Positions 1 to 64,000 of a stretch of 64,000 nt of DNA are shown one piece after another. The notes under the pieces are model-generated. The model did not search any database. It was not told where the DNA came from and saw only the letters and a list, made by a program, of their open reading frames with translations. Every line of letters starts with the position of its first letter. Position 1 is the first letter of the stretch. A program made the position numbers and the translations under genes. The DNA is taken from assembly GCF_030867145.1 (NCBI RefSeq), contig NC_134443.1, forward strand, positions 2,294,001 through 2,358,000. Direction: 5' to 3'. Source of the stretch: Opisthocomus hoazin. Taxonomy: Eukaryota; Chordata; Aves; Opisthocomiformes; Opisthocomidae.

Positions 1-3000
1 GCCGCCGGGTGCCGGAGTCGAAGGCGGCCCGGGCTGCCGGCGTCCTCTCCTCCAGCGAGACGTTGTACCGGAGCTCTGCGCGGGGACGGGGACGGGGCTC
101 AGCGCCCGGGGCTGGGGACGCCCCGGAGATGCCGGGGGACCCTCCGCGGGCGCTCCAGGACCCCCCAGGGATACGTCAGTGCTGCTCCCGGGATGTTCTC
201 GAGATGCTCCAGGGATGGCAGACGGACGCTCCCGTGGCACGCGGGGCTGCCGGTGTCCCCAGCACTCACCGATCTCCCGGTCCCGCTGGCCGCGGGCGCG
301 GGTCCCGGCGCGGAAGCAGAGCCTGGCGCGGAGGCAGACGGCGCCGGAGCCACCGCGCTGGCAGTTCTTCTGGATGACGCTGATGGCCGGGGGCTCCACC
401 GTCAGCGACGCGTTGACCTGGACGATGTGGCGGGAGCTGGTGGCGAGGGGACGGCGTCAGCGGGATGCTCGCGGGGACGGTGACCTCCATCCCGGCACCG
501 TCCCCAGGCTCTCTCCTCTTCTGGCAAGGGGAAACTGAGGCACGGGGGAGTCCAGTCCTGCGGGGCTGAGCGTGGTGGCCCAGCGCTGTCCCCTCGCCCG
601 GCCCCGGGACTCACCGCAGCAGCACGGCCGCCCCGTGAGCCCCCACCGCCAGGTCCACCAGCCCATCCCCCGCCAGGTCCGGCTGCGCGTCCAGGCTGCG
701 CCCGAAATAGCTGAGGGTCGGACCCAGCGCCGCCGCCTCGACGCGCTGGGAGGCGAGAGCAGGGCGAGCAGTGGCTTCACTGCTGTCTCATATGAGGTTG
801 TGCTCAACCTAACGGAGCCCCCTGGATGGAAGCAAGACCCCCCAGCCCCCCGGTGCCACCTCACCTGCTTGTAGTGGGGCAGGAGGGTGCCCGGGGCGCC
901 GTGGTAGACGTAGACGGCACCGCGGTGCCCGTCCTCCAGCGGAGCCCCCACCACCGCGTCGTTGAAGCCGTCGTGGTTGAGGTCCGGCACGGCGGCCAGG
1001 GCGTAGCCGAACCGGGAGTCCTGCGGCTTCTTGTCAGCGTGCAGGGTGCCAGCGGGGGCCAGGAGCGGCTGGGGGGGCACGGGGGGGGCCCTGGGTACCC
1101 CACGGTGCTGGGTCTGGCCCCGTGAGCTCCGTGCCGGAGCCCCAGGACGTGGACGGGGGAGAGCAGGGGCATCCCCTGGGCTGTGTCCCCCCCGCCACTG
1201 GCCCTGCTGCATCTCCCTGCTGCTGCTGTAACCCCCCCCCAGACCCTGCTGTGCCCCCTCCCCAGTCCTGGCATGTCCCCCCAATCCCCCTGCACCCCCA
1301 TAACCCTGATGTGTCCGCCCAATTCCATTGCGTCCCCCCCAATCTCCCTGCATCCCCCCAGCCCTGTTATCCATCATGTTCCCCTGCACCCCCCAATCCC
1401 CCCCAGCATCCCCCCAACCCTGTTATCCATCATGATCCCCTGTACCCCCCAGTGCCCCCTGGCATCCCCCCGAGCCCTGCTGTCTATCCAATCCCCTGCA
1501 CCCCCCAATCCCCCCCAGCATCCCCCCAACCCTGTTATCCATCATGATCCCCTGTACCCCCCAGTGCCCCCTGGCATCCCCCCGAGCCCTGCTGTCTATC
1601 CAATCCCCTGCACCCCCCAATCCCCCCCAGCATCCCCCCCCAGCCCTGCTATCCATCCCGATTCCACTGTACCACTCCAACCCCCCCAGCATCCCCCCAG
1701 CCCTGCTGTCCATCCGATCCCCCTGTACCCCCAATCCCCCCCGGCATCCCCCCAGCCCCACTGTCCAACCGATGCCCCTGCTCCCCCCAACCCACCAGCA
1801 CCCCCCCAGCCCTGCCATCCATCCCAATCCCCTGCCCCCCCCCATTCCCCCCTGGCATCCCCCCCCAGCCCTGCTATCCATCCTGATTCCCCTGTACCCC
1901 CTGACCCCTCAGCATCCCCCCAGCCCCACTGTCCATCCAATCCCCCTGAAGCCCCCCCCCCAAGCCCCCGGGCATCCCCCCCAGCCCCTCACCTGCCCCA
2001 CTCTGTAGAGGTACACCCGCCCCGTCTCCCTGCTCTGGGCACCCAGGTACATGGGTGCTGCCACCAGCAGCACGTCGGTGACCCCGTCGCCGTCCACGTC
2101 CAGGGCGCACACCTCGCTGCCGAAGTAGGAGCCGATCTGCCGGACACGGTGGGCAGGCCTGGGGGCTGCAGCAGCCCCTTCCCACGGCTGTCTGACCCCC
2201 CCCCCCCCCCCCCGGCAGCTCCTACCTGCTCCCCGGTCAGCGCCTGGGCCACCGTCACCGCGCCCGTGGGGCCCAGCTCGAAGAGGATCACCTTGCCCTT
2301 GTGCTGGAAGCGGGGGGCCCCGGCCACGTACAGGCGCTGCCCCCCAGGCAGCCGCAGCGAGGAGACGGCGTAGCCTGGAGAGGAGACCCCGGGCGTCAGC
2401 GGCGGCCGAAGCCCTGGGGTTGGTTCCTTGGGTACCCCAGGTCCCTGGAGCATCCCTGGGGCAGCCTGCATCCCCGGGCCACGGAGCATCCCTGGGGCAC
2501 GGAGCACCCCTGGGTACCTGACATCCCTGGGGCACCCTGCATCCCCGGGCCATGGAGCATCCCTGGGTCACGGAGCATCCCTGGGTACCTGACATCCCTG
2601 GGGCACCCTGCATCCCTGGGTCACGGAGCATCACTGGGTACCTGACATCCCCGGGGCACGGAGCATCCCCAGGGCACGGAGCACCCCTGGGTACCTGACA
2701 TCCCTGGGGCACCCTGCATCCCCGGGGCACAGAGCATCCCTGGGTACCCAATATCCCTGGGGCACCCTGCATCTCTGGGGCATGGAGCATCCCTGGGTAC
2801 CTGACATCCCTGGGACACCCTGCATCTCTGGGGCATGGAGCATCCCTGGGTACCTGACATCCATGGGGCACCCTGCATCCCCGGGGCACGGAGCACCTCT
2901 GGGTACCTGACATCCCTGGGGCACCCTGCATCCCTGAGGCATGGAGCATCCCTAGGCCATGGAGCATCCCTGGGCACCCAACATCCCTGGGGCACCCTGC

Positions 3001-6000
3001 ATCTCTGGGGCATGGAGCACCCCTGGGCCATGGAGCATCCCTGGAGCACCCTGCATCCCCGGGGCACCCTGCATCCCTGGGTACCTGACATCCTCAGAGC
3101 ACCCTGCATCCCTGGGCCATGGAGCATCCCTGGGTACCTGGCATCCCCGGGGCACCCTGCATCCCTGGAGCACCCTGCATCCCTGGAGCACCCTGCATCC
3201 CTGGGTATCTGACATCCTCAGAGCACCCTGCATCCCTGAGGCATGGAGCATCCCTAGGCCATGGAGCATACCTGGGCACCCTGCATCCCCGGCGCACGGA
3301 GCACCCCTGGGTACCTGATATCCTCAGGGCACCCTGTGTCCCTGGGTACCCGACATCCCTGGGGCACAGAGCACCCTTGGGTACCCAACATCCCTGGGGC
3401 ACCCCGCGTCCCCGAGACATGGAGCATCTCTGGGTACCTGACATCCTCAGGGCACTCTGCATCCCTGGGTACCCAACATCCCTGGGGCACAGAGCACCCT
3501 TGGGTACCCAACATCCCTGGGGCACCCAGCAGCCCTGGGGCACCCAGCACCCCTGGGACATGGAGCATCCCTGGGTACCCAACATCCCTGGGGCACCCAG
3601 CAGCCCTGGGGCACCCAGCACCCCTGGGACATGGAGCATCGCTCAGTTGCCAACGATCCCCCGTTTGCCCAACTTCTCCCAGTCACAGAGCATCCCCAGT
3701 TCACCCCACATCTCCAGGACACAGCATTCCCAGTTCACCCCGCCCCTCCGGGAGACAGAGCATCCCCGGCTCGCCCCGATCCCTCGGGACACGCCCCCAT
3801 ACCCAGATACGCCGCGTGGTTCTTCAGCTCCAGCGGGAATTCCTCCTGGAAGGCTTGGCGGGGAGGGACGAGGCGCCCGCGCCGGCTCTGCTCCAGCACG
3901 GCCCCGTCCCAGTCGTAGGCTCCCACCGTGCCGAAGAGGATCCCATCCTGGGGGGGAAGCGAACGGGGGGGGGGGACGCGACGCTGCGGCGGGGCGCGAG
4001 CTTGGGCGAAGCGCGTCACACGCCTCGAGGCCAGCGCGCGCACGGCGATGCCTCAGTGTCCCCAACCCCCCCAAAACGTGTCACCCGTCCAGCGTGACGG
4101 GCTGAGGATTATTTTCCACTTCTGCAAAGCTCCAAGCCCAACCCCAGGGGCCGCATCCTGCCCGGCCCCGCGGCCTCACCTCCAGGAGGTGGACGGAGAA
4201 GCCGACCTGGGACATCTCCAGCTCGAAGGAGCTCTCGTTGTCCCCTTGGGTTCCTGGGGAGGGGGAAGGAGACGGGGTTCCTCCAGATGGGCCGCCGGCC
4301 GCTTCTGCCGCGGGGCTGCGGGTCGGCGTCCGGCCCCGCGTCACCTTCCAGGCTGAAGATGCGGTCGCCCAAGGCGTCCACGATGTCGTTGAGGGCGGCC
4401 TCGTCGCTGACGTTGAAGAAGTATTTCTCATCCGGGTCGCTGGCGATGTACTTGATCTCGCGGATGAAATCCTCTGGGTCCTGCTGCCGGCGGAGGTAGT
4501 GCCCCAGCACCTGCGGAGAGGGGACGCAGCGTCGGCCGGGGGCCGGGTCCCGACCCCAGCGCAGCCGGGATGGGGGTGCCCTGCCCCGGCATGGCGCGAA
4601 GGGGGAGTGGGGAAACTGAGGCACGGCGCCGGCTCCCGGGAGGACGGTGGCCGGGGCGCTCACCGCGATGGCGTAGCGGGTGACGTTGCGCTTCTCGCAC
4701 TCCTCCAGCGCCTCGGGCAGCTCCTCGCCGTCGTGGGACTCGCCGTCCGTCACCACGATCATCAGCCGGGTGGCATCCGCCCGCCCGCCCCGCTCGGGGC
4801 TGAAGGCTTCGGTGCTGCCGCGCGGACGGGGGGCACGAGGCTGAGCCCGACCCCACTCCTGAGCCCAGTCCCGGCCCCTGATCCCAGTTCTGATCCTGAT
4901 CCCAACCCGGCCCCCAAGATCAGCTCCACTCCTGACCTCAGTCTCAGCTCCAGATGAGCCTGATCTCCATCCCAACCCTGATCCCGGTCCTCACCCTCAT
5001 CCTGATCCCAACCCCAATCCCAATCTCGATCCCAACCCTGATCCCAATCCCAATCTCGATGCCAATCCCGCTCCTGGTCTCAACCCCAATCCCAACACCG
5101 ATCTTGATCCCAACTCTGATCCTGATCCCAACCTCCCCTCCCCTCCTGATCCCAGTCCTGACTCCAAACCCAATCCCGATCCCAATCCCAACCCTGATCC
5201 CAGTCTTGAAGCCAATCCCAACCTCCCTTCCCCTCCCGATCCCAGTCCTGACTCCAAACCCGATCCCGATCTCAACCCTGATCCCAGTCCTGAAACTGAT
5301 CCCAGCCACGATCCTGATCCAAATCCCAACTCTGATCCCAGTCCTGAACCCGATCCCAGCCACGATCCCGATCCAAATCCCAACTCTGATCCCAGTCCTG
5401 AACCCAATCCCGTTCCCAGCCACGATCCTGGTCTCAATCCCAACCCTGATCTTGACCCCAGCCGCAATCCCAACCTTGATCCCAATCCCAGCTTCAATCC
5501 TGACCCCGATCCCATCCCCAACCCTGACCCCAATCCCAAACTCAACCCCATCCCGATTCCAATCCCAGTCTGGACCCTGATCCCGCTCCCAGTCCCGACC
5601 CCGCTCCCGCCGCGGCCGCGGCGCGGGGGCCCACCAGGCGCGCCGGATGGCGAAGGCGGTGCGCGTCTCCCGCCCCTCCTGCCGGCTGAGGTTCCTGGCC
5701 GCCTCCACCACCTCCGCCGCCGTCCGGTACCGGCCCAGCGCCCACTCGTGCACCGCCCGCTCCCCGTACTGCAGCACCCCGACCTGCGCCGACACGGGGC
5801 TCAGCAGCCCCGCACCCCAGAATGGCCCCCGGCGCCCAGCGCGGCCCCCAGCCCCGACGGCAACGCCCCGGGGTGGCCTCGTCCCGGGGACAACGGCATC
5901 GCCCCTTGGATGGCATCACCCTGGGGATGGTGGCATCATCCAGGGATGATAGGATTGCCCTGGGGACAACAGCATCGTCGCATGGGTGGCATCACCCCGG

Positions 6001-9000
6001 GGACGGTGGCATCACCCCAGGGATGATAGGATTGCCCCAGGAATGGTGGCATCACCCCTTGGGTAGCATCACCCCGGGAATGGTGGCATCATCCAGGGAT
6101 GATAGGATTGCCCCGGGGATGATGGCATCACCCCATGAGTGGCATCACCCCGGGGATGGTGGCATCACCCCAGGGATGATAGGATTGCCCTGGGGACAAC
6201 GGCATCGTCCCATGGGTGGCTTCACCCCAGGGATGGTGGCATCATCCAGGGATGATAGGATTGCCCCGGGGATGATGGCATCAGCCCATGAATGGCATCA
6301 CCCCGGGTATGGTGGCATCACCCCAGGGGATGACAGGATTGCCCCGGGGACAACGGCATCGCCCTGGGGATGATGGCATCACCCCAGGGACCCCACCATT
6401 ACCCTGGGGACAATGGTGTCACCCCACGGGTGGCATCACCCCAGGGATGGCAGCAGCACCCTGGGGACAACGGCATCACCCCTGGGATGCCAGCATTGCC
6501 CTGCGTATGACGGCAGGATCCAGGGGCTGGCATCACCCCAGGGCCAGTGACATGGCCCCGTGGACCCCGGCGTGGCCGCGGGGACCCCGATGTGGCCGTG
6601 GCGACCCCGAGGTGGCTGTGGGGACCCCACCTCACCTGGATCTGCCCGGGCCCGATGAAGAACTTGCCGAGGACGTTGCTGAGGAAGCTCTGCACCTCGT
6701 ACCAGGGGTAGATGCTGTTGGAGCCGTCCAGGACGATGACGATGTCCATGTAGGTGGGGCAGCCTGCGAGGGGGACGCAGCTGGCACCGGCGCGGCACAG
6801 CCTGGCACGCGTGGCCCAGCCCAACACGTGTGGCCCAGCCCAACACGCGTGGCCCAGCTCGCTACGGCCGCCCCACTCACGCTGCGCCGTGGGCGCGATG
6901 GGTGCCACCGGCCGGAGGTCGCCGTCCAGCCGGGCGCAGACGCCAGGGCTGAAGACTGAGGTGCCGCACTCCTGGGACCAAAGCGGGGCGCAAGCCTGGG
7001 GACGGGGGGGACACGCGGCGTGGGCACGGGACGTGCCTCAGTTTCCCCTCCAGGAGAGACCCCCTCTCACCACGAAGCCGCCGTCCTTGGAGTCCAGGAG
7101 GGTCATCCCCAAGTGCGCGCCGCGGCCGGGGCCGAGCCACGGGGCTGCCGCTCCTGGGGGGCCGGGGAGGGCGAGACGCGGGGGTCAGCGCCGGGGTGAC
7201 CCCCGGGACCCCGCCGTGGCCTCCGCGGGGGACGAAGCCGGGTGGGGGCACCCATCAGCGCGGGGCGCAGCCGTACCCAGGTTGGCCTTGGCGCAGGTGC
7301 CGTTGGGGGGTCCCACGCGGCACTTGTAGACGTCGCCTTGGCGGTCGCCGTCCCAGGGGGCCCCCACCAGCAGCCTGCGGGGACACGGCTGGGTCACCCC
7401 CACCCCCAGCACCCCGCTCGCCTCCGGCGTCTCGGGGCGCGGTGCCAGGGCCCGCTTGCCCCCGCCGCCGGCACCGTGCCACGGCGCTGCCGCCACCACC
7501 GGTTTCCGTCCGTCTGTCCGGCTGGCTGTGTCCCCCCGCCATCAGCCCCCCACCCACCGGCACCGGGGGCCCCCGGCTTTGCTGATGGGACCCTGATTCT
7601 CATTCCCCTCCCCCCCCAAGCCGCGCTGGGGCAAAGCACAAACCCGCGGTGACCCTAAGCCCCCGCTTCTGCCCCAGAAAAACACCGAGGGGGCTCCCTG
7701 CCTCAGTTTCCCCTCTGGGCTCTGTTTCTTCCCCCCCACCTCAGTGGCCCTGCCTCAATTTCCCCCCTCCCGCCTCAATTTCCCCCCCCTCCCTGCCTCA
7801 GTTTCCCCCCTCCCTGCCTCAGTTGCCCCTATGGCCTCTGTTTCTCCCCCCCCCGCTTCAGTTTCCCCCCCTCCCTGCCTCATTCCCCCCCAGCCTCACT
7901 TTCCCCCTCTCCACCTCAGTTGCCCCCCTCTCTGCCTCAGTTCCCCCTCCCCACCTCATTTCCCCCCCTCCCTGCCTAAGTTCCCCCCTCCCTGCCTCAT
8001 TTCACCCCCCACCTCAGTTGCCCCCCTCCCTGCCTCAGTTTCCCCCTCCCCACCTCAGTTGCCCCCCTCCCTGCCTCAGTTTCCCCCTCCCCACCTCAGT
8101 TGCCCCCCTCCCTGCCTCAGTTTCCCCTCCCCAGGGTATCGCAAGCCGCGAATCCCCCCATACCTTAGCCCTGCCCCACGGGATGTGCTGCTGGGGGGGT
8201 GTCCAAGCCCCCCCGTGCGTGTCCCCCCCCCACCCCTGGGTGCCACTCACCACTTCTCCCCGTCGCCCGCCCACTGCAGCACCTTGTAGCCGAACTGGGC
8301 TTCGGGGGGGCCGTGGAAGAGCCGGGGGTGCCTCACATCGATATTGAACCCCACGCACAGCCCTGGGGGGGGGGGGGGACAGGGAGCCCTGAGGGTGGGG
8401 GCACCCACGGCCCCCCGCATCCCCCCACACCGCCACGGCTTTGGCACCGTGGCGCCCACGCGAAACCCCCTCGTCATTTGAAAATAATCCGATTTTTTGG
8501 GTGCTGTTGGAGCACCCACCTCCCACCCCGGGGGGGGCACGGGGCACGGTGGGGGGGGGTGCGAGCCAAAGCTGCCTCATCTGCCATGGCCCACGGCGGG
8601 TTCGGCGCTGGGTGGGGGGACGGACGAGGGGTCACAGCGTGGCCCTGGCACCCATGGGTGAAACCGTGCCGGGAAGTGGGGAGCGGGGCCGGGGGTGGTG
8701 GGTGTCCCGGAGCGGGGGGGGCTGCGGTGCTGAGCACCCTGTCTGTGGCTCCAAGCACCCCAAACGCAACGCTGAGCACCCCAGCACAGCACCCAGCGCC
8801 CCAAATATAGCACCCAGCGCCCCAAGTATGGCACCCAGCACCCCGAGTGGGGCTCCAAGTACCCCGTATGCAGCACCAAGTACCCCAAAAGCAGCACTGA
8901 GCACCCCAAAAGCAGCACCCAGCACCCCACATATAGCACCAAGAACCCAAAATCTGGCCTCAAGCACCCCACGTACAGCACCCAGCACCCCAAGTGCAGC

Positions 9001-11024
9001 TTCGAGCAGCCTGTATGGAGCACTGAGCACCCCAAAAGCAGCACCGAGCACCCCAAATGCAGCACCGAGCACCCCAGCACCCCACGTGTGGCACCCAGCA
9101 CCCCAAAAGCAGCACCCAGCACCCCACGTATAGCACCAAGCCCCCCCCCACGTGCAGCTCCGAGCAGCCTGTATGGAGCACTGAGCACCCCAAAAGCAGC
9201 ACCGAGCACCCCAAAAGCAGCACTAAGTGCTCCTCGTACAGCACCCAGCACCCAAATATGGCACCCAGCACCCCGAGTGTGGCTCCAAGTACCCCGTATG
9301 CAGAACAAAGCCCCCCAAAAGCAGCACCGAGCACCCCAAATGCAGCACCAAGCACCCCAGCACCCCACGTGTGGCTCCCAGCACCCCAAAAGCAGCACCC
9401 AGCACCCAAAATCTGACCTCAAGCACCCCATGTATAGCACCAGGCTTCGCAGCTCTGAGCAGCCTGTATGCAGCACAAAGCACCCCAAAAGCAGCACTGA
9501 GCACCCCGGCACAGCACCCAGCGCCCCAAATATGGCACCCAGCACCCCGAGTGTGGCTCCAAGTACCCCGTATGCAGCACCAAGTACCCCAAAAGCAGCA
9601 CCTAGCACCCCAAAAGCAGCACTGAGCACCCCAAAAGCAGCACCCAGCATCCCACATATAGCACCAAGCACCCAAAATCTGGCCTCAAGCACCCCACGTA
9701 CAGCACCCAGCACCCCAAGTGCAGCTTCGAGCAGCCTGTATGGAGCACTGAGCACCCCTCACGCAACACCGAGCACCCCAAATGCAGCACCGAGCACCCC
9801 AGCACCCCACGTGTGGCACCCAGCACCCCAAAAGCAGCACCCAAGCCCCCCACGTGCAGCTCCGAGCAGCCTGTATGGAGCACTGAGCACCCCAAAAGCA
9901 GCACCGAGCACCCCAAAAGCAGCACTAAGTGCTCCTCGTACAGCACCCAGCACCCCAATATAGCACCCAGCACCCCGAGTTTGGCTCCAACCACCTCGTA
10001 TGCAGCAGCAAGCACCCCAAAAGCAGCAATGAGCACCCCAAATGCAGCACCGAGCACCCCAGTACCCCACGTGTGGCACCCAGCACCCCAAAAGCAGCAC
10101 TGAGCAACCCCAAAGCAGGACCGAGCACCCCTCGCACAGCACCAAACACCCAAAATCTGGCATCAAGCACCCCAAGTGCAGCTCCAAGCACCCCAAAAGC
10201 AGCACCGAGCATCCCTCGTACAGCACCCAGTACCCCAAAAGCAGCACCCAGCACCCCAGGAGGCCCCGGGGTGGACAGGACAACTCGGAGGTTTCTGTTT
10301 TGGGGGACCCAGGGAGGGGGATGTGTTTGCCTCCAAGCTCCCAAAGACCCATAAAGTTCTGCACCCCCTCCCTGACCGGCTCCGGGTGGGGAAACTGAGG
10401 CACGGGGAGGCCGAGGGGCACCCCCGCAGCCAGCACTGTCTGCCTGCCTCAGTTTCCCCACGGACAGGGCACGGCGAGGGAGCGTGGACGTGCCCAGATG
10501 GGACGGAGCTGGGCTGGGGACCCAGCTGCCAGCCTCCCCCATGGGGGGGTGGGGAAAAAAAAAAAAAAAAAAAAAAAAAAATCACCTTTTTTCTCTTTTT
10601 TTCCCCCCAAAATAGTGAGATTTTCCATTAATTTTTTTTTCTAGTTCCTCTTGGCGGTGTCTGGCTTCCTTCCACACTGGCCTCTTCTTGGCCCCATCCC
10701 CAAACCCAGGAAGGTTTTGGGGTCCCCCCTCCACCCGAAAAAAAGCCAAAAATCCATTGGGGAGGGGGATAAGGCCCAAACCCAGCTGGTTTTCCCCCAA
10801 ACGGGCCCCGGCCAGCTCGGCGGGGGGCACCCACACACGGCCGAGCCGGGGGCTAACGGGTGCCCAGCCAGCGCCAGCCCCTCGCCCCGCAGCACCCCAC
10901 GCTCCCCCGCCTCTCCCCCACAACCCCCCCCCTTCTTTGCCCAAATCCGGCCGGATTTTGGGGTGATGTTACCTGGGAGCAGGAGCAGCGCCCGGAGAAG
11001 CCGCCGGCACCCGCGGGCACCCAT
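1..11024 (-). CDS. ITGA10: Integrin alpha-10, 5' 17 coding exons (3' part beyond window edge)
   Basis: Collagen-binding integrin alpha chain that pairs with beta-1 at the cell surface, known mainly from cartilage. Coding exons, in gene order: 10973-11024, 8251-8362, 7277-7374, 7071-7153, 6881-6971, 6636-6763, 5635-5783, 4664-4814, 4345-4510, 4180-4253, 3803-3947, 2226-2374, 1993-2136, 865-1068, 615-745, 270-436 and <1-75. All have GT/AG borders and phases that join. They give about 706 residues of a family length near 1,170. Seen: a signal peptide (MGARGCRRLLRALLLLPG), the FG-GAP propeller start, then an inserted I domain in exons 6-10 with the metal-site motif DGSNS (about residues 158-162) and VVTDGES, then calcium loops DVDGDGVTD, DLNHDGFND and DLAGDGLVD. 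The order and wording match human ITGA10 (for example VHEW-LG and NHAAYLG) better than ITGA1, 2 or 11. At least six introns are mostly minisatellite. The transmembrane and tail exons lie off the left edge. Confidence 0.96.
1180..1985. repeat. C-rich minisatellite in ITGA10 intron 13
   Basis: Degenerate tandem array filling most of the 924-bp intron between ITGA10 exons 13 and 14. The basic unit carries AGCATCCCCCCAGCCCTG plus TATCCATC and AATCCCC. A higher-order unit of about 112 bp is repeated almost exactly at about 1396-1507 and 1508-1619. The transcribed (minus) strand is G-rich. Confidence 0.9.
2436..3640. repeat. Minisatellite in ITGA10 intron 11
   Basis: About 1.2 kb of tandem repeats built from alternating 17-18 bp halves, CATCCCTGGGTACCTGA and CATCCCTGGGGCACCCTG. 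It fills most of the intron between exons 11 and 12. An 18-C run on the plus strand (about 2195-2213) lies just inside the next intron, beside the exon 12 donor. Confidence 0.92.
4880..5590. repeat. GATCCC/CAATCC microsatellite-like array in ITGA10 intron 7
   Basis: About 0.7 kb of short, degenerate 6-12 bp repeats of the type GATCCCAATCCCAACCCT. It fills the intron between exons 7 and 8, which both code for the I domain. Open frames across it on both strands are repeat translations (MSLISIPTLIP, GLGSGLGL), not genes. Confidence 0.9.
5870..6570. repeat. Minisatellite in ITGA10 intron 6
   Basis: About 0.7 kb of roughly 20-bp units such as GGCATCACCCCGGGGATGGT and CATCCAGGGATGATAGGATT. It fills the intron between I-domain exons 6 and 7. 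Confidence 0.9.
7680..8140. repeat. Pyrimidine-rich minisatellite in ITGA10 intron 2
   Basis: About 0.45 kb of CCTCAGTTTCCCCCCTCCCTG-like units of 18-20 bp, strongly strand-asymmetric (plus strand C/T, sense strand G/A). A longer nearly perfect unit of about 50 bp recurs near 8020-8120. Confidence 0.88.
8725..10275. repeat. 15-bp minisatellite, 1.5 kb, ITGA10 intron 1
   Basis: The largest array in the window: about 1.5 kb of 15-bp units of the form AGCACCCCAAAAGCA, with longer blocks (for example CGAGCAGCCTGTATGGAGCA) recurring every several hundred bases. Because 15 is divisible by three, both strands stay open for hundreds of codons, giving spurious 200-390 residue frames. The rest of intron 1 (10276-10972) holds a run of about 26 A near 10555-10580 and T-rich sequence; I see no gene there. 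Confidence 0.93.
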
Positions 11025-11731
11025 CGCCGCCCCGTCGCCGGCCGCCAGCGGCTCAAAGGTTACTCTGTCTCCGGACGGGACAGGGGGGGTTTTTTTTTTT
11101 CCTCTTTCTTTTTTTTAATATATATTTTTTTTTCCACCTCCTTCATCTTCAATTGGCTGCTAAAAATAACCCGCCGCAGCGGTTTGGGGTTTTTTCTGGG
11201 GGGGGGGAAGGAATTAGGAAAAAAAGGCAAAGCGGCGAAAAACACGGGAAAAAAGAGGAGCGGGAAGGAGGGGGCAGAGGGTGTGGGGTCTTGGGGGGGG
11301 ACGAAGGGGTTCTCCCCTTGTCCCGTGGGGTGGGACGCGTGGGGTGGGACGCGTGGGGTGGGACGTCCCCGGTGCGGGATGGAGCCCACCGAGGGGCTGT
11401 GACACCCAGCTGTTGGGGGGCTGGGGGTCCCCGCTCACCCCCGCCGCCCTCCTCCGCTCTCGGGGGGTTCGGGGTGGCTTTCGGGTGGGTTTGGGGTTGC
11501 CACGTCCCCGGGTGACACTGCCACCTCCTGGACACTGTCCCCATCTCCCGTCCCTCGGAGGAGGCTGAGAAGCTGGGGTGACCTTGGTGAGGACCCTCCA
11601 AGCCCACCCCCCCCCCGCTCCTCAAGCCGCCCCTGGCAGGGGAAACTGAGGCGGGCGAGACGCCCAGCACGCGCTGGCACCCCAAGGCCACCTTCCAGCT
11701 ACCGAAGGACACGGGGCAACCGCAGCCACCG
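11025..11731. other. ITGA10 upstream region and TLR 3' flank
   Basis: A 0.7 kb gap between two genes read in the same direction. T-rich runs lie at 11090-11135. A minus-strand ATTAAA (plus-strand TTTAAT, 11114-11119) could end the TLR transcript, which would leave only about 100 bp before the ITGA10 start codon. No TATA box is evident for ITGA10. A short triplicate GTGGGACGCGTGGG lies at 11329-11364. Confidence 0.45.
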
Positions 11732-14179
11732 CTACGTGGTGGCATCCACGGCCGTCTCCTCCTCGCCAGCTGTGGGACCGAGCGCGCCGGGGCTGCCCAA
11801 GAGGCTGCGGAGCTGGAGCCAGAAGAAGGGACGCCTGCCAGGCTCGCGGGGCCACTCCAGGTAGGTCCTGGTGCCCAACATCTTCCGGAGCCGGGCAAAA
11901 CGCCGCGGCAAACCCCGAGCGTCGATGGGTTCCTTCACCACCAAGATGACGTCCTCGGTGCCAAGCCCCACGGCGCGCTGGTGGGCGAAGTAGAGCTCGT
12001 AGTTGCACCACTCGCTGTCGATGAAGCTGCGGGAGAGGACGAAGATGACCTTGGCGCTCCTCTCGATGTTCTCCACGATGTTCTCGATGATCCAACGGCC
12101 CGGCGTGAAGTCCCGCTCGTGGATGCAGAGCCGGTAGGGTGGCGTGGTGCTCTCCAGCCGGCGCAGCAGCTCCCGGCGAACCCAGCCGGCGTCGGCGCAG
12201 CTGTAGGAGATGAAGGCGTGGTAGGAGCATCGCCGCGTGGTGCCCGCCTGCCGCCCGCCGTACTTGGCGCACACCAACCGGTACGTGGCTCGCAGGTACC
12301 AACCGGCGTCCAGCTTCCAGCAGAGCGCGGCGCACGCCGCCACGGCCACCGCCGTGCTGGCCACCGCCACGGCCACCAGCGCCGGCACGTCGCATTCCAA
12401 GGGACGCGGGGCGTAAGCGGCCACGGCCGTGTCCAGCAGCGCCTCGGGGTGGTAGCAGGTCCAGTTGTGGGGCCAGTCGGCCAAGGTGGGGCGTCCCCGT
12501 CGCCGCGTCTCCTCCAGGAAGAGGTAGAGGTCACACGTGCAGTGGTAGGGGTTGTTGCCGGCCGCCAGGCTAACGAGCCGCGGCATGTTGACGAAGGAGC
12601 CGCGGTTGATGACGCCAAAGGAGTTGCCGTCGATGGCCAGCACCTGCAAAGGGGGGCACCTCCACTCGGAGGGGATGAACTTGATCTTGTTGCCGCTCAA
12701 CCGCAGCTCCCGCAGCCGGGGACTTCGGGTGAAGTAATCCATGTCCAAGCGGTCGAGCTGGGAGTAGGAGAGGTCCAGGTACTCGAGGGTGGTGGGCAGG
12801 CACCCGAAGGTGCCCACCGTCACCTGGTTGTGGTGCAGGGCCAGCCAACGCAAGGTGGGGCTCCACTGACACGTCTCCTGCAGGCTGCCCAAGCGATTGT
12901 GGCTGGCGTCGAGGCGGGCGAGCCGAGGCCAGGTCCGCGTCAAGGCGGCCACCACGGCTAGGCTCAGGAGCTGGTTGGTGGCCAAGACGAAGCTCTCCAG
13001 CTTGGGCATGACGCCCTGGTAGTGGCAACGCTGGTTGTAGATATAACCATCTTCCAGGCGGTTGCCGGAGATGTCCAAGGCCTCCACGTTGCGCATCTCG
13101 CCCCAAGCGTCGCAGGGGACGTAGTTGAAGTTGACGTTGATGATGGAGAGGGCGGCCACGCCGCTCAGCCAGGTGAAGGTCCAGTCGAAACGCAGGATGT
13201 CGGGGTTGCTGATGTCCTGCAGCAAGAGGCGGTCGAGCCGTGGGGCGGCTGCCCCCACGCCGGAGCTGTTCTGCCGCGGCGAGCGGGCGAAGTCGACGGC
13301 CAGCAGCGCCAAGTCGCGGACGCGGGAGCGCTGGACGTTGAGCAGGGCCAAGCGGAGGAGGTTCTCGCTGAACTTGCCCCGGTAGAAGACCAGCTTGGTG
13401 ATCTGCAACTCGGCCAAGCCGGCGAAGGGATCGGCGGCGCCGCTGTAGTAGGTGAACTCAAAGAGGTTCCGGAAGCGCAGGTAGCGGAGGGGTTTGCCGC
13501 GCAGGTCCCGCAGCATCGCCGGCAGAGCCGCCGCGCTCTCGTCCAAGGCCATGTCACACCACAGCTCCGTGGTGTTGAGCCAGGAGAAAGCCCCGGCTTC
13601 ATACCGCCGCAGGCTGGAGGCCGACTTGATGGCGAACTTCTGCAGCGCCGTGTCCTTCAAGATGGCCAGGTCCTCCCGGGAGATGTCCCGCAGCAGCGGC
13701 CCCCCCAGCGACAGCTCCCGCAGCTGCCGCAGCCCGCCGAAGGCGCCGTCCAACGCCGCGCTGCCGTAGAGGTTGTTGGACATGTCCAACCAACGGAGGT
13801 TGACCAACGGTCGCAACGCCGGCGCCGGGATGCGGCCGAGGGAGTTGTTGAAGAGCTGGAGGTGCTCCAAGAGGAGGTTGGAGAGGAAGGCGTCGGGCGC
13901 GATGCGGGAGATGTTGTTGTAGCCCAGATCCAAGCGCCGGAGCTGGGTCATGCCGGCGAAGTCGCGCGCCGTGATCTCCCGTAGCTTGTTGTAGGAGAGG
14001 TCGAGGCTGCGCAGGCCGCCGGGGAGCCCGCGGGGCACCCGCTCCAGGTCCTGCCCCTTGCACAGCCCCGTCTCGCCGGCGGTGTCGAAGCGGCACGGCG
14101 GCCACGCCGCGTCCCCCGCCAGCGCCAGCAGCACCAGGCACCAAACCCCGCGGGCGCTGGTGGTGGCGGGGGGCTGCAT
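11732..14179 (-). CDS. Toll-like receptor, TLR1/2 superfamily, TLR14/18-like
   Basis: Single-exon coding region of 815 residues. It predicts a membrane pattern receptor that would signal through MyD88-type adaptors. Seen in order: signal peptide (start MQPPATTSARG, hydrophobic CLVLLALAGDA); leucine-rich repeats with LDLSYNKL, LDLGYNNI and LDMSNN; a C-terminal LRR cap, NPYHCTCDLYLF (about 543-597); one membrane segment (about 598-621); and a TIR domain (about 651-797) with box 1 FISYS, box 2 RDFTPG (BB-loop proline present) and box 3 FW. CNYELYFAHQRAVG and VILVVKEPID resemble the TLR14/TLR18 lineage more than TLR1 or TLR2, by memory. An in-frame ATG at 14245 would add 22 Arg/Pro-rich residues before the signal peptide, so I prefer 14179. 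The frame is intact. The locus is not one I know for the usual avian TLRs. Confidence 0.9.
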   Translation of the reverse strand: MQPPATTSARGVWCLVLLALAGDAAWPPCRFDTAGETGLCKGQDLERVPRGLPGGLRSLDLSYNKLREITARDFAGMTQLRRLDLGYNNISRIAPDAFLSNLLLEHLQLFNNSLGRIPAPALRPLVNLRWLDMSNNLYGSAALDGAFGGLRQLRELSLGGPLLRDISREDLAILKDTALQKFAIKSASSLRRYEAGAFSWLNTTELWCDMALDESAAALPAMLRDLRGKPLRYLRFRNLFEFTYYSGAADPFAGLAELQITKLVFYRGKFSENLLRLALLNVQRSRVRDLALLAVDFARSPRQNSSGVGAAAPRLDRLLLQDISNPDILRFDWTFTWLSGVAALSIINVNFNYVPCDAWGEMRNVEALDISGNRLEDGYIYNQRCHYQGVMPKLESFVLATNQLLSLAVVAALTRTWPRLARLDASHNRLGSLQETCQWSPTLRWLALHHNQVTVGTFGCLPTTLEYLDLSYSQLDRLDMDYFTRSPRLRELRLSGNKIKFIPSEWRCPPLQVLAIDGNSFGVINRGSFVNMPRLVSLAAGNNPYHCTCDLYLFLEETRRRGRPTLADWPHNWTCYHPEALLDTAVAAYAPRPLECDVPALVAVAVASTAVAVAACAALCWKLDAGWYLRATYRLVCAKYGGRQAGTTRRCSYHAFISYSCADAGWVRRELLRRLESTTPPYRLCIHERDFTPGRWIIENIVENIERSAKVIFVLSRSFIDSEWCNYELYFAHQRAVGLGTEDVILVVKEPIDARGLPRRFARLRKMLGTRTYLEWPREPGRRPFFWLQLRSLLGSPGALGPTAGEEETAVDATT

Positions 14180-14252
14180 GGCCTCCGGCGCGGCGGCGGG
14201 GCGGCCGCGGAGGTGCCGCCGGCGGCGGGCACGGGGACGGGGCATCCGGGCA

Positions 14253-14268
14253 TCCCCGCGGAGCCGGC
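14253..14268 (-). promoter_or_regulatory. Splice acceptor and upstream ATG before the TLR frame
   Basis: A good minus-strand acceptor (CTCTCCCACCGCAG, with a CTGAC branch-like motif) puts the start of the TLR coding exon at 14268. An ATG at 14253 is out of frame with the receptor and overlaps its start, so it could dampen translation. Confidence 0.55.
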
Positions 14269-14409
14269 CTGCGGTGGGAGAGCAGCGGGGTCAGCGGTGC
14301 CACGTCGGGAGGACCCCGACCCCCCGGGTAGCAGCAGGATCGACCCCCGGGGGGGGCACCGGGACCGGGTGGGAGGGGGCACTGGGATCCGGGGGGGTGG
14401 GAATGGGTA

Positions 14410-15240
14410 AATCCTGCCTTGGGGGCTCAGGGACTGGATCCTGGGGGGGCTGGGGGGCTGGGTCCCAGAGATTGGGATCTGGATCCCCAGGGGATGTGGG
14501 ACTGGATCCCAGGGACTGGGATCTGGATCCTCAGGGGATCAGGAAAGGGATCCAGGGGGGATCAGGGACTGGATCCCAGGGACTGGGATCTGGATCCTCA
14601 GGGGATCAGGAAAGGGATCCGGGGGGGTCAGGGACTGGATCCCAGGGATTGGGATCGGGATCCTCAGGGGATCAGGAAAGGGATCCAGGGGGGAACTAGG
14701 GACTGGGTCCTGAGGATCAGGAAATGGATCTGGGAGGGCAGGGTGAGGACTGGATCCCCGGAGGATCGGGAACTGTATCCTGGGGAGATCAGATTCCCAG
14801 GGGATCAGGGACTGGATCCCACGCAGAATGGATCCGGGGGGGTGTCAGGGACTGGATCCTAGGGGCACTGGGGATGGGATCCTGGGAGGACTGGGGATGG
14901 GATCCCCTGGGGGTCAGGGACTGGATCAGGGGGGGTTGGTGACCAGATCCCAGCAGGGCTGGGGACCGGATTCTGACAGGATCAGGGACTGGATCCGGGG
15001 GGAACAGGGGATGGAAGCCCAGGGATCAGAGACCAGATCTTGGGGCGGACTGGAGGGGACTCGATCCCTGAGGGATCAGGAACCGTATCCGGGGGGATCA
15101 GATCGCAGGGGGGCTGGGGACGGGGTCCCAGGGGGACTCCCCCACCAGACACCGGGAGTTGGGGGCAGGGGGGGGGCTCCGGTACCAAATCCCCAGGGAT
15201 TTGCAGACCAGATCCCATGGGATTCGGGACACCAGATCCC
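14410..15240. repeat. GGATCC-rich minisatellite upstream of the TLR
   Basis: About 0.8 kb of degenerate tandem repeat with a period near 67 bp in its clearest part (14520-14700). Each unit carries TCAGGGACTGGATCCCAGG and ATCAGGAAAGGGATCC. It sits in the proposed first intron of the TLR gene. Confidence 0.88.
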
Positions 15241-15970
15241 GCAGGCGGAGAGCCCAGCCCAGCGCAAACACCCAACCCTTCCTCCTCCTCCTCTTCCGTG
15301 GCCGGAGCGGGGCTGGGGGGCACAGTGAGGGGGGGCTGAGCCCCCGGCTTCGCTTCTCGGCTGATTTTTAGGCTGGGTTTTCTTTTCCAAGCAAAACAAA
15401 AAATGTAAAAAATGTGAAAATTAGTTTTTTTCGCACAGAGGGGAACTTGTGCTCCCGGCGCGGGGCGGCTGCGGCCACGGGTTTGGTATTTTTATTGGCG
15501 GGGGGGGCGGAATCACCAGGAAACTGGAGGAGGAAAACAGCCGGGCGCCTGTTCTGCCCCAACGCCGCCCGGCCCCCCGGGTCCCAGCCCTGCCCCGGCC
15601 CAGACCCCAGCCCGGGGGGCTGCGGGGACACAGGGGACCCCCCCCGCTTCGTCCCCAAAGCGTCGCTCGCGCTCCCGCCCAGGCTCACGTGAGAAGGAGG
15701 AAAAACCCCGGGCAGTGGCCGGAACCGGCGGCGGCTGGGTGGGGGGCGGGTGGCGGGGGGCTGGCGCGCGCCCCGATGGCCCCCGCGACCCCGTCCCTTG
15801 GGAAACCCCTGCCGGGCCGCAGCCACGCGGGGAAACCGAGGCACGGGTGACCCCCGCCACAAGCCTCCGGCACCAACCCTTCCTCATTCCCAACGCCGGC
15901 CCAGCCCCAACGTGGCGCCCGGTCGCCCCCCAAAACCGCCCCAGGGCCCCCTCCCGCCCGCGCGCCGCTC

Positions 15971-16030
15971 ACCTGGGGCGCTCCCTGGGATGCGGCGAGT
16001 TCGCCGGGTCTCAGCCGGGGCGGTTGCGTG
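15971..16030 (-). other. Candidate noncoding first exon of the TLR gene
   Basis: The sequence GCGCCCCAG followed by GTGAGC forms a strong minus-strand splice donor at 15970/15971. It lies in CpG-rich sequence 1.7 kb upstream of the acceptor at 14268. The left exon border is the donor; the right border is only a guess. Between this and the minisatellite (15241-15970) I see CpG-rich sequence, a CACGTG E-box near 15686 and no coding signal. Confidence 0.4.
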
Positions 16031-16089
16031 CAGGAACCGGCGGCGCGGGAGCGGGGCGGCGTGCCGACACGGAACGCCGCGACCTCACG

Positions 16090-16800
16090 TGCCAGGGCCC
16101 AGCGCTCCCAGCCCAGTGCTCCCAGTCCAGCCCAGTGCCCCCAAACCTGCTCAGCAGCCCCAGTCCTGCCCAGCACCCCCAGCTCAGCTCAGCAGTACCA
16201 GTTCTGCCCAGTAACCTCCATCCAGCAGCCCCAGTCCATCCCAGTGCCTCCGGCTGTTGCCCTCAATGCCACCCAGCCCAGCACCCCTAGCCCAGCTCAG
16301 AGTCCCCAGTCCACCCCAGTGACCCCAGAGCAGCACCCCCAGTCCAGCACAGGACCTCCAATCCAGCACCCCCAGTTCAGCAACCCCAGTTCAACCCAGT
16401 GCCCTCATCCAGCATCCCCAGCCTATCCCAGTGCCCCCAGTTCAACCCAGAGCTCTAGTCCAGCATCCCCAGCTCATCCCAGTGTCTCCAGCCAGCCCAG
16501 TGCCCTGGTCCAGCATCCCCAGTCCATCCCAGTGCCTCTGGCCAGCCCAATGCTCCCAGCCCAGTGTCTCTAGCCAGCCCAGTGCCCTCACCCCAGTGCC
16601 CACCGCCCATCCCAGTGCCCTGGTCCAGCAGCCCCAGCTCATCCCAGTGCCCCCAGTTCAGCCCAGCACCTTGGTGGAGCATCACCAGCCCGCCCCAGTG
16701 TCTCCAGCCAGCCCTTTGCTCCCAGTCCAGCATTCCCAGCCCATCCCAGTGCCCTGGTCCAGCATCCCCAGTCTCTCCTCACAGTCACCCAGTACCAGCC
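16090..16800. repeat. CCAGCCCAGTGCC minisatellite
   Basis: About 0.7 kb of roughly 20-bp degenerate units built on CCCAGTGCCCCCAGTCCAGC, in the intergenic DNA upstream of the TLR. Confidence 0.88.
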
Positions 16801-16879
16801 CTGGTGGTCTCCATAGACGGGGGGCGTCCCGTGCAGCCCCCCTCAGCACCCAGCAGACCCCCCTCGAGCCCTCTCAACC

Positions 16880-17340
16880 ACCGACTAACGAAGGCCCTCG
16901 CCCAATTAGCGCGATGGGGAACGGCGCCCGAGCCCCGGCAGCAGCGGCGCTGAGCGGGCGCTGGCGGGCTCTGCCCCGAGGGTCGGGGGGCCCTGAGCCC
17001 CCCAGTCAGCGCCGGAGCGTCCCCAGCACCTCCCGCCCCGCAGGATGAGGCCCCGTTCGTTAACGGTAATTAAGCTTTGAGCAGGGTTGCTGGCGCTGGC
17101 TTGGGTGTCGGAGTTTCTCTTGCCCGGGGAAGCTCGGTCACGGCGGGACAAGGGAGTCTGGCGCTAGAAATCAATCTGAAGGAGTTGTAATTAGCTCGGT
17201 AATAATGCTAATTAGTCGGAATGAGCAGCTCCAGCCCAGTGCCTGCTGCCCCAAGGCACGCCGCCACTCTCCTCCCAGTCCACGGCCTAATGAACACGGG
17301 GATAATTGGAAATTTTTTATTATTAAAGACGACCCCGCGA
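16880..17340. promoter_or_regulatory. A/T-rich patch with clustered TAATTA-type sites
   Basis: Within GC-rich surroundings this patch carries CCAATTAGCG (16901), GGTAATTAAGC (about 17063), GTAATTAGC (about 17187), CTAATTAG (about 17209) and GATAATTGG (about 17300). These are homeodomain-type cores. It could be an enhancer; there is no coding signal. From 17341 to 17690 there is only CpG-rich sequence. Confidence 0.35.
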
Positions 17341-17689
17341 AGCCAGCCGGGCGCTCTGGTGCGATGCGCGGCATCGGGGGGTCCCGGCCCCCCGACACCC
17401 CCGGCCCCGCGCCCTCCCCAGGGCAAAGCGGCGGCCGGGAAGGGGGCAACGGCCGCGCCGGGGTGGCGAAGCCGGGGGAGCAGCGCGGGGGGCTGGGGGG
17501 GAGGGGGCCGGGCAGCCGGCGGCCGCAGAGCCCCCGCGCCCGCAGCCGGGGCAGATCCCGGTTCGACGCCGCCCGACCCGGCCCAGAGCACGAAACCCAG
17601 CCCGGGGAGCCCGGGGAGCCGCTTCCCGCTGCTGCCAGAAACTCCTGAGCCCCTCCACCTCCGTACCCAACACAAAAACTCAGTGAAGG

Positions 17690-17950
17690 GGGAAAATTAA
17701 ATGGGAAAATTAAATGGGAAAATTAAATGGGAAAATTAAATGGGAAAATTAAATGGGAAAATTAAAATAAACTATGAAAATTAAAGAGGAAATTAAAATG
17801 AGCCATGAATATTGAGAGAAAATTATAATAAACTATGAGAATTAAACGGGGAAATTAAATAAGCTTTAAATATTAAACAGGAAAATTATAATAAGCTATG
17901 AAAATTAAATAGGAAAATTAAAATAAGCCACACAAATTAAATAACCCAAC
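17690..17950. repeat. A/T-rich GGGAAAATTAAAT minisatellite
   Basis: About 260 bp starting with five or six perfect 13-bp copies of GGGAAAATTAAAT, then decaying copies (AATTAAAATAAACTATGAA, AATAAGCTATGAAAATT). It is the most A/T-rich stretch in the left half. Confidence 0.92.
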
Positions 17951-19991
17951 TCAGCAGCACAGATCCAAACCCAGCTCCCCCCCGCCCCACCTCCCCCCTC
18001 CCTCTGCTCCCAGCACAGCACCCCTGGGCCCACCTGCGGTCAGGAGCCCCCCGAGCTCCACGTCCTGCAGCCGGGCGGGACCACGAGCACCCCCAGGCCC
18101 CCGCGCCGGGGTCACCCTCGTCCCCACCACCGTCCCCCCACCCTCAGGGACCGGCTAACGCAGACCCTCGCCCAATTAGCGACGCTTCTCCCCCTGTCCG
18201 CTCGCCGTTCGTTAAACAGGGGTGAAGCGGGAGCTCGCGGGCACCACGCCCCGGTTCTTCGAGGCAAACCCAGACCCCAAACCCCGGGGTGGGGGGACGA
18301 GGCGCCGGCTGCCGCTGCCCGCGACGCGGGGAAACGCGGGCGGGCGCGAGGCCGAGAGCCCTGCCCTGCCCGGCACCGGCCGCGCGCTCGGCACCGCGAA
18401 GGCAGAGGCAAACCGCGGCGTCTCAGCAACAGGGGCTTTAATAATAATAATAATTAACGATCAACGCCGCGAACGGCCGCGGGACCGTGACAGGGGCAGG
18501 CGCCCGTTAGCCTCCCGGTATTTCCACGCCAGCGAGGCGCCGGGGCCGGCCGCTTCTGCCATCACCACCGACTCACCCGCTCCACCGCGCGCCGGAGGGC
18601 TCCCAGGCCAGGGAGAAACCTCGCCCCGGCCCTTCGCCGCGAGCCGAGGGGAGCCAGGGGCAGCTTCCGTGGGGCAAACGCTGGGGTCCGAGCTCCTCAC
18701 CCCGTGCCCTCCCCGGCCTTCGTTACCCAGCTGAACTCATCCTCCTCTTGCCAAAGCTCCGGGCAGCTCGGCTCGGGGTGCTGGCACCCACCCGCTCCCA
18801 GCGACTCAGCCCTGCCCGGTCGCCCCCGAGCCAGGAGACACCGGGTGGAAAGTGCCGGGGAGCCCGGAGCCGGGTCCGGGACCTAACGGACCCGAGGAAG
18901 CAGACCTGGAAGCGGGGGAAGCCGGAGCTGTCTGCGCACGGAGCTGCTGGAACTCCAAAAGAACGGCCAGCGAGTTCCGAAAAGCCCCCGGGGTCGCTCC
19001 TTCGCCCTCCCGGGGAGGCACCGAGGGACACGGCACCTCCGGATCCAAATCACCGGCGGCTCCACGCGCGCCTGGCGGTCCGTGGCTGAGGAAAACCCTT
19101 CCAGGCTGGGACAAGCTCGCTGCCCGGCACAGGCAGCGCTATCCGGGGTCACAGAAACCGAGGAAAACGGGAAAACCGGCGAGGCGGCAGCGCCAGCTCG
19201 GGGGGAAACGCAGGGGGGAACAACCGACGCAGCCAGTCACGGCATCGAGCTGTCCCCTCCCTGATTTATCCCCCCAAAAAGCCACCAAAAGGGTCACCGG
19301 AGACGCAAGCGGCAGCAGGGCGAGGCGGACGCACGGGGCCCGGCCTCTGCGCAGCGGCAGGGAAGAGCCCGGGCTGCTGAGCCCCCTCTTCCCTCCTCAG
19401 ACTGGGAGAAACCCAGGCGGGAAGGGCCGGGAGCGACCCCAGGGCTCGGCACAGCCCCCAGACCCCCCCCAGGCCTCCCCCCGAGCTCACCTCCACACGC
19501 CCGGCTGCGTCCGGCTCGTCCGCGGCCGCAGCCCCTCCAACTCACCCTGCCTGGCTTAAAAGGAAGATGAAACGTCACAACAGGGTGCCAGGCCCACCCC
19601 CACCCCGCGGATTAAACCCCCCCAGCCCACGAGAAGCGACCCCAGGAGCCATCTCCAGCCCCAAATATTTCCCTCCTGGCTGGCTCCGTGCTAAGAGACC
19701 CCCTAAAGAGGGAGGCGAACTGTTAACACCCCTGAACCATCCGGACAGGCCCTACGGCCGATGGGGAGAGCGGGATTCCGGGGCCGCTGCGCATCGCGCT
19801 CCGCGCCGGCGCCGCAGGCAGCAGGAGGTCCCCACGGGCTCCGTCCCTCCACCTCCCTCCCGTCCCCAGCTGCAAGCAACGGGCCCCGGACAGTCGGCTT
19901 TCATCGTGTCCCAGCCCCAGGAGTGACCCCTCAGGGTCCCCGAATATCCGCCCACGCCGGGTCCGAGCCCGCAGGCGGGCGCCGAGGACAA
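17951..19991 (-). other. PEX11B downstream region, possible long 3' UTR
   Basis: No coding gene is seen. On the minus strand ATTAAA (plus-strand TTTAAT at 18437-18442, next to an AAT microsatellite) is the first plausible poly(A) signal below the PEX11B stop. It would give a 3' UTR of about 1.5 kb. At 18155-18181 lies a 27-bp segment that matches 16885-16911 at about 25 of 27 positions. Confidence 0.35.
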
Positions 19992-22139
19992 CTAAGGCTT
20001 CAGCTTGAGCCAGGGGTGAAGGATGGTGAGGATGGAGAGGATGGAGGAGGTGAGGCCGCACAGCCCCACAAAGCCCGGGTTGGTTTTGTACAGCCCCAGC
20101 TTGTCCAGGGGGATGAAAAGGTCGCAGGCGTTTTTCACCACGTCCAGCAGCAGGGGAGGGTTGTTCCGAAGGACGCGGATCAGGAGCCGGAGCTGGATCT
20201 GCAGCCTCAGCCCCAGCTGCTGCAGCCTGGTGTCAGCCCGCAGCTGGCGCCCGCTCTCGCCGCCCTTCCCTCGCTTGCCGCCCGCCTCGCGCTCCATCAG
20301 GAGCCGGATCTCGTAGGCGTCCCGGCTCAGGTTCACGACGAGGGCAAAGAGGTAATACCTGCAAGGCAGGGGGGAGGGATGGGGAGAGGAGAGAGCGGGC
20401 AAACGGGGCGCGGGGGCTGCGGCTGGCGACGCTGGGAGCCTCCAGCTGCTTCCTCGCCGGCCACAGAAATAAAAAGCTGGCGGAGAGGAAGAGGAGGGGT
20501 CGTCCCGACAGCGGAGGGGCTGAGCTGGGCCGGGGAGGGGAGGGGAGCAGCCCTGCAGGCAGTGCTGGGGGGGGCTCAGAGCAGGACAGGGGACCCCGGG
20601 AGCCCCCCCAGGCCAGCAGAAGGGGGGCGAGGAAGGCGCGGGCCGGCGGCTCTCACCTGAAGGACCTCTGGCTCCACTTGTCCTGCTCCAGGCCAGGGGC
20701 GAGCCCTGCCTTGCCGGCCCAGAGGACGTTGTCACAGGCCAGGTACATGGCCCGGTTGAGGTGGCCGAGGGTGACGCAGAACCGCAGCACGGTGTCGGAC
20801 AGGTGGATGCCCCGCTTGGCTGCCTCCAGCGCTTCGGCCGAGCTGCCCAGGCGCAGAACTGCGGGACGGACGGACGGACGGTCACAGGGGGGCCTGGTGT
20901 CCCACCCCCCCGTCCCCGTTCACAGAATCACAGAATGGTTGGGGCTGGCAGGGACCTCTGTGGTCACCCAGCCCAACCCCCTGATCAAGCAGGGTCACCC
21001 AGAGCAGGCTGCACAGCACTGCGGCCAGGGGGGCTGGAATATCTCCAGAGAAGGAGACTCCACAGCCTCCCTGGGCAGCCTGGGCCAGGGCTCCGGCACC
21101 CTCAGAGGGAAGAAGTTCTTCCTCGGGTTCAGCTGGAGCTTCCTCTGCGCCAGTTTGTGCCCGTTGCCCCTTGTCCTGTCGCTGGGCACCACTGGAAAGA
21201 GCCTGGCCCCGTCCTCCTGACCCCCCCCTGAAGATATTGATCGGCATTTCTAAGGTCCCCTCTCAGCCTTCTCTTCTCCAGGCTGAACAAGCCCAGCTCC
21301 CTCAGCCTCTCCTCGTAGCAGAGATGCTCTCATCCCCTCCTCATCCTCGTAGCCCTGCGCTGGACTCTCTCCAGTAGCTCCTCGTCTTTCTTGAACTGGG
21401 GAGCCCAGCACTGGACCCAGCACTGCAGATGGGGCCTCCCCAGGGCAGAGCAGAGGGGCAGGAGAACCTCCCTCGCCCTGCTGCCCACACTCCTCTTGAT
21501 GCACCCCAGGATCCCATCGGCCTTCTGGGCACCCAGGGCACGCTGCTGGCTCATGGTCACCCTGTCGTCCCCCAGCACTCCCAGTCCCTCTCCGCAGAGC
21601 TGCTCCCAGCAGCTCAGCCCCAGCCTGTACTGGTGCCTGGGGTTGTTCCTCCCCAGGGGCAGGACCCTGCCCTTGCCCTTGCTGAACCTCATCAGGTTCC
21701 TCTCTGTCCAGCTCTCCAGCCTGCCCAGGGCTCGCTGGATCCAGCCCAGCCTGCCGGGGTATCCACCACTCCCGCGGTGGATACATCAGCAAACTGGCTG
21801 AGGGTGCGCTCTGACTCCTCCAGGTCAGCTCCTCATCGTCCCCTCCCCCGTCCCCGTTCCCCCCCCGCACCGGGCCGGCCCCACTCACGCTTGCGGCCCA
21901 GGCTGAGGTGAGCCTCCAGCTGCCGAACGCTGCCCAGGAGCCCGGCGCTCGCCCCGTTCCTCCGGAGCGCGTCCCCCGCCACGGCACAGGCGTACTGCGC
22001 GGCCCTGCGAGAAAGACGGCGCGGCGTCAGGCGGCGGGCCCGGCCCCGGGGGCACCGGGGGGACCGGGCCGCACCACCCGCACCTGAAGAGCCGCTCCTT
22101 AGCCTGGCTCTGCGCGCTGAAGCGCACCCAGGTCTCCAT
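19992..22139 (-). CDS. PEX11B: Peroxisomal membrane protein PEX11-beta
   Basis: Membrane-shaping protein that drives elongation and division of peroxisomes. Four coding exons: 22084-22139, 21889-22004, 20657-20858 and 19992-20358. The joined frame gives 246 residues, close to the human 259. Seen: the N-terminal [17 protein letters not shown] and AAQYAC amphipathic part, [37 protein letters not shown], then the C-terminal [24 protein letters not shown] and SSILSILTI membrane part ending in LKLKP. The loop after the YEIRLLMER region is shorter than in human. A CR1 fragment lies in intron 2. It is divergent from LIX1L, with 796 bp between the start codons. The start is the only ATG in frame with the family N-terminus. 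Confidence 0.97.
20922..21835 (-). mobile_element. CR1 LINE, 5'-truncated, in PEX11B intron 2
   Basis: Its 3' end on the minus strand is the CR1 octamer tail ATTCTGTGATTCTGTGA. It keeps about 0.9 kb of the end of the second reading frame and the 3' UTR (for example the GTCCAGTGCTGGGCTCCCCAG type segment). It is very similar to the copy at 25972-26661, which lies in the opposite orientation. Confidence 0.93.
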
Positions 22140-33440
<11,301 letters not shown>

Positions 33441-33553
33441 CCGTTCCGCTCCCCCGGCCTCCCGACACCTCCGTGCCGACAGGATCTGTCCCGGGTCACG
33501 TAAAGCATGCAATGCCTCTTCCAGACTTGTGGCCCATTTGCACATTTTAAAGA

Positions 33554-33584
<31 letters not shown>

Positions 33585-36320
33585 CTCCTGTACAGATTTT
33601 TAAACCTTTCAATACTTGCTCCTCAGCTGCCTGTCTGCTGGAGAATTCCTTCTGTTGCTTTTTTTTAAAGGTGGCATTAAAAATGCTGCCTTTCAGTGTT
33701 CACACTGCAGAGCTCCGATGCACGCTGGCGCTGTGGGGTCAGCAGTACGCCACAAAATGTCGCGCTTCCTCCGGAGAGCTTCGCTTCTTGGAGCTGATGC
33801 ATGCCAGGCACGCTTTTTTTCCCTAGTAGAGAGAGGGGTACATCAAAACTCCTCCTTGATAAGCACACGAGTTAAAAAAACCCAACAAACCAAACCAGCC
33901 AACGCAATCTCTTCAACGCTAGGGTGCAGGCTGCGGGAGGGAATGCTCCCGAGCGCCTCAAAGGGATTTAAACCTGGGATTTTGTTTTGGCCAGACCTCG
34001 GTCTGGCGATCAGTCTGCGGCGTCGCAGTTCCAGGCGGGGGCAGGGTGGCAGGCAGCGCCGCAGCTCTCGGGCGCTGGCGTTCGCGCGGGGGTTAGGGCC
34101 GTACTTCGTTCCCTAAATAACGCGCCCAACAACAAACTACGAGGTCCCGCGGCGCTTAAGGGCTGGGGCTTGGCCCAGTAATTCGTCTGCGCCAGACAGA
34201 GCCTCCCGCTCTGCTCCTTTCCAATCCTCTTTGGGTTCTTACGGGGTTTAGCCCCGTCTGGCGGGGTGGGGGATGCTCCAGTCCTGCCCCGAGCACCAGC
34301 AGCGGGGACGAAGCGGCCGGTTTATTTTGCTGGAAAAGGAGCACTGGAGGTTTTTGGCTTCCCCAGCCAGGCTGGGGAGATGTGGATTTTTTTTTTTTAA
34401 ATCTTGCAAGAAATGCGAGATGGACATGCTGTTCTCTGGAGCGGCTTCCAAACCAAATGTCAGACTTGGCCTTTTCGAGGAAGGTTTAAAAAGCCTTGCC
34501 AGGGTTCCAGAACTGGCGAGCAATAACAGGGGAAGCTGCTCAGCTTCTCTCCCTGAAGAGCCCTGCGAATACAAGCCTTAGTTAACTAGAGCTGTGTTTA
34601 AGTCTTTGTTAACTGCGTTTAAATCCTTGTTAACTGGGCTGCCTGTGTTTAAATCCTTGTTAACTAGAGCTGTGTTTAATCCTTCGGACCAGAGCGCAGA
34701 TCCAGCCCCCAGTGGCGAGAGCTCAGGCTGGGGCTTGGCCTCAACTCTGCTTCGCGTCTCTCAGCCGGATGAAGGGCTCTGACCCTTCGCTGTGCCTGAC
34801 TTCCACCGCCCAGCTCCTGCCGCAGCTGCCCCCAGCAAGAAACAGTTGGTGGGGACAATTCTTCGGATTCCTGGTGGAGCAGAGAGCTCAGGTCAGCAGG
34901 TCACGCAGAGCGCGCCGTTCCACGGCGAGAGCTCGGCGTGGGAGGACGGGAATCGCCTGGCTGAAGGTGCGGGCTGCGGTTTTCGGACCCCCAGCCCGGC
35001 GTGTTCGTGCAGCGTAGCCTGGAATGTTCCTTCCGTGTAACAGCAGCGATGGAACGAAGCGTTGCTGAAGCGAAGATCTCCATATGCACTATTTTTTTAG
35101 ATTAACAGTTCCCTATTCTTTGTATGCGTGCCAGTACTAAACCTGTATGATGTTCAGAGTTTTAAAAATGCCCTTTCTGACTTTGAAGTGTTCCTGCAGC
35201 TCACGTTCAGTCAAGGAAGTGCAGACTGCTTCACGGTAACGCCTGTGTCCCTCCCTGCTTTACCGACACGCAGCCCAGAGGAGCCGGTGGTGTCTTGGTG
35301 GGAATACAGATTACAGACAGGCTTCAATTCCGCTTTCTTCACCGCGGCTTTGAGCTTGCTCCGCTGCTTTTCCGCTGGGTGGAGGTACAAAGCCTTCGGG
35401 CCTCTGCTGTCTCCGCAGACAGCCGCCCCGCGCCGGCTCCCTTCTCTGCAGCCGCCTCTCTCAGTATTTGGACCGCGGAGGCAGGCAGATATTCCAGCAA
35501 TAATCTTTGTGTTGAGATGGAGATTTTAAAAATTGCAGTATCTGTAGGTATTCTAGTTTTGTATTCTCATCCTAACAAGCCTATTTTGGATTTTTTTATA
35601 TATTTTTTTATATACAGCCTCTTTACACAACAGTATTAACGTTTAACATGTCTATAAGTCTGATTGTAAATGATGTGGAGTTGTTTTTTTTTATCTAGAC
35701 CTTGTATTTGGATTTAATCGCTCGCTCTAGAAACAGCGCGGAGCCAGACGTCTCTGTGCCAGCACTTCCACGCCGGCGCGTAGCGTCGCGTCCCGTGGCG
35801 CGGCCGTTTATCGAGGGCCTGATCCGGCAGACAAGGGGGCTCCCAGAAACCTCGCAGCACCCCCGCCATCGGGTTTCGGCGCCCTGCCTGGCGCTTGCGG
35901 CTCTTCGCGGCGCTGACGAGCGGTTTGCACGTCGGGAATTTAATGCTTTTGGCCAAACTGTCACGACTCTCCCGCGCTGCGGCGCCGGGTCACCCGCGAG
36001 CTGACTCGGATGCTGCCAGCAGCCGCTCTCAGAGGAATCGAGGAGGATTGCGGTGTTTTCCTTCGTCCTGGTGGAAGGGAGAAGCAAAACCTGATATTCT
36101 GTGATTTGTGGCTTTGGCCGTTCGGGCGCCGGTCTGGAGTCTCCAGCTCTGCTTGGAAGGTGATAAAATGAACAAATCCAGGTCTTCTCCACAACCCAGA
36201 TGGGTGGTTCTCCTCGTTCAGGCTATGGAATTGAATGCAAAGCGGAAAGGAGAAGTCACCGCGCGTCGCTGCGGTCTGTACGTCTGATTTCATGCAATAA
36301 ACCAATAGATCTCGGGGTGG
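33441..36320 (+). other. LIX1L 3' UTR and poly(A) signal
   Basis: 2.9 kb after the stop codon with no other coding signal. AATAAA at 36296-36301 is the best poly(A) signal. The region holds a T-run/A-run pair at 33550-33590 and, at 34575-34690, four TTAACTAG/TTAACTGC-type units with TGTGTTTAAATCC between them. Confidence 0.6.
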
Positions 36321-36539
36321 CTGTGGTGGCTTCTCTCTTCTCATGGGGCGGAAGGGGCCGAGCGTGCCCGCGCCCTCTCCTTTGCGGCGTCCCTGCCCAG
36401 GGGCTCGTGCCCCGGGCGCAGCCAGGCGGGTGTCGCCGCGGGAGGTGACACTGGTCCCCAGTATACCCCCAGTCTGGGGGACAGGGGGGGTCCGCGCCCT
36501 TCCCAGCGTGGCGGTGCGGGCAGGACGAGATGCCTTGAC

Positions 36540-36739
36540 CTCCCCAAGATGGCGACTTGGACACTTCCGCCACTCTCCCTCCTCAAGATGGCGACGCGGG
36601 CACTTCCGCCACACCCCAAGATGGCGACGCGGGCACTTCCGCCACGCCCCAAGATGGCGGCGGCCGGCGCGGCCGTGCTTCCGGCGCGCTTCCCGGCGCG
36701 CACCGCGGCGGCGGCGGCGGCAGCAGCGAGCGCAGCAAG
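36540..36739 (+). promoter_or_regulatory. RBM8A promoter with tandem AAGATGGCG / ACTTCCG modules
   Basis: AAGATGGCG (YY1 type) occurs at 36546, 36585, 36618 and 36651, and once more across the start codon at 36737. ACTTCCG (ETS type) occurs at 36563, 36602 and 36635. The modules are 33-39 bp apart in the same orientation. This is a TATA-less housekeeping promoter arrangement. Confidence 0.8.
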
Positions 36740-39057
<2,318 letters not shown>

Positions 39058-39530
39058 CGGATCCTCGTTTCTACCCGTGCGTTCCGAGTCCAAACTGGGG
39101 GAACTGGGAGGGAAAGGGGGGGGTTTGTACACTGGGGATGGGGCGTTTGAGGGGCAGCCAGAGGAGTAAAACAGTTCATCGCTTCGGCGCGTTCACTTTT
39201 ACCAGATTTACTGGTTTCCAAACCAGAGAGTGGAGCGGAGGCGCGGCGGCGGCGGTCGCGGGGGTGGTTTTTGCCGGTGGGTGCAGCCCCCGAGCCCGGT
39301 CACGTCCCAGACCGCGGCGCTGGGGAGCGTTTCGTCGCGCCCGCGAGCGCGCTGGCCTTTGGGACGCTCTTGTCTTGGAGAGGAGGTGTTTGCTGTCCCC
39401 AGGCCGGCGTCCCGCGGGCTGCGCTCTGCCGGCGTTGCCTCTGCCGGCGCCCGCGGCCTTTTAAAGAAGTCTGAGTTTGTGTAAAATTGGCCTCTCGTTA
39501 TTTGTCCGTAATTAAACATTTGAGGAGTCG
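39058..39530 (+). other. RBM8A 3' UTR with poly(A) signal
   Basis: ATTAAA at 39511-39516 is the likely poly(A) signal. From 39531 to 39937 there is CpG-rich sequence without a clear minus-strand AATAAA. The GNRHR2 transcript may therefore run on into the RBM8A 3' UTR as antisense. Confidence 0.6.
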
Positions 39531-39937
39531 CCGCCGCGCCCCGGTTCCTGGGGTGGCTCCGGGCTGACTCGGGGTCTGCCTGGCATCGGGGTCGCGGCCG
39601 GGGCTGGCACCGGAGCGGCTGCAGAGCTGAAAAAGCCATTTTGAACCCGCTGGGTTTGTCCCCAGGGAGCCCCCGCGGCGGCCTCTGACGGAATTTCTGC
39701 CCTGGGTTTCGCGCTCCGCGGGGCTTCCGGCGCGTTGCTCCTCGCCGGCGGTTCGGCCCTGCCCGGCGCGGCGGCGTGCCGGGGATGCCGCGGTGCCGGC
39801 TGCGGTGAAACCACCCCTCGGCCCTCGCCGGCTCCCGCTTCATTTATCGCCGAGCGGCTGCGGGGCGGCGCAGAGCCCCGGTGTCTCCCCCCAGCCCTGG
39901 TGCTCGGGGGCTTGGCGGGTGCGGCCGGGCCCCGCCG

Positions 39938-42018
39938 TCACGTGAAGCTCTCCGCCGTCCTCCGGCACAGCGCGCACCGCCGTCCCGCCGTCCCCTCCAG
40001 CTCCTGCCTCCCGCGTGCCCCCGCGCTGCCGCCGGCTCTCGCGGTGACGTCCTCGTGCCGGCGACGGCCGCAGCGGCAGGCGCGCCGCAGCTCCCGGCGG
40101 AATCGCGCCGTGAAGAGCCCGTACACCAGCGGGTCCAGGCACGTGTTGAGGAGGCCGAAGAGGAAGAGGATGTGGCTGAGAGCCGGCGGCACCCGCTCCC
40201 GCGTCAGCATCTCGGGGGAGAACCAGTACCAGAGGCCCAGCAGGTAGTAGGGCGTCCAGCAGCCGATGAAGGTGAGGACGATGACGATGGACATCTTCAG
40301 CGCGCGCGTCCGCGCCCGGGGGATGTTGTTGGAGGAGCAGCGGAGCTGGAGCTCCCGGGAGGAGGCTGCTGGGCGGCGGCGGAGCGGGAGGGGGGAGCGC
40401 GGCGCCCCGGGCTTCGTTAGTGCTGGGTTAACGAGCTGGGGTGCTGGACCCCGGCAAGAGGGGGAAGCAGGAGTGTGGCACCCCAGGGTTCGTTAGGAGC
40501 ACTGGGTTAATGAGCTGGGGGTGCTGAACCCCGGCAAGAGGGGGAAGCAGGAGTGTGGCACCCCAGGGTTCGTTAGGAGCGCTGGGTTAATGAGCTGGGG
40601 GTGCTGGACCCTGGCAGGAGGGGGAAGCAGGAGCGCGGCACCCCGGGGTTCGTTAGGAGCGCTAGGTTAACGAGCTGGGGTGCTGGACCCTGGCAAGAGG
40701 GGGAAGCAGGAGCGTGGCACCCCAGGGTTCATTAGGAGCACTGGGTTAACGAGCTGGGGGCGCTGGACCCCAGCAGGAGGGGGAAGGAGGAGCGTGGCAC
40801 CCCGGGGTTCGTTAGGAGCGCTGGGTTAACGAGCTGGGGTGCTGGACCCCGGCAAGAGGGGGAAGGAGCAGCGTGGCACCCCAGGGTTCGTTAGGAGCGC
40901 TGGGTTAATGAGCTGGGGGTGCTGGACCCTGGCAGGAGGGGGAAGCAGGAGCGTGGCACCCCGGGGTTCGTTAGGAGCACTGGGTTAATGAGCTGGGGGC
41001 GCTGGACCCCAGCAGGAGGGGGAAGGAGGAGCGTGGCACCCCGGGGTTCGTTAGGAGCACTGGGTTAACGAGCTGGGGGCGCTGGACCCCAGCAGGAGGG
41101 GGAAGCAGGAGCGTGGCACCCCGGGGTTCGTTAGGAGCACTGGGTTAACGAGCTGGGGGCGCTGGACCCCAGCAGGAGCATCGGGAGGGGGTCACGGGCG
41201 AGCAGCAGCGCGTGCGGGGCTGGGGTCGCGGCGCGTGCTCTCACCGCGGGCGTCGCCGGCGCGGGCGGAGATGGCGGCGAGGATGCGGCCGTAGCAGAGC
41301 ACCATGACGAGCAGGGGGAGGAGGAAGAGGCAGAGGAAGGTGAACATGTTGTAGAGCGTCTCCTGCCAGCGCGCCCCGAAGCTGCCCACCGTCGCGCACT
41401 GCACGAAGCGCCGCGGCCGCGACCGCTGCACCGTGTGGAAGACGAACGCCTGCGAGGGTCCCGGGTGGGGGGGCCGTCAGCGTCCTTCCTCCCCCTCCCA
41501 TCATCATCATCATCGCCCCGCGGAGGTTTCCCCACCTGCGGCAGAGCCAGCACGGCGCTGAGCGCCCACGCCGCGCACAGCATCGCCTTGTTCCGCCTCT
41601 TGGCGCGGCCCACCGCCAAGGGGGTGACGATGGCGGCGTGGCGGTCCAGCGCGATGACGACGGTGACGAAGGCCGAGGCGTACATGGCGGCCAGCTTGAG
41701 GAACATGAGCGCCCGGCACGCCGCGTCCCCGCCGTACCACTGCACGGTGACGTTCCAGGCGGCGTCCAGCGGCATCACCACCACCGTCACCAGCAGATCG
41801 GCCGCCGCCAGGTTGGCCATCAGGACGCGGACGCGCGGCGGACGCCGCCGCGGCGCCCGGGCGGCCGACCAGAGCACAGCACCGTTGCAGCAAGCCGAGG
41901 AGAGGAAGAGGAGGCAGGTGATGGCCACCCGCACCTTGGCCGCGGTGGAGAAGGTGGGCAGCAGGACCAGCTCCTCGCCGCCGCGGCTCCGGTTCCCCGC
42001 CGTCGCGGTGACGTTCAT
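39938..42018 (-). CDS. GNRHR2: Gonadotropin-releasing hormone receptor, type II-like
   Basis: Class A G-protein-coupled receptor for GnRH. Three exons, 41536-42018, 41245-41449 and 39938-40365, give 371 residues. Seen: N-terminal glycosylation sites (MNVTATAGNRS); TM2 ending MPLDAAWNVTVQWY, with the Asp, Trp and Asn that bind ligand in this family; LKLAAMY with the TM3 Lys; the DRH motif (LDRHAAIVTPL); TM6 CWTPYYLLGLWYW; third loop ERVPPALS, of the PP type seen in non-mammalian and type II receptors; and TM7 DPLVYG. It has the cytoplasmic tail that mammalian type I lacks. The frame is intact, unlike the broken human gene. The start is placed at MNVT; upstream in-frame codons lack family likeness. 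The exon 3 acceptor is a CAGCAG tandem, so one codon is uncertain. Intron 2 is an 80-bp tandem array. Confidence 0.95.
40405..41180. repeat. 80-bp tandem array in GNRHR2 intron 2
   Basis: About nine and a half copies, with the anchor GTTCGTTAGGAGC recurring at about 40489, 40569, 40649, 40728, 40808, 40887, 40967, 41047 and 41127. The period is 79-80 bp and copies differ at only a few positions. It occupies nearly the whole 879-bp intron. Confidence 0.96.
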
Positions 42019-42540
42019 GGCGGCGGTGGCCGCCGCGGCGCCGGGAGCCTGAGGTCCCGCTCGGTGTCGTGCCCGCGGCGGGACGCGGTGACGCTGAGCA
42101 TCTTTCGGGGTCACCCTGCTGCCCCCCACGGGGTGCTGAGTTTGGTCAGGTCTCAGCGTGGGGGGGGCACAGCGCGGCGGCGCCCGCTCGGTTGCGGGGC
42201 GCGGTGTGGTCCCCGCTCCCTGGGGAGCACCCCGGGGTGCAGCTCACCCCCAGGACCCCTCAGCACCCAGCGGGACGGGGCTGGGCGCCCGTGTCCCCCG
42301 GCATCACGCCCTTCGGTGTCCCCTGGCCAGCCGGGGGGCTCCTTCCTCCTCCTCGCCGCGGGAGGAACCCTGCGGGGTTAGGGAGTCCCCCCTGTCACCG
42401 CATGTCCCTGCCGCGGCCCCCCGGGACCCCCCGGCTGCCCCTGCCTGGGAGGGGACGAGCTGGGGGGCTGCGGGGACGGCCGGGCTGTCCCGTGGGTGCT
42501 GCCCCGTGGGTGCTGCCCTTGGCCCCAGCCCTGTCCCCAG
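42019..42540. other. GNRHR2 upstream region
   Basis: CpG-rich 5' flank of GNRHR2 on the minus strand. No TATA box or other clear motif is seen, and no gene. Confidence 0.3.
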
Positions 42541-43350
42541 GCAGCAGGGGTGCCCCAGGGCAGTGTCCCCAAGCTTCGGCAGTGTCCCCAGCCCCAGCAG
42601 CATCTCCCATCAGTGTCCCCAGCCCTGGCAGTGTCCCCCAGCAGGGTCGCAGCCCCGGCAGCGTCCCCAGCCCCAGCAGCGTCCCCCATCAGTGTCCCCA
42701 GCCCTGGCAGTGTCCCCCGACAGAGTCCCTGGCCCCAGCAGAGTGCCTTGGCAGTATCCCCAGTCCCGGCAGTGTCCCCAAGCCCCAGCAGTGTCCCAGT
42801 GCAGTGTCCCCAGCTGCGGCAGTGCTCCCCGACACAGTCCCCAGCCTTGGCAGCATCCCCCGGCAGTGTTCCCGAGCCCCATCAGTGTCCCCCGGCAATG
42901 TCCCCAGCCCTGGCAGCATCCCCTATCAGTGTCCCCAAGCCTCAGCAGTGTCCCCAGCCCTGTCAGTGTCCCCAAGCCCCAGCAGCGTCCCCAGCCCCAG
43001 CAGAGTCCCCTGCCAGTGTCCCCAGCCCCGGCAGCATCCCCCAGCAGTGTCCCCAGCCTCTGCACTGTCCCCCAGCACTGTCCCCAAGCCCCAGCAGTGT
43101 CCCCAGCCCCAGCAGTGTCCCCAGCCCCGGCAGTGTCCCCCAGCACTGTCCCCAAGCCCCGGCAGTGTCCCCCAGCAGTGTCCCCAGCCCCGGCAGTGTC
43201 CCCAGCCCCGGCAGCGTCCCCCAGCAGTGTCCTCAGCCCCGGCAGTGTCCCCCGGCAGTGTCCCCAGCCCCGGCAGCGTCCCCCAGCAGTGTCCCCAGCC
43301 CCAGCAGCATCCCCCGGCAGTGTCCCCAGCCCCAGCAGTGTCCCCAGCCC
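42540..43350. repeat. AGTGTCCCCAGCCCC minisatellite
   Basis: About 0.8 kb of 15-18 bp units (CAGTGTCCCCAGCCCCGG, with CCCCAGCAG variants) between GNRHR2 and ANKRD34A. From 43351 to 43945 the sequence stays C-rich, with a small second array of CCCAGATGTGC units at 43665-43815; there is no coding signal. Confidence 0.92.
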
Positions 43351-43929
43351 CGCATCGTCCCCGCAGAGTCCCCGCAGGCCCCCCCCCCCGGTACCGCTCC
43401 GCAGTCCTGCCCAGCCCCGCTCGCCGCAGCCGCCGGCTCAGCGCAGGCTCCCGCTGCGGCACCGGGCCCGCCTCGGGCCGCCGGGCCCCCCCGGCCCCCC
43501 CATCCCGGCCCCGCGGGGTCCCCGACTGCGCCCTCCCCCCTCCCCCCCCGCGCCGGACCCCCCGCGAGACCCCCGCTTTGTCCCCGGGCGGTGACGGGGG
43601 GGCCCGGGACCCCCCCCCCCCCCGCACCCACAGCCGCTTCCCTGCTCTGCCCGAAGGGCCCCCGTGCCCAGATGTGCCCGTGCCCAGATGTGCTGGCACC
43701 CAGATGTGCTGGCACCCAGGCATGCCAGTCATCCTGCACCCCCACGCCCAGATGTGCTGATGCCCAGATGTGCCCAGTGTTCGCGCACCCCAGTGCCCAG
43801 ATGTGCCGGCGCCCAGCTGTGCCAGTCCTCAGGTCCATGGTGCCCAGCTGCGCCGGCCCCTGCCCCACCGGTGCCCAGGGCCAGCGGCCCCCCCGGCCCC
43901 CCCGGCCCCCCGACACTTGCAGACGGGCT

Positions 43930-44495
43930 GAGCTCTGCTGGGGCCTTTATTCACCAGGAAGCCGACAGCGCGTGCCCCCCGCCCGCTGGCACCCCCTCCC
44001 TGGGACCCCGCACCCCAAAGGAGGGGAGGGAACCCCCCTGGGGAGGGACTGTCCAGGGACATGGGGGGCTGGTGGCTGTTATTGCTCGCAGCACCCAGCC
44101 CTGAGCAGCGCCTGGCACCGGCAGGGATGTGGGGACCCCCAAACTTGGGGCAGGTCGGACAGTCGGCGGCTGCCGCCGAGGTGAAAAGCGCTGCTGGGAG
44201 GATGAGGAGGGAGTGGGAGGAAGATGCAGGGGAGCCTGGGGGGGAGGACACGCTGGCTGCTGAAGGAATTCGGGGGTCGTGCAAAGATTCTGCCAACAGC
44301 AGCAATGGAAGAATTGTCATCAGTAGGGTTCAGAGTGAACACTGCCACCACCTGCACAAGGAGGCCCTGCGCTGGCACGAGAGCAGCTGGGGCTGCCCAG
44401 GGGGGGTCCCTGCCCAGGGGGGTCCCTGAGGACTCCGGGAGCAGGCCCCAGGCATCCGGGTGCCACGCCGGGTTTGAGGGGACGCAGGGGGGTCC
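43930..44495 (-). other. ANKRD34A 3' UTR with AATAAA
   Basis: Minus-strand AATAAA (plus-strand TTTATT at 43946-43951), 545 bp below the ANKRD34A stop codon, is the probable 3' end of that transcript. Confidence 0.65.
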
Positions 44496-45803
44496 CTAAC
44501 TGCCCGGCTCCGGGGCCGTGCTGCTCTGGAAGGTGGCCAGCTGCCGCATCTCCTCCGTCTGCATGGAGTGCCGGCGCAGCAGCTTGCGGCGTCCCTTGGG
44601 CGAGCCAGGGGCCGGGGGGCCGCGGGGGCCGGGGGGGTGCGGCCCGGGGTGCAGGGGGGGCAGGAAGCCGGCCCTCCCCGGGGCCAAGGGCTCCAGCAAG
44701 AGGGTGCCGGAGCCGCGGCGCTCCAGCAAACCGGGCGGGCGCCGGCGGGTGCCCGGCGGGGACTCGGTGTCCGGCAGCGGCATGGCCGACGCGGCACAGC
44801 ACCGGCCTCGCCCCGGCGACGGAGGCGGCGAGCCGGCCCAGGGCAGCCCCTCCATTTCGGGGGGCTCCCGGCGGGGCGGTTTGACCCGCGCCGTCTCGGG
44901 GGCCGTGTTCCGGCGTGCCAGCGGCTGCGGGCAAGCGGGGGGCACCCGCTCGGCCCAGGCGGCCCCCAGCAGCCCGGCTGCCTCCCGGCCCTCCACGCTG
45001 TGCCGGCGCGGGCGCCCGCCCAGGCTCAGCCCCTCCATCCCCGCCACCAAACGCTCGGGGGGTCCCCGGGGCCCTTCCGTCCCCGGGGCCACCAACCCCC
45101 AGGGCTCCGAATTGAGGCGCTTCAGTGGCCGCCCCCGGGCGCGGGATGGCTCCGGTATGGCCGTGACCGGCGGCGGTGGCGGCGGCGGGAAGCAGAAGAC
45201 GTCCCGCTCCTCTTCCTTCTCGCTGCCGGCCGGCGAAGCCGCCGTCCGCAGCTCGATGTCGGAGGGCGACATGCACAGCGCCGGCGAGCGCTTGTCCTCC
45301 AGCCCCGGCGAAGGGGGCGAGTTCAGGTACTGCCGCGTGGTTTTGGCCCCCGAGGGCGAGGTGTCGGTGGTGATGATGATCACCTCCTTCCCTCGCGCTT
45401 TGCAGGCGTCCAGCAGCACCTGCAGCGTCTCCCGGTCGCCCCGGTTAATGGCGTAAACCAAAGCGGAAGCTCCGGCGTAGTCGCGGGCGCTGGGATCGGC
45501 GCCGTGGGCCAACAAAACGGCGGCTACCGCCGGGCCGGCGCGTTCGGCGCAGGCGTGCATCAGCGCCGTCTTGCCCGTCTTATCGGGGATGTTGGGATCG
45601 GCGCCGTTTTCCAGGAGGTACCGCACCATCCGCGGCTGCTCCAGCGGGTCGGCGTAGCCGGCCCGGCACGCGGCCATCAGCGGCGTCTGCCCGGCAGCGT
45701 TGCCCTCGTTGATGTAGGCTCCCCCTTCCAACAAGAGCCGGGTCAGACGGAACTTGCCCTGCGCCACGGCTCGCAGCAGCGCCGAACCGTCCGCCGGCAG
45801 CAT
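44496..45803 (-). CDS. ANKRD34A: Ankyrin repeat domain protein 34A
   Basis: Single coding exon of 435 residues (human about 496). Function is poorly known; the family is mostly neural. Seen: an N-terminal block of about four ankyrin repeats (ALLRAVAQGKFRLTRLLLEG, GQTPLMAACRAGY, VRYLLENGADPNIPDKTGKT, ALMHACAE), then the diagnostic EVIIITTDTSPSGAKTTRQY and LNSPPSPGLED. A long Pro/Arg/Ser-rich tail follows with RLNSEPWGLVAPG, ARRNTAPE, LLERRGSGTLLLEPL and RRHSMQTEEMR, which look like phosphorylation or 14-3-3 sites. The start at MLPADGSALL matches the human start; the frame is open for 18 more codons upstream, to 45857, without family likeness. The tail is shorter than in human, so some low-complexity sequence has been lost. 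Confidence 0.95.
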   Translation of the reverse strand: MLPADGSALLRAVAQGKFRLTRLLLEGGAYINEGNAAGQTPLMAACRAGYADPLEQPRMVRYLLENGADPNIPDKTGKTALMHACAERAGPAVAAVLLAHGADPSARDYAGASALVYAINRGDRETLQVLLDACKARGKEVIIITTDTSPSGAKTTRQYLNSPPSPGLEDKRSPALCMSPSDIELRTAASPAGSEKEEERDVFCFPPPPPPPVTAIPEPSRARGRPLKRLNSEPWGLVAPGTEGPRGPPERLVAGMEGLSLGGRPRRHSVEGREAAGLLGAAWAERVPPACPQPLARRNTAPETARVKPPRREPPEMEGLPWAGSPPPSPGRGRCCAASAMPLPDTESPPGTRRRPPGLLERRGSGTLLLEPLAPGRAGFLPPLHPGPHPPGPRGPPAPGSPKGRRKLLRRHSMQTEEMRQLATFQSSTAPEPGS

Positions 45804-47489
45804 GGTTAACCCGGGCGGCCCGGCGGCAGCGGGAGGGCGGCGGACGGGGCTGGGCATCGCGGCGCTTACGGCAGCAGGGCCGGCGGGTGGGTGTGCTGCT
45901 CTGGGAGCGTCGCCCGGTCACTGCAATGGGACACGGGCGCACGTTGAACCCCCTGGGGTGGGGCAGGCCCGGCTCCCTGCCTCAGTTTCCCCAGCTGGTC
46001 CCACGAGAGGATGGTTCCTGTGGATGACACCGGCAGTGCCGGGTCCCCGGGGCCTCTGTGCCGCGGCCTCCAGGCTGTGCCCACCTGCCTGCGGCCCCCC
46101 CGCCTGCGGCCCCCTGCCACAGCCCCAGCCCGCTGCCTGTTGCCCCCTCGTGCATCCCTTGCACCCCCCCGGCACTGTCCCCTCCCGCGCTCCCCCAAAT
46201 CCCCTGCCTGCACCCCCTCCTCGCACTCCTCACCCCCCTGCCTGTAGTCCCTGCCTGTAACCCCCTCCCGTACCCCTCCTGCATCCCCTGCCTGCACCCC
46301 GATCCCATCCTGCATCCCCCCCGCACCCCTGCCCCTACCCCCAGCCCCTCCCATACCCCTGCCTGCACCCCGCTCCCACCTGCAGCCCCTGCCCCTACCC
46401 CGAGCCCCTCCCGCATCCCTGCCTGCGCCGTTGCCATGGTGACTGCAGCTCATCCTGCTCCTCGGCTCCCTGACCAGCCAAGAAAATGGGGGAGAAGCCT
46501 CCAACCCTCCCAGTCCCCCCCAGTTCACCAGCCCGGCTGGTGGCTGCCCCCCCGCCCCCCAGCAAGACGCCGCTACCACCGAGCCTGGGCCTGGCGCTGG
46601 GGGCTGCCCCGTCCCCCCCCGGGGAAGGGGACATCCCGGAGAGAAGACCCCCCCCAGCCCCTCTCTGCCCCCATCCCTCCATCCCTTCCTCTGTTACCAT
46701 GGCAACCGGAGCGGGGTATCTCCCAGCGACGGGTCCCGGTCCCGGCTGCCCCGGGGATGGAGGTGGCGGGGACACGGCCCGGTGGCGGCCATCCCGGCCC
46801 GTCGCCGGCGCAGCGGGGGGGCCGACAGGGGAGGTTATTCGGAGGGTTCTGCCCCCCCCATCCCCCCCCCCCCCGCAGCTCTATTTTTGGCAGCTGCCGG
46901 CGCGGGGAGGGCTGGAGCGGGATGAATCACCCGGCGGCGCAGGCAGCAGCGAGCCCGCTGCGCGGGGGCGAGCCCGCCGTGGGGCCCGGCCCGGCGGGGC
47001 TGGGGGGCGCGGGGCGGCGGGGCTGGGGAGCCCAACACGGTGGGGTTGGGGGTCAAAACACAGCAGGGCTGGGGGAAGTCACAGCAGGACGATGGGGGGG
47101 GGGGGTGTCACACGGAGCGATGTGGGGGGCCCTTGGGGCCGCGGGGTCCCAGCGCGGTGGGGACCACGGGGCAGCCGGGCTGGGGGCCGCGGGACAGCGG
47201 GGGCTATGGGGCAGCGAGGCCACAGCGGCGGGGGGGGCTGAGACGCCCCAGAGCGGAGGGGCGGGGGCCAAGGGGCGGGGCCATGGGAGCCTCTGCACCC
47301 CCCGCTTCGCTTCGTTTCGCTTCGCTTCGTTCCACTTCCCTCTGATCCCCATCGCCCCCCACGTCCCATTCATCCCCGCCCCATTCACCCCAGCCCCATT
47401 CACCCCAACCCCAGCCCCATTCATCCCTTCCCTCCCTCCCTCCGCCCCGCCCCTCTCCCCGCCCCTTCCCTCCCCTCCCCTCTGACTGG
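45804..47489. repeat. ANKRD34A/POLR3GL intergenic region with C-rich arrays
   Basis: No gene is seen. 46100-46430 holds CCCCTGCCTGCACCCC-type degenerate repeats. 47300-47335 holds CGCTTCGTTT pentamer-like repeats, and 47370-47430 CCCATTCACCCCAG repeats. The ANKRD34A 5' UTR must lie just right of 45803, but no start site is evident. Confidence 0.6.
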
Positions 47490-47640
47490 CTCCGCCTTCG
47501 GCAAATCAGAACGCAGCAGGCGCGCACGCCCCGCCCCCTTCCGAGCGTTGCCGCCCCGGACGCACGTGGAGCGGCTGCGCATGCGCGGTGTGAGTACCGG
47601 GGCCGGGGCGGGGGCAGCGGGAGGGAGCGGGACCGGGAGC
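47490..47640 (+). promoter_or_regulatory. POLR3GL promoter and probable noncoding exon 1, NRF1 site
   Basis: A perfect NRF1 palindrome, TGCGCATGCGC, lies at 47576-47586, directly before a good splice donor (GGTGTGAGTACC). This suggests a short noncoding first exon that joins the coding exon at 48085. Upstream there are GC boxes (CCCCGCCCCC, about 47529). Confidence 0.6.
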
Positions 47641-48084
47641 GGGGGGGGCCAACGCCGCGTCCCCCCCCCGCCCCTCCGGGTTTCCCCCCACGTCCCCCCG
47701 TGCCCCGCGGCGGCTGCCGTAGGTCCCCCCCGTGTCCCTGCTCCGTGCCCCGGGGGGCTGCCCTACGTCCCCGCCCCCCCGTGTCCCCCCCCCCGCCGTG
47801 TCCCCGTGTCCCAGGGGGGCGGTCCCGTGTGTGTTCCCCCCCCGCCGTGTTCCGTGGGGCTGCCCCGTGTGTCCCCCCCTCGTGTCCCGGGGGCCTGCCC
47901 CGTAGCTCCCTGTCCCCCCCCCGGGCGCTGCCCCACGTCCCTGCCCCCACCTCGGAGGGGATCCCCTAACCCCCCCCCAGCGCCGGGGGGCTGCCCGCCC
48001 CGAGCAAGGGGGGGCTCCCCCCTGCCCCCCCCCTCACCTCCCCCCTCCGTCCGCCCCCCCCCAGCGCCCCCGGCCCCCCCAGCC

Positions 48085-49429
48085 ATGGCGGGCCGCGGCC
48101 GGGGCCGGGGGCAGATGACCTTCAACGTGGAGGCGGTGGGCATCGGGAAGGGGGAAGCGCTGCCCCCCTCCACCCTCCAGCCCTCCCCGCTCTTCCCGGT
48201 GAGTCCTTGGGGGGGGGATGGGGGTGTCCTGGGGTGGGGGTTTCCCCCCCCGCCCCCCGGGGGTGGCTGAGCCCTGACGCGCTCGCCCCACGCGTGGCCC
48301 AGCCGCTGGAGCAGCGGGCGGCCCCGCTGCCGGGGGGCGAGGAGGGGGAGTACGTGCTGGCGCTGAAGCAGGAGCTGCGGGGGGCCATGAGGAGCCTCCC
48401 CTACTTCGTCAAGCCCGGGGCGCCCCGCCGAGGTACGGGGGGGCTGGGGGGGGGTCTTGGGGGGGGGGGCCTTTTCCTGATCCTCCTGCACCCCCCTGCG
48501 AGTGGGGCGGGGGAGAGGGTGCCTGCCCATGGCCCCCTCCTGCTGCCCCATCGCCCCCCAGCCCCTCCCCACAGTGACCCACCCACCCCACTGACCCCCC
48601 CCACCCCCCCCACTGACCCCCCCCGCCATCGGGCTCCCCCAGATATCGAGCGCTACTCGGACAAGTACCAGATCTCCAGCCCCGTCGACAGCGCCATCGA
48701 CTGGAACCCAGGTTGGGGGGGACAGGGGACCAGGGGGGGACACGGGGACCTGGGGGGGGCTGGTGTGGGGCAGGGGGGCCCGGGGGGGCCCTGATCCAGC
48801 CCCTTGCTGTGCCCCACAGACTGGAGGCGGCTGCCACGGGAGCTGAAGATCCGGGTGCGGCGGCTGCGGAAAGGCAGTGAGTGTCCCCCCCTGTCCCCCC
48901 CCCTGGGGCCGGACTCTGCCCCCCCGGGGGGGTAACGCTCCCCTCTGCCCCCCCAGGGACCACCATCCTCATCCCCAAGTGCAGGCAGCGGGTCATGCTC
49001 GATAAGGAGGAGACCATTAAGAAGCTGGAGGTAGCGAGGCCGAAGGCTCAGCCACCGTCCCCCGTGGCGGTGGGGGGGGGGCCCGGCTGGGTTTTGGGGT
49101 CCCCCCCCGGGTTAACGCCACGGGGGCTCCCCTGAACCCCCAGAGCCTGGAGAAGAAGGAGGAGGAGGTGACGTCGGAGGAGGAAGAGGAGAAGGAGGAG
49201 GAAGAAGAAGGGAAGGAAGAGGAGGAGGAGGAGTACGATGAGGAGGAGCACGAAGAGGTAAGATTGGGGGGGGCGCATCGCTGTGGGACCCCGGCTGGGG
49301 GAGGGGCGCAGGCCCTGACCCCCCCCCGGTCCCCCACCCCAGGAGACCGACTACATCATGTCCTACTTCGACAACGGCGAGGACTTCGGTGCCGACAGCG
49401 ATGACAACTTGGACGAGGCGGTCTACTGA
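48085..49429 (+). CDS. POLR3GL: RNA polymerase III subunit RPC7-like
   Basis: Subunit of RNA polymerase III, alternative to POLR3G; bridges the C31/C34/C82-type initiation subcomplex in the nucleus. Exons: 48085-48198, 48303-48432, 48643-48711, 48820-48876, 48957-49030, 49144-49257 and 49343-49429. They give 214 residues (human 218). Seen: MAGRGRGRGQMTFNVEAVGI, LPPSTLQPSPLFP, EGEYVLALKQELRGAM, DIERYSDKYQ, DWRRLPRELKIRVRRLRK, KEETIKKLESLEKKEEE, then a Glu-rich acidic run and the conserved end DYIMSYFDNGEDFG with DDNLDEAVY. The segment TILIPKCRQRVML differs clearly from human. It reads away from ANKRD34A and towards TXNIP. Confidence 0.97.
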
Positions 49430-50300
49430 GCGTCCCCGCGTCCCCGGGCACCCCCTGTCCTGGGCCACCGGGGTCCCCTGTCACCCCCTGTCCTGGGCCA
49501 CTGGGGTCCCCTGGCACTCCCTGCCCAGCCGCTGGGGTCCCCTGTCACCCCCTGTCCTGGACGCCAGGGTCCCCTGTCGCCAGCTCACCTGGGCCACCGC
49601 GGTGCCCTGTCACCCCCTGCCCTGGACACTGGGGTCCCTTGCCACCAGCCGCTCCCCCCGGGACACTGGGGTCCCCTGGCACCTCCCCCCGGGACACTGG
49701 GGTCCCTTGTCACCAGCTGCTGTCCTTTGGAACACCCGGGTCCCCTGTCACCAGCCCCCCTGGGCCACTGGGGTCCCTTGTCACCAGCTTCCCTCCCTGG
49801 GACACCAGGGACCCCTGTCGCCCTCCCCTGGGATGCCTTGGTCACCCCATCACCCCGTCCCTGGGGTGCCGGGGTCCCTGTCGCCCCCTCCCTGGGGTGT
49901 TGGGGTCCCTGTCACCCCCTGGACGCCGGGGTCCCTGTCCCTGCAGCCTGCAGGTGGCACTTGTGCTCCGGGGATGGAGCGCTGTGACGCCAGCTCGGGG
50001 TGGGGACACCCCAGGGTGCTGGCAGGGGGGGACACCCATGGGGACACCCCGCTGCCCCCCAACCTGGGGAGTCCTGGGGGGCTCCGAGCCCCCTGTGGGG
50101 GACTTAGGGGGGGAAGGACCCCGCAGCCTTGTCCCCAAGCCAGTGGTGGGTGGGCTCGTCCCTTTTGGAGGTGGTTTTTGGGGTGACGGGGGAGGGGTGT
50201 CCCCCCAAACTCCCCCCCCCCCCCCCCTTGTGGCAGCTTTTTAACATTTGGGGTTTTTTTAAAACTAATTTTGGGTGGATTAAAGTCGATTTATGTATTT
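49430..50300 (+). other. POLR3GL 3' UTR with minisatellite and ATTAAA
   Basis: 49435-49960 is a degenerate array of 34-36 bp units (GGGTCCCCTGTCACCCCCTG, CCTGGGCCACTGG) that begins just after the stop codon, so it is probably transcribed in the mRNA. ATTAAA at 50279-50284 is the probable poly(A) signal. Confidence 0.6.
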
Positions 50301-50413
50301 CCAGCTCGTCCCGTGGCCTCAAACCCCCTGGGAATTGTGGGGGGGTGGATAGTGGGGTCCCCCCCTCTGCGCCCCCCCCCCCTCGCTGAGCCGCTCTCCC
50401 CTGGCACACGGGT

Positions 50414-52163
50414 TTGTTATTGTAGGGTTGCCAGGCCCTGGCGCTGGCGCCCGGTCTCGTGAGCCGATGGCAAACAGCACCTTGTTATTGTAGGGTTGCC
50501 GGAGGAGAAGGAGGGGGGGGACACCTGCCCGGGGGGGTCCAGGTGCACCCATGGGTGCGGGGAGCAGCTGTTTGGGGTGCCCCCACCCCTTTCGCCCCCC
50601 ACGTGCGGGGCCGGCTCCTGGCATCGCCTGGGCAGGGCGGGTGCCCCGCGGCGCCCGGTTTTCCGCCCCGGCACCCAGCTGGGCTCACGCCCTGGCACCC
50701 CCGGCACGTGTGGGGTGGGCACGTGGCGCCCGTTGGGTGTCGGGGGGGTTCAAATCCCCAGCTCCTGGAGTCGGGGGATGCAGTGGCACCGTGTCCCTGT
50801 CCCCTGTTTGTCCCAGCAGGTGAGAAAAGCTGCTGGGCAGTGCAGGGAGGGGGAAAGGGGTTTTGGGGGGGGGTAAAGGGGTTTTGTGCAGATGGCGGGG
50901 CCGGGGGGGGCCGCTCGCGTGCCCCTCGGGTGCTGGGGCCGTGCCCCCCCCCCCCCGCAGGGTGCCTGCTTGGGGCCGGGGCTGGGCCCTGGGTGAGGAG
51001 AACACCAAAGAGCGGCCCACCCAGCGCTGGTTTGCGTTCGGCTTCCCCCCCACCCCCCCCCCCCCCAGCCGAAAACAGAGGCGTCCCCAAGGGTGGCCGG
51101 GCCCTCACGGGGCTCCGGGAGGTGGTGATTTCCCAGCTGCAGCCCCCCCGTGCTCCCCCCGGCACCCAGCACCCCAAGAGAGCGAGCGGGGAACGGGGGG
51201 AGCGGCCGGGGAAGGGGGGGGGCCGGGAAGAGGTGACCGGGAAACCGCTGGGGCAGGAGGGCGGGGGGGGGCAGGAGGGCAGGGGGGGGCAGGAGGGCAG
51301 GGAGGCAGGTGGGGGGCAGGTGGGGGGGGGGGCAGGAGGGGCGGGCAGGGCCTGGCGCTGCCTTCGTGGGGAGGGGGAGGACGGGGCTGTGCTGGAAGCT
51401 GTGGGATGCTCCGGTTCCAGCTGCTCCGCAGCCCTGGGGGATGTCCCCATCCCAATCCCTGTCCCCGTCCCATCCCAGTCCCTGTCCCCATCCCAATCCC
51501 TGTCCCCGTCCCATCCCATCCCAGTCCCTGTCCCCATCCCAATCCCTGTCCCCATCCCAATCCCTGTCCCCGTCCCATCCCAGTCCCTGTCCCCATCCCA
51601 AGCCCTGTCCCCATCCCAATCCCTGTTCCCTTCCCATCCCAATCCTTGACCCCATCCCCTCCCATCCTGTCCCTGTTCCAGTCTCTGTCCCCATCTCGTT
51701 CCCTTCCCATCCCAATCCTTGACCCCATGCCCTCCCATCCCTGTCCCCATTCCCATCCCTGTCCCCATCCTGTCCCTGTTCCCATCCCTGTTCCCACCCC
51801 TGTCCCTGTTCCCATCCCGTCCCTGTTCCCATCCCACCCCTGTCCCCATCCCAGGGGTGCTCGCTGCTCCCCGTCCCCCCCCGCAGTCCCCCCTTTCCCG
51901 GATTCCGCCGTTTATCCCGGGACCTTTGGCCCAGTTGGGAGCAGCCGCAGAGCGGGGCCGCAGCCAGCACCGGGCCCCACGCCAGGACCCGGGGGGGGCG
52001 GCCGGCCAGCGGCCCCGCGGGAGGGGCATGGCCCTGTGCTCCCCCCGGGCTGGGGGCGGGGTGGGGGGCAGCAGCTCCAGCCCCGCTGTCTCCAGCGTCC
52101 CGCTCTTTACGGCCCAGCAGAGCCGCAGCCGCTGCCGGGGGAGGGGGGTTGTTATTGTAGGGT
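50414..52163 (+). repeat. Thrice-repeated TTGTTATTGTAGGGT motif
   Basis: TTGTTATTGTAGGGTTGCC occurs at 50414-50432 and 50482-50500, and TTGTTATTGTAGGGT at 52149-52163, all on the plus strand. The A/T-rich core stands out in GC-rich intergenic DNA between POLR3GL and TXNIP. Its function is unknown to me. Confidence 0.85.
51440..51860. repeat. CCCATCCCAATCCCTGTCCC minisatellite
   Basis: About 420 bp of 6- and 12-bp units (CCCATCCCAATCCCTGTC). Very long frames cross it on three frames and both strands. The rest of 50301-52800 shows G/C homopolymer runs (for example a C-run near 52430-52450) and no coding signal. Confidence 0.9.
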
Positions 52164-52799
52164 CTCTGGGGCGGCTGCTCCCTGGCCTGGGGCAGATGCC
52201 TGCAGCCCCCCCAGCTGTCCCCCCCCCCAGCTCGGCGCTCTCTGCCCATACTTGGCCTGCAGCGGGGCCGACCCTTCACCTGCTGGGAGGGCGGCCAGGG
52301 CGCCGGGGGGGGGACAACACTGTGGCATGGGGGGGGGCTGGGGTGGTGGTGGGGGTCCCCATGACGTCGCTGCGTGGATGGACGCACTGCGTGTGGCATG
52401 GCCAGAGCCACTGGCTCCCGGTGGAGCGACCCCCCCCCCCCCCCCCCCCCCGGGGACCCCACACCAGGAGGTAATGGCAGAGCAGCGAGGGCAGACGGGG
52501 AAACTGAGGCACAGGGGGTTTGGGCACCCGCAGCCCCCATGTTGGGGCCATTTCCCCCCCCCCCCCCAGGGCGCTGACCCTGCACCCAAGCACGGGTTTT
52601 TTCCCCAAATTCGTTTTTTTCAGCCCGGAGAGGTGGCAGCGGCCGGACCCAGCTTGCAGTGGGGGCTGAGCAAAGGGGAACCCCCCTCCCCTGGTGCCCG
52701 CTGCCTGGAGGCCCCCCCAGGCCAGGTAATTAACCGCGTTGCTCGCTAACGAGAGCCCCCCGTGTGCCCCCTCCCCAGCCCGAGGCCCCGAGGCGGCGG

Positions 52800-53401
52800 T
52801 GGTCTGGCTGAGCCCTTTATTCGCGGCCTGGCCCCCCAGGGGCCGACCCGCCAGCAGTACAAAAAACAGCCCCCCCCGACCCCCCACCCACCCCCCCAGT
52901 ACAAAACGGTACAAAACGGATACTGGTAGGAACTGGGAGCGCCGCGACCCCCCCGGCAGCGCCGGCTTCCACCCGTTGGGAACACCGGAGCCCAACGCCG
53001 CGGGCGTCAAACCGCGCTGCGCTCCCCGGGGCCGCGGCTCGGGGCGAAGGCACCGGCGCGGTGAGCGCTGGGTTTGGTTTGCGAAGCCCCCCTGGGGCTG
53101 GCGCCTGCCCCTGCGCGTGGGGTCTGCGACGCGGGCGCGACGCGGCCCTGCGGCACCTCCGGGCTCTTCCGCCGCTTCCCGCGTCGGCGCCGGGGCACTT
53201 TGGGTTTCTCGGCCGGCCGCGCCGCGGCCCAGCCCAGCGCACGAGGGCACGCGTGGCCGCTCCATCGCCTCTGCCGCGCGCGTTGCCTGGCCGGAGCCGC
53301 CGCCGCTCCTCCTGCGGCCAGCGAGGCCCGCGCCGCGGCACGTGTCCGTCATGGCGGAGTCGCAGTCCGGAAAAAGCGGGAGAGAACTCCCCCCCGGGCG
53401 C
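52800..53401 (-). other. TXNIP 3' UTR with AATAAA
   Basis: Minus-strand AATAAA (plus-strand TTTATT, 52816-52821), 580 bp below the TXNIP stop codon, marks the likely transcript end. Confidence 0.65.
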
Positions 53402-56365
53402 TCACTGCACGTTGTTGTTCGCCACGCAGGGATCCACCTGAGGGAGGGGGCAGAGCGGCCGCTCAGACGCTGGAGGGGCTCGGCCCCGAGCCGGAGCCCC
53501 CCCAGCGCCGTCCCCGTGCCCCCCGCCGCCGCGCCGGCCCCGCTCCTCACCTCCGTGTAGGTGGGTGGCGGCATGAACTTGAACTCGGGCGCGTACATGA
53601 AGATGGGGCTGTCGAAGCTGTCGGGGTCATCCAGCAGCGGCGTGGTGGGGCTCTCCAGGCGGTGGTCTTCAGGGACGATGTCCAGGTAGCAGGGGGGGGC
53701 TGCGGGGGGAAGGGGGGACACGTCAGCTCGCCGACGTCTCCCGCGTTCCCCCGTCGCAGCCCGCCGTAACCCCCCCCAGCCCCCCCAGACTCATGGGGGG
53801 TCAGAGCGGCCCCCGCTCACCTTCGGGAGCGTCGGGGAGGTTCAGATCCACCCAGCTCATCTCGGAGCTGGTCTGACTGGCCATGCTGGAGCTGCGGCTC
53901 CCGATGCCCGAGCGGCTGCCGATGACCAGGGGCAGCTCCAGGATGATCTTCTTGGAGCCCGGGACGCTGACGTAGATCTGCCAGGGGAAGGAGCCCAGTT
54001 TGAAGGGACGTCGGGAACCCGGTGGGGACACAGAGCCCGCCGACACCTCGGCCGGCCGCGCCGCTCACCTGCAGGAAGTACTCCACGCGCAGGATGTTGC
54101 AGCCCAGGATGGACGGCTTCAGCTTCTTGACGCGGATGGTTTTGCCGCGCCAGGACTCGGACATGCCTGAGATGATGTGGTTGCCTCGGACGCAGGAGAG
54201 TTTCTGGGTGAACACCTTGGTCTGCCCGTTGGCCAGGTAGGTGTGCTTGGCCACGATGGCCGCTTTGGGCACCACGATGCGGGAGCACGTGTTCTCGAAG
54301 TCGGCGTTGATGCAGATGTCGTCGCCTGCGGGAGGGAAGCGCGCCTGGCGTGAAGGGAGGTCGGCGGCAGGATGCCCGTTTTGGCCCCCGATGCGCGGGC
54401 ACTGCCCGTCCCGCCACCCCGCGCCCCTCTCCGCCCCGCCGAGAGCGCAGCGCAGGCTCTCACCTTCGCAGAACCCCTTCCTGTCGATCTGGGCGCTGAC
54501 TGAGACGCGTCCGTCGGGAATGAACATGCAGGACACCTTCTTCTCCTTCTTGGCAGCTACTGGGGACTGAGGAGGAAGACGACTGTTACCGAGGCGACAG
54601 CTGCCCGTGCTTCCCACCCCACACCTTCCTTCCTCCCGTTTTGTTTCGCAACCGAAGCTTCGAGTTCCGCATGGGCTCGAGTGTCTCGCTGCCAAGCGAA
54701 AGCAGAACGAGCGCCTCTCTTCATTCTGCCTCGGTGTAGCTTTCCAGAAGTAACTAGAGCTCCTTAAGAACTAAGTACTCAATCCGTGCCCAGCAATAAA
54801 GCCTATTAGGGGAGTCTTAACGACAGAGGTCAGACTGACCCTCCCCGAGGGCTTTTCCCTCTCGTAACGCCCGCTGACACCCAAACCTCAAAGCAAAGCA
54901 GCGCTCACCAGCAATTCCGGAGTGTTCACGTCGACGGGATCCATAACCTCGAAGCGCTTCTTTATCTCCTGAGTGGGAAAGGACGGGCGCTCCAGGAAGG
55001 CCTTCACCCAGTAATCCACGCAGCCGTACTTGCCCTTGAAGGTGGTACCCAGCGGCCTGCGGCAGGAGACACTTGTTAGACACATCCGAGGCGACAAAGG
55101 AACGTCCCGTAGCAGTCAAGTCTCACCGAGAGGCAGCGCTCCTCTCGTACTTACCCCTGGGGAAGCTCGAATCCAAACTTGTACTCGTACTTGTTCCCGG
55201 GTCTCAGGATTACGGAGCCGTCCCCATCTGGGAAAAGAGAAAGCGAAGGGCAACGTCAGCTGAAGCTCTGTGAGTTTGTTCTTAAGCATGATCCCCTGTC
55301 CTGCTGACACAGGCGGCGATGAAGGCAGGCGCTGCAGGGGCTGGAGCCGCATGAGCTGTTCAGTGAGAGCCACCCACACTGCCCCCCACGAAGAGCCCGA
55401 GCCCCCGGCGCCCGCTCGCATGCAGGGCAGCGCTGCTCGCTTCGTCTCACTTCTCCTTTCAACAGCCCCATCCGAGGCCGGAACGCCGTGCCCCGATGCG
55501 CCTTGCCGTCGCCTCTCCTCGCCACACCCCATGGGAGCGCCCAGCACCCGCTTCTCCCCTCAGCTATCTCGGCATCTCCCAGCCTGCGCGTCGCCCCGGT
55601 TATCTCTCCCAGGACACTCTGCCAAGGCCCCGTATCTCTCGCCTTCCCTGCAGCCGGCCAAACACGGAGGCCCACAGCAGACTCCTTGTCTCGGGCCAGA
55701 TCTGTGCCACCGTGTCGGCACCCCCGGCTGAGGCCGAGCCCCGAACTCGCTCCCTGCGGGCACACCCCATCCCTGCCAGCCGTGCCGGCACCCAACGGCT
55801 TCAGCACGCTCTGGCGGGCAGCTCGCCCTGCTTGCAAACTTCGCACCTGGCTTTGCCCAGCCCTGCTGAGCTCTGCCTGCCCGCGGGTTCCCACGAACTG
55901 CTCATTTCGCCGGAGTCCCAGCCACCGTCGAACCCCGCTCCCGCCTCAGCGCCGAGCGAGACTCCGCAACTCCTCGCCCCAACCCGGCCACCGCGATCCC
56001 CACCGGGACGCGGCCAAAGCCCGGCTCTGGCCTCCTCCGCCGGAGAAGCCGCCACCAACGGGCGACCTCGACGCCCTCTCCTCCCCCCCACCCCGTCCCG
56101 CTCCCAGCCCCTCACCAGTGGGCTGCTCCTCCAGCGCCAGCACGTCCTCGAAGCGCAGGTACTCCATCTCCTGCCGGCACTGCTGTGGGCCCTTGGCCCA
56201 GTTGACCTTGGCCACCCCGCAGGCCAGCACCCTGACGGCATTGACGCGCGTCACCTCGGCCACCTCCACCAGCACGCGCCCGGCCACCTTCTCCCCGCTG
56301 CAGTACACCTTCTCGGGCTCGCTGAAGGTCATCAGGAAAGTCTTCACCTTCTTGAACATCACCAT
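53402..56365 (-). CDS. TXNIP: Thioredoxin-interacting protein (alpha-arrestin), Ser at position 247
   Basis: Alpha-arrestin that restrains glucose uptake and, in mammals, inhibits thioredoxin through a mixed disulfide. Exons: 56116-56365, 55155-55227, 54909-55056, 54464-54566, 54069-54325, 53821-53977, 53551-53699 and 53402-53437. They give 390 residues (human 391). Seen: arrestin N half (MVMFKKVKTF, NKYEYKFGFELPQGPLG, KGKYGCVDYWVKAF), arrestin C half (KKEKKVSCMFIPDGRVSVSA, NTCSRIVVPKAAIVAKHTYL, PSILGCNILRVEY), the two PPxY ubiquitin-ligase motifs (APPCYLD and MPPPTYTE), and the TXNIP-specific end VDPCVANNNVQ. Cys63 is kept. The residue aligned with human Cys247, the thioredoxin-bonding cysteine, is Ser (SGMSESWRGK against human SGTCASWRGK). 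Human Cys36 is Ala here, and Cys22 and Cys236 are extra. Confidence 0.97.
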
Positions 56366-56499
56366 GGCGGACGGACACTGGAGAACGCAGCGAGGGTGCG
56401 AGAACCGCGGGGTTTTTTGATCCCCCCGAAGAGGAAACGGGCTGATTTCAGTCAGAAAAGGCAACGCAACCCTGGGGTGCGGGCAGCCGGCGGGGCACG

Positions 56500-56725
56500 G
56501 GGCGGGGGGGTGGTCGGCGCGGTCGCTCCTCACCGCTCGCTGCCCTCAACGCGCTGCGAGCGGCCCCGCCGGCCGCGGCCCTTTTATAGGCTCTGCCTCC
56601 CCGCCCGCGCTTGTTGATGCCAGGAGTATCACGCCGAGGGCGCGTGGACAGCGGCTCCGCACGCGTGATCAGCGCCCCCATTGGCCGCCGGGACGTTGTT
56701 TACAGCCCGGCGGCCAATCGGAGCG
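56500..56725 (-). promoter_or_regulatory. TXNIP promoter: TATA, ChoRE, FOXO and two NF-Y boxes
   Basis: Read on the minus strand, the elements in order towards the gene are: CCAAT-type box (plus-strand CCAAT 56714), its partner ATTGG (56680) with a FOXO-like TGTTTAC between them (56697-56703), an E-box-like CACGCGTG (56660), a carbohydrate response element with two E-box halves five bases apart (CACGCC-GAGGG-CGCGTG, 56630-56646), and TATAAAA (56582-56588). The order NF-Y, FOXO, NF-Y, ChoRE, TATA is that of the human TXNIP promoter as I recall it. Confidence 0.88.
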
Positions 56726-57039
56726 CTGCTCGGGGAGCATGGACAGCGTGTGAAGGAGAGGCGAGCGTGTACTGGGGATGGGAGGGTGGAGGAAAGGGGG
56801 GGACGAGCGACAGCTCGGGGGGCCAATGGGAAGCGAGAGCGAGCGGCGGCGGCGGCCAATGGCGAGCAGGGAACGGGACGTAATGTTCCCAGCCGGGAGG
56901 GAGGGGGAGAGGCCCCTCCGGGTGGGTGCCCTGCCCAGTTTAGGAGCTTACTGGGTCGGGCCGTGCTGTACTGGGCGAACTGGGAGCGGCTGGGCGGGGC
57001 CTGTGGTGCTCCCCTCACCCCTCTGGGGGGGTCTCCTGC

Positions 57040-57600
57040 CCCTTCCTCAGCCCCCTTCCAGGGCAGCCTGGGGGTATTGCCACAGCCCCCCCCCCGCCCT
57101 CCCCTCAGCGGGCACCTGAGGGGTCTCCTCAGCCCCCCCCCCCCCCATTATTTGAGGTGAATAAGGACGGATTTGGGGTGGGGGATCGAAGCTTGACCCT
57201 GTGGGCCTGCCTACACCCTTCTGAGGTGCCGGGGGGGGGATTTCCACAGCCCCTCCCTGGCCTCCCCTCAGCAGGCACCTGAGGGGTCTCCTCAGCCCGC
57301 CCCCCCACATTATTTGAGGTAAATAAGGACGGATTTGGGGTGGGGGATTGAAGCTTGACCCTGTGGGCCTGCCTGCACCCTTCTGGGGTGCCATGGGGGG
57401 GGGAGCTTTCCACAGCCCCCCCCCTCCTCTCAGTGGGTGCCTGAGGGGTCTGCTCAGCCCCTCCCCTGATTATTTGAGGTAAATAAGGACGGATTTGGGG
57501 TGGGGGATCAAAGCTTGACCCTGTGGGCCTGCCTGCGCCCTTCTGGGCCACCATGGGGGGGGGGGATTTCCACAGCCCCCCTCGACCCCCTGATGGGGGC
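57040..57600. repeat. 161-bp tandem array upstream of TXNIP
   Basis: Three to three and a half copies of a roughly 161-bp unit. The conserved core, ATAAGGACGGATTTGGGGTG with AAGCTTGACCCTGTGGGCCT, starts at about 57161, 57323 and 57483. Copies differ mostly in the length of C- and G-runs. Confidence 0.93.
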
Positions 57601-58749
57601 CCCGCACCCCCTCCCCACCCACCACCCCTGCTGCCCCTCACGACGTTGTGCGGCTCGGAGGGACGCGTGACCCCCCCCGCTGCTTCCCTGTGCTTTGGGA
57701 CCCTTCGAGCCAGCGCCTTTGGGGGGGGGTGGGGGGGGGCCACACAACACAGCCGACGAGCAAAGCTGAGGCGAGCGTTTATTTTTAAGATCTCAACGTC
57801 TCGACGCTTCTCGCTGTTCGCCCTAGAAGACGGGGGAGTCTTCTGGGTGACAAGTCTACCCGGATGGAAAGGGGGGGGGGCAACCGACCACATCGCTCCC
57901 CCGAACCGTCCCCGTGGCAGGGCCCTCGTCCCAGCCGGGCTCTGGGGAGCGGGGCTGTTGCCTTGACCCCACGGGAGGCTTTCGCCTCGAAGAAACCCTC
58001 GAATTTTCCTTCCTAGATCATTTTTGCTGAGCAGACATTCCTCCCTGAGAGGCGGAGGCCCTTTACCCTTGGCCTGAGCAGCCGTCCATGGTTGTACGCT
58101 TCAGGAAAACACCGGGAGCGCAGGAAACGGGGAAACAATGTTTTTGGAGCCACCCAACAAAGCAAGGAATGGAAAACAGGGAGAAACAGGGGGGAAACAG
58201 GGGCTCCCGAGCCCTGCCCAGCCCCGACGAGGAAAAGGGATGTGTTTTTGTTAGGAGTTGTCTCCTTTGTCCTTTCGGAGCTTGTTTGTCCGTGGGGTTT
58301 CTGGCACGCGCCGTGCTTCGCTTTCCCTGCCGCCCTCTCCGTCGCCCGGAGTGAATTCACACCTGTTTCGTATAAACCGATAAACCGGCCAGATAGACCG
58401 GAGGGCATACACTGCTCGCCTGCCAAGCCGCGGGACAGAGTTCCCTGCTGCGAGAGCGTTATTTCCCAATTAGGTACGCAATGGAGGGACTGCACCCTTT
58501 TTCCTGCCGCCGCCGGCCCCGGCGAGCTCGCCCCATTGTTTCTCGCAGCGCACGGGGAGAAAGGTGACGGGTTAACGAAGAACGACAGATTTGTTCTAAT
58601 TTGGCAAAAAGAGGAGAGCTCTCTCCGCGCAGCCGTACCAGCTCCGGGATATCTGATCCCAAAGCCCCCAGCCTGGATCCGTGCCCAGCGTGTTTACGCT
58701 CTCCGGTGTCTCCCAGGCAGACCGCAGCGGACGGGGCCGAGAGCGAACG
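57601..58749 (-). other. Possible noncoding transcript body with AATAAA
   Basis: No protein-coding signal is seen. Minus-strand AATAAA (plus-strand TTTATT at 57778-57783) lies about 1 kb downstream of the TXNIP-like promoter copy at 58750-58850. A short unspliced noncoding RNA is possible. Confidence 0.25.
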
Positions 58750-58850
58750 GCTGCGATAAACAGAAGGGCAAGAAACGCTGAAGTAAACAGGACTGGCGGG
58801 CACGCCGAGGGAGCGTGGACGCCGCGTGATCAGCGGCCTCATTGGCTGGC
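58750..58850 (-). promoter_or_regulatory. Second, diverged copy of the TXNIP promoter core
   Basis: CACGCC-GAGGG-AGCGTG (58801-58817), then CCGCGTGATCAGCG and ATTGG (58841-58845), closely matches 56630-56684 in the same orientation, with about 8-10 bp missing in the middle. A TGTTTAC (minus strand, 58783-58789) and a weak TTTATC (plus-strand GATAAA, 58755-58760) follow; the latter has the same spacing to the ChoRE as the TATA box of TXNIP. Confidence 0.6.
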
Positions 58851-58900
58851 CTGGCGCGTGACGGGGCTGCGGCTTGGATGGGAGCGGAATAGAGAATCGC

Positions 58901-58969
58901 ATGCAAATTCGCTGCCGTATCGGGATGGAAAGTCCCCAGGGGACTCGCGTCCGGGTAAGGATGTATAAA
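58901..58969 (+). promoter_or_regulatory. Octamer plus TATA pair on the plus strand
   Basis: A perfect octamer ATGCAAAT (58901-58908) lies 56 bp before TATAAA (58964-58969). Together they could form a plus-strand core promoter divergent from the element at 58750-58850. No transcript body is recognised. Confidence 0.35.
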
Positions 58970-58990
58970 GCGCTGCCTGCAAAGTAAACT

Positions 58991-61900
58991 TTGTCTCACT
59001 CGCAGCACAGGTTGAGCCCGTGCCGGGATACACGCCGCAGAAGACGTAGCCAGCCCGGCTCTCACAGCCCGTGCCCGCCCGCTCTCGGACAGTGAAACGC
59101 ATTCCAGCAATGTCAAAGGACGGTCGAGTGCCCGGCCAAAAAGCTCGCCAAAAATACGCTCCAAGGCACGTTCCACAGCCCCAGCCCTCTCCAAATCTCT
59201 CTTCGTCTGTCAATCAGCTGCTGCCCTTTGCTCCCCTGACCCCCATCTGGCTGGCAGTGCCTGCTGGTGCCTGCTGCGGGAGTAGGAGCAGCTGCGATTT
59301 CCTCAGGGCTGGGACCTGGTTCGCAAAGTTTCCCATGCAAGCAGCACCCTGGATTAAGCAAGGGTTTCGGAAACACTTAGGCATTTTAGCTTGTAAAAAG
59401 GAAAGCTTCGAAATGTCACGTCTCCTTTGAAAAACAAGGGCAGCGGGAGGGCGGCCGGTTGGGTTTCTGGGCACAGACCAGTGCTTGGGGGCTTCCTTGC
59501 TCCCACCAAGCAATTATTTTATGGCATTCACCCCCCCCTCGGCTTATTTCCTGTGGGGATCACGGTGCTCGGAGGATGGAGAGCAAGACTACTGCTGAGG
59601 GTGGCCGGGGAGGGCGGCCGGAGCCTTGACCCCCCACAGCATGCCTGGCCAGGGGCGAGGAGAGCTGCGTGACTAACACTGCGCTTCGAAAGCAGCAGGG
59701 CTGGGCTTCGCTGGAAACCGGGCCCTGGGGTGACTCACGGAGAGCCGGGGCTGCTGCCTGGGTCACAGAGAAGGAATTGGGTACGGCAGAAACTGGGCGG
59801 GCTGGGAATGGCCCTGGTTCCCACCATCTGAATCCTGCTGCTAATAAAAGCCTGGTGCTGATAAAACCCCTTTTTTTCCCCCCTCCCGGTCTAGGTGATG
59901 GGGAGCTGCTGCCCAGCGTTGCCCGGAGAAGCCATGCTCCTCCCGTGGCCGGCTGTCCTTTGCCCCCTCTGCCAGCCCCAAAGAGATCTGGTGGGTGCCT
60001 GCCGGCGGCTGCAGCCCTGGAGCTGCTCGCTGCTGTTTTCTCCATTTTTTTCGCCATATATGGTTGCTTCCAGCAAGTTTGAGGCGGGGAAGAGAGGGAC
60101 GCGAAGGGATTCCCAGTGGCCCCAGCAAGGGGACAGAGTGTGCCTGTAGTGCGGTCGAGAGCGGGAGCTGGGGTGGAAGAGGCATTTCCTCTGGCGAGGT
60201 TGTTTATGTCCGGAGAACACGATAAATGGGTCCCACGCTGGGTGCACCGGCTGCGTGTCGCTGCAGCTGGAAGACGAGGGGCTGTGGGGCTTGGCTGGCT
60301 CCTGGGAAGCCGCCGCTCGCCCCACGCTCGGCTCCTCGCCGCTCCGTTGGGCTGTGCCCGCGGCAGGAAGCCGACAGCGCGAGGGCCGCTGGAGATTTCT
60401 AGGTCTGGAAGCAGGCGGCGAAGCAAGGGGAGCGTCTCCGTTTCAGTTTCGAAATAAAACCAACTTTTTGGGGAGGTTGTTCAGGTTTGGGGGGGGGTCT
60501 GGCTGGAGGCAGGGGGGGCACAGCACCGCTGGGTGCTGGAATGTGGAAGCGTTTCCAGGGATCTACCAGGAACGGGTTGGAAGGCTCTCGGGGCAGATCC
60601 CAGTTCGGGGTTTCCAAAACCGGCTTTTTTGTGGCTTTCATCCGCAGCGATGACTTGTCTCCCCGCCGCCCGTGCTTCGCAGCGCTGTGCAGGTTGCGTG
60701 GTATTTTGAAATGCTTTGTGGCACACACGTCGCGGGTCGGGATCCCCTTTTCCCCTTCCCCATCCCCACGGAATGGGGAGACGTCCCCTCAGGGCTCGGG
60801 CGCGAGGACTTTCTCCCCAGAACCCCAAGCTTCCAGCTCCTGCCGAGGAGCGTGATGGGAAAGCTCTCCCTGGCAGATAGTTCTTTGCCGGGGTGGGATT
60901 TCTTCACTCCTTTTCTGGCCAGATCATGTTTTCACAACAGAGGAAGGGGAAAGCCAGAGCGAAGTGTCAACAGCCCGTGACAAGAGACTGAACCCAGTCA
61001 TCCATAAACAAGGAGGAATTTGGAGTTCGGAGCTTGGGAAGCCCCGTTTCTGTCATCTGCTCTGGGCAGGAAGACTCAGCTGCACCGGCTCTTTCCTCTG
61101 GCTCGGTGAGCGTGACCTCTCCCGGGCTCCCGGCGCATGGCAGGGCCAGCTGAGCCCGCTGCTCTCGCCTCCGTCGGCCAAGCCTTCCTCTTCTAAAGAA
61201 CAAATCCAGCTCCTCGCTTTGCCAGACCAGTCCGCTAGCTCCTCTCTGCCTCTGGTGCCAGCTGGGTTTGGAATAGGTTGTTACAAAGGGACGAAAAACT
61301 ATTGTAAAGCGAAAGATTTCCTGAGCTTCCATCCCTGCTCTGTCCAGTTGTCCTGCGAAAGGCCCCAGCTGGGGCCACAGATGCTGGAGAGAGCAAAGAA
61401 ATGGGGGAGGTTTTCCAGCAGCCAGAGCTACTCCGAGGCTGCCGGCGCGTGTGTGTGTGCCGGGGGGCCAGGGGATCCTCGCCGGAGACGCTCACCCCGA
61501 ACATCAAGCTTCCTAATTTGGAGAGTCAGGTTGGGCGGCCAAAATCGTGGGGGACACACACAATCCCCTCCTAGACCTCCTTCCCCCTCACTGATCCCAC
61601 AGGCAGCGAGGCCAGGTGCCGAAACCCTGGTGGGAGCGCTTTGGGGTGTGTGGGGCGAGGGTGGGGGCTGCTGCTGCCGCTGAGCTCCTCATATCTGGGC
61701 TTGGGCAGACATCTAGAGGCTTTGCCAGGAACGACACGGCGTTGGTTCCCCTCCGTCCGCGCGTGCAGGGCGGTTGGTGGATGACGCACGCAGTAGGTTG
61801 ATGATATTGGTGTGTTCGGCCTGCCCTGTCCCGGGACAAAGTTGAAGGGGAGGCAAGCAAAGTTGCATCTAAATTTGGCTGTAATGAGCCAATTTCTCGT

Positions 61901-62820
61901 GTTCCGAGCGTGCTGCTTGCGTGTTTGTACAAGTGAGAACAAGCATTACTCTCTCCGTTGGGTATTGACAAGAAGGAATGGCCGCACAAGGCTGACAACC
62001 CTGGCATTTGCCACTTCGTGAGGAAGAGGGGAGGTTGGACCTCTGGAGATCAGGCTGCTGTGCATCTGCTGCCCAAATACCACTGGCAGATTATTTCTTT
62101 CTTTTTTTTTTCCTGTGTTTTAAGGTTATTTTTCGTACTTGAGGAAGGGTTCCACACCAAGACGTGCCCGTTTCAGCCACCGTCCCTGTTCCTGTTCCTT
62201 CCTGGTGACGCTGCTCGAGGCGTTGGCCGTTGCGAACACGAGGAAGCCGAATCTGACCCTGACCTTTGTGGAGGAAGCTCACACCTTGGCCTTAGCGTCT
62301 TGCTAACAAATGCCGGAGTCTGGCAGGAAACGCGCTGAGGAAAGCCGCGCACTCGGGTGGTTTTTAACCCAGCGCTGCTGTTTTGGAGACCTGCTGCTGC
62401 TTCAGACAGCTCTGCTTTGCCGGGGAGAGCCTTGGCAGCTCAGCTCACGCCGCTGTGTGCCCACACTGCCACAGCGGGAGCTGGCAAACCTGGCCACGGG
62501 GATGCAGCTGTGGCTACCGCACCTCGTGCCCCAGGGCCTTGGCATTTCTCTTAGCTGCTAGAGATCGGAGTGAGACGGTGTGAAGCGGAGCAGGTTGTCC
62601 CAGACTTCTGACACCTTCCCGCGAGACCCGGTGCTGGCTGCCATTGACAACCGCCTACCAGGGCAGGCAAACCCCAGGTCTGATCCAGCCTGGGAATTCC
62701 CTTGCTCCAGCTGCCCAGGTTGGGCATCTGGATGCAGAGTGGCCCAAACTGGGCTCGCTTTTGGAAATGCTGCCTGGTGTTGCCGTGGTCTTTTTTAGCA
62801 GGTGACATATGCTAGGAAAT
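58991..62820. other. Unique sequence, no gene recognised; one CArG box
   Basis: Less GC-rich than the left part, with no coding exon I can support on either strand. A perfect CArG box, CCATATATGG, lies at 60054-60063. Confidence 0.4.
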
Positions 62821-62826
62821 TTAAGG

Positions 62827-62894
62827 GCTCGATCCAAAGCCTACTGACGTCAATGGAAATAGGTTTGTTGACATCAGAGGGCTTGGATCTGTGC
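62827..62894. repeat. Palindromic interspersed repeat
   Basis: The left arm (62827-62853, GATCCAAAGCCTACTGACGT core) and right arm (62868-62894, ATCAGAGGGCTTGGATC core) are imperfect inverted repeats around a 14-bp loop. The GATCCAAAGCC...GTCAATGG pattern is familiar as an old amniote interspersed repeat, possibly a small DNA transposon relic. Confidence 0.5.
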
Positions 62895-63284
62895 CTACGT
62901 TCCATTTCTTTATTTCAGATGGCAATCTGTCAGGGGTGGAAAGGTCTCTTTTCTACTTACAGACTTCAGCACGCCTTTGAAAGGTCTTGCTTCCCCTGCA
63001 ATCGTTCAGTGGAGGATGCAGAGTACAGAACGATCTGGAGAACAGGCGCAAACCCATTCAACGCTGCGGCCGTCCCTTCCGTGTTGCTGGGCCCCAGCCA
63101 GGCTGCAGCTCAGGTTCAGGCATCGTAAGAGCGGTGGTGGCCTTGTGACGTGCTGCGGCTCCCCACTGCCTGCTCCAATTGGAGCCAGAGCTTCAGGCCT
63201 TCGTGAGCTGCTCGGGGCGGTCCAGCTCACCTTATCTGGAGAGCATTGGTCAAAGTCCTCTCTACGAGGAGCATCTGGAAGATG

Positions 63285-63395
63285 CTCTCAGTCATATGGT
63301 TTAGTTTTAGGTTGTCCTGTGAGGAGCAGGGAGTTGGACTCCATGGTCCTTGCAGGTTCCTTCCAGCTTGAGATACTCAATGATTCTCATGGGCT
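63285..63395 (+). mobile_element. CR1 LINE 3' tail fragment, old
   Basis: GTCCTGTGAGGAGCAGGGAG, TTGGACTCCATGGTCCTTGC and a decayed octamer tail (CTCAATGATTCTCATG) look like a short, diverged CR1 3' end. From 63396 to 64000 I see nothing else. Confidence 0.6.
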
Positions 63396-64000
63396 TTGGG
63401 GTTTGTCGAGTGCATGATGTGAGGGGTCTTGAATCCAAAGTTCATGGGCAGACCCAGGAAACTGCTTTCCTTTTCAATGGGAACAAAGCCCTCGGAGCCC
63501 AGTTCGTTGCCTCCTTCCCAGCTGGGACGTTCGTGAGCGGGCTGGGAAGAGTGGGTTGGAATGACAGCCCTCCTGCAAAGGAGGCTGGGCACTCGCCGCA
63601 CTCCTCGGGAGGGACAGAGATGGCATGATGCTGTGGGACACGTGGTGGGCCAGGCTCTGCTGCACTGCTTCTCTGCTGTGCCCCTCCACCGCCTTCACAT
63701 TGCCGGTGGATCCTGGGGACTCTTCTGTCCCCACTTTACGACTGTGGAGGTACCAAGAGACTGGGTCTGGGGAGAGAATGTGGCCCCCCTCGCCTGCAAG
63801 GGTGGTCAGCCAGCGAGATCCCCATCTCTCCATTAAGAAACCCCCCTTTCCCCATGGTGTTCTTGTTGATTGGCTCCGTTGGCCGAAATCTAAAGGATGA
63901 TTATATTCTACATCATAAAACCTGTGCCTGCGGCGTGACCGTGACGCTGTTTCTGGCAGTTGCGTAGCTGTGTGCTGTTAGAGAGCTGCTGTTTCACGCC

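Follow-up and report, generated by a model that had tools for sequence, protein, structure and literature searches.

TXNIP, an alpha-arrestin and regulator of sugar metabolism, has been investigated in diabetes and inflammation for its role as a thioredoxin brake. In the human protein, Cys247 bonds thioredoxin, and two papers differ on the partner, given as thioredoxin Cys32 in PMC10852281 and as Cys35 in PMC4942636. According to PMC10852281, human Cys63 is the partner of Cys247 across protomers and, once thioredoxin is bound, of Cys190, and the laboratory mutant C247S forms no thioredoxin bond, shows enhanced binding and degradation of GLUT1, and continues to lower glucose uptake. The mutant also keeps ITCH while losing 15 of 31 BioID partners (PMC4942636, in part), and its full-length form, expressed in mouse cones, was the most effective for cone rescue (PMC10871187, in part). 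In the mouse hypothalamus, C247S fails where the wild type acts on energy expenditure (PMC7464905, in part), so that the absence of the Cys247 bond does matter for at least one metabolic role.

Outside mammals, chicken TXNIP is expressed, its level in abdominal fat being higher in a fat line than in a lean one (PMC3765218, in part). Turtle and human Txnip were aligned in PMC8606161, whose available portions contain neither a mention of residue 247 nor the term Cys247. Among the open-access titles and abstract openings that we searched, none reports a non-mammalian TXNIP devoid of Cys247, which earlier species alignments may nevertheless show, and the open-access literature searched yielded no binding experiment on a non-mammalian TXNIP. 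Here, we describe the TXNIP gene of the hoatzin, Opisthocomus hoazin, which carries Ser at this position, and examine the distribution and probable direction of the difference.

The window, i.e. the whole stretch of 64,000 nucleotides that was analyzed, contains an open and complete TXNIP frame (Table 1). Translation of the eight joined coding exons gives 390 amino acids and a stop at 53404-53402, and all seven introns are of the GT-AG type. The protein aligns without gaps with human TXNIP (PDB 4LL4) over query residues 3-317, Cys63 falling at position 63, and harbors Arrestin_N (E 6.1e-23) and Arrestin_C (E 3.4e-22) domains scoring over the Pfam cut-offs. The named top rows of the homologue search are all annotated as TXNIP. 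The hoatzin record P0001, once relieved of 46 residues originating from a retained intron 4, equals the window protein letter for letter; as it may derive from the same assembly, it is not an independent read of the window.

A six-frame search of the hoatzin genome (1.48 Gb, 415 contigs) for TXNIP-like matches returned 26 protein matches, of which seven, with 71-96% identity to duck TXNIP, define a single TXNIP locus. The remaining 19 (35-53% identity) fall at four further alpha-arrestin loci, to which an Arrestin_C search added a fifth, C19. In the window, the gene is accompanied by exons encoding VWA, PEX11, LIX1 and RRM domains, which we read as ITGA10, PEX11B, LIX1L and RBM8A, the neighbors of TXNIP in human 1q21, and by GPCR exons that presumably represent a GNRHR2-like gene. 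Best match, single locus and neighbors, the latter in agreement with the human neighborhood, all indicate orthology with TXNIP. The identification made in the original prediction is hence retained, together with its gap-free correspondence to the human protein and its account of preserved arrestin domains and PPxY motifs.

Several features of the region are recorded here in their own right. Intron 4 of TXNIP (54326-54463) is 138 bases long, has no in-frame stop and is kept in record P0001; at the same place, six of the 14 bird rows checked bear an insert of 30-46 residues that differs between rows. These inserts are probably the annotation of retained introns and possibly a real isoform adjoining Cys190. 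Between the two GPCR exons lie about 10 repeats of an 80-base unit with 91% matches. A gene of the Toll-like receptor type is represented by one uninterrupted frame, 852 codons long, that encodes leucine-rich repeats and a TIR domain.

Table 1. Features of the hoatzin TXNIP gene and of its surroundings in the window
Feature	Position	Strand	Detail	Basis
TXNIP coding part	53402..56365	-	390 aa, stop included	exon joins and translation, Pfam, human chains, P0001
TXNIP exons 1-4	56365-56116, 55227-55155, 55056-54909, 54566-54464	-		exon joins and translation
TXNIP exons 5-8	54325-54069, 53977-53821, 53699-53551, 53437-53402	-		exon joins and translation
Codon 63	56177..56179	-	Cys	translation
Codon 190	54468..54470	-	Cys	translation
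K212	54264..54266	-	GLUT1-binding residue	motif scan; PMC10852281 (in part)
Codon 236	54192..54194	-	TGC (Cys)	translation; 135-row alignment
R238	54186..54188	-	GLUT1-binding residue	motif scan; PMC10852281 (in part)
Codon 247	54159..54161	-	TCC (Ser), column of human Cys247	translation; column placed by alignment
K287	53948..53950	-	GLUT1-binding residue	motif scan; PMC10852281 (in part)
Ser308	53885..53887	-		motif scan
PPCY motif	53686..53697	-	residues 331-334	motif scan
Di-leucine	53632..53637	-	L351-L352	motif scan
PPTY motif	53557..53568	-	residues 374-377	read from window protein
VWA exon	6402-7037
Toll-like receptor type gene	11735-14290	-	852 codons
PEX11 exon	20656-20919
LIX1 exon	32871-33437
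RRM exon	38715-38876
GPCR exon	39941-40492
80-base repeat	40394-41178
GPCR exon	41195-41476

Residue 247 of the hoatzin protein lies within SGMSESWRGK, where the human protein (PDB 4LL4) reads SGTCASWRGK, and the translation of its codon as Ser agrees with the original prediction. A motif scan of the six frames of the window matched the codon 247 site itself and one unrelated site, without a second exon carrying the Cys, the finding that could have overturned this reading. Ser247 is a real feature of the gene. Around it, the protein keeps K212, R238, K287, Ser308, the PPCY and PPTY motifs and the di-leucine, as well as both Cys63 and Cys190 of the human-type disulfide switch. In mammals, Ser308 is a site controlled by AMPK and insulin (PMC7464905, in part) and the di-leucine is a clathrin motif (PMC10871187, in part). 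The thioredoxin partner is not missing either: one exon with WCGPC, at C41:33316909-33317019, reads SATWCGPCKMIKPFF, which we take to belong to thioredoxin-1 (TRX1).

The distribution of residue 247 was examined in an alignment of the window protein with P0001-P0135, the matches listed by two homologue searches. Of the 136 rows, 135 were read at this column, P0001 being omitted as a duplicate of the window, and each row is the single sequence retained from a 90% cluster (P0006, for instance, has 470 other members). All 18 bird rows have Ser, the window counting as one and zebra finch as two, as do crocodile, turtle and tuatara (one row each) and six of the seven squamates, i.e. 27 of 28 sauropsid rows. 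Amphibians display Thr in 25/25 rows, with some species represented twice, while Ser is found in the single lungfish row and in two coelacanth rows from one species. Cys247 is present in all five mammalian rows, platypus included, and in 61 of the 63 rows from ray-finned fishes, among them Polypterus, sturgeon, Amia and gar; the two exceptions have Gly and Tyr. The remaining 11 rows divide into six Cys, three Thr and two Ser. Beyond the alignment, P0136, P0137 and P0139 have Ser in the 247 column and Cys at 236, and the column is not covered in P0138 and P0140. No shark or lamprey TXNIP occurred among the named rows of the best 120 of 379, the best 120 of 501 and 66 of 66 matches.

The only sauropsid row with Cys247, from the lizard Elgaria multicarinata webbii (P0025), possesses it alongside Cys236; the residue was either gained recently among lizards or stems from a sequencing error. 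The conservation of Ser across birds, posed beforehand as support for a lineage-wide change, is borne out, and the same column assigns the difference to far more than this lineage, given the Ser or Thr of other sauropsids, amphibians, lungfish and coelacanth. A loss of Cys247 restricted to birds was therefore rejected.

To which state is the older one, the other alpha-arrestins of the same genome give an indication. Column 247 is Thr at C10, C40 and C41, Arg at C27 and His at C19, the latter read from a weak alignment with a hand-joined peptide, so that Cys occurs at none of these five loci. The alignment of C. elegans ARRD-6 from the PDB was too weak for placing residue 247. The C40 locus, with Thr at the column, occurs twice in opposite orientation: an ARRDC3-like gene is found at 42335480-42335767 (L003) and at 42369399-42369686 (L004), the copies being separated by about 34 kb and scoring equally exon after exon. 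This pair may be a genuine inverted duplication or an artefact of the assembly. At the codon level, a single base separates the Ser codon TCC from TGC (Cys) as well as from ACC (Thr), and the Thr of the paralogues is encoded by ACA.

With a non-Cys root and equal costs, three gains (ray-finned fishes, mammals and Elgaria) suffice, whereas a single stem origin costs four changes. In a protein tree built from 133 rows without columns 229-257, P0057, P0063 and P0068 having been dropped as too gappy, a minimum of five changes between Cys and not-Cys is needed, the number expected from these three groups plus the two ray-fin exceptions. The result depends on the price of a gain. If a gain is as expensive as three losses, the single origin is still the costlier option under the non-Cys root, and under a Cys root regain and repeated loss come out equal; at the price of four losses, the single origin is the less costly one under the non-Cys root. 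Overall, the balance tips towards repeated loss when a gain is worth some three to four losses. Retention of a hydroxyl residue is supported by the nature of the exceptions, as the two ray-fin departures are Gly and Tyr while the lobe-finned non-Cys groups all have Ser or Thr. In the absence of cartilaginous-fish and lamprey TXNIP among the matches listed, the root rests on the paralogues, of which C19 is weakly aligned. On these sequences, Ser/Thr looks like the ancestral alpha-arrestin state, which is likely rather than proven, and Cys247 probably arose on separate occasions, in mammals, in ray-finned fishes and in one lizard. Calling the redox function lost, as the original prediction did as one option, thus probably gives the wrong direction, since Ser or Thr is found in 27 of 28 sauropsid rows and in all amphibian, lungfish and coelacanth rows, and Thr at three of the five paralogous loci.

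The opposite polarity, in which Cys247 was ancestral and disappeared in coelacanth, lungfish, amphibians and sauropsids, would make the Ser of birds a true loss, albeit a far older one. We regard this as rather unlikely: it requires four to seven losses, every one of them landing on Ser or Thr, the state of the paralogues, with Thr at least two base changes from Cys, and equal-cost parsimony prefers separate gains. Its strength lies in Polypterus, sturgeon, Amia and gar, whose Cys could make the residue as old as bony fishes, and in the costs given above, which are equal under a Cys root when a gain is priced at three losses and favor a single origin under a non-Cys root at four. The state of Cys63 also fits: apart from two rows with a gap, the residue is kept everywhere except in crocodile (Arg), Anolis (Arg) and coelacanth (Pro). 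These three animals are also devoid of Cys247, as expected of a disused disulfide.

With separate gains of Cys247 as the preferred reading, the hoatzin protein is by its sequence an ordinary TXNIP by descent, minus the residue behind the name of TXNIP. Its arrestin domains would hold GLUT-type transporters through K212, R238 and K287, while the PPxY motifs would recruit HECT ubiquitin ligases and the di-leucine clathrin. Ser247 would not form a mixed disulfide of the kind made by human Cys247 with thioredoxin Cys32, and thioredoxin should consequently not compete with the transporter for TXNIP, as in human C247S. Most likely, the hoatzin TXNIP acts as an endocytic alpha-arrestin without the Cys247-thioredoxin bond. 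The complete reading, namely a TXNIP orthologue with a probably old Ser/Thr at 247, serving as an endocytic adaptor that thioredoxin does not bond, Cys247 having been gained separately elsewhere, is the one we consider reasonably probable. On this view, mammals and ray-finned fishes would seem to have acquired the thioredoxin grip later, and birds would not have lost it recently.

Besides the mouse hypothalamus result, the price of a gain and the Cys247 of Elgaria, what counts against this explanation is another set of cysteines, which could bind thioredoxin instead. Cys236 is found in 28/28 sauropsid rows and is replaced by Ser in the five mammals, Cys235 in 25/25 amphibian rows and in 3/63 rows of ray-finned fishes, and Cys249 in lungfish, while Cys190 is invariant (135/135 rows). 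Three further positions vary: residue 196 (54312-54314) is Cys in most non-mammalian rows and Ser or Asn in the five mammals, residue 36 (56258-56260) is Cys in four of the five mammals and Ala in hoatzin, and 13 of the 18 bird rows have Cys at residue 22 (56300-56302).

The thioredoxin grip may have moved, with Cys236, Cys235 or Cys249 bonding thioredoxin or exerting redox control beside R238 in sauropsids, amphibians and lungfish, respectively. Across 133 rows, 68 have Cys247 only, 57 have Cys235/236 only, four have both and four neither, a near exclusion that shrinks to five independent contrasts once relatedness is considered (sign test, median p 1, range 0.5-1); with fewer than six independent pairs, the test cannot reach 0.05. 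The exclusion is also broken by coelacanth, which has neither cysteine, and by Polypterus and Elgaria, which have both. A structure predicted for the duck protein P0003 from 60 aligned sequences has a fold that matches the TXNIP chains, and its moderate confidence (mean pLDDT 61.5, pTM 0.45) applies equally to the placement of residue 236 in strand 226-238 and of residue 247 at the opening of strand 247-256, from which the two would flank one loop. Residue 236 is moreover two residues away from the GLUT1-binding R238. A relocated grip appears unlikely, and Cys236, or Cys235 in amphibians, might be an alternative redox handle that the contrasts do not support statistically. A combined scheme, in which Cys247 capture evolved at least twice (ray-finned fishes and mammals) on an alpha-arrestin otherwise retaining Ser/Thr, and the sauropsid 236 and amphibian 235 thiols separately supplied, next to R238, a redox control of transporter binding that is of another kind and more direct, also strikes us as unlikely. 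An artefact, whether a base-call error, a wrong or alternative exon or a paralogue mistaken for TXNIP, is scarcely conceivable in view of the Ser in all 18 bird rows (window counted), the gap between the single TXNIP locus and its paralogues (53% identity at most), the neighboring exons, which fit the TXNIP neighborhood, and the outcome of the six-frame motif scan, and was rejected.

Should only mammals and ray-finned fishes possess the grip, TXNIP would at its core control transporters in the manner of an arrestin, and entire vertebrate classes would be natural counterparts of C247S. Cells of chicken, lizard or frog could in that case serve to test how the redox and metabolic roles of TXNIP are split, and studies of poultry or reptiles should not adopt the TXNIP-thioredoxin scheme without such a test.

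Compared with known systems, the hoatzin protein differs from human and other mammalian TXNIP (PDB 4LL1, 4LL4) in having Ser247 in place of Cys247, and Cys at 22, 196 and 236 and Ala at 36 where the mammalian rows mostly have Gly, Ser, Ser and Cys, respectively. Within the same genome, the alpha-arrestins that we read, independently of annotation, as ARRDC3- or ARRDC4-like resemble it in presenting a hydroxyl at the column within the pattern SG-x-[ST]-[DE]-[ST]-W; at C10, C40 and C41 the residue is Thr instead of Ser, and these loci are 41-47% identical to duck TXNIP over the exon. The laboratory mutant C247S has the very residue of hoatzin at position 247 and keeps GLUT1 control and ITCH, according to the studies cited above; the hoatzin form is natural, differs from the mutant elsewhere in the protein and possesses Cys236.
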